Origin: Brachyspira sp.
GTDB lineage: Bacteria; Spirochaetota; Brachyspiria; Brachyspirales; Brachyspiraceae
Direction: 5' to 3'
NCBI RefSeq assembly: GCF_029258575.1
Contig: NZ_JARHYI010000023.1
Coordinates: 1-36,975 of the forward strand
Length of the DNA: 36,975 nt
Position numbers and translations under genes: made by a program. Within the stretch, counting starts at the first letter, position 1, and each line of letters starts with the position of its first letter. Below the pieces are notes generated by a model. It did no database searches. It worked only from the letters and a program-made list of their open reading frames with translations, and had not been told where the DNA came from. Below, piece by piece: positions 1 through 36,975 of this stretch.

Positions 1-294
1 ATAAGAAGCAAGAGATGAACAAAATATTATCAATATTAAAGATATTAATGTAACAACTATACTATTAAAAAAATATGACCATATACCGCCTTTTAAAACA
101 GAAATATAATTTGAAAAATTTAATTTATTTGGAAAAGCGAATACACCATTAGTAAATACTTCAAATTGCTCTTTAAATCCTGTCATAAAAGTATAGTAAA
201 ATGGTATAAAAGATATTACAGCATACAATATTAATACAAATATTATTAATATTTTAATTATTTTTTCATTATTACTATATATTTTTTTATTCAT
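1..294 (-). CDS. Sugar ABC transporter permease, MalG type (partial)
   Basis: Inner-membrane permease of a CUT1-type sugar ABC transporter. It runs off the left edge, so only the first 98 residues are seen. The translation starts MNKKIYSNNEKIIKILI, has a first membrane helix (about residues 14-36), then an external stretch ending in NYISVLKGG and a second helix beginning near NSIVVTLISL. That order is typical of MalG-like subunits; the EAA loop lies beyond the edge. The ATG at 294 sits 9 bases after the stop of the preceding permease, with AGGAG about 6 bases before it, so the two are co-transcribed. Context (binding protein, MalF-type partner, xylA) suggests xylose or a xylose-containing sugar; the substrate is inferred. 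No ATPase gene is visible, and CUT1 systems often share one from elsewhere. Confidence 0.88.
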   Translation of the reverse strand, partial: MNKKIYSNNEKIIKILIIFVLILYAVISFIPFYYTFMTGFKEQFEVFTNGVFAFPNKLNFSNYISVLKGGIWSYFFNSIVVTLISLILIIFCSSLASY

Positions 295-303
295 TATTTA
301 CTC

Positions 304-1197
304 CTATTTTTCAGCAGTATTTAATTTTTTGAATGTTATGAATGAAATTATAGAAATTATAATAAGCATAGCAAATGCTATAGTAGCTCCATAACCAAGT
401 TTTAATGATACAAATGAATTCTTATACATATATGTTGCCATTAAATCTGTACCACCATTAGGGCCGCCTTCTGTCATAACATATATTAAATCAAAGTACT
501 TTAATGAACCAACAATAGAAAGTATAATACCGCTTTTTATTGTAGGAGAGATATATGGTATAACTATTTCTTTTGCATAATTAAAATAATTAGAACCATC
601 TATTTTAGCAGCTTCATATAATTCTACAGGTATTGAACTTATACTGGCTACATATAAAATAAAATAGAAAGGTATAAATTGCCAGCATATAACAGCAATT
701 ATTGCAAATATTGATATATTAGGATTACCTAATATATCTATTGTAATATCTATATTTAACATATTTAGAATACCAGCTATAATTCCAAATTGAGGATCGT
801 ATGCATATCTAAATAAAAAACCAATTGCTACAGATGACATAAGCATAGGAAGAAAATATATAGAACGTAAAAAATTAAATTTTCTTCCAACATAATCCAT
901 TGCTAAAGCTAATAATATAGCCACAGGCATTTGAATTATAATTGATAAGAACAATATTAATAAATTATTTTTTAAGGCTTTCCAAAACCTTATATCTGTA
1001 ATTAATATCTTCCAATTTTCAAATCCGACAAAAGTTTTTACAGGATCTATACCATTCCAACTATGCAAACTAAGTATAAAAGAATCTACAATTGGGTAAA
1101 AAATAAATAATATCATAAATATTAAAGAAGGAATTAAAAATATTATAGATACAATATGTATTTCTCTATCTCTTATTTTTATCATTTTAGAAAACAT
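304..1197 (-). CDS. Sugar ABC transporter permease, MalF type
   Basis: Inner-membrane subunit that pairs with the MalG-type permease. It has a short cytoplasmic head, a first helix at about residues 16-40 (SIIFLIPSLIFMILFIFYP), and several more helices. The EAA loop that contacts the ATPase is present as EAAKIDGSNYFNYAKEIVIP. Length of 297 residues is normal for the family. I place the start at 1197 (MFSKMIKIRD) because AAGGAGTG lies 5-8 bases before it. An in-frame ATG at 1236 would add 13 residues but lacks a ribosome site and overlaps the preceding hairpin. It follows the binding-protein gene after a 78-base gap that holds a strong hairpin. Confidence 0.9.
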   Translation of the reverse strand: MFSKMIKIRDREIHIVSIIFLIPSLIFMILFIFYPIVDSFILSLHSWNGIDPVKTFVGFENWKILITDIRFWKALKNNLLILFLSIIIQMPVAILLALAMDYVGRKFNFLRSIYFLPMLMSSVAIGFLFRYAYDPQFGIIAGILNMLNIDITIDILGNPNISIFAIIAVICWQFIPFYFILYVASISSIPVELYEAAKIDGSNYFNYAKEIVIPYISPTIKSGIILSIVGSLKYFDLIYVMTEGGPNGGTDLMATYMYKNSFVSLKLGYGATIAFAMLIIISIISFITFKKLNTAEK

Positions 1198-1221
1198 AAA
1201 CACTCCTTCATACTTATAAAA

Positions 1222-1260
1222 TATACACAATAGCAATATAATAAATCGCTATTGTGTATA
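1222..1260 (-). promoter_or_regulatory. Intercistronic hairpin between binding protein and permease genes
   Basis: A perfect 13-bp inverted repeat (TATACACAATAGC at 1222-1234, its complement at 1248-1260) with a 13-base loop fills the gap after the solute-binding-protein stop. No strong T run follows on the minus strand, so it looks more like a transcript-stabilising or partial-termination structure than a full terminator. Such hairpins are known in ABC operons, where they keep binding-protein mRNA more abundant than permease mRNA. That role here is inferred. Confidence 0.7.
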
Positions 1261-1275
1261 ATATTTTATTATATA

Positions 1276-2577
1276 TTATTTAGAACTAGGACCTAATAAT
1301 TCTAGTGCTTTTGCTTCTAATTGTTTACATGCTTCTTCAGGTGTCATAGTTTTAGCCAACATAGCTTGTAAAGTATCTTTATGTACCTCAGCAAGTTCTG
1401 CTGGTAAATATTGATCATACCAAAGCTGAACAGTTGAAGCTTCATTTATAGCATTAACAATTTTAGTAAATATAGGTGAATCAGCTTTTACATCTTTTAC
1501 AGGAGGTAATTTACCTATAGATAAACCTCCTTGAACAGCTTCGTTATCTACAAATTTCATCATTAATTTAAAAGCTTCTTCAGGATATTTACATGCTGAT
1601 GATATGCTATAAAAATTATCTCCTATTGTACCTACTAATTCTTTAGGATCTCCTTTTCCTCCTTCAACTATAGGAAATATAAAAGCATCCAATTTATTAA
1701 TAAAATCCGGATTTTCACTTGATATTGAACTTATTAAGAATGAACCTGATATAGACATTGCAGCTTTATCTGTATAAAGCAAAGCTCTAGCCTGACCTGA
1801 ATCATCATCAAGTCCATTGAAACCATCATTAAAATAACCTTTATTAACCCACTCAACAAGTTTTTTACCAGCTTCTATAAATGCAGGATTTTCAAAACTT
1901 CCTCCATTTACTCGGTTAGCAGCATCATAAAATACTTTACTTCCTCCTATCCTAGAAACTAATGACATATAGTACATAGATGCTGTCCATTTAGTTTTAT
2001 TTGCCAAAGCAAAAGGCTTTATACCTTTAGCAACTATTTGATCACATAATGCTTCAAATTCAGTTAAAGTTGCAGGAATTTTCCATCCATTTTTTTCAAA
2101 TAATTCTTTATTATAGAATACCATAGCTATTATTGAAGATTCTACAGGAAGACCGTATATTTTTCCTTCATAACTTCCTTGACCTAAAGAAGCTGGAAGC
2201 AAAGTATTAGATAAATCATATTTAGCAACATAAGCAGTTAAATCTATAATTTTTCCAGCTTTTACATAATCTATCATAGTACCGCCGCTCCAAGTAAAAA
2301 ATATATCAGGTGAATTGTTAGCACCTACTGCTATTTGTATCTGAGTTTTATAAGCATCATTTTTCATAGGTGTTATTTCTACATTGAAATCAGGATTTTC
2401 TTTTATAAATCTTTTGCCTGCATCGTCTTTAATAGTTACTTGTTTTCCAACATTTTGAATATGCCATACTTTTATTGTTTTATCTCCACTGCCATTAGAA
2501 GATGATGAAGAATTATTAGAACAAGAAATAAACAATAAGCTAGATATAATACTTAAAATCAAAATTATCTTTTTCAT
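1276..2577 (-). CDS. Sugar ABC transporter solute-binding lipoprotein (family 1)
   Basis: Exported binding protein that captures the sugar and delivers it to the two permeases. It begins MKKIILILSIISSLLFISC, a lipoprotein signal with the modified cysteine at about residue 19, followed by a Ser/Asn-rich linker. The body is that of family 1 extracellular binding proteins: KTIKVWHIQNVGKQ, the central GKIYGLPVES strand and hinge, and VGTIGDNFYSIS near the carboxyl end. Length (433) fits. AAGGAG lies 7-12 bases before the ATG. It is 28 bases downstream of xylA, so the sugar is probably xylose or a xylo-oligosaccharide, although family 1 proteins also bind many other sugars. Confidence 0.9.
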   Translation of the reverse strand: MKKIILILSIISSLLFISCSNNSSSSSNGSGDKTIKVWHIQNVGKQVTIKDDAGKRFIKENPDFNVEITPMKNDAYKTQIQIAVGANNSPDIFFTWSGGTMIDYVKAGKIIDLTAYVAKYDLSNTLLPASLGQGSYEGKIYGLPVESSIIAMVFYNKELFEKNGWKIPATLTEFEALCDQIVAKGIKPFALANKTKWTASMYYMSLVSRIGGSKVFYDAANRVNGGSFENPAFIEAGKKLVEWVNKGYFNDGFNGLDDDSGQARALLYTDKAAMSISGSFLISSISSENPDFINKLDAFIFPIVEGGKGDPKELVGTIGDNFYSISSACKYPEEAFKLMMKFVDNEAVQGGLSIGKLPPVKDVKADSPIFTKIVNAINEASTVQLWYDQYLPAELAEVHKDTLQAMLAKTMTPEEACKQLEAKALELLGPSSK

Positions 2578-2605
2578 ATGATTTTCTCCTTTTATATATA
2601 AATTA

Positions 2606-3919
2606 TTATAAATTATAAATAAATTGATTTAATTTAGCTTCAAGTAATTCCTGATTTCCACTAGGAAGTTCTTTTTCTTCTAAAGAAAGAGCATAATCAT
2701 ATAATTCTTCTAATGAAGTAGATTTGCTTTCTATTTTTGCCCCTATTCCGCTATTATAAGAACTGTATCTTTCTTCTATAAACTTATCAAAACATCCGTC
2801 TTGAATTATTTTATCAGCAATTCTTAATCCCCAAGCCAAAGTATCCATTCCTGCAATATATGCATACATTAAATCGTCCATAGTATGAGAAGGTCTTCTA
2901 ACTTTAGCATCAAAATTAAATCCTCCATGTTTTAATCCTCCGTTTCTGATAATTTCCATCATCATTAAAACAGCATCATAAACATTTGTAAGGAACATAT
3001 CTGTGTCCCAGCCCAAGAAAGTATCACCGTAATTAATATCAACAGAACCCAATTTTCCATGATTTCTTGCAACCTGCATTTCATGCTGCATAGTATGTCC
3101 TGCCAAAGTAGCATGATTTACTTCCAAATTAAGTTCAAAATATTTTTCTAAATTATAATGATATAAAAACTCCAAAGTAGTAGCAGCATCAAAATCATAT
3201 TGATGTTTTGTAGGCTCTTTTGGTTTAGGTTCGATAAAGAACTGACCTTTAAATCCTATCTTTTCTTTATATTCTACAGCCATAGACAAGAAATATGCTA
3301 AATGATCTAATTCCTTTTTCATATTTGTATTAAGTAAAGTTTCATATCCTTCTCTTCCGCCCCAGAATACATAACCTTTAGCATTTAATTTATTGGCTAT
3401 GTCCATAGTTTTTTTAGTTTGGGCAGCAGCGACAGCAAAAACATCAGCATAAGGACTTGTAGCTGCCCCATGCATATATCTAGGATTAGTAAATAAAGAT
3501 GAAGTAGCCCATAAAAGTTTTTTACCTGTTTTATTCATACTTTCATGAATTAACTCTACTATCATATCCAATTTTTCATTAGTTTCTTTCAATGTAGAAT
3601 ATTCAGGAGCTACATCTCTGTCATGAAAACAGAAATAATTTATACCTAATTTCTGCATAAATTCAAATCCTGCTTCTACTCTCATTTTAGAGGCTTCCAA
3701 AGCTTCTTTTCCATTCCAAGGTCTGCTTGCAGCAGGTGCTCCGAAAGGATCAGCACTTCCTGCAGCCAATGTATGCCACCAACTCATAGCAAAAGGCATC
3801 CATTCCTCCATAGTTTTTCCAGATATTACTTCTGAAGCATTATACTGCTTGAATGAAAATGCCTCCTTACTATCTTTTCCTTTATAAAGAACTTTATCAG
3901 CATTCTTAAAATATTCCAT
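2606..3919 (-). CDS. xylA: Xylose isomerase
   Basis: Cytoplasmic metal-dependent enzyme converting D-xylose to D-xylulose. The 437 residues match the long class II form. Visible landmarks are FCFHDRDVAPE with the catalytic histidine and aspartate, YVFWGGREGYE, the metal-ligand segment FFIEPKPKEPTKHQYD, ELNLEVNHATLAGHTMQHE, and NYGDTFLGWDTDMF with the paired metal-binding aspartates. No key residue is missing. GGAG lies 8 bases before the ATG. It is the first gene of the minus-strand xylose operon (xylA, binding protein, two permeases), with xylR upstream in the same direction and xylB divergent beyond it. Candidate repressor sites lie in its leader at 3945-3967 and 3987-4008. Confidence 0.97.
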   Translation of the reverse strand: MEYFKNADKVLYKGKDSKEAFSFKQYNASEVISGKTMEEWMPFAMSWWHTLAAGSADPFGAPAASRPWNGKEALEASKMRVEAGFEFMQKLGINYFCFHDRDVAPEYSTLKETNEKLDMIVELIHESMNKTGKKLLWATSSLFTNPRYMHGAATSPYADVFAVAAAQTKKTMDIANKLNAKGYVFWGGREGYETLLNTNMKKELDHLAYFLSMAVEYKEKIGFKGQFFIEPKPKEPTKHQYDFDAATTLEFLYHYNLEKYFELNLEVNHATLAGHTMQHEMQVARNHGKLGSVDINYGDTFLGWDTDMFLTNVYDAVLMMMEIIRNGGLKHGGFNFDAKVRRPSHTMDDLMYAYIAGMDTLAWGLRIADKIIQDGCFDKFIEERYSSYNSGIGAKIESKSTSLEELYDYALSLEEKELPSGNQELLEAKLNQFIYNL

Positions 3920-3944
3920 TTATATATCTCCAAACAAAACTTTA

Positions 3945-3967
3945 TTTAGTAAAATTAATTTACTTAA
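3945..3967 (-). promoter_or_regulatory. Candidate XylR operator in the xylA leader
   Basis: Imperfect palindrome with arms TTTAGTAAA and TTTACTTAA around a 5-base centre (8 of 9 arm positions pair). It lies 26-48 bases before the xylA start. It resembles the site after the xylB promoter (5355-5376). The assignment to the ROK repressor is inferred from its repeated presence at both xyl promoters. Confidence 0.55.
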
Positions 3968-3986
3968 GCGATAAAAAATATCCACA

Positions 3987-4008
3987 ATAATAAAATCATT
4001 TTACTAAT
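3987..4008 (-). promoter_or_regulatory. Candidate XylR operator and xylA promoter
   Basis: Read on the minus strand, this site contains TTAGTAAAATGATTTTAT and agrees at 17 of 22 aligned positions with the site downstream of the xylB promoter. A perfect -35-like TTGACA lies 27 bases further upstream at 4035-4040 (minus). I see no good -10 at the usual spacing, so the xylA transcription start is uncertain. Confidence 0.55.
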
Positions 4009-4055
4009 TAAAGTCTAATAAAAAAAATTATGTTTGTCAAGAAAAAACATATTTT

Positions 4056-5201
4056 TTAACTAAAAAAATCCTTGTCATATATAAATTCAAAGAAATTAAT
4101 AAGACCCACACCAACTAAAGAAGATTTATCTCCTAATTTAGATTTGAATACCATAACATTAAATTTTGAATAAAAGTTGTTATTTTCAAAAATTTCTTTT
4201 TGTATATAAGGATATATTCTATCCCAATAATCTATCATTTTTCCACTTAGAATGATTTTACTTGAATCGTATATAGAAAGCAGACTTCTTATTCCTCTGC
4301 CCAAAAATTTACAATATTCTTTTATTACTTTTTCGCTCTTTTTATCATAACTCTCAAATAACTGATTAATATCATCAAAATCAAGCTTATTTTTTTTCAT
4401 AATATTTTTAAGTCCGTCATAAGAAGCATATCTCTCAAAACAGCCTCTATTCCCGCAAGTACAAGGCTCTCCGTCCATAATGATAGTAAAATGCCCTATT
4501 TCTCCAGCAAGTCTATGAGCACCTTTCAATAATTTCCCGTCTACTATTTGTCCGCCGCCAACTCCGAAATTCGATATAGATATAAGCATATAATTATTTT
4601 TATCTGTTTCTTTTGATAAATAAAATTCTCCCAAAACAGCACTATTCGCCTCATTCTCTAAAATAATATTTAAATTCAATTCATATTCTAAGTTTTTTAT
4701 ATTAATATTATTAAGCCCCAAATTGGTAGCATATAAAATATTTTTCCTATCAAAACTAATATTTCCTGGTATAGATATTCCTAATTGTTTTATATTGAGA
4801 TATTCTTTATATTTATTTCTATAATCATTAACAACAAAACTAATTACATCAAAAAAATTATTATTATTAATAGTTTTTTTATATTCTTTATAATTATGGT
4901 AATTTCCTGACATATCAATTACTGCTATCTTTACTAAATTAAAATCTATATCTATTGCTAAAGACTGTTTTTTATGAAGTGTTGTTTTCCAAATCTGAGC
5001 CTTTCTTCCAACCATACCTTCTGTAAAATTCTCCTTTGTGATAAAATCATTTTTAAATAAAATATCCAAAGATTCATTTACAGTAGGCTTTGTAAGTTTT
5101 AAACTGTCCACTATATCAATACTTGTAAATCTATCTCTTTTGATACATTCTTTTAAAATATTTTTTAATGTTTTTTCTTTTGCTAATACTTGATACTTCA
5201 T
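4056..5201 (-). CDS. xylR: ROK-family transcriptional repressor, XylR-like
   Basis: Probable repressor of the xylose genes. Residues about 1-75 form a winged helix-turn-helix (FTSIDIVDSLKLTKPTVNES). The rest is a ROK sugar-kinase-like domain: AIDIDFNLVKIAVIDMSG near residue 90, a GISIPGNIS segment, NEANSAVLGEF, and the zinc motif CTCGNRGCFERYAS. ROK repressors of this build (XylR, NagC, Mlc) release DNA on binding a sugar. Length of 381 is usual. AAGGA precedes the ATG. It lies between xylA, 136 bases downstream, and divergent xylB. The regulated sugar is inferred from this position. A clear promoter of its own is not evident. Confidence 0.9.
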   Translation of the reverse strand: MKYQVLAKEKTLKNILKECIKRDRFTSIDIVDSLKLTKPTVNESLDILFKNDFITKENFTEGMVGRKAQIWKTTLHKKQSLAIDIDFNLVKIAVIDMSGNYHNYKEYKKTINNNNFFDVISFVVNDYRNKYKEYLNIKQLGISIPGNISFDRKNILYATNLGLNNINIKNLEYELNLNIILENEANSAVLGEFYLSKETDKNNYMLISISNFGVGGGQIVDGKLLKGAHRLAGEIGHFTIIMDGEPCTCGNRGCFERYASYDGLKNIMKKNKLDFDDINQLFESYDKKSEKVIKEYCKFLGRGIRSLLSIYDSSKIILSGKMIDYWDRIYPYIQKEIFENNNFYSKFNVMVFKSKLGDKSSLVGVGLINFFEFIYDKDFFS

Positions 5202-5318
5202 AAATCCTTACTTCAATGTGAAATTATTAAAATTTATTACTTTATATTTAATACTAAAAATACATAAAAATCAAATTGAAAAATAAAGTTTCATGAATTA
5301 TTAATAAAATATTGATTT

Positions 5319-5347
5319 TTGATATATATTTTTATATACTTTATATT
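5319..5347 (+). promoter_or_regulatory. xylB promoter
   Basis: TTGATA (5319-5324), a 17-base spacer and TATATT (5342-5347) form a good housekeeping-type promoter. The start would fall near 5354, at the left edge of the palindrome at 5355-5376. Confidence 0.7.
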
Positions 5348-5354
5348 GTGATTA

Positions 5355-5376
5355 TTTAGTCAAATGATTTAATAAA
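5355..5376 (+). promoter_or_regulatory. Candidate XylR operator at the xylB start site
   Basis: The 22-bp imperfect palindrome starts TTTAGTCAAATG and ends ATTTAATAAA; 14 of 22 positions match its own reverse complement. It begins where the predicted transcript starts, a position suited to repression. Related sites occur before xylA. Binding by the ROK protein is inferred. Confidence 0.6.
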
Positions 5377-5400
5377 TTATATTTAAGGATAATATAAAAA

Positions 5401-6957
5401 ATGTACACATTAGGAATAGATTTAAGCACACAGAGTATTTCTTTAAGTATTATAAACTGTGAAAATTATAAAAATGAATTAAATATTTCTATAGCATTCA
5501 ACTCATTAGAAGAAATAAAAAACTCCAAAATGAATAAAAACACATTGCTGGTAGATTCAAATATTGATGGTAAAGCAGAACAGGATACAAATATATTTTT
5601 AGCCGCATTAGACAAAGCATTATTACAGCTTAAAGAAAAATGCTCTGTAAAAGATATAAAAGCCATACAAATATCTGCACAGCAGCATGGACATGTTTAT
5701 TTATCTGAAAAATATAAATCAAATATAGTAAAATTAAAAGATAAATCATCAGTAAATCAAAGTTTAGTTGATATATTAAAAACTTCATATTCCTATGATT
5801 ATGCTCCTATATGGAGAACTTCATGCACACAAATACAGGCTAATGAACTCAGAAATGCAGTTGGAGGAAAGGAAAATATGATAAAAATAACTGCCTCTAA
5901 CTCCCCTCTTAGATTTACAGGTGCTATAATTAAATATAATTTTGACAATAATAAAGATTTATCAAAAAATACATATAAAATATTTTTATTAAATACATTT
6001 ATAGCATCAATATTAACAGCAAAGGATAATATATCTGTAGATTTTGGAAATGCTTCTGGAATGAGTTTAATGGATTATACGAAAAAACAATGGAATGATA
6101 CTTTATTAAATACTGTATCAAATGATTTAAAAGAAAAATTAGGAAATATAGATAACCCTTCTAGTTTTGCAGGATATATATGCGAATATTTTGTAGAAAA
6201 ATACGGATTTGATGGCGAATGTATAGTTGGCATAGGAAGCGGAGATAATCCTCAGACTAAAGTATTATATAAAGGCGACATATTATCACTTGGCACTAGT
6301 TTTGTTTATATGCTTAATATAGATGAAAACAGCAGAGATTATTCAGGAGTTTCAAATGGCATGTATGATGGAATAGGAAATCCATTTATGATATTCTGTC
6401 GTACTAACGGAGCTATGGTTTGGGATGAAATTATGAAAACATATACAAGAACTTATAAAGAAATAACAGAATCATTAGAAAAAAATACTAATAATATACC
6501 TCTTGTATTATGGCAAAAAGAAAATGAATCCGTACCTATAAGTAGAGCTTTCCATATAAAAAGATATTATAAAAATCCATCTTTTGATAATGATTATAAG
6601 GGAATAGTTTTAAGTTCTTTATCTCTCGTATCATTATATTCAAAACAGTTCATTTCAAAAAATAACAAAACTTATCTCGCTGTTACAGGCGGTCCTACAA
6701 AGGATAAAGAAATATTAAAAATAATAGCAAATATTTGGCAATGCCCTATAAGAATACTTCCTTCAGGAGGTGCTTCTCTTGGTGCTGCTATATCTGCTGT
6801 TTTACTATTAAGAAAAAAGATTTCATTAGATGATATAAGAGATTCTTTGATTGATAATACGTTCATAGAACCTGACAATAATCTTGCAAATAAATATCAT
6901 GACTATATGATGGTTTTAAAAGAAAAATTTAATGAAATAAATAAAGCCATATTATGA
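5401..6957 (+). CDS. xylB: Xylulokinase (FGGY family)
   Basis: Cytoplasmic kinase that phosphorylates D-xylulose to xylulose 5-phosphate for the pentose phosphate pathway. The FGGY fold is seen in the amino-terminal phosphate loop (YTLGIDLSTQSISLSI), the substrate segment ISAQQHGHVYL, NASGMSLMDY, GIGSGDNPQT, and the carboxyl-terminal adenosine site LAVTGGPTKDKE followed by LPSGGASLGAAISA. Length of 518 is slightly above the usual 480-500. AAGGA lies about 11 bases before the ATG. It is divergent from xylR and xylA and probably controlled by the same repressor. Other FGGY kinases are possible, but the xylA context favours xylulose. Confidence 0.93.
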   Translation: MYTLGIDLSTQSISLSIINCENYKNELNISIAFNSLEEIKNSKMNKNTLLVDSNIDGKAEQDTNIFLAALDKALLQLKEKCSVKDIKAIQISAQQHGHVYLSEKYKSNIVKLKDKSSVNQSLVDILKTSYSYDYAPIWRTSCTQIQANELRNAVGGKENMIKITASNSPLRFTGAIIKYNFDNNKDLSKNTYKIFLLNTFIASILTAKDNISVDFGNASGMSLMDYTKKQWNDTLLNTVSNDLKEKLGNIDNPSSFAGYICEYFVEKYGFDGECIVGIGSGDNPQTKVLYKGDILSLGTSFVYMLNIDENSRDYSGVSNGMYDGIGNPFMIFCRTNGAMVWDEIMKTYTRTYKEITESLEKNTNNIPLVLWQKENESVPISRAFHIKRYYKNPSFDNDYKGIVLSSLSLVSLYSKQFISKNNKTYLAVTGGPTKDKEILKIIANIWQCPIRILPSGGASLGAAISAVLLLRKKISLDDIRDSLIDNTFIEPDNNLANKYHDYMMVLKEKFNEINKAIL

Positions 6958-6977
6958 TAATACAGCTTTATTTATTT
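6935..6977. terminator. Terminator between convergent xylB and PTS-associated gene
   Basis: AAATAAATAAAGC (6935-6947) pairs perfectly with its complement at 6965-6977 over a 17-base loop. The left arm overlaps the end of xylB and a T-rich stretch continues on the plus strand. It can serve both converging units. Confidence 0.65.
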
Positions 6978-6991
6978 TTATTATTTGAGGA

Positions 6992-7939
6992 TTATTTTCT
7001 ATAAGCCATTCTTCTGTAAGTATGTCTTATACCTCTAATAGCGATAGACATAGCCATAATATTTTCAGGTAATGCCATACCAGAATAAGCAGCATCGCCA
7101 ATATGTACAATATCAGCACCTGCCATCTTTGACCATAAAGTCATTTCTCTGATAGTATTAACATCAGCACCTTCCTGAGAAGTTCCTATAGCCGTTTTTG
7201 CTAAAGCTCCGAAACTATGTATTCTTTTTATTTGTTCATGAACAAAATCAACAGTATATCCAGGAAGTGTAGAAGGGGCACCAACCATAACAACATCAGC
7301 ACCTGCCTTAACCATATTATCAAGCTCTTCCATAGAATACACATTATCTCCACCTGCCCCATGCATTTTTCCTGCAATAATAAGAATTTTATCACCGCAA
7401 ACAGTTTTTAATTCTTTAGCAGATTTTGATATATTTTCTATTGTAACACCTGTATTTGGGTTTCCTGTAAGAACAACATAATCAAAACCATATTGAAGAA
7501 GTTTTTCATAATTCTCTTTTGAAGCTCTAAAGCCTGAATTATAATTACTGTCTTCTGGTACAGGCTCTAAATTAACACCTATTAATCTTCCTGTAACCTT
7601 TTTCAAATCCTTAACAACATTATCATTGTTCTTATTCATTTCATTAACTAAACCTTTTAATCTTCCTGAAAGCCAAGTTTGCTCTGAAGAATCAGGATTT
7701 TCTTTATATAATCCCCAAACAAAAGGTTTATTCATATCAAATAAATTTAAAGTTATTAAATCTGCTCCAAAAGCAGCAGCAGCTTCAGCATTACTAACTG
7801 AATCTATCAAAGGCTGATGACCGCAACATACTTCAGACATAACAGATCTTCCTTCAGATTTTTTAATAATTTCCTTTAGTAAAGAAGCATTCATATTTAA
7901 AACATCTTCTAAACTTAATTCAAAAATTCTTTTACCCAT
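6992..7939 (-). CDS. PTS-associated TIM-barrel protein of unknown function
   Basis: I recognise the type but not a reaction. The 315-residue protein looks like a TIM barrel with repeated beta-strand ends: AAAFGADLITLNLFDM, GRLIGVNLEPVPED, YVVLTGNPNTGVT, ILIIAGKMHGAGGDN, AGADVVMVGAPSTLPGYT, and GADIVHIGDAAYSGM. The glycine-rich strands resemble phosphate-binding barrels. From general knowledge, similar conserved proteins are encoded beside lactose/cellobiose-type PTS permeases, sometimes with unreliable hydrolase names. Here it starts 18 bases after the EIIC stop with GGGG before the ATG, so the two are co-transcribed. It may process or sense the phosphosugar made by the PTS; that is inference. 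Confidence 0.6.
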   Translation of the reverse strand: MGKRIFELSLEDVLNMNASLLKEIIKKSEGRSVMSEVCCGHQPLIDSVSNAEAAAAFGADLITLNLFDMNKPFVWGLYKENPDSSEQTWLSGRLKGLVNEMNKNNDNVVKDLKKVTGRLIGVNLEPVPEDSNYNSGFRASKENYEKLLQYGFDYVVLTGNPNTGVTIENISKSAKELKTVCGDKILIIAGKMHGAGGDNVYSMEELDNMVKAGADVVMVGAPSTLPGYTVDFVHEQIKRIHSFGALAKTAIGTSQEGADVNTIREMTLWSKMAGADIVHIGDAAYSGMALPENIMAMSIAIRGIRHTYRRMAYRK

Positions 7940-7957
7940 ATAAGTCCCCTTTTTAAT

Positions 7958-9400
7958 TTATTTAGTTTCGTTATTTTCTCCATTTTCTTCTGCTTCTTCT
8001 AATAAAAGTTTTTTATCATAAGCTATTAAAAATGGAAAATACATGGCAGTTAAAATTGTCAAGTTAACTAAAACCAATATTATTGATTTCCAATCTCCAC
8101 CCGTTGCAAAATAAGCATATAAAGGTGCAGGAAATGTCCAAGGAACAACTGCAACAGTTTGTGAAACAAATCCAAGTTTAGTAGCAATATATGAAGTAAT
8201 TACACATATCATAGGTCCTGCAATATAAGGAACAATCAAATAAGGGTTTAATACTATAGGAGTTCCAAATACTATAGGTTCATTAATGTTAAATAAACAA
8301 GGAGCCAAAGATGATTTTCCTAAAACTTTCATATATTTTGAACGTGCAACAAAAGCCATTAATATAACAAGTCCAAGTGTACCTCCACCACCGCCTATCC
8401 AAATAAATGAATAATAAAATTGATTTGTTAATATATAAGGTATAGTTTCTCCATTTATATATGCCTGTGCATTAGCTTCAAAAAGCTGTAATAATATAGG
8501 CATAGTAAATGCTTCTACTATAGAACTTCCATGAATACCCAAGCTCCATAATAAACATATAAAAAATACCATTATTAAAGCACCGGGTAAACTATTTATT
8601 ATAATAGGAAGCCAGAAGAATAGTTTCTGCAATATTACATGTAAATCTATGATTCCATCAGGAAATTGATTTGGTAATAAAGCTGGTATCAAATGTAATA
8701 ATTCAAATAATGACACTATAACTAATAAAGGAATTAAAGCTTCAAAAGATCTTATTACACCTTCTGGAACTCCGTCAGGCATTTTTATAGTTAAATTTTT
8801 CTTTTTAAAGAAATTAAATACAAAACATACTACTATAACACATAAAAATCCTACAAACATTCCTTTACTTCCCATATTATCCATAGGAATTATCATACCT
8901 AAAGAATTTAATGGGTTTGAAGTAATACTTAATTTATCACCTATATTAGGCAATGAATCTAATTTTAAAAGCTCCATTAATGCTGCCTGATTTTCATTTG
9001 TTACCACAACAGTAGAAAATGACACCGATTCAAATGCTTTAGTCCAATCCAAAGTCATAAAAAACGCTATTAAAGAAATCAATATAATCGGTATTGTAGG
9101 TAATTCTAAATTTCTTGATAAATGATAAGCTGTTCCTATAATAACAAATACAGATATAATACTCATAGTAGCCTGAAAAGGCATCAATATTATCTCTCTA
9201 TTTGCTGCTATCCATTTAAAAACTCCCATAGTTTCAAACCAAGAATTCGGAACTGGAGGATAAGCTATAAGAAGGAAAAAACTTCCAACTATTGTAATAC
9301 CAATAACAGATATTACACCCTCTTTTACTGCACTAATATACCTATTATTAGATAATCTTACTACAGTATCCATCAAAAATTTTTCAACAAATTGTTTCAT
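7958..9400 (-). CDS. PTS sugar transporter EIIC, lactose/cellobiose family
   Basis: Integral membrane subunit that moves a sugar across the membrane while EIIB phosphorylates it. Typical features are the start FLMDTVVRLSNNRYISAVKEG, many hydrophobic helices, the histidine-bearing loop LLWSLGIHGSSIVEAF, WIGGGGGTLGLVIL, and the family signature FNINEPIVFGTPIVLNPYLI. Length is 480, slightly longer than CelB-type proteins. No EIIA or EIIB gene lies in this window, so the partners must be elsewhere. AAGGAT precedes the ATG. It heads a two-gene operon with the TIM-barrel protein, from a promoter at 9429-9456. The substrate (cellobiose, chitobiose or another beta-glycoside) cannot be told. Confidence 0.9.
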   Translation of the reverse strand: MKQFVEKFLMDTVVRLSNNRYISAVKEGVISVIGITIVGSFFLLIAYPPVPNSWFETMGVFKWIAANREIILMPFQATMSIISVFVIIGTAYHLSRNLELPTIPIILISLIAFFMTLDWTKAFESVSFSTVVVTNENQAALMELLKLDSLPNIGDKLSITSNPLNSLGMIIPMDNMGSKGMFVGFLCVIVVCFVFNFFKKKNLTIKMPDGVPEGVIRSFEALIPLLVIVSLFELLHLIPALLPNQFPDGIIDLHVILQKLFFWLPIIINSLPGALIMVFFICLLWSLGIHGSSIVEAFTMPILLQLFEANAQAYINGETIPYILTNQFYYSFIWIGGGGGTLGLVILMAFVARSKYMKVLGKSSLAPCLFNINEPIVFGTPIVLNPYLIVPYIAGPMICVITSYIATKLGFVSQTVAVVPWTFPAPLYAYFATGGDWKSIILVLVNLTILTAMYFPFLIAYDKKLLLEEAEENGENNETK

Positions 9401-9428
9401 AAGTATCCTTAGTTTATAGTTTCAGACA

Positions 9429-9456
9429 AGTATAAAATAGTCAATTCGTTTGTCAA
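9429..9456 (-). promoter_or_regulatory. Promoter of the PTS operon
   Basis: On the minus strand TTGACA (9456-9451) and TATACT (9434-9429) are 16 bases apart. The start would lie about 20 bases before the EIIC start codon, just enough for its AAGGAT ribosome site. Confidence 0.7.
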
Positions 9457-9463
9457 CAAAAAA

Positions 9464-9487
9464 TATTACCATAATAATCTGGTAATA
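9464..9487. promoter_or_regulatory. Palindromic operator candidate between divergent promoters
   Basis: TATTACCA (9464-9471) and TGGTAATA (9480-9487) form a perfect 8-bp inverted repeat with an 8-base centre. It sits between two facing-away -35 boxes (9451-9456 minus, 9495-9500 plus), where a dimeric regulator could control both units. No regulator gene is adjacent, so the protein is unknown. Confidence 0.55.
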
Positions 9488-9494
9488 AATATAC

Positions 9495-9524
9495 TTGACA
9501 GATTTTAATTTAAATATATATTAT
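9495..9524 (+). promoter_or_regulatory. Promoter of the FmdB-type gene
   Basis: TTGACA at 9495-9500 is followed by TATATT (9517-9522, spacing 16) or TATTAT (9519-9524, spacing 18). The start would be about 35-40 bases before the ATG. Confidence 0.6.
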
Positions 9525-9567
9525 TACACTATAATTTAATTATCAAATATAATAAAAGGAAGTAATT

Positions 9568-9825
9568 ATGCCTACTTATGAATATAAATGTGGAAACTGT
9601 GGAAATGAATTTGAAGAATTTCAATCAATAACAGCAGAATCTAAAGCAGACTGTCCTAAATGCGGAAGTGAAGCAAAAAGAATGATATCTTTAAATAGTG
9701 GCATCATTTTTAAGGGCAAAGGATTCTATGTTAATGACTATAAAGGAAAAAATAGTACCTCATCTAGCTCATCAAGTTCATCTAGTAGTAATGAATCCGC
9801 CTCTACTCCTACAAAAAGCTGCTGA
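9568..9825 (+). CDS. FmdB-family zinc ribbon protein
   Basis: Small 85-residue protein with one zinc ribbon: MPTYEYKCGNCGNEFEEFQ carries the first CxxC and DCPKCGSEAKRMIS the second. This is the FmdB family, named as a putative regulator in formamide-degrading bacteria; its actual role in most bacteria is unknown. Residues about 53-61 (GFYVNDYKG) are also family-typical. A run of 14 serines broken by few residues follows (about 64-79) and the protein ends SC, a low-complexity tail common in this family. AAGGAAG lies before the ATG. It has its own promoter and stands alone. Confidence 0.9.
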   Translation: MPTYEYKCGNCGNEFEEFQSITAESKADCPKCGSEAKRMISLNSGIIFKGKGFYVNDYKGKNSTSSSSSSSSSSNESASTPTKSC

Positions 9826-9838
9826 GGGGTTAAATAAA

Positions 9839-9855
9839 GCTTATAGTTTATAAGC
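9839..9855. other. Short hairpin after the FmdB-type gene
   Basis: GCTTATA and TATAAGC form a perfect 7-bp stem with a 3-base loop in the gap before rlmN. No T run follows on either strand, so termination is doubtful. Confidence 0.35.
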
Positions 9856-9863
9856 GACAAATA

Positions 9864-9892
9864 TTGATAACATTATATGGTATAAATATAAT
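9864..9892 (+). promoter_or_regulatory. rlmN promoter
   Basis: TTGATA (9864-9869), 17-base spacer, and a perfect TATAAT (9887-9892), about 28 bases before the rlmN start. Confidence 0.75.
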
Positions 9893-9920
9893 AAAATAAA
9901 AATTTAATTTAAGAAAGTTT

Positions 9921-10949
9921 ATGGCTAAAAAAATATCTATAATGAATGTTTCAGAAGAGGAATTATCTAAATTCTGTATAGAAAATAATTTCCCTAAATT
10001 TCATGCATCTCAAATACTGAATTGGATATATAAAAAGTATGCAATAAGTTTTGAGGAAATGAGCAATATACCAAAAAATTTAAGGACTTTATTAGATGAA
10101 TACTATTTTATACATAATTCAAAAATAGAAAATATTTCAGAAGATGAATACGGCACTCAAAAATTATTAATATCATTATATGATAGAAAAAAAGTAGAAT
10201 CTGTTATACTAAAGAAAAAAGACAGGGTAACATTCTGTTTATCATCACAAGTAGGATGTGGATACGGATGTGCTTTTTGTGCCACTGGAAGTATGGGACT
10301 TTCTAGAAATCTAACCGCTGATGAAATATTAGCTGAATTTCTACTTATGAGAGCCGTTACAAAAAAAGTCAATTCAATAGTATTTATGGGCATGGGAGAA
10401 CCTTTGGCAAATACAAAGAATCTTTTTAAAGCAATAGATACTATTAATTCATTCAAAGGTTTTAATTTAGGTATAAGACATATTACAATATCAACATCTG
10501 GAGAGGTTGCTGGAATAAAACAGTTAATTGAAAGAGATTTGGACTGCAGATTAGCTGTTTCTTTGCATTCATTAAAAAATGATATAAGAGATAAAATTAT
10601 GCCTATAAATAAAAGATATCCAATAGAAAATCTTATGGCTATACTAAAAAGATATAGTAAGAATGGAAAGAGAATGATTACATTTGAATGGGTGCTTATT
10701 AAAGATATTAATGATTCTGTTAATGATGCATACAGACTTGTAAATTTGAAAAAAGAATTCCCTTTTAAGGTTAATGTCATACCTATGAATCCTGTAGAAC
10801 ATGCTCCTCAATTGCAAAGACCTAATAAAGATATTATATTAAGATTCAAATCTATACTTAAAGACAATGGAGTCGAAGTCGTTGAGAGATTCAAACAGGG
10901 ACAGGAAATATTGGCAGGCTGTGGACAATTGGCTATTAAAAACATGTAA
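9921..10949 (+). CDS. rlmN: 23S rRNA (adenine2503-C2)-methyltransferase RlmN
   Basis: Radical SAM enzyme that methylates C2 of A2503 in 23S rRNA and, in many bacteria, A37 of certain tRNAs. The cluster motif CxxxCxxC is seen in SSQVGCGYGCAFCATGS. The SAM-binding segment is IVFMGMGEPLAN, followed by GIRHITISTSG. LAVSLHS and VNVIPMNPV are family-typical. The second catalytic cysteine is in EILAGCGQLA near the end. Length of 342 is standard. AAGAAAG precedes the ATG. I prefer RlmN over Cfr because Cfr is a resistance gene of different context, but the two share these motifs. Confidence 0.95.
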   Translation: MAKKISIMNVSEEELSKFCIENNFPKFHASQILNWIYKKYAISFEEMSNIPKNLRTLLDEYYFIHNSKIENISEDEYGTQKLLISLYDRKKVESVILKKKDRVTFCLSSQVGCGYGCAFCATGSMGLSRNLTADEILAEFLLMRAVTKKVNSIVFMGMGEPLANTKNLFKAIDTINSFKGFNLGIRHITISTSGEVAGIKQLIERDLDCRLAVSLHSLKNDIRDKIMPINKRYPIENLMAILKRYSKNGKRMITFEWVLIKDINDSVNDAYRLVNLKKEFPFKVNVIPMNPVEHAPQLQRPNKDIILRFKSILKDNGVEVVERFKQGQEILAGCGQLAIKNM

Positions 10950-11028
10950 ATTAATATAGTATTTATTATTTATTTAAATAGTTGTATAATATAAGTAATT
11001 TTTTATAATAAATAATGAAGAGTAATAT

Positions 11029-13722
11029 ATGGAAAAATTTAATAGTTCATTATTCAGCAGAAAATACGAAGGCTATAATTTAGAAAAAGAAATATGTATC
11101 ATTAATAGAGGTATAGTAGAAAATGATATATATGCCTTGGATTTTTTAAGAGAAGCCAATTATACATACAATAAAGACAGAGAATATTTTTATTCATTAT
11201 ATAAAACATTAGAAAACAGTAATAACTGTGGTATATATTTGATATTAACTTCCATTTTGCTGAAAAATGATGATGAAAAAGCTAATCTAAAAATAGCCGA
11301 TAAAAAAATATATATTTTACTTCAAAAGCTTTATGACTCTTATTATGCCAAATACAATATAGTAGAACATCTTGGAATACCTAACAGTATTACAATAATA
11401 AATAATGATATAATATACGAAGATGATAAAAGATATGAATTAATAAAAAGATTTCATGTAAAAAAATCAGCATTTGGATATTTTAGTGCAATAAAACCTT
11501 ATAAGCCTTATAATATTAAAAAAACTCCAAACAACGAAGATATAGAATTTATAAAAAAATCGATATTAAACAATTATAGATTATATTATATTTTATTATT
11601 ATCAGATTACTCTAAAAAATCTAAGAAGCTTCTTAATATAATATTAAAAATAAATAATTATAAAGCATTAATATATTTAATTTTAATTAGAAAAGAAGGA
11701 TTCAATATCACATATCAGGAAAGTTTAAATTATTTAACTAATATGGATGTAACATTATCTGATATTATAATTTCTTATATATTTTTCTATTCTTATAATG
11801 ATAGAATATCATATTATGATTCATTTGCAGTTCAGATAAAAAATAAAGAATTTAATAATTTTTTCTATTCACTAATAAAAAAGAATGTGGAATATTTTGA
11901 AAGTTTATTTTCAAACAAAAACTTTGTAAATAGAGTAACAAAAAACAGCAAAAATTTCATACCGTTTTTAAATGAATTATACAGTAAAGAAATAGATTTC
12001 GGTTCAAGTAAGATACTATGTTCTCTTTTGGATAATAAATCTCATAGTATAAGAAAAACTGCTATAAAAATAATTAATAGAAAGAAAAAAGAATCCTATG
12101 AATATTTAAAAACTTTGGAAAGTGATTTAGCAAAGGATATATTAAAAAGATGGAAAAATAAAAAAATTATCAATTTGGGTTTTAAAGATATTGATAATAT
12201 AGTTAATTTTGTTAATAAAAATTATGATAAAAAATATGAAAAAAATTTATTATGTTTAGATGAATCTTTATTGTATGGAATTATTAGTAAAGACTCTAAT
12301 CAGAATGTACCAATTATTATTATAAAATATATATATTTGGAATATTCTAAATTAAAATTTCCTTCAAAAATAAAAGATTTAGATAAAATTATTTCGTATT
12401 TTGATTTTGAATCTTTTGTAAATGTTATAAAAAATATATATGAAAGATGGATATTTGAAGGTGCTGATACAACTTATAAATTTGTAATGATACCTTATCT
12501 TGTTTATGAATCAGATCATAAAATAGATAAAGTATTGAATAATCTTAGAGATTGGTGTGAATCAGGAAGAATTTCTCTTGCTAATTATGCCATATCAGCA
12601 TTATCTTCCAATGGCAGTATTTACTCTTTAACTTTAATCGATTATATATCAAATAATTTTAAATACTATCAAATAAAAAATACATCAAAATTAGCATTCA
12701 AATCAGCAGCAAAAAAACTCAATATTTCAGAAGATACTTTGGGTGATAAAATCATACCAAATTATGGAATAGATAGAAATGGTCAAAAAGTATTAAAAGA
12801 TGATACATACTCTTTCACTCTCAATATAAATGAAAAATTGAATATTGAAAAAATATTTGATAATAATAAAAAAGAATATGTAACTAATATAGATAAATAT
12901 CATAATATAAGCAAAAAACTATTAGATGAATTTTACAGTATCAAAAATAATATGAAATCAACTTATGAATTCCAAGTTTACAGACTGCATAAAGCATTAA
13001 TGACAGGAAAAAAATGGGATATAGATGATTGGAAGAATATATTCATAGAAAATTATATTATGAATATATTATCTGATAATTTTATTTGGACTGTATATAA
13101 TAAAAATTATAAAATAATTCAGCATGTAAAATATAACAGAACATCAAAAACATTTCAAACCTTGGATAAAGAAATATACAAAATTAATAAGCAGTACAAA
13201 TTATCATTGGCAAGCCCAATAGAAATGGAAGATGAAGAAATAGAGAAATCTAAAGAATTGATAAATTATTTGAATATTAAACAGCCATTCAATCAAATGC
13301 AAAATATTAATTTTTCTTTCAATGATAATGATATAAAAGAAAATATAATAGTAAAATATAGAAATAAAGAAATAAAAATAAAAACTTTTAAAACTTTAGC
13401 TGATTCTCTTGATATGGAATTAGATTATGAAAACTCTTATATGGTTGGATATAAAATCATAGATACCGCTATATCTATAGGAGTAAAAATTAATTTAATT
13501 GGTATAGATAATGCCATAGATGATAATGATATAATTTTATTTGGAGATATTGTATTTTACAAAATAGATAATAATGAAACATTCTCATACAAAAATATGA
13601 TAGATCCTAGAATTTCAAATATTAGATATGTTAAATATATAATGTTTAATATAGATAATTATATAAAGAAAAATACAGAAAAACCTAAAAATAGATATAA
13701 AAGGAAATCAAGTAAAAAATGA
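11029..13722 (+). CDS. DUF4132-like (MolR-type) protein
   Basis: Large protein of 897 residues with no known reaction. Residues about 640-850 look like a DUF4132 domain (also found in E. coli MolR/YehI): YEFQVYRLHKALMTGKKWDI, then LSLASPIEMEDEE near 726 and NIKQPFNQM near 750, matching the family pattern of an LAHP-type motif followed by a QPF motif. The amino-terminal 600 residues are helical and include HEAT-like stretches (NKSHSIRKTAIKIINRKKK). No signal peptide or membrane helix is evident. The protein is Lys/Asn/Ile-rich. It starts 79 bases after rlmN with AAGAG before the ATG and a TATAAT near 10985. It overlaps the next gene by 4 bases (ATGA), so the two are translationally coupled. 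The domain call rests on motif memory. Confidence 0.6.
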   Translation: MEKFNSSLFSRKYEGYNLEKEICIINRGIVENDIYALDFLREANYTYNKDREYFYSLYKTLENSNNCGIYLILTSILLKNDDEKANLKIADKKIYILLQKLYDSYYAKYNIVEHLGIPNSITIINNDIIYEDDKRYELIKRFHVKKSAFGYFSAIKPYKPYNIKKTPNNEDIEFIKKSILNNYRLYYILLLSDYSKKSKKLLNIILKINNYKALIYLILIRKEGFNITYQESLNYLTNMDVTLSDIIISYIFFYSYNDRISYYDSFAVQIKNKEFNNFFYSLIKKNVEYFESLFSNKNFVNRVTKNSKNFIPFLNELYSKEIDFGSSKILCSLLDNKSHSIRKTAIKIINRKKKESYEYLKTLESDLAKDILKRWKNKKIINLGFKDIDNIVNFVNKNYDKKYEKNLLCLDESLLYGIISKDSNQNVPIIIIKYIYLEYSKLKFPSKIKDLDKIISYFDFESFVNVIKNIYERWIFEGADTTYKFVMIPYLVYESDHKIDKVLNNLRDWCESGRISLANYAISALSSNGSIYSLTLIDYISNNFKYYQIKNTSKLAFKSAAKKLNISEDTLGDKIIPNYGIDRNGQKVLKDDTYSFTLNINEKLNIEKIFDNNKKEYVTNIDKYHNISKKLLDEFYSIKNNMKSTYEFQVYRLHKALMTGKKWDIDDWKNIFIENYIMNILSDNFIWTVYNKNYKIIQHVKYNRTSKTFQTLDKEIYKINKQYKLSLASPIEMEDEEIEKSKELINYLNIKQPFNQMQNINFSFNDNDIKENIIVKYRNKEIKIKTFKTLADSLDMELDYENSYMVGYKIIDTAISIGVKINLIGIDNAIDDNDIILFGDIVFYKIDNNETFSYKNMIDPRISNIRYVKYIMFNIDNYIKKNTEKPKNRYKRKSSKK

Positions 13723-14441
13723 AAGCTACCATAGTATTACCTACATATAATGAAAGAGATAATATAGAAAAAATGCTCAATACAATATTATCATTACCTG
13801 AATATATAGAAGTTTTGGTAGTGGATGATAATAGCCCAGACTGCACTGCGACGATAGTTGAGAAGTATTTAAATAATAATAGAGTTCATTTATTAAAAAG
13901 AGAAAAGAAAGAAGGATTGGGACCTGCATATATTGCTGGATTTAAACATTCATTTCAGTATAATCCTGATTATGTTATAGAGATGGATGCTGATTTTTCA
14001 CATGATCCTAATTTCATTATTAAATTTATTGAAAGAATGGAAAATGAAAAATTAGATTTAATAATAGGATCTAGGTACTGTGATGGAATAAGTATAGTAA
14101 ATTGGCCTTTAAAAAGGCTTTTTCTATCATATTATGGCAATAGATATGCATCAATTGTATTAGGTTCAAAAATTATGGATATTACAGGCGGATTTAAATG
14201 TTTTAGAGTATCTGTATTAAAAAAAATGAACTTTGATAATATACTTTCGGCTGGATACTCTTTTCAAATAGAGATGAATTATTCTTTTGAGAGCAATGGA
14301 TATAAAGTAGAAGAAGAACCTATAATATTTTATGAAAGAAGAAACGGACAATCAAAAATGTCTAAAAATATAATAGCAGAGGCATTATTTAGAGTTATAC
14401 GTTTAAAATTTAGAAATAAAAAGAAATACTTTAATAATTAA
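13719..14441 (+). CDS. Family 2 glycosyltransferase, polyprenol-phosphate mannosyl/glucosyltransferase type
   Basis: Cytoplasmic GT-A enzyme that probably transfers a hexose from a nucleotide sugar to a polyprenyl phosphate. It starts TIVLPTYNERDNIEKML, continues VLVVDDNSPDCTATI, has the metal-binding DxD-like EMDADFSHDP near residue 90, and LIIGSRYCDG. YYGNRYASIVLG, MDITGGFKCFRVSVL and AGYSFQIEMNY are typical of DPM1-like enzymes. The 240 residues cover only the catalytic domain; there is no membrane GtrA-like tail. It overlaps the DUF4132 gene by 4 bases. Whether the donor is GDP-mannose or UDP-glucose cannot be told. Confidence 0.88.
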   Translation: MKATIVLPTYNERDNIEKMLNTILSLPEYIEVLVVDDNSPDCTATIVEKYLNNNRVHLLKREKKEGLGPAYIAGFKHSFQYNPDYVIEMDADFSHDPNFIIKFIERMENEKLDLIIGSRYCDGISIVNWPLKRLFLSYYGNRYASIVLGSKIMDITGGFKCFRVSVLKKMNFDNILSAGYSFQIEMNYSFESNGYKVEEEPIIFYERRNGQSKMSKNIIAEALFRVIRLKFRNKKKYFNN

Positions 14442-14840
14442 AATTATTAAAATATCAAAATTATAAATAATCAAAGTAAAACGGTTAATATATAATATAG
14501 TTAATTATTTCAAATTTTTATAATATAGTTAGGATATGTATTATGAATAAGATTATTTATATTATTTTTACGCCATAGCATTAATATTATGCGATAAAAT
14601 AAAAGAAGAGAGGTTGATGCTATATAAATATAGTATCCTTATACCAGAGAAATATTATATAAAATTCCTAATATTATAAATTATTATTTGATATAAGAAA
14701 TTATAGTAATTAGATTTGATTAACCAATAGATTTTCAAGAGTAATATTAAAATGGTATGAATCGAAGCAGAAGTTATTGAAGAAACTGACCTGTTACAAA
14801 TTATATACGATTAGAAATACTTATAAATATATTAAACAGT
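14442..14840. other. Gene-less gap with possible decayed coding sequence
   Basis: Nothing recognisable fills these 399 bases. Two open stretches have coding-like composition on the plus strand but no start: one ends in YKYSILIPEKYYIKFLIL near 14675, another of about 48 codons begins near 14731 (KWYESKQKLLKKL). They lie in different frames with stops between. They may be relics of a gene after the glycosyltransferase, or chance. Confidence 0.3.
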
Positions 14841-16103
14841 TTATAATACTATATTGGCACCTATACTTCTAAATTGTTCTATGAAACTAAAAGATGATTT
14901 CTTAATAGACTCAGCATCATCTATAGAGATATTTTCATTTGAAACAATAGATGCCACAGCAAGTGCCATAGCTATTCTATGATCATTATGAGAAGTAGTA
15001 TTTCCACCTTTAAGTCTTTCAACACCATTTATAAATATCTCATCATTTCCTACCTCTATATTAGCACCTATTTTAGTGAAACTATCTTTTAAATCATTAA
15101 TTCTATCGCTTTCTTTGTATTTTAATCTTCCTGCATTATACAATCTAGTTCTTCCTTTAGCAGTACAAGCAAGTGCTGTGATAATAGGAGCCAAATCTGG
15201 TATATTTGACATATCTATATCCATAGCATTTAATTTATTAGATTTTTTTATTGTGATTGAATTATCATCATTATAATATATATTAGCACCCATAAACTTA
15301 AGAATATTTAATATTTCTTTATCACCCTGTATAGAATATTTATTTAATCCATACAATGTAACTTCCCCTCCTAAAGCTCCAGCAACAGCAAAAAAAGCAG
15401 CATGAGACCAATCCGATTCTACTTCATAATTTAGAGGGGAATATTCCTGATTTCCATATACTTCTATTACATTATTACCCTGTCTAGATATTTCTATATT
15501 TGCAGATTTAAGAGTTTTCAAAGTCATCATAACATAAGGAGTGGATTCTAACTCCCCTTCTATAATAATTTTAGAATCATTTTCCAATAACGGTAATGCA
15601 AATAAAAGTCCGCTTATGAACTGACTGCTTATATTTCCAGATACTCTAAACTCTGATGATTTTAACTTTCCTGATATATTAATAAAATCTTTGGAAATAT
15701 TAAACTCTAATCCCCGTTCTTCCCATATACTCTTATAAACATTCATAGGTCTTGAAAACAATTTCTCTGAACCTATAAAAGTACAATTTACTCCAAGTGC
15801 CGATATGATTGGAATTAAAAGTCTTAAACTAGTACCAGATTCTTTAACATCTATAGTCAATTCTTTTTTATATTCTTCTTTAGGTGATACTTTCAAATAA
15901 TCATCAATTATTTCTAAATCGGCAAAATTAGAAACAGCATTTCTTGTAACATCAATATCAACACCCACATTATCTATCCAAGGCTTTATGATACTTGATT
16001 GTTTTGCTAATGATGATGCTATTAAAGCCCTATGAGCATCACTTTTACTCATTTGAATATAAATAGATCCAAAAATATCTGAAGGTTTAATAGTTAAAGA
16101 CAT
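14841..16103 (-). CDS. aroA: 3-phosphoshikimate 1-carboxyvinyltransferase (EPSP synthase)
   Basis: Shikimate-pathway enzyme that joins PEP and shikimate 3-phosphate. Key segments are YIQMSKSDAHRALIASSLA (phosphate-binding lysine, serine and arginine; the usual PGSKS is QMSKS here), ESGTSLRLLIPI, SGNISSQFISGLLFALP, ESDWSHAAFFAVAGAL, signature YKESDRINDL, and NDHRIAMALAVA near the end. Length of 420 is usual. GGAG lies about 8 bases before the ATG. It follows ftsY by 26 bases and shares its transcript. The lack of the canonical PGSKS/GNAGT wording is seen in class II enzymes, so it is expected to be active. Confidence 0.95.
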   Translation of the reverse strand: MSLTIKPSDIFGSIYIQMSKSDAHRALIASSLAKQSSIIKPWIDNVGVDIDVTRNAVSNFADLEIIDDYLKVSPKEEYKKELTIDVKESGTSLRLLIPIISALGVNCTFIGSEKLFSRPMNVYKSIWEERGLEFNISKDFINISGKLKSSEFRVSGNISSQFISGLLFALPLLENDSKIIIEGELESTPYVMMTLKTLKSANIEISRQGNNVIEVYGNQEYSPLNYEVESDWSHAAFFAVAGALGGEVTLYGLNKYSIQGDKEILNILKFMGANIYYNDDNSITIKKSNKLNAMDIDMSNIPDLAPIITALACTAKGRTRLYNAGRLKYKESDRINDLKDSFTKIGANIEVGNDEIFINGVERLKGGNTTSHNDHRIAMALAVASIVSNENISIDDAESIKKSSFSFIEQFRSIGANIVL

Positions 16104-16129
16104 AATATAATCTCCAATGATTGCATATA

Positions 16130-17086
16130 TTACTGCAATATAGAATCTACAAAACTTTCAGCATCAAATTCCTTAAAATCATCTACTTTCTCCCCAAATC
16201 CACCATAATATATTGGAAGAGATAAATAATGAGCAATGCTTATAGCAACTCCGCCTTTAGCTGTACTATCCAATTTTGAAACTATAGCACCTTGTATATT
16301 TAAAGCATTAGTAAATACTTTAGCCTGCTCAATACCATTATGCCCAACATTAGCGTCCAATACCAATATAGGTACAAAATTAAATTCTATAAATCTTTCA
16401 GTAGCAATTTTTTTCATCTTTTCAAGCTGTCTTACTAAATTTTCCTGATTATGAAATCTACCAGCTGTATCAACTATAACAATATCAGCATCTGTTGCCT
16501 TAGCCTTATCCAAAGCAGAAAATAATACACTAGCAGGATCTCCAGCTTGCTGTCCTTTTACAATAGTTACAGAAAGTCTATTAGCCCACTCTTCTAATTG
16601 CTCTATAGCAGCAGCTCTAAATGTATCTGCCGCAGCCAATATTACTTTATGATCTTTTTTCAATATATTAGCTAATTTAGCTATGGAAGTTGTTTTACCT
16701 ACTCCATTAACTCCAACTACAAAAAGTATAGTTTTATCTTTTAACTCTATTTTTTTTGATATAAATTTAGATATTAAAATTTCTCTTAAACATTTTTTAA
16801 CTTCTGAAGGTTCTTTTATATTTTCTTTATCTACAGCTTCTCTCAACTTTGAAATAATATCTTTAGTTGTTTCAACACCAGCATCTGCGGTTATCAATAT
16901 ATTTTCTAAACTAGCAAAAAACTCATCATTAATTGATGAAGTATTAAACAATGATGATAATGAAAATTTACTTTTAGAACTTGTTAATGAGACTTTAGGT
17001 TTTTTAGATTTTTTAATTATTACCAATAATATAAAAATAACTAAAATAACAGAAGCTGCTATTATATATGATATCATAGATTGCAT
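16130..17086 (-). CDS. ftsY: Signal recognition particle receptor FtsY
   Basis: GTPase receptor that docks SRP-bound ribosomes at the membrane. The NG domain is complete: GVNGVGKTTSIAKLA (P-loop), AADTFRAAAIEQLEEW, IVDTAGRFHNQ, and SKLDSTAKGGVAIS, ending in GFGEKVDDFKEFDAESFVD. In place of the long acidic A domain, residues about 4-25 form a membrane helix (ISYIIAASVILVIFILLVII) with a lysine-rich tail, so this FtsY is probably directly anchored. The first ATG is chosen because GGAG lies 10 bases before it. The second ATG, 9 bases later, is possible. Promoter at 17132-17159; aroA follows in the same unit. Confidence 0.96.
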   Translation of the reverse strand: MQSMISYIIAASVILVIFILLVIIKKSKKPKVSLTSSKSKFSLSSLFNTSSINDEFFASLENILITADAGVETTKDIISKLREAVDKENIKEPSEVKKCLREILISKFISKKIELKDKTILFVVGVNGVGKTTSIAKLANILKKDHKVILAAADTFRAAAIEQLEEWANRLSVTIVKGQQAGDPASVLFSALDKAKATDADIVIVDTAGRFHNQENLVRQLEKMKKIATERFIEFNFVPILVLDANVGHNGIEQAKVFTNALNIQGAIVSKLDSTAKGGVAISIAHYLSLPIYYGGFGEKVDDFKEFDAESFVDSILQ

Positions 17087-17131
17087 TTATTAATTACTCC
17101 AAATAAAAAATTATTAAAAATATTATTTGAT

Positions 17132-17159
17132 ATTATATAAACTATTAAGATTTTTTCAA
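17132..17159 (-). promoter_or_regulatory. ftsY-aroA promoter
   Basis: On the minus strand TTGAAA (17159-17154), a 16-base spacer, and TATAAT (17137-17132). It lies just beyond the terminator of the decayed rubrerythrin. Confidence 0.65.
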
Positions 17160-17166
17160 GTTATAA

Positions 17167-17203
17167 AAAAGCATTGATAATAAAAAATATTACCAATACT
17201 TTT
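17167..17203 (-). terminator. Terminator of the rubrerythrin relic
   Basis: The arms AAGCATTGATAAT (17169-17181) and ATTACCAATACTT (17189-17201) pair fully only in minus-strand RNA, where the two mismatches become G-U pairs. Two more A-T pairs extend it, and a T run (TTTTTT, minus) follows. The loop is 7 bases. It is retained although its gene is broken. Confidence 0.75.
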
Positions 17204-17247
17204 CCCCATTAAATAATAATTGTGTTTTTTAATAATTAATTAAAAGC

Positions 17248-17826
17248 CTAAAAAGAATTAGCTGTAGCATTACATGAAGGACATTTGCTCAGTGTACCCC
17301 CGATTCTATATATACAAAAACATAATATAAATAGTAAACTGTAGGTAAAGTTTTCTTAGCATTTAAATCATACATAACTTTAGTATATAATTCAGAATGA
17401 GTTTTTTTAACAGAAGTTGTTCTATTAATTAAATCAGTAACATTTTTATTATTTTCAGTTGCAATAACTTTACTGAAAGTAGGATACATTTTGGTATATT
17501 CATAAATTTCTCAAGCTATACAGCTTTTTAAATTATCAACATCAGTACCTGTTTTTGGTGTATTAACTGTAGCATTAATCTTTAGTAGATAAAGCCATAT
17601 CATTTAGAAGTTTAGCATGTAAAGCCCAAGTTGCAAAGCTACTATAAACATAGCAGAAATGCTTTTATTTTGAGTCTTCTTATCAAATTCAGTATAAGAA
17701 ACAGATACATTCATCTCATCATTATATGACTGAGATATGCCGTCTAATGCAGATTTAGCTGTTTGTTATATAAAAACTAGCAAATATAGATAGGAATAAG
17801 ATAAATGAAGTAATTTTTTAAATCAT
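17248..17826 (-). pseudogene. Exported rubrerythrin, decayed
   Basis: Relic of a rubrerythrin, a non-haem di-iron protein that reduces peroxide in anaerobes. Reading minus in several frames gives a signal-like KITSFILFLSIFASF, then AKSALDGISQSYNDEMNVSV and SISAMF, then LHAKLLNDMALSTK after a frameshift, then NLKSCIA, a stop where glycine is expected, and EIYEYTKMYPTFSKVIA through KKTHSELYTKVMYDLNAKK. After another shift the rubredoxin-like end is GGTLSKCPSCNATANSF and stop. At least one early stop (codon 3), two internal stops and about three frameshifts are seen, and the first rubredoxin cysteine pair is damaged. The intact piece at 17289-17489 is only its middle. The family assignment is strong; export is inferred from the hydrophobic start. 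Confidence 0.85.
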
Positions 17827-18015
17827 ATTTTTTCTTCTTTTAATATAGTGTTTTAATGAATGTATATGTGAGGCAAGATATAAATAAAAAAATTTTAATA
17901 CATATAAAAAGTAAAAAAATGTATATTTTTACATAAAAAATTATTATTAATAAATAATATTAGTAAATGAGAACCTTAATATACAATTTGTTATTATTAA
18001 AAATACATATTATAG

Positions 18016-18047
18016 AAAAGACAGTTCAAAGAAATGAACTGCCTTTT
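18016..18047. terminator. Terminator of the aminotransferase gene
   Basis: AAAAGACAGTTCA (18016-18028) pairs with TGAACTGCCTTTT (18035-18047) over a 6-base loop. The single mismatch on the plus strand becomes a G-U pair on the minus strand, where a T run follows, just after the aminotransferase stop. Confidence 0.75.
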
Positions 18048-18064
18048 TATCTGTTTCGTATTTA

Positions 18065-19264
18065 TTATTTACGCATTTTTTCAATAACTTTTCCTAATAT
18101 TGATATCCCTTTATCAATATCTTCTGGCTTGGAATTTGTATAATTCAATCTTAAAGTACCCAAACCTCTTTTTGCTTCATAGAAAGGTTCTCCAGCTACA
18201 ACAGCAATACCATCATCAGCAGCCTTTTTTGAAAGGTCAACTGCATCTATTCCTTTAGGAAGAGTTGCCCATATAAACATACCGCCTTCAGGATGAGTCC
18301 AATGCATATCATCAGGTAAATATTTATCCATAGCTTCAAGCATATAATTACATTGTCTGCCATATAAATCTATTATCTTTTTTATATGAGAATCATAATC
18401 ATTATCCTCGAGATATTGACTTACAACCATTTGAGAGAATGTACCTGTATGCAAATCTATAAGCTGTTTATAATTTTTCATTTTAGAATATAATTCTTTT
18501 TCTCTACATGCTATCCATCCTAATCTCATACCAGGGGCAACAGTTTTTGAAAAAGTACCTAATAATATAGCCTGCTCTCCCAAATATATTCCCATAGATT
18601 TTTGATGCTCGCCTTTAAATCTAAGTTCTCCGTAAGGATTATCCTCTATAAAAAATGTATCCTTACCTTTCATTATATCTGCTATTTTTTCTCTTATTTC
18701 ATTTTTATAAGTTATCCCAGTAGGATTTTGGAAATTTGGAACTGAATAAAAGAATTTGTTATCATGTTTATTTATAGCATTTTTAAACTCTTCTATATCA
18801 ACTCCGTCTTCATTCAAATTAACTGTATTAATATTAGGATTATAAAGATGAAATGATTGTAAAGCAGCTAAATAAGATGGATCTTCAACCAAAACATTAT
18901 CATTAGGATCTATAAGACATGAAGAAATAATATCCAATGCCTGCTGAGAGCCGTTAGTAATAAGTATATCTTTACTATCTATATAAATACCCTGCTTTTT
19001 ATATCTATTTGCAATAAACTCTCTTAAAGGTCCGTATCCTTCAGTACTATTATATTGCAAAGAATAAGCACCTTTAGTTTCCAATACTTTATTTGCAGCA
19101 GCTTTAATCTCCTCTACAGGAAAAGATGCAGAATTTGGAAGTCCTCCTGCAAATGATATTAAATCACCTTTGGTAGCAACTTCAAGCATAACCTTAATAA
19201 AACTGCTTTGATAATCTTCTTTTAATGCTCTTTTTGATAATCTTAACTTCATAATACTATCCAT
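18065..19264 (-). CDS. PLP-dependent aminotransferase, class I/II
   Basis: Fold type I aminotransferase, cytoplasmic. Landmarks are ISFAGGLPNSASFPVEEI, LQYNSTEGYGPLREFIANR, ITNGSQQALDIIS, SVPNFQNPTGITY with the substrate asparagine, IEDNPYGELRF with the PLP aspartate and tyrosine, and GTFSKTVAPGMRLGWIA with the PLP lysine. It ends GEPFYEAKRGLGTLRLNY. This resembles the group of 2-aminoadipate, aromatic and branched-chain transaminases (LysN-like), but the substrate is not clear. There is no DNA-binding arm, so it is not MocR-type. The start is uncertain: ATG at 19264 lacks a ribosome site, and ATG at 19252 has a weak GGAT. A TATAAT lies on the minus strand at 19288-19283. Confidence 0.88.
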   Translation of the reverse strand: MDSIMKLRLSKRALKEDYQSSFIKVMLEVATKGDLISFAGGLPNSASFPVEEIKAAANKVLETKGAYSLQYNSTEGYGPLREFIANRYKKQGIYIDSKDILITNGSQQALDIISSCLIDPNDNVLVEDPSYLAALQSFHLYNPNINTVNLNEDGVDIEEFKNAINKHDNKFFYSVPNFQNPTGITYKNEIREKIADIMKGKDTFFIEDNPYGELRFKGEHQKSMGIYLGEQAILLGTFSKTVAPGMRLGWIACREKELYSKMKNYKQLIDLHTGTFSQMVVSQYLEDNDYDSHIKKIIDLYGRQCNYMLEAMDKYLPDDMHWTHPEGGMFIWATLPKGIDAVDLSKKAADDGIAVVAGEPFYEAKRGLGTLRLNYTNSKPEDIDKGISILGKVIEKMRK

Positions 19265-19340
19265 TTAAAAAATTTATTCTTTATTATACACTACTATTCA
19301 TAATAATGCTATAGTGTTTCTCTTTTTTTGTAAACTATAT

Positions 19341-19366
19341 AAAAAAGGGAGATTTTTGAATCCCCC
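19341..19366 (-). terminator. Strong terminator of the TPR operon
   Basis: Minus-strand RNA folds GGGGGATT with AATCTCCC (one G-U pair) around a CAAA loop and is followed by six T residues. It lies 14 bases after the stop of the GreA-like gene, so no GreA domain follows. Confidence 0.85.
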
Positions 19367-19379
19367 TCTATTTTCAATA

Positions 19380-21587
19380 TTATATTTTCCAATTAGGGAA
19401 ACGTTTTATAACTGCGGAGATAATATCTGTTTTATAATGCTGTTCTAAATTCACTAATTTTTGGAATTCATTGAATATAATCTTAACATCATCTTCCGAT
19501 TCATTTTCTATAAATTTAAGTAAATAAGCCTTGTCAAATACTAAATCATACACAACTTTCAAAAGTTTTCTAGACTGGGCAGATGTTTCTTTTTTATCAA
19601 CCATTTTTGATAAATGCGGTATTATACTTAATAATCCAATCATAAGTGAATTTCTATTTATTTTTATATCTCCTTCTGTATCATCATAATACTCTCCGTC
19701 AAGTATTTTCTGAGCAAAATAAACAAATGATTCAGGACATTCTCTATAATGAAGAAATATATCATCTATAGTTTTAGCAAGCATGTCAACTTTGCCATCT
19801 TCAAATAATTTATTAACTATAAGATAATTATTTTTTACTTGAGAAGAGTAAAGCATTTTAAGTATTATATTATAATAATCGTCTCTTCTGCCGTCCCAAA
19901 TAGCTTTTATAAATTTTTCTCTATAGTTAGAAGAAGGAAGCATCTCATAAACATGAGTATAATCATCAATATCTTTTACTATATCAGAAAGCAAAGGTAT
20001 GCTACTGTCTGCATTTACCTGACTTCTTAAATATATAGTGCTTACTATTCTAGCATCATTAGGGGATTTATCATCTTTCGATACATTTATAAAATAATTA
20101 TTCATCTCCTTAGCTTCTTCAGAATTTAAATTCGGAGTATAAGTAAGGTATTCCATATATATTTGATATCTTTCAAAGAAATCATTAGTTTTATTAAATT
20201 TAGATAAACTTTCAGCATCATAAGTTTCAGCTTCTTCATTATAGAGGAAAGTATTTTTACCAAATTTAACAGTAGTAGAAGCCCTTACAGATTTTTTAGC
20301 ACTTTCAAGCCATTTAGTATAAGAAGACTCAGCAACTACAACAGCAGGTTTTGAAGTCAATTCTTGTTTCAAATCTTTAGTTGTAATTGTTTTCTTATAT
20401 TTCAAAATAATAGTTAAAAGTTCTGTAGGATTTTCCTCTGCTATTTTCTTTATCTCATTAAGTCTATAAGCTTTATAAACATTTATATCATCATTAGGTA
20501 ATGTTGTTAAAGATTGTATAGCCATATCAAAAGTCATTTTTCTAGTATCTTCCTGCGATACAAATTTGATATTAACATTATTTATATCTATAGATTTAAT
20601 TTTACCTACACCAAAATTTCTATGAATAACATATTTATCAACATCATATGGTATATACTTCTCAAAGATATCTATACAGTCTTTAGGTTTTTTATTAACA
20701 TTTGTAATGGCAGATATTTCCTTTATTTCTTCAAAAAGCGTATGATTAGGATATAAAGCCTCATAAACATCAACAAGTCTATGTCTGAAAAATTTAGCTT
20801 TTTTATTGTTTTGAGCAACTATATCCTGTTCATAATTAAGTAAATTTTTTATAGTTTTTAAAGCATCATTATATCTGTTATTTCCAAAATAATAGAAAAA
20901 TATTATTTTCCAAACATCTATCATTATATTAGAATCAACAAGAGCCTTTAAAGCATTTTCATATTTAAGCAAATAATTATAATTATCAGGTTCATATTCC
21001 AATACTCTTTTAATATCGCTTTCTGCATTATTTCTCTCTCTTAAAAGATTTCTCTCAAAAGCTATTTTATAATAATGCACAGCACTATTTATATCTCCAG
21101 CCAATTCCTTTGTATGAGCTATTTTTTCAGGAAGTTCTGGATTAGATACATCAAATCTAATAAGTCTTTCCCAAATTTCTAATGCCTCTGAATCTCTATT
21201 TGTACTTTGATAATAGCTTGCCAAATATCTTAAAGCATAATCACTTTCATAATATTCATCTAAAATCTTTTGACATACAAATTCTACTATACTCCACTTT
21301 TTAGCATTTTTAAAAATTCCAAGCAATTTTTCCAAACTCATATCAGAATAGTTTGAACTTTTCAAATTTAAAAATCCATTAGCATATAAAGCTGATATAT
21401 GATTAGGATTCTTATCCAATTGCATTTTAGCTGTATCTATTGCTGTATTTATATCGTTATTGTCATTTATATCATTAATAATACCAGATAAATCAACAAA
21501 ATATTTAGTAGTATAATTAAGCAGCGGTTTTCTGGTAAATGTTTCTTCTGAAAATATATTTTCCAATTTTTGCAGAGCCTCTGACAT
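19380..21587 (-). CDS. TPR protein resembling the amino-terminal part of spirochaetal GreA
   Basis: Cytoplasmic 735-residue protein. It begins MSEALQKLENIFSEETFTRK, which recalls the long GreA proteins of Treponema and Borrelia (about 900 residues, a large amino-terminal region followed by GreA). TPR-like helices occupy about residues 50-250 (NHISALYANGFLNLKSSN, YALRYLASYYQSTNRDSEAL). Near residues 315-345 is a small beta segment, YVIHRNFGVGKIKSID then MTFDMAIQSLTTL, like that in those proteins. The carboxyl-terminal GreA coiled coil and globular domain are absent, and a terminator follows at once. AAGGAG before the ATG lies in the preceding gene's end, so the two are coupled. Its role, perhaps RNA polymerase-related, is inferred from the likeness, which rests on memory. 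Confidence 0.6.
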   Translation of the reverse strand: MSEALQKLENIFSEETFTRKPLLNYTTKYFVDLSGIINDINDNNDINTAIDTAKMQLDKNPNHISALYANGFLNLKSSNYSDMSLEKLLGIFKNAKKWSIVEFVCQKILDEYYESDYALRYLASYYQSTNRDSEALEIWERLIRFDVSNPELPEKIAHTKELAGDINSAVHYYKIAFERNLLRERNNAESDIKRVLEYEPDNYNYLLKYENALKALVDSNIMIDVWKIIFFYYFGNNRYNDALKTIKNLLNYEQDIVAQNNKKAKFFRHRLVDVYEALYPNHTLFEEIKEISAITNVNKKPKDCIDIFEKYIPYDVDKYVIHRNFGVGKIKSIDINNVNIKFVSQEDTRKMTFDMAIQSLTTLPNDDINVYKAYRLNEIKKIAEENPTELLTIILKYKKTITTKDLKQELTSKPAVVVAESSYTKWLESAKKSVRASTTVKFGKNTFLYNEEAETYDAESLSKFNKTNDFFERYQIYMEYLTYTPNLNSEEAKEMNNYFINVSKDDKSPNDARIVSTIYLRSQVNADSSIPLLSDIVKDIDDYTHVYEMLPSSNYREKFIKAIWDGRRDDYYNIILKMLYSSQVKNNYLIVNKLFEDGKVDMLAKTIDDIFLHYRECPESFVYFAQKILDGEYYDDTEGDIKINRNSLMIGLLSIIPHLSKMVDKKETSAQSRKLLKVVYDLVFDKAYLLKFIENESEDDVKIIFNEFQKLVNLEQHYKTDIISAVIKRFPNWKI

Positions 21588-21591
21588 ATTA

Positions 21592-22572
21592 TCACTCCTT
21601 GTCTAATATTTTTATGTAGTATTGCAGTAAGTCCTTATCTATCATAGCAATCTTTCTGCCCCATACTTTAACCTCTTCAACATCAGAATCATCTTGTCTC
21701 ATAATGAGATATGTAGTTAAAAACGCATACGAAGATAATAATTTAGGAGCTATTGTTTCTCTTAATTTTATCTTCCTGTAATCTGCCTCCAATCTGGATA
21801 TATTCCTTCTAAGCTCAAATTCCTCCTGTTCGCTTAAAGGTCTTTTAACATCCAATATATTCATAAGCTCACCATAAGCACTCATCCACATAATTATCTC
21901 TTCCTGACTATTATTGTGAACTCCCCTTTTAATAATTATATCTCTGATTTCTCTAACTACTTCTATACTAATATTTTCAAATTCTATACTTAAAGGATCA
22001 TAAAATAAAGCCTCTCTTATATACATTTTTGATTTCTTATCATCACCTAATTTATCATATATCATAGCTATATAACTAAGTGTTTTAGAATTATAAGGCT
22101 CTACCATATTTAAATATTCATAAGATTTTAATGCCCTAGAATAATCCTTTAACTCTATAAAAGCATTAGAAAGTAAATGTAATTCCTCCGTGCCTTCAAT
22201 ATCATCAGTATTTTTTTTCATTATCAATTCTATAATTTTATTATAGACATAATAATGTATAGCTTTAATAGATAGTAAATCCTCACTATATGATTTACCT
22301 CGTACAAAAATGCTGAATTTTTTATACGAAGAATCTAAAAGCTTGCAATATTCTATACAATTTTTCTCCACACTTTTAAACTTATCGAGTCTATTTATCC
22401 AAAATTTCACACAAGATATATTTTCATAAAGATCCACACATTCAAAGTCTTTAGACATAATCCTGTCAAAATCTTCAATAGAATCTATAAATAAACCTTG
22501 CTTTAATTTATTTTCTATAACATTAAAAATATCTTTAACAGACTCTTTTCTAGAAAATAATTCTTCTTCCAT
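21592..22572 (-). CDS. TPR-containing protein, function unknown
   Basis: Cytoplasmic 326-residue helical protein with no signal or membrane segment. One clear TPR pair lies at about residues 130-190: LSNAFIELKDYSRALKSYEY followed by VEPYNSKTLSYIAMIYDKLG and ALFYDP. The ends are coiled and charged (ISRLEADYRKIKLRE). I do not recognise a named family. It stops 4 bases before the GreA-like gene, suggesting paired function. The ATG is poorly placed: the nearest GGGAG is 18 bases away, and no other in-frame ATG, GTG or TTG exists before a stop. Translation may be weak or controlled through the leader hairpin at 22604-22628. Confidence 0.7.
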   Translation of the reverse strand: MEEELFSRKESVKDIFNVIENKLKQGLFIDSIEDFDRIMSKDFECVDLYENISCVKFWINRLDKFKSVEKNCIEYCKLLDSSYKKFSIFVRGKSYSEDLLSIKAIHYYVYNKIIELIMKKNTDDIEGTEELHLLSNAFIELKDYSRALKSYEYLNMVEPYNSKTLSYIAMIYDKLGDDKKSKMYIREALFYDPLSIEFENISIEVVREIRDIIIKRGVHNNSQEEIIMWMSAYGELMNILDVKRPLSEQEEFELRRNISRLEADYRKIKLRETIAPKLLSSYAFLTTYLIMRQDDSDVEEVKVWGRKIAMIDKDLLQYYIKILDKE

Positions 22573-22603
22573 TATATTTAATATAAACTACTCCCACAAA
22601 TCT

Positions 22604-22628
22604 AAAAAACGTATGGAGATACATACGT
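22604..22628 (-). promoter_or_regulatory. Terminator-like hairpin in the leader of the TPR operon
   Basis: ACGTATG and CATACGT form a perfect 7-bp stem with a 6-base loop, followed in minus-strand RNA by five or six T residues. It sits between the promoter (22639-22667) and the first gene and starts within about 5 bases of the predicted transcript start. It could be an attenuator, a transcript-stabilising 5-prime structure, or a protein-binding palindrome. Confidence 0.55.
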
Positions 22629-22638
22629 ATAATATAAT

Positions 22639-22667
22639 AATATAATAAATTAAAACTAAATTGTCAA
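22639..22667 (-). promoter_or_regulatory. Promoter of the TPR operon
   Basis: Minus strand TTGACA (22667-22662), 17-base spacer, TATATT (22644-22639). Confidence 0.75.
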
Positions 22668-23028
22668 GTAAAAATAATACTCAATATAGTAAAAACATAA
22701 AAATATTTTAACTTTGATAAACGAGTTCGTATAATTTAAAAACCATATTGCATAAACTATTACCATACTATAAAGCAAATAATTAAAATTGTTACAATTC
22801 CACACTATAATGTCAGCATTCTTCCAACTTAAATACTACCTATAGAAACATTATTATATACTTTTATATCCCTTGTTTTTTACCAGATAAGGAATTGAAT
22901 CCTTCAGTTGTTGCTGGATAACCTTATTTTATATAATTACATCTAACATAAATCACCTATAAAAATATGAATATATTTAAATTATAAAAACAAATGTATA
23001 ATAAAATCAAAAATAAGAAATAAACTAA
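22668..23028. other. Gene-less stretch upstream of the TPR operon
   Basis: No gene is recognised. On the minus strand near 22860-22930 a short open stretch has coding-like composition (KVIQQQLKDSIPYLVKNKGY), but it has no start or ribosome site and is soon stopped. It may be a relic. There is no clear terminator for the PHP hydrolase gene. Confidence 0.3.
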
Positions 23029-23745
23029 TTATAATTTTATAGCATTATTCTTTATATAATTCATTAATTTATCATAATCAGTATTAAGTATAAGATGTTC
23101 TGGAAAATCTATAGAAGATAATAATTCAATAGCATCTTTATGATCCCCTACTTTGTACTTTGAATGGGCATCAGATGTTACAACAATATTAGTTTCATAT
23201 TTTTTACAGCATAAAGCAACATCTCGGCATATTGGAAAACTGCCTTTTCTGATAGTAAAAGATGATGAATTAATTTCTATAAGTTTATTATATTCCTTAC
23301 ATAATTTCACAATATATTCTATATCAAATTCAAATTTAGGATTACCTACATGACCCAAACAATCAATATTTGGATTTTTTATTACTTCAGCATAACCTTT
23401 AGTATGTTCTTCTTTTGTATGAGGCGATATAACATCTTCATGATAAGAGGCTATAACAAAATCTAAATAATTTAATACTTTTTCACTTAAATCTAATTTT
23501 CCATTATAATCTATTATATTAGCTTCGCATCCTCTCAAAAGTCTAACATCATTAATATATTTTGGTAAACTATGCATAGCTCTAAAATGAACTGATTTGG
23601 CACCGTCACTGGAGGCAGGACCATGATCTGTAATAGCTAAAGCCAAAAAACCCTTCTCTTTAGCAGAATTCACCATTTCATCTACAGTGCTATAAGCATG
23701 CTCACTTACCAAAGTATGAGTATGTAAGTCAGCTATAATTTTCAT
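23029..23745 (-). CDS. PHP-domain metal hydrolase, YcdX type
   Basis: Probable metal-dependent phosphoesterase of 238 residues. Metal ligands are visible in DLHTHTLVSEHAYS (H8, H10, H16), AITDHGPA, LRGCEANI, ASYHEDV, LGHVGNP, and SDAHSK. This set matches the YcdX group of PHP proteins, which bind three metals; substrates are mostly unknown. AGG lies about 9 bases before the ATG. It starts 14 bases after the stop of the cytidylate-kinase-like gene and shares its transcript. A histidinol-phosphatase is less likely, because the protein is short and lacks that family's longer carboxyl part. Confidence 0.88.
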   Translation of the reverse strand: MKIIADLHTHTLVSEHAYSTVDEMVNSAKEKGFLALAITDHGPASSDGAKSVHFRAMHSLPKYINDVRLLRGCEANIIDYNGKLDLSEKVLNYLDFVIASYHEDVISPHTKEEHTKGYAEVIKNPNIDCLGHVGNPKFEFDIEYIVKLCKEYNKLIEINSSSFTIRKGSFPICRDVALCCKKYETNIVVTSDAHSKYKVGDHKDAIELLSSIDFPEHLILNTDYDKLMNYIKNNAIKL

Positions 23746-23759
23746 AACAAAAATACCTA

Positions 23760-24377
23760 TTATAATTTTGATTTAGATATTTCTTCTATAATCTTTATAG
23801 TATTATCAATACCTATAAAATCGCTATTCAAACAAGCATGATAATTTCTAGCATCTCCCCAGTTCTTTCCTGTATAGTAATTATAATGCTTGGCTCTTAA
23901 TTTATCTCTCTCTTTAAGTATCTTTTCTATATTAGAACTATCCAATTTATATTCATTTACAGCTCTTTCAATTTTATTTTTAACATCAGAATAAATAAAA
24001 ATATTAATACAATTCTCATGATGCTCCAGAATATGATTAGCACATCTTCCTACTATAACACATGAATGCTTTGATGCTACCTCTTTTATGACATTACTCT
24101 GAGCAAAAAACATAGTGTCTTGTAAAGATTCTCCATTTCCAAAAACCATATTGCCCGCATAAGAACCTGTAATAGCAAAATTAAAAAGTGAAGCACCTGT
24201 TAATTTCTGCTCATTTTCTTTAATATATTCTTTTGAAAAACCTGTTTTATCTGATGACATTTCTATTATAGCTTTATCATAAAAAGGTATATTCAAATTC
24301 TTCGCAACCATTTCACCTATATATCTTCCGCCGCTCCCGAATTCTCTGCTTATAGTGATAACAATATTATTACTCAT
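23760..24377 (-). CDS. Cytidylate-kinase-like P-loop protein
   Basis: Protein of 205 residues of the cytidylate-kinase-like family, distinct from the housekeeping Cmk. The P-loop is ITISREFGSGGRYIGEMVA, followed by IPFYDKAII. VIVGRCANHIL is the second conserved strand, and RDKLRAKHYNYYTGKNWGD resembles the lid, typical of this family. Its true substrate is not established; nucleoside phosphorylation is inferred from the fold. AGGAGG lies 8 bases before the ATG, the best ribosome site in the window. First gene of a unit with the PHP hydrolase; promoter at 24407-24435. Confidence 0.88.
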   Translation of the reverse strand: MSNNIVITISREFGSGGRYIGEMVAKNLNIPFYDKAIIEMSSDKTGFSKEYIKENEQKLTGASLFNFAITGSYAGNMVFGNGESLQDTMFFAQSNVIKEVASKHSCVIVGRCANHILEHHENCINIFIYSDVKNKIERAVNEYKLDSSNIEKILKERDKLRAKHYNYYTGKNWGDARNYHACLNSDFIGIDNTIKIIEEISKSKL

Positions 24378-24406
24378 AGCATATACCTCCTATTAATTAC
24401 TATAAT

Positions 24407-24435
24407 AGTTTACCAATATTATATATATTTGTCAA
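24407..24435 (-). promoter_or_regulatory. Promoter of the cytidylate-kinase-like gene
   Basis: Minus strand TTGACA (24435-24430), 17-base spacer, TAAACT (24412-24407). Confidence 0.6.
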
Positions 24436-24500
24436 ATTTAAATAATTTTTATCCCTAATTATGAAGAAATATTAAAACTTTTATAATGATAAAAAATTAA

Positions 24501-25301
24501 TCAAAAGAAATCTGAAAAAGTTTTTTCTCTTGCATTTTCATCTTGCATTACACCTATATCATATAAATATCTTGTAACTGCCAATGAAAAACCACCTTTT
24601 ATAGGTGTTTTAGGATAAAGTATTATAATAGGAGTTCTTTTTTGAACAGATACCATAACTTTTTCTTCATCAAATAAAACAGGTCCTAGAAGAACCAAAT
24701 TAATGTCAAGAGAAAATTTAGATGTTACTTTTTTAATCTCTCTATATAAATTAATAGCCCAATCTATATTCTTAACTTTATTAACCATCAAATACATTTT
24801 ATCTGTCATATTATTGACATAAATCATTTTCATAAGTCTATAAAGATCTGTTAAAGCTGTAATTTCTGGATTTGCCACAAGTATAATATCATTAGACATT
24901 TCATAAAAACGCATCATAGGCTGAGTAATACCTGCAGCATAATCTATTATAACATAATCATAATCATCTGCCAAAATTTTTAAATCTTTAGCTAAATTTG
25001 ATAAATTAAAATCATTTTCAAATTGGACAAATCTTTGTATATTGACACCCGCACTAATAACATCAATACCATATTCACTTTTTATAACACAGTCTTTTAA
25101 TGTTAATGTACCTTCAAAATATTCCTGTAATTTTGATTGCGGTTTAACATGCAGTAATATAAATACATTAGAACAGTTAATATCTATGTCAAATATTAAA
25201 ACCTTATATCCCCTAGAAGCTAATTCTGCAGAAAAATTAACTGAGCATAAAGTTTTACCTGCACCGCCCTTTCCACTAGAAAAAGATATTATTCTTCCCA
25301 T
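24501..25301 (-). CDS. MinD/ParA-family ATPase, FlhG-like
   Basis: ATPase of 266 residues with a deviant Walker A, SSGKGGAGKT (residues 8-17). IFDIDINCSNVFILLHV fills the switch I region, and DYVIIDYAAGI the Walker B, where the usual DTGAG or DTPAG is DYAAG. ANPEITALTDLYRLMKMIY is typical of the FlhG/FleN branch, which sets flagellar number and place, rather than MinD. A MinD-type amphipathic tail is not evident; the protein ends KTFSDFF. It starts 2 bases after the HEAT mini-protein stop, so the two are coupled. No flagellar gene is near, so the flagellar link is inference; a chromosome-positioning role is possible. Confidence 0.82.
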   Translation of the reverse strand: MGRIISFSSGKGGAGKTLCSVNFSAELASRGYKVLIFDIDINCSNVFILLHVKPQSKLQEYFEGTLTLKDCVIKSEYGIDVISAGVNIQRFVQFENDFNLSNLAKDLKILADDYDYVIIDYAAGITQPMMRFYEMSNDIILVANPEITALTDLYRLMKMIYVNNMTDKMYLMVNKVKNIDWAINLYREIKKVTSKFSLDINLVLLGPVLFDEEKVMVSVQKRTPIIILYPKTPIKGGFSLAVTRYLYDIGVMQDENAREKTFSDFF

Positions 25302-25303
25302 AA

Positions 25304-25498
25304 TTATTGTCCCATATACAATTTTAATACCTGAGCCACTTTAAGACGAACATTTTCATCCCAATCTAATATATGCGGCTTCAAAGCTTTAATTACACTA
25401 GTTTTATCGGAATTTTCTACATTTTTAGCAAGCTCATCAAGAGCCTCTAATCTTTTTTCAACCTCTTCGCTTTCTAAAAGTGCAAAAATTTCATTCAT
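25304..25498 (-). CDS. HEAT-repeat mini-protein
   Basis: A 64-residue acidic helical protein, almost wholly one HEAT-like repeat pair: SEEVEKRLEALDELAKNVEN followed by HILDWDENVRLKVAQVLKLY. There is no signal or membrane segment. AGGGAAG lies 6-12 bases before the ATG and a strong promoter lies upstream, so it is a real gene. Its stop is 2 bases before the FlhG-like ATPase, which suggests it is a partner or regulator of that ATPase (inference). I know no named family. Confidence 0.75.
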   Translation of the reverse strand: MNEIFALLESEEVEKRLEALDELAKNVENSDKTSVIKALKPHILDWDENVRLKVAQVLKLYMGQ

Positions 25499-25544
25499 AG
25501 TTCTTCCCTTTAAAAAATCGAATAAACAATATTCTTATATGATA

Positions 25545-25572
25545 ATTATACACCATAAAATATTTTTGTCAA
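25545..25572 (-). promoter_or_regulatory. Promoter of the HEAT protein and ATPase operon
   Basis: Minus strand TTGACA (25572-25567), 16-base spacer, perfect TATAAT (25550-25545). Confidence 0.8.
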
Positions 25573-25581
25573 AATCTAAAT

Positions 25582-26292
25582 TTACAAACTATAAGAAAAC
25601 TCTAATATAGCATAAGTTTTATCGTCATCACTATCAAACTTCAATAAAACTTTATCATCAATAATAGCCCTCTTTACAATAATAGTATCTCCTAATTCAG
25701 CAGGTATTCTATACTCTATTCTTACTCTCTTATAATCATCATTATCAACATAATCTATAGCCATATCAATATATCTTGCATTATTTACATGATTATTATC
25801 ATCTATAAAATATTTCTTAACTTTAAATCTATTTATCTCTTTTAGTAAATCATTATCAATCTTTATTTTTCTAGGAAGATAATTCATTTCCTGTTTTTCA
25901 TCAAATGTTATATTCTTTATAAATTCAGAAGGTACTCTAATTAAATTACCATTAGATAAATCTACGAATCCACCTATAGCATAGCAAATAACAAGTTCAT
26001 TATAATTCTCATCATATATAACAGTATTCCTATAACCATAAGCCTCATTACATTCATACACATAAGTACGAACTATAATTTTATCGCTGTATTTAGGTAG
26101 TTTATATATATCAACCTGCCTAGATACTAAAAACATACTTACATTATTTTCATTAAAATATTTAGTAAGTTCTATTTCACTATCCAATTGAAAAAATGAG
26201 CAGTCCTGCATCAAATCAAATATAGATGAAGGTTTTAAAAATCCGTTTTTATCAATTTGACTAGTTCCTACAATTGCTTTCATCTCATACAT
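25582..26292 (-). CDS. Acyl-ACP thioesterase
   Basis: Hotdog-fold enzyme that releases fatty acids from acyl carrier protein. The two hotdog halves are seen: GFLKPSSIFDLMQDCSFFQL and FLVSRQVDIYKLPKYSDKI in the first; then VKKYFIDDNNHVNNARYIDMA, with the DxNxHVNN motif of the FatA/FatB family, and VRIEYRIPAELGDTI in the second. The start at 26292 (MYEMKAIVGTSQ) is chosen because AAAGG lies 10 bases before it. The ATG at 26325 falls at or before the predicted transcript start and has no ribosome site. Length of 236 fits bacterial forms. It stands alone, from a TTGACA-TATAAT promoter. Confidence 0.88.
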   Translation of the reverse strand: MYEMKAIVGTSQIDKNGFLKPSSIFDLMQDCSFFQLDSEIELTKYFNENNVSMFLVSRQVDIYKLPKYSDKIIVRTYVYECNEAYGYRNTVIYDENYNELVICYAIGGFVDLSNGNLIRVPSEFIKNITFDEKQEMNYLPRKIKIDNDLLKEINRFKVKKYFIDDNNHVNNARYIDMAIDYVDNDDYKRVRIEYRIPAELGDTIIVKRAIIDDKVLLKFDSDDDKTYAILEFSYSL

Positions 26293-26326
26293 AAATAATA
26301 AACCTTTTATTAAAAAATAATTCATT

Positions 26327-26354
26327 ATTATAATACTAAAATTATAATTGTCAA
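26327..26354 (-). promoter_or_regulatory. Promoter of the thioesterase gene
   Basis: Minus strand TTGACA (26354-26349), 16-base spacer, perfect TATAAT (26332-26327). The start near 26320 decides the translation start of the thioesterase. Confidence 0.8.
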
Positions 26355-26504
26355 AATACTAATTAGCCAATTATAAATATTGATTTATTTTTATTTAATA
26401 AAAAATCATAGTAGTAAAGTTTAGCTCAAATAAAATGTATACTTTTTCTTAATTGCATGATTATAAAATTTATATATGCTATAAGATTATATTTGATAAA
26501 AAAT

Positions 26505-27221
26505 TTAGAGAATGACTCCAATTGTAAGCATTCTTCCCAATTGAACGCCATCTCTTCTATAAGAATAAAAAACTTCATCATATGTATTTAAATTTGAAAG
26601 TTCAACATTACTTTCTAATATACCGCATTCAATAATCTGACTTTTTACTTCTAAACCATTATCAATATGCCATTTATTATTTATCATAGTTTTGTTTTTA
26701 AAATGTATTGCCACCTCATCTCCTACCTCATAATCTTTCAAAGCTATATAAGGTCCTATATAAGCATACATTTTTAAAGGATTGGCATTATACTCATTTT
26801 TCATTAACTCTATAGTTTTTGATGTAATATTCTCAACAGTTCCTCTCCAACCAGAATGAATTGCAGCAATAGATTTACTTTCATCGCAGTAAAGTATTAT
26901 AGGTACGCAATCAGCTGTTTGTACCACTAAAGGAATATTTTTAATATTAGTTATTAAAGAATCGGCTCCTTCAACGACCCTTTCTCTTCCTCCAAATAGA
27001 TTAATATTATTTTCATCTATTTTTACAATATTATCCTTATGAACCTGATGCATAAATATAGATTTATTTATATCAAAATTAATATATTTAAAAAACTCAT
27101 CTTCAGTATTTTTTCTATATTCCAGAGTTATATCTTTGGCATTAATATTATTAGCCTTTGCAAGAATGGATATATGTATATTTTGTTTATTATTTTTGGA
27201 AGGATAAAAAATATTATTCAT
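26505..27221 (-). CDS. PgeF/YfiH-family protein (multicopper polyphenol oxidase fold)
   Basis: Protein of 238 residues of the DUF152/YfiH family, once called laccase-like. Members have been shown to act as purine nucleoside phosphorylase/deaminase or to edit peptidoglycan precursors (PgeF). The zinc site is visible: MHQVHKDNI (first histidine), LVVQTADCVPIILY (cysteine), and AAIHSGWRGTVENI (second histidine). IGPYIALKDYEVGDEV and FYSYRRDGVQLGRML end the fold. It overlaps the preceding coiled-coil gene by 8 bases. AGAAG precedes the ATG. Confidence 0.9.
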   Translation of the reverse strand: MNNIFYPSKNNKQNIHISILAKANNINAKDITLEYRKNTEDEFFKYINFDINKSIFMHQVHKDNIVKIDENNINLFGGRERVVEGADSLITNIKNIPLVVQTADCVPIILYCDESKSIAAIHSGWRGTVENITSKTIELMKNEYNANPLKMYAYIGPYIALKDYEVGDEVAIHFKNKTMINNKWHIDNGLEVKSQIIECGILESNVELSNLNTYDEVFYSYRRDGVQLGRMLTIGVIL

Positions 27222-27450
27222 TCTTTAATCTTCTGATTTCTTCTTCTAATTCTTTTACTTTTATAGTTAATTCTTTAGTTTCGTTTCTAGACTGTTCCAT
27301 AATATTTTCATACAAAGTAAAAAATTTTTTAGCATATTCTAATTTTTGTTTTAATTCACTCATTTCTTCTTTATAAACATCTATCTTAGAAGAGAGAAGT
27401 TTATTATCTTCTTGTAATTCTAAAATGATGTCTTTATCGCTGTATTCCAC
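27214..27450 (-). CDS. Small coiled-coil protein
   Basis: A 78-residue protein, almost all a coiled coil: LELQEDNKLLSSKIDVYKEE and MSELKQKLEYAKKFF, then TKELTIKVKELEEEIRRL. No named family is recognised; size recalls ZapA/ZapB-like division proteins, but sequence evidence is lacking. I place the start at GTG 27450, 9 bases after AGAGG. The ATG at 27498 overlaps the predicted -10 region and so cannot be in the transcript. It overlaps the PgeF-type gene by 8 bases. Confidence 0.7.
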   Translation of the reverse strand: MEYSDKDIILELQEDNKLLSSKIDVYKEEMSELKQKLEYAKKFFTLYENIMEQSRNETKELTIKVKELEEEIRRLKNE

Positions 27451-27486
27451 TTCTACAAACCTCTTATTTTGTGTATGTATAATATT

Positions 27487-27515
27487 TATTATGTACATTA
27501 TAAATGAATTGTCAA
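27487..27515 (-). promoter_or_regulatory. Promoter of the coiled-coil and pgeF-like genes
   Basis: Minus strand TTGACA (27515-27510). The -10 is CATAAT (spacing 16) or ATAATA (spacing 17), at 27493-27487. The start would be near 27480. Confidence 0.6.
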
Positions 27516-27539
27516 GTAAATTAACTAATATTATGATAG

Positions 27540-27570
27540 AAAAGTTTTTTTAATGCATAAAAAACCTTTT
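27540..27570. terminator. Candidate terminator after leuB
   Basis: AAAAGTTTTTTT (27540-27551) pairs with AAAAAACCTTTT (27559-27570) with one mismatch and a 7-base loop. It lies 14 bases after the leuB stop. It is AT-rich and only a moderate call. Confidence 0.5.
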
Positions 27571-27583
27571 AACTATTATATCA

Positions 27584-28672
27584 TTATATATTTGATACTA
27601 TTATATCTCCCATTTCCGAACATTTCACTTCTTTATACAGATAAGTCATAATATTATGTTTCGGCATTATATCATGAGTTCTATAACTGTCATCTATAGC
27701 CTTATAAACAGCTTTTTCTACATCTTCCGCCTCATCAAGCATATTGAAAGAATATCTAAACATCATAGCAAGAGAAAGTATAGTACCTATAGGATTTGCT
27801 AAATCTTGCCCCGCAATATCAGGAGCTGAACCATGAATAGGTTCATACATTCCGAAAGTTCCATCTGAAAGACATGCAGAAGGTGCCATACCTATAGACC
27901 CGCTTATAACACTAGCTTCATCAGAAAGTATATCCCCAAACATATTTTCTGTAACTATAACACCAAACTGAGAAGGATTAGCCGCTATCTGCATAGAAGC
28001 ATTATCAACATACATATCATTATATTTAACATCGCTGTATTCTTTAGCTAAATCATTCATAACTTCACGCCATAATTTTGAAGTATGAAGAACATTGGCT
28101 TTATCAACAGAAGTTAAAGGCTTTTTAATTTTTCTTGCTATCTCAAATGCTACTTTACCTATTCTTCTTATTTCTGTTTCAGTATAAAGCATAAGATCTG
28201 TTGCCTGCTTTACGCCATTAACAGTTTCAAATTTATGCTCTCCAAAATAAACTCCTCCTGTAAGTTCTTTAACCATAATAAAGTCTATCATATCCTTACA
28301 TATACTTTCTTTAAGAGGAGAAGCATATTCCAAAGATTTTAAAATTCTTGTAGGTCTTATATTAGCATAAAGATTAAGTTCCTTACGCAATTTTAATAAA
28401 CCTCTTTCAGGTCTGTTTTCAGGAGCAACATTATCCCATTTAGGACCTCCAACAGAACCAAGAAGTATGGAGTCAGACTTTTTGCATTTCTCTAAATTTT
28501 CATCTGTAATAGGAATTCCGTATTTATCAATGGAAACTCCTCCCATATCTACATACTCCAAATTAAATTTATGAGAATATTTTTCAGCTATTTTATTTAA
28601 TACATCAATAGCTTTATCAACTACTTCAGGGCCTACTCCATCCCCTTTTATAACTACAATATTTTTTTCCAT
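27584..28672 (-). CDS. leuB: 3-isopropylmalate dehydrogenase
   Basis: NAD-dependent enzyme for the third step of leucine synthesis. It begins IVVIKGDGVGPEVVDKAIDV, and has LLGSVGGPKWDN, LRKELNLYANIRP (substrate arginines), FIMVKELTGGVYFG, SVDKANVLHTSKLWREV with the catalytic lysine, and NMFGDILSDEASVISGSIGM. GSAPDIAGQDLANPIGTILS is the NAD-binding signature. Length of 362 is standard, and nothing looks damaged. AGGA lies 9-12 bases before the ATG. It is last in the ilvBNC-leu block, but the genes that should feed it (leuA, leuC, leuD) are decayed or absent just upstream, so its use is unclear. Confidence 0.96.
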   Translation of the reverse strand: MEKNIVVIKGDGVGPEVVDKAIDVLNKIAEKYSHKFNLEYVDMGGVSIDKYGIPITDENLEKCKKSDSILLGSVGGPKWDNVAPENRPERGLLKLRKELNLYANIRPTRILKSLEYASPLKESICKDMIDFIMVKELTGGVYFGEHKFETVNGVKQATDLMLYTETEIRRIGKVAFEIARKIKKPLTSVDKANVLHTSKLWREVMNDLAKEYSDVKYNDMYVDNASMQIAANPSQFGVIVTENMFGDILSDEASVISGSIGMAPSACLSDGTFGMYEPIHGSAPDIAGQDLANPIGTILSLAMMFRYSFNMLDEAEDVEKAVYKAIDDSYRTHDIMPKHNIMTYLYKEVKCSEMGDIIVSNI

Positions 28673-28709
28673 AATAATATTCCTAAACTATTTTTATAAA
28701 AATGATAAA

Positions 28710-28964
28710 TTATAAAGAGTTCTTTATAGAGTTTAAAAGTCAATTAGAATTTATAATGTTTTTAATAAACTCTGAAAAAGGCTCTGCTTTATAACTTTCA
28801 TTTTTAGTGATATTTAATATTATACCATTATCAAAATCAACTTCAACCTCATCATTGGAATTTATTTTCTTGTTTGCCTCTTCATATTCCAATATAGCAA
28901 ATCCTATATTAATTGAATTTCTATAAAATATCCTAGCAAAAGTACATGCCCCCCTCCATATCTT
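28710..28964 (-). pseudogene. leuD: leuD relic (3-isopropylmalate dehydratase small subunit)
   Basis: Only the carboxyl-terminal part remains: [20 protein letters not shown], then the [11 protein letters not shown] and [18 protein letters not shown] segments, a stop, and LLNSIKNSL. This matches the usual LeuD end ([24 protein letters not shown]). The amino-terminal half, with NFGCGSSREHA, is missing. It reads on without a frameshift from the leuA relic, apart from one stop codon at 28965-28967, which shows a deletion joined the two genes. leuC (about 1.3 kb) is gone. Confidence 0.85.
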
Positions 28965-29446
28965 CTATTTTCCTATAACAGTTTTATCATCAGAAGCTAA
29001 TTTCACAATAACTTCACCCAAAGCATCTTCAGCAGAAAATTCTATAAACTAAAATTTTGTTTTAGCATAAGAAACATATTCTTTTATACTTTCTAATACC
29101 TGCCTCTAGTCATCTCTAATTTATACTTTAAATGTATATCGATTCTAGCTATCAATGTATGAAACTTGTATGTTTATCCTATACAAGTGCATCATAAACT
29201 CTATCTATATCTTTTTTTATTATATCTAGCCAAACTAGCCAATTTAGCATTTTGAATAATCTTGCCTACATCTCTTATGGCATTGAAATCATCTTCATAA
29301 CATATAGTAAAACATCTCTCTATAATATCAACTCCCAATTTATCTAATTCATACTCCATTTCTAATTTTTCGGCTAAATTCATAGTACAGCCCAGAGATT
29401 GTTCTCAGTATCTTAAAGTAGTATCAAAAATCTTAATCTTTCTCAT
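28965..29446 (-). pseudogene. leuA: leuA relic (2-isopropylmalate synthase)
   Basis: Fragments of the first leucine enzyme. From ATG 29446: RKIKIFDTTLR, a stop where the usual text is DGEQSPG, GCTMNLAEKLEMEYELDKLG and VDIIERCF, NAIRDVGKIIQNAKLASLAR, then a frameshift in an A run to NKKDIDRVYDALV. Next FHTLIARIDIHLKYKLEMTR, LESIKEYVSYAKTKF and FIEFSAEDA. From there it jumps straight to the carboxyl-terminal text ALGEVIVKLASDD and KTVIGK, so about 300 residues are deleted. The joint lies near 29022-29030, where both parts share Asp-Ala. The 60-codon open piece at 29201-29383 is part of this relic. Confidence 0.9.
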
Positions 29447-29513
29447 TGTTAAAACCCTTATTATAAAAACATCATATAACTAAAGATGATTTGGATTATA
29501 CTAAATTCTAATA

Positions 29514-30533
<1,020 letters not shown>

Positions 30534-30542
30534 TTATTTTTA

Positions 30543-31070
30543 TTAAAATACAAATTTATTAGTTATATTCATATTTGGTACATCATCTCCAAGTTGTATA
30601 GATGTAACTCCTGTTCTTGAAAGCTCCAATATATTAAACTCTTTTAATGCATCTAAATATCCGTCTATAACTGTAACTGATGCAGTAATTTCAACTATCA
30701 TACTTTTCTTTCCTATATCAAGTATAATTCCATTATGTGCATTTGTTATATCGCATGCCTTTCTTCTATTGCTATCATCAATCTCTATTTTCACCAATGA
30801 TAAATCTCTTATTATACTATTTGAATGATCTATCAAATGCACCGAATGTACTTCTATAAGTTTTGAAGCCTGTTTCATAATATGTGATATATGAGAATCA
30901 TCGCATTCTGTTACTATGGTAATTCTGGATATAGTAGGTACACAGGTTACAGAACAAGTAATCGTTTCTATATTAAAACCTTTCTGACTGAATAATAAAG
31001 TTATTCTATTTAATACTCCTGAACTATTATCTACAAATAAAACTAAAACTCTTCTTTCTTTAACTTCCAT
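30543..31070 (-). CDS. ilvN: Acetolactate synthase small subunit
   Basis: Regulatory subunit that binds IlvB and gives valine feedback. The ACT domain is residues about 6-80 (RVLVLFVDNSSGVLNRITLL then FSQKGFNIETIT). The carboxyl-terminal half, ending in LSRTGVTSIQLGD, is normal. Length of 175 is typical. GGAG lies before the ATG, and ilvB stops 18 bases upstream. The name ilvH is equally used. Confidence 0.93.
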   Translation of the reverse strand: MEVKERRVLVLFVDNSSGVLNRITLLFSQKGFNIETITCSVTCVPTISRITIVTECDDSHISHIMKQASKLIEVHSVHLIDHSNSIIRDLSLVKIEIDDSNRRKACDITNAHNGIILDIGKKSMIVEITASVTVIDGYLDALKEFNILELSRTGVTSIQLGDDVPNMNITNKFVF

Positions 31071-31088
31071 CTTTTACTCCTGTAATTA

Positions 31089-32762
31089 TTAATCTACTAT
31101 TATATCATCTACAGTTCCGCCCGAAGGAATCATAGGAAGAACTTTCAAATCTTTATCTATAACACATTCTATCCATACAGGACATTTACATTCCAAAGCC
31201 TCTTCAAATGCTTTTTCAAATTCATTTATAGTTTCGCATCTAAAACCTCTAGCACCAAAACCTTCAGCTACTTTTACATAATCCATTCTTTTATTAATAT
31301 CAGTACTTGAATATCTTGAACCATAAAATATAGTTTGCCATTGTCTTACCATACCCAATGTGCTGTTATTAAGTATTATTGATATTATAGGCAAATTATA
31401 TTCAACTGCAGTTGCAACTTCATTTAAATTCATATAGAAGGATCCATCTCCCGTTATATGTATTACCCTTCTATCAGGCTTTGCAACTTGAGCTCCTAAT
31501 GCAGCACCATATCCATACCCCATAGTACCTAAACCACCGCTTGTTATGAAACTTCTAGGTTTTGTATGTCTTATATATTGAACTGCCCACATTTGATGCT
31601 GACCTACATCTGTAACATATATAGCTTCATCTTTAGTTTTATTTCCTATTATATCCATAACTTTACTAGGATAAATTCCATCTTTATTGGAATTTCTATT
31701 AGAATCATCTGTCATCTCTTTAGCTTTTAATAATGATAAATATTCAACCCACTCATCATCATTAACTTTTTTTACAAGCTTTTTAAATTTATCCAAAACA
31801 ATTCTCAAATCACCTATTATACTATAATCAACATAAACATTTTTATTTATTTCGCTTTTATCAATATCTATATGCACCTTTTTAGCAACGCCTCCGAATT
31901 TAGAAGTATTTAAAGCAACTCTATCACTGAATCTAGTACCAATAGCTAATATCAAATCTGCCTCATTTATAACCTTATTTGCAGTAGCAGAACCATGCAT
32001 ACCTAAAAGCCCTAAATTTAATTTTTCATTATATCCCAATACTCCAGCTGCCATTAATGTATGAACTGAAGGTATATTAGAATTAATCATAAACTCTCTT
32101 AATTTATCACTGGAATCTTTAGCCCCGCCTCCAAAATATATTATTGGTCTTTTAGAGTTATTTATTAATTCAGCAACTTCTTCTATAGTTTTTTCATCTT
32201 CCTTACTTATTGATGAAGATATAGGTACAAATTTAGATTTTGCAATAAATTCAGTTTCTTCAAAAGTAAAATTTTTAGGTATATCTATTAAAACGGGTCC
32301 CTTTCTTCCTGTATTAGCTATAATAAAAGCCTTTCTTATAGTATCAGCTAAATCATCTACACTTCTAACAACAAAATTATGTTTAGTAACAGGTATTGTA
32401 ATTCCAGCAATAAAAACTTCCTGAAAAGAATCTTTTCCTATCAAACTTTCTGGAACATTTGCTGTTATGGCAACTAAAGGCACACTATCCATATATGCAG
32501 TTGCTAAAGGAGTAACTAAATTAGTTGCTCCAGGTCCGCTTGTAGCAATAACCACTCCTGTTTTTCCGCTTACTCTTGCATATCCGTCAGCAGCATGACA
32601 GGCTCCAACTTCATCAGCTGGCATTATATGTTCAATTTTATCTCTATATTTATAAATAGCATCATATATGAATAAAGCAGCACCGCCCGGATAACCAAAA
32701 ATTTTATCTACGCCTTCTTCTATTAAAACTTCTATTATTATATCAGATCCGTTTAATTTCAT
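31089..32762 (-). CDS. ilvB: Acetolactate synthase large subunit
   Basis: Thiamine-diphosphate enzyme that makes acetolactate and acetohydroxybutyrate, first common step of valine and isoleucine synthesis. It begins GSDIIIEVLIEEGVDKIFGY and PGGAALFIYDA. The activating glutamate is in PADEVGACHAADGYARVSG. GPGATNLVTPLATAYMDS, a central FAD-type domain, and the TPP signature GDGSFYMNLNE through LNNSTLGMV follow. Length of 557 is usual. AAGGAG lies 7-12 bases before the ATG. It is the first large gene of ilvB-ilvN-ilvC. A small isoleucine- and leucine-rich ORF lies 124 bases upstream. Confidence 0.97.
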   Translation of the reverse strand: MKLNGSDIIIEVLIEEGVDKIFGYPGGAALFIYDAIYKYRDKIEHIMPADEVGACHAADGYARVSGKTGVVIATSGPGATNLVTPLATAYMDSVPLVAITANVPESLIGKDSFQEVFIAGITIPVTKHNFVVRSVDDLADTIRKAFIIANTGRKGPVLIDIPKNFTFEETEFIAKSKFVPISSSISKEDEKTIEEVAELINNSKRPIIYFGGGAKDSSDKLREFMINSNIPSVHTLMAAGVLGYNEKLNLGLLGMHGSATANKVINEADLILAIGTRFSDRVALNTSKFGGVAKKVHIDIDKSEINKNVYVDYSIIGDLRIVLDKFKKLVKKVNDDEWVEYLSLLKAKEMTDDSNRNSNKDGIYPSKVMDIIGNKTKDEAIYVTDVGQHQMWAVQYIRHTKPRSFITSGGLGTMGYGYGAALGAQVAKPDRRVIHITGDGSFYMNLNEVATAVEYNLPIISIILNNSTLGMVRQWQTIFYGSRYSSTDINKRMDYVKVAEGFGARGFRCETINEFEKAFEEALECKCPVWIECVIDKDLKVLPMIPSGGTVDDIIVD

Positions 32763-32886
32763 TAATAACTCCTTAATTTATTTTATAACCTTATAATTTA
32801 CATTATTATATTTCTATTTATAGAAACCTAATTTTAAAAAAGTATATTATTTTAGTAATTATGTGTTTTATTTATATTTTAGATAA

Positions 32887-33039
32887 TTATAACAGGATAT
32901 TAATAAAAATAGAGAAGAGAATATTTAAGATAATAGTGTTTTTCTTTGAATTAGTTGATTTAAAAACATTGTTAGCTGATGTATCTTGTTTTGTATTATC
33001 AAAAACAGAATACATACCATAAAAAGATGGCATATTCAT
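32887..33039 (-). CDS. Candidate leader peptide of the ilv operon
   Basis: A 50-residue ORF, MNMPSFYGMYSVFDNTKQDT through a carboxyl tail NTIILNILFSIFINILL and stop. AAGGGAG lies 7 bases before the ATG, and a promoter (33069-33096) lies just upstream. Ten of the last 16 residues are isoleucine or leucine; codons CTC and CTG, rare in so AT-rich a genome, are used there. This recalls attenuator leader peptides. An AT-only stem (32856-32862 with 32883-32889) covers its stop codon, but no convincing terminator precedes ilvB, so attenuation is unproven. It could equally be a tiny protein with one membrane helix. Confidence 0.5.
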   Translation of the reverse strand: MNMPSFYGMYSVFDNTKQDTSANNVFKSTNSKKNTIILNILFSIFINILL

Positions 33040-33068
33040 CTTTATTCTCCCTTATGTAAATTAAATAT

Positions 33069-33096
33069 ATTATAATATTTTTGAATAATATTACAA
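33069..33096 (-). promoter_or_regulatory. Promoter of the ilv-leu operon
   Basis: Minus strand TTGTAA (33096-33091), 16-base spacer, perfect TATAAT (33074-33069). The start, near 33062, is just ahead of the ribosome site of the small ORF. Confidence 0.65.
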
Positions 33097-33159
33097 TACT
33101 TAAATATAATTTTTTTCTCAACTTTTATCTTATGATATAATTGAGTATATAAATTATTA

Positions 33160-33187
33160 TTGACAATATAAATTATTTTAGTATACT
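33160..33187 (+). promoter_or_regulatory. Promoter of the SanA-like gene and gltS
   Basis: TTGACA (33160-33165), 16-base spacer, TATACT (33182-33187). The leader would be about 20 bases. Confidence 0.7.
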
Positions 33188-33213
33188 ATCAAAATCATAC
33201 GGTTGCAGTGTTT

Positions 33214-34035
33214 ATGAATATATTAAAAAACAGATACAAAAAAAAAATATCATACATAAAAAATAAAAAAGAAATATTAAATAAAAAAATATATAAAAAT
33301 AATTTATATAAATTTTCTAATTATTTAATTTTTATTTTTTTATCATGTTTTCAATTTATACCAGAAATAATTATAATATCTATTTTAATATGCATTATAA
33401 TATATTCATCAGTATCTCTATATTCAAAAAAATATATATATTCTTCAGCAGAAAATATACCCTATAATGATGTAGCATTGGTTTTGGGAACTAGTAAATA
33501 TTTGCATGATGGAAGAATCAATATGTATTTTAAATTCAGAATGGATGCTGCTTATGAATTATATCAAAAAGGAAAAGTAAAATATATATTAGTAAGCGGA
33601 GATAATAGATATAAATCATATAATGAACCTAGGCAAATGCGTTTGGATTTAATAAAATTAGGTGTTAATAAAAATCATATATTTTTGGACTTTGCTGGAT
33701 TTAGAACAAGAGATTCTATTATCAGAGCAAATAAGGTTTTTGAACTTAGCAATTTTACCATAGTATCACAGCCTTTTCATAATGAAAGAGCCATATTGAT
33801 AGCAAGACAAAAAAATATTAATGCTATAGGATATAATGCTAATAATGTTAGGAAATTGTACAGAATCAGACAATTTCCTAGAGAATTTGGAGCAAGAGTT
33901 TTAATGTTTATGGATATCATATTAAATAAGCCCCCAAAATTTTATGGAGATATAATAAAAATAGAAGAAAGAGAAATTACAAAATATAAAAGTAATAAAA
34001 TAAATAAAAAATTAAATGGAGAGAGAAAAAAATAA
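33214..34035 (+). CDS. SanA/YdcF-family membrane protein (DUF218)
   Basis: Inner-membrane protein with one helix (about residues 30-70) and an outer DUF218 domain. Key text is DVALVLGTSKYLHDGRINMY, FRMDAAYELYQKGKVKYILV, VSGDNRYKSYNEPRQMRLDL, LDFAGFRTRDSIIRANKVF, TIVSQPFHNERAILIARQ. This matches SanA, linked in enteric bacteria to envelope integrity; its reaction is not known. An alternative GTG start at 33208 adds two residues. Neither has a good ribosome site, and the ATG is preferred. It overlaps gltS by one base (TAATG). Confidence 0.82.
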   Translation: MNILKNRYKKKISYIKNKKEILNKKIYKNNLYKFSNYLIFIFLSCFQFIPEIIIISILICIIIYSSVSLYSKKYIYSSAENIPYNDVALVLGTSKYLHDGRINMYFKFRMDAAYELYQKGKVKYILVSGDNRYKSYNEPRQMRLDLIKLGVNKNHIFLDFAGFRTRDSIIRANKVFELSNFTIVSQPFHNERAILIARQKNINAIGYNANNVRKLYRIRQFPREFGARVLMFMDIILNKPPKFYGDIIKIEEREITKYKSNKINKKLNGERKK

Positions 34036-35468
34036 TGACATCACAATTATTAACAGAACTTCTTCAATCATTATCATTACTATCCATACTTCTTCTTATA
34101 GGCGTTTTATTAAGAGCAAAAGTTAAATTATTTCAAAAATTATATCTTCCAGCATCCGTAATAGGAGGCTTCATAGGACTTTTAATATCTCCTGAAGTTA
34201 TAGGAAAGATTTCAAACTACTCTATATCAGCAGATTATATAAAAACATATTCACTTCTACCTGGAATTTTATCTATACCAATATTTGCTGCCATTCCATT
34301 AGGCATGTTTTTGAATGAAACTAAAAGTATAAAATCTCTATACCCTACAAAAGTTTTGATAGGATTTGGTATATTTCAATGTGCAAGTATGCTGCAATCT
34401 GCCATAGGTTATGCAACTAATATATTATTTACAAAAATAAATCCAGAAATAAATATGTATAGAACATTCGGATATGAACTTTCAGCTGGATTTGCAGGAG
34501 GGCATGGACTTGCCGCTGCTACTGGAAAAATGCTTGAAGGTTTCGGAATAGCACAGTGGGAAATAGCTCAAGGTGTAGCTTTAACTACTGCCACTATAGG
34601 ACTTATGGGAGGAATGATATTCGGAATCATATTTATAAATATTGCAGTTAGAACAAATAAAACTAATGTTATTAAAAAAATTATTAATGAAAGTGAAAAT
34701 AATAAAAATATAAATAAAATAGATAATAATATGGAAGTTGGTTATAATAACGATATAAATAAGCAGGCAAGTTTAGGAAGAGAAACTTTTTTAAGCAGTT
34801 CTATAGAAACTATTACTTTTCATTTGGCTATCATATTTGCAGTATGCGGATTGGCTTTCATAATTTTAAATTTCATTAAAAAAATAGGTATAGCTGGTTT
34901 AGATGTTCTTCCTGTATGGACTTATTCTATGATTATAATGTTTGCTTTGAATATTATCATAAAAAAATTAAAATTAGCTTGGATGATAGATTCTAAAGTA
35001 AAAGCAAAAATTATAGGTACATTGAGCGACTTTGCTATAGTATCTGCAATAACAAGTCTTCCAATAAAAGCAATAATTCATTATATAGCACCAATAATAG
35101 TTATGTGTGTTGCAGGATTTATAGTTACTTATTTTATAGTATTTATATTTCATAATATGCTATTTAAAAATGATTATGCCTTTGAAAGAGCTATAATTTC
35201 ATGGGGAACTTTAACTGGAGTACTTATAACGGGCATGACTCTTCTAAAAATATGCGATCCTGAATATAAAAGTCCAGCCCTTACAGAATTTTCTCTTGGA
35301 TTTTCTTTAATGTCAGTTACAGGACTTTTGGTAGTGCCAATACTTAATACTGTATTAGCTGTAGGCTCTACTTGGGATAATTTAATAACTGCATTAATTA
35401 CTTCTGCTATTTATTTAATTATTGCATTTGCTGTTTACTTTATTCATAATAAATCAATAAAAATATAA
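34035..35468 (+). CDS. gltS: Sodium/glutamate symporter
   Basis: Inner-membrane carrier that imports glutamate with sodium. GltS hallmarks: LLIGVLLRAKVKLFQKLYLP then ASVIGGFIGLL near the start, IPIFAAIPLGMF, and the glycine-rich pore segment GYELSAGFAGGHGLAAATGK; then the repeat-like half with SDFAIVSAITSLP and ERAIISWGTLTGVLITGM. Length of 477 exceeds E. coli GltS by about 75, mainly a hydrophilic Asn/Lys-rich loop at about residues 210-255. It starts on the last base of the SanA-like stop, so it is coupled to it. A shared terminator follows. Confidence 0.9.
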   Translation: MTSQLLTELLQSLSLLSILLLIGVLLRAKVKLFQKLYLPASVIGGFIGLLISPEVIGKISNYSISADYIKTYSLLPGILSIPIFAAIPLGMFLNETKSIKSLYPTKVLIGFGIFQCASMLQSAIGYATNILFTKINPEINMYRTFGYELSAGFAGGHGLAAATGKMLEGFGIAQWEIAQGVALTTATIGLMGGMIFGIIFINIAVRTNKTNVIKKIINESENNKNINKIDNNMEVGYNNDINKQASLGRETFLSSSIETITFHLAIIFAVCGLAFIILNFIKKIGIAGLDVLPVWTYSMIIMFALNIIIKKLKLAWMIDSKVKAKIIGTLSDFAIVSAITSLPIKAIIHYIAPIIVMCVAGFIVTYFIVFIFHNMLFKNDYAFERAIISWGTLTGVLITGMTLLKICDPEYKSPALTEFSLGFSLMSVTGLLVVPILNTVLAVGSTWDNLITALITSAIYLIIAFAVYFIHNKSIKI

Positions 35469-35476
35469 TATATAAA

Positions 35477-35508
35477 AAAGACGAAACTTATATTTAAGTC
35501 TCGTCTTT
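35477..35508. terminator. Bidirectional terminator between gltS and cyclophilin gene
   Basis: AAAGACGAAACTTA (35477-35490) pairs with TAAGTCTCGTCTTT (35495-35508), with one mismatch on the plus strand and a G-U pair on the minus strand. The loop is 4 bases, and T runs follow on both strands. Confidence 0.85.
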
Positions 35509-35525
35509 ATTTTTAATTATAATTA

Positions 35526-36017
35526 TTATTCTACTTCTTTGATATATACTTTATTCATAGTAGAGTTTTCCATAGGGTTATCATTATGATCTCTTTTTAA
35601 TGATACTATCTTATCAGCAACATCCATACCATTAACAACATTACCCCACACTGTATACTGTCCGTCCAAATGAGGAGCATCAGCTACACAAATGAAAAAC
35701 TGAGATCCAGCACTATCTGGATGCTCGCTTCTAGCCATAGAACATATACCTCTTTTATGAGCAATATCATTAAACTCAGCAGGTATATTAAATCCTGGAC
35801 CTCCAGTACCATGTAAATGTCTTTTAGTAGCATCTTTACTTACAGGATCTCCACCTTGTATCATAAATCTAGGTATTACTCTATGAAATCTTATTCCATC
35901 ATAAAAACCTTCATTAGCAAGTTTTTTAATAGCTTCAACATGCTTTGGAGCTTTATCAGTATAGAATTCTATTTCTATAGTACCATATTCTGTTTCAATA
36001 AATAAATGTTCTTTCAT
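35526..36017 (-). CDS. Cyclophilin-type peptidyl-prolyl isomerase, cytoplasmic
   Basis: Catalyses proline cis-trans isomerisation. The 163 residues have FHRVIPRFMIQGGDPVSK with the catalytic arginine, the insertion HGTGGPGFNIPAEFND, GICSMARSEHPDSAGSQFFI, and LDGQYTVWGNVVNGMDV, where the tryptophan of the drug-binding pocket is kept. No signal peptide, so cytoplasmic. AAGGA precedes the ATG. It lies 22 bases after the closely similar exported copy, so the pair is a tandem duplication. Confidence 0.95.
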   Translation of the reverse strand: MKEHLFIETEYGTIEIEFYTDKAPKHVEAIKKLANEGFYDGIRFHRVIPRFMIQGGDPVSKDATKRHLHGTGGPGFNIPAEFNDIAHKRGICSMARSEHPDSAGSQFFICVADAPHLDGQYTVWGNVVNGMDVADKIVSLKRDHNDNPMENSTMNKVYIKEVE

Positions 36018-36039
36018 TTTTATTTCCTTATAAATAAAA

Positions 36040-36615
36040 TTAATTAACTGCTTTTACATAAACTCTATTCATTTTAGCAGACTGTATAGGATTATCATTA
36101 GCATCTCTTTTTAAAGCAACAATTTTATCAGCAACTTCCATACCGCTTACAACTTCACCCCATACTGTATACTGTCTATCCAAAAAAGGACTATCAGCTA
36201 CACAAATGAAAAACTGTGATCCAGCACTATTTACACTTTGTCCTCTAGCCATAGAACATATTCCTCTCTTATGAGAAACATCATTAAACTCGGCAGGTAT
36301 AACGAAATTAGGACCTCCTGTTCCATGTAAAGCCCTATTAGGCTGTTTACTTAAAGGATCTCCTCCCTGTATCATAAAACCGGGTATTACTCTATGAAAA
36401 AGAGTACCATTATAAAAACCTTCATTAGCAAGCTTTTTTATAGCCTCAACATGCTTTGGGGCTTTATCAGGAAAGAAAGCTATTTCTATAGTACCAAAAT
36501 CAGTTTCTATAAATAAATGTTCTTTTGAAGCCTTAGGCTTTTGTGCTATAAGAGCAGCTGCAAATACAATAATACCCAATAACGAAATAATAATAATTTT
36601 TAATTTTTTAGACAA
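36040..36615 (-). CDS. Cyclophilin-type peptidyl-prolyl isomerase, membrane-anchored or exported
   Basis: Paralogue of the next gene with an added head: KKLKIIIISLLGIIVFAAAL (about residues 3-22), then AQKPKASKEH, so it is exported or held by one helix. The catalytic core is the same: FHRVIPGFMIQGGDPLSK, MARGQSVNSAGSQFFI, DRQYTVWGEVV. The start is TTG at 36615, 8 bases after AGAGG; a GTG at 36624 overlaps that ribosome site. Likely function is folding outside the cytoplasm. The core differs from its neighbour at scattered places only. Confidence 0.9.
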   Translation of the reverse strand: MSKKLKIIIISLLGIIVFAAALIAQKPKASKEHLFIETDFGTIEIAFFPDKAPKHVEAIKKLANEGFYNGTLFHRVIPGFMIQGGDPLSKQPNRALHGTGGPNFVIPAEFNDVSHKRGICSMARGQSVNSAGSQFFICVADSPFLDRQYTVWGEVVSGMEVADKIVALKRDANDNPIQSAKMNRVYVKAVN

Positions 36616-36687
36616 AATCCACACCTCTTTAATTATATTAATTTTAGTAATCTTCGTATTATTTTTTATAATTTTATTTAGCCATTA

Positions 36688-36975
36688 TCAATTTGCTGTA
36701 TCTTCTACTGTATTAGCATTTTCATCTGCAGTACCTTCTGTCGCATTAGCATTCTCATCAGTATTTTCATCTGCAACTGCTTCATCGGTATTCTCGTCTG
36801 CTACTATATCAGCATTCTCATCATTATCTGTTTGCTCATCTATAACAGACTGTTCAGCTTCTTGATTTTGAGCTTCTAAATTTTCTTCATTCTCTATAAT
36901 TACATTACCTTCTGCTTGATTAGTAGAGATAGTATTTGTATCCCCTATCTGATTAGTAGAGATAGTATTTGTATC
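36688..36975 (-). CDS. Acidic repeat protein, carboxyl-terminal part (partial)
   Basis: Runs off the right edge; the last 95 residues are seen. They are very acidic and of low complexity, with no cysteine. The start of what is visible is an 11-residue repeat, DTNTISTNQ plus two, present twice; then ENEENLEAQNQEAEQ; then a run of DEN-containing units (ADENTDE, DENANAT, ADENANTVED). No domain or function is recognised. Such tails are common in secreted or surface proteins of spirochaetes. It ends 72 bases before the exported cyclophilin gene and is in the same direction. Confidence 0.75.
   Translation of the reverse strand, partial: DTNTISTNQIGDTNTISTNQAEGNVIIENEENLEAQNQEAEQSVIDEQTDNDENADIVADENTDEAVADENTDENANATEGTADENANTVEDTAN
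36918..36975. repeat. Tandem 33-bp repeat inside the acidic protein gene
   Basis: The 25 bases at 36918-36942 are repeated identically at 36951-36975 (period 33), giving two copies of an 11-residue unit. The window ends inside the array, so the copy number is unknown. Confidence 0.85.

Follow-up and report, generated by a model that had tools for sequence, protein, structure and literature searches.

The 36,975-nt stretch of Brachyspira sp. DNA analysed here (contig NZ_JARHYI010000023.1; hereafter the window) carries, ahead of its ilv genes, a short ORF with an Ile/Leu-rich end, and this raises the question whether the ORF encodes a leader peptide that controls the ilv operon and, if so, by what kind of mechanism. 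The initial annotation had described a promoter and a ribosome site driving a 50-codon ORF, whose final 16 residues comprise ten Ile or Leu and which uses the codons CTC and CTG. Inspection of the sequence bore out this description. The ORF, whose product is MNMPSFYGMYSVFDNTKQDTSANNVFKSTNSKKNTIILNILFSIFINILL, is placed where the ilvBNC transcript is predicted to begin; a predicted promoter close to the consensus and a Shine-Dalgarno (SD) sequence precede it (Table 1), and the start of ilvB is 124 nt downstream of its stop codon. A recount of the final 16 residues, TIILNILFSIFINILL, gave 6 Ile and 4 Leu, with one CTC and one CTG codon. Since approximately 0.8 per cent of random stop-free 16-codon stretches of the same base composition reach an Ile/Leu count as high as this, the count in a single genome is weak evidence.

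Table 1. Positions of the leader, the operon genes and associated features in the window
Feature	Position	Strand	Remarks
Predicted ilv transcript promoter	33069..33096	minus	TTGTAA, 16-nt spacer, TATAAT; 10/12 consensus positions
Shine-Dalgarno of leader ORF	33047..33053	minus	AAGGGAG; from sequence
Leader peptide ORF	32887..33039	minus	50 codons + stop; counterpart in 24/24 relatives
Putative regulatory tail	32890..32937	minus	final 16 sense codons, Ile/Leu-rich, with CTC, CTG, ATC, ATT
Untranslated spacer	32763..32886	minus	124 nt, 12% GC, without intrinsic terminator; proposed output zone
Conserved weak hairpin/palindrome TTTCTATAAATAGAAA	32811..32826	minus	6/8 clades; missing in two
Shine-Dalgarno of ilvB	32769..32774	minus	AAGGAG; from sequence
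ilvB, acetolactate synthase large subunit (proposed target of control)	31089..32762	minus	
ilvN, acetolactate synthase small subunit	30543..31070	minus	conserved order
ilvC, ketol-acid reductoisomerase	29514..30509	minus	conserved order
leuA remnant	29072..29446	minus	several in-frame stops; intact in relatives
leuD fragment	28743..28937	minus	intact leuD here in G008 and G031
leuB	27584..28672	minus	intact

Relatives of the window were compared at the same locus. In the first set, which comprised 19 genomes of the genus including that of the window, ilvB was present in 18; it was also present in seven further genomes, and the comparison covered the 24 genomes that have DNA upstream of ilvB on the contig, the contig of G037 beginning inside ilvB. 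Brachyspira pilosicoli (L095) was among the relatives sampled. In all 24 genomes an ORF of 24-50 codons, preceded by a GGAG- or GGGG-type SD sequence, ends 92-134 nt ahead of ilvB, and the TATTGCAATATTA...TATAAT promoter block is recognisable across nearly all relatives. Conservation in 24 of 24 genomes places the leader tail beyond chance. As the initial annotation had suggested looking for, it is the Ile/Leu tail rather than the whole ORF that is conserved: the leaders are 24 or 43-50 amino acids long and their N-terminal part varies freely in sequence and length, whereas the tail rich in Ile, Leu and Val (ILV) is kept, including an ILLS core with an invariant Ser and an IL or ILL ending that are found across clades. 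With one genome per clade, Ile, Leu and Val make up 70% of the tail residues (90/128), 7% of the N-terminal part of the leaders (16/227) and 25% in the genes of the window. The front part of the leader is depleted of the regulatory residues, which goes beyond mere variability.

R1, a model that describes the tail and the region of the stop codon by sequence alone, gave exactly one strong match per genome, always at ilvB, a link that is exclusive; in G010, which is devoid of ilvB, and in G037 the matches were at background level only. Three weak R1 matches outside ilvB, the best one of G010 included, were inspected and no leader-like ORF was found; these look like chance matches. Simple rules detected no comparable upstream leader at 12 ilvB loci from other spirochaete families. 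No Rfam model, be it of a leader, a T-box or a riboswitch, matched the locus at or above its gathering score, the one weak match (E up to 5) being far below the cut-off, and the leader peptide was without match in Pfam and NCBIfam. G010, a member of the same genus with a smaller genome (2.0 Mb), is without ilvB, ilvD, leuA, leuB, homoserine dehydrogenase and the leader.

Synonymous codon choice in the leader tails was compared with that in ilvB of the same eight genomes (clade level). CTC and CTG accounted for 23 of 40 Leu codons in the tails vs 2 of 275 in ilvB (p=5e-22). For Ile, ATA was used once in 44 codons of the tails and 315 times in 440 codons of ilvB, ATT and ATC being favoured in the tails (p=1e-20), and all four Val codons of the tails were GTC (15/361 in ilvB, p=5e-6). 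The Asn and Ser codons of the tails showed no shift relative to ilvB in these eight genomes. Because the shift is limited to Ile, Leu and Val, the bias is tied to the decoding of these amino acids and not to base composition. TTA and TTG represent 68% of the Leu codons in the genes of the window; in the tail they are outnumbered by the other Leu codons and occur mostly at its two ends. The identity of codons specifying the same residue in different clades was 0.67 in the tail core and 0.66 for the Ile/Leu codons of ilvB; as the tail value is no higher than that of ilvB, the codon signal is a bias and not a frozen sequence.

The set of tRNAs bears on how these codons would be read. All 34 tRNA matches of G016 were typed: the Leu anticodons are UAA, CAA, UAG and GAG, the Ile anticodon is GAU, one of three CAU tRNAs may be Ile2, and Val is represented by UAC only. 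With a lone Val tRNA there is no isoacceptor choice for GTC, and one has to assume slow wobble decoding in this case. Two constant features, the Ser of the ILLS core and the final CTG, are also unaccounted for under the tRNA-sensing reading. At positions 32893-32898 and in the relatives this CTG, which is one of the rare Leu codons, occurs without exception in 24 of 24 genomes, following ATC, or ATT in three of them, and the other Leu codons vary.

Two explanations would attribute the conserved tail to the peptide and not to its codons. A small membrane protein, or a peptide resembling a toxin, that happened to be encoded upstream of ilvB would fit the hydrophobic C-terminus of approximately 16 residues, and the 24-amino-acid form, MKSFFKHFNQTNISIILLSLIIIL, does resemble a small membrane peptide. 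The initial annotation had named a finding that would speak against a leader, conservation as an ordinary membrane protein in which the Ile/Leu codons change; instead, the tail is kept and has a codon bias specific to Ile, Leu and Val. This bias, the lack of conservation in the N-terminus and in length, the strict co-occurrence with ilvB with no copy elsewhere and the absence of Pfam and NCBIfam matches make a membrane peptide an explanation of almost negligible probability, and they show that selection acted on decoding. The preservation of the ILLS core with its Ser and of the IL/ILL ending could, on the other hand, indicate a sequence-specific arrest peptide of the TnaC or SpeFL type, whose nascent chain stalls the ribosome when a metabolite is sensed. 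Such a peptide would have no need of selection among the synonymous codons of Ile, Leu and Val alone, and the residues vary, the window having Phe for two Leu; we regard it as very improbable.

If the tail is a sensor, the proposed zone of its output step is the spacer between the ORF and ilvB. In a classical enteric-type transcription attenuator the position of the ribosome selects either a terminator or an antiterminator hairpin, and an ILV-rich leader directly behind the promoter and ahead of ilvB, an arrangement known from enteric bacteria and Corynebacterium, would agree with this mechanism, and so would the conserved weak hairpin in the spacer. However, an intrinsic terminator (a hairpin followed by a U run) was found between the ORF and ilvB in none of the 24 spacers, that of the window included. 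Folding of the alignment yielded no covarying fold and no mutually exclusive conserved hairpins, but a 7-bp hairpin alone, which is without covariation and absent in two clades. The leader of the window folded no better than shuffled sequences (z=-0.6), and the weak stem that had been drawn over the stop codon did not hold up, there being no conserved stem at this place; the one conserved hairpin is farther downstream, in the spacer. Thus, the locus does not show what defines a classical attenuator, and the lack of alternative folds that had been named in advance as the outcome contradicting attenuation is what the 24 genomes display. Because no terminator/antiterminator and no covarying fold was found, the classical enteric mechanism is unsupported, and some other output step is needed; we consider this mechanism quite improbable. 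Of the original proposal of translation-linked control, the leader peptide is strongly supported, on account of its conserved tail, ILV codon selection, ILV-poor front part and exclusive association with ilvB, whereas the enteric mechanism is not.

Translational attenuation would require that the CTCCT of the tail pair with the SD sequence of ilvB or of the leader, which a stalled ribosome would set free. AGGAG is complementary to CTCCT, pairing between the tail and the leader SD (AGGAGAAUA with UAUUCUCCU) was predicted in 12 of 12 folded genomes, and in the 12-genome set the tails paired slightly better with their own ilvB SD than with swapped partners (p=0.05). When each clade was represented by a single genome, however, the ilvB signal faded (p=0.19), the pairing energies were in most genomes no better than those of codon shuffles, and blocking the tail hardly altered the predicted accessibility of the ilvB SD. 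As for the leader SD, own pairs had no advantage over swapped ones in either genome set (p=0.72 and 0.86), thus this pairing may be incidental. The CTCCT motif itself is lost in G000, G006 and G031. Translational attenuation therefore appears rather unlikely. Taking into account that a terminator, a covarying fold and sequestration of the ilvB SD are all unsupported, mechanisms without a hairpin remain.

The explanation that we favour as a whole, and hold to be highly probable on the sequence comparisons, is that a cis-acting leader peptide senses the charging of Ile-, Leu- and Val-tRNAs for ilvBNC(-leuACDB), most likely with Rho as the output; for the sensing part our confidence is very high. 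Judged by its sequence, the locus looks as amino-acid leaders in general do: a short ORF with an SD sequence of its own lies at the predicted transcript start ahead of a biosynthetic operon, codons for the operon's products accumulate towards the end of the ORF, and the rest of it drifts. We infer that the leader is translated and that a ribosome would pass its ILV-poor front part easily. When Ile-, Leu- or Val-tRNAs were short of amino acid, the ribosome would stall on the terminal run of CTC, CTG, ATC, ATT and GTC codons, and stalling on the tail would raise the expression of the operon; when amino acid sufficed, the ribosome would reach the stop codon and depart, and expression would be held down. 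The output would most likely be Rho-dependent termination within the untranslated spacer of about 120 nt, with the C-rich, G-poor tail as the place where Rho would load; a stalled ribosome would cover this place, and a finishing ribosome would expose it.

The Rho reading is suggested by the presence of rho in 26 of 26 genomes (above the family cut-off), by the C-rich and G-poor tail and by the long untranslated spacer, which, by analogy with E. coli, would be long enough for Rho to act. The C-over-G excess of the tail ranked among the highest 0.6% of sense-strand gene windows in 23 of 24 genomes and weak in G006, and it may follow simply from codon choice. Argued in this way from composition and by exclusion, Rho-dependent termination is put forward tentatively, with somewhat less than an even chance of being the output. 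In the enteric Rho-dependent leader ORFs tnaC and mgtL, stalling in a short ORF is proposed to decide the access of Rho to the leader RNA; their signals are different (tryptophan arrest; Mg2+ and proline), and they are unrelated in sequence to the Brachyspira leader. The mycobacterial cys leaders are similar in having regulatory codons near the stop codon, conserved DNA, no terminator hairpin and a proposed Rho-dependent control, but they respond to cysteine and not to Ile, Leu and Val, and the evidence for a Rho site was likewise called weak there (PMC1262725).

The statement of the initial annotation that no such leader was known in spirochaetes was too strong, as a branched-chain-rich uORF had been predicted for the ilvB motif (WRC-14-1) of Leptospira (PMC8632094; PMC10272879), and the Brachyspira leader is therefore not the first suggestion of this kind in the phylum. 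Compared by its published description, the short Leptospira uORF lies similarly ahead of ilvB (at ~70 nt), but it is rich in Val and Thr, with at least three consecutive Val codons, whereas Ile and Leu dominate in Brachyspira (PMC10272879). The ilvBNC leader of Corynebacterium (ilvB-II motif) also has a peptide enriched in branched-chain residues (PMC10272879, PMC11857589); there a three-hairpin model describes an attenuator, in contrast to Brachyspira, where a terminator was not found. The attenuator peptide of Staphylococcus aureus shares an Ile/Leu-rich leader, an ilv-leu operon and an AT-rich genome, but it precedes ilvD and not ilvB, and has a terminator hairpin 52 nt past the stop codon, which Brachyspira is without (PMC5794164). 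Modelling of the enteric leu leader indicated that synonymous choice sets sensitivity and that UUA and UUG are poor sensors (Elf and Ehrenberg 2005; PMC1183508). That leader likewise employs rare Leu codons as regulatory codons, but CUA in combination with a classical terminator/antiterminator, whereas CUC, CUG, CUA and CUU are used in Brachyspira (PMC1183508). In the literature collection searched, we found neither a paper describing a leader of this kind in Brachyspira nor a useful Brachyspira transcriptome paper. It is conceivable, though slightly short of probable, that this terminator-less, genus-wide spirochaete leader for branched-chain amino acids combines selected rare or slow ILV codons with stalling that gates Rho, or another non-hairpin output, at the sensing codons themselves.

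The order of the operon in G008 and G031 is ilvB-ilvN-ilvC-leuA-leuC-leuD-leuB, thus Ile, Val and Leu are its products. The genes leuACDB are intact in relatives, whereas in the window leuA and leuD are decayed (28743-29446, minus strand) and leuC was not found anywhere in the genome; the species may need leucine. The tail of the window has the fewest CTN Leu codons of the 24 (2 vs 4 in its sister G008), two Leu positions being now Phe. The loss of Leu codons might track the decay of the leu genes, but this is suggestive only, because it concerns one lineage. G006 was considered as a second lineage with an apparent leuA loss and was not counted, since an intact leuD sits at the edge of a contig in that genome and leuA is probably missing through a gap in the assembly. 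With leuA, leuC and most of leuD gone, the window's species provides a natural test case for whether the sensor changes along with the pathway. Upstream of ilvD and of homoserine dehydrogenase, a leader rich in Ile, Leu and Val or in Thr was not found, and trpE-type genes were not found in 13 genomes.

Two short motifs were also observed. The end of the ORF in the window (32886-32895), CTGTTATAAT, makes a perfect extended -10 sequence (TGnTATAAT), which arises where the ORF of the clade ends in CTG TTA TAA; it is not conserved throughout the genus and might serve as an additional promoter after the leader. In the upstream regions of ilvD, ATTCTACTAATAGAAT, which resembles the spacer palindrome TTTCTATAAATAGAAA, lies over the -10 region, and the palindrome is possibly an operator.
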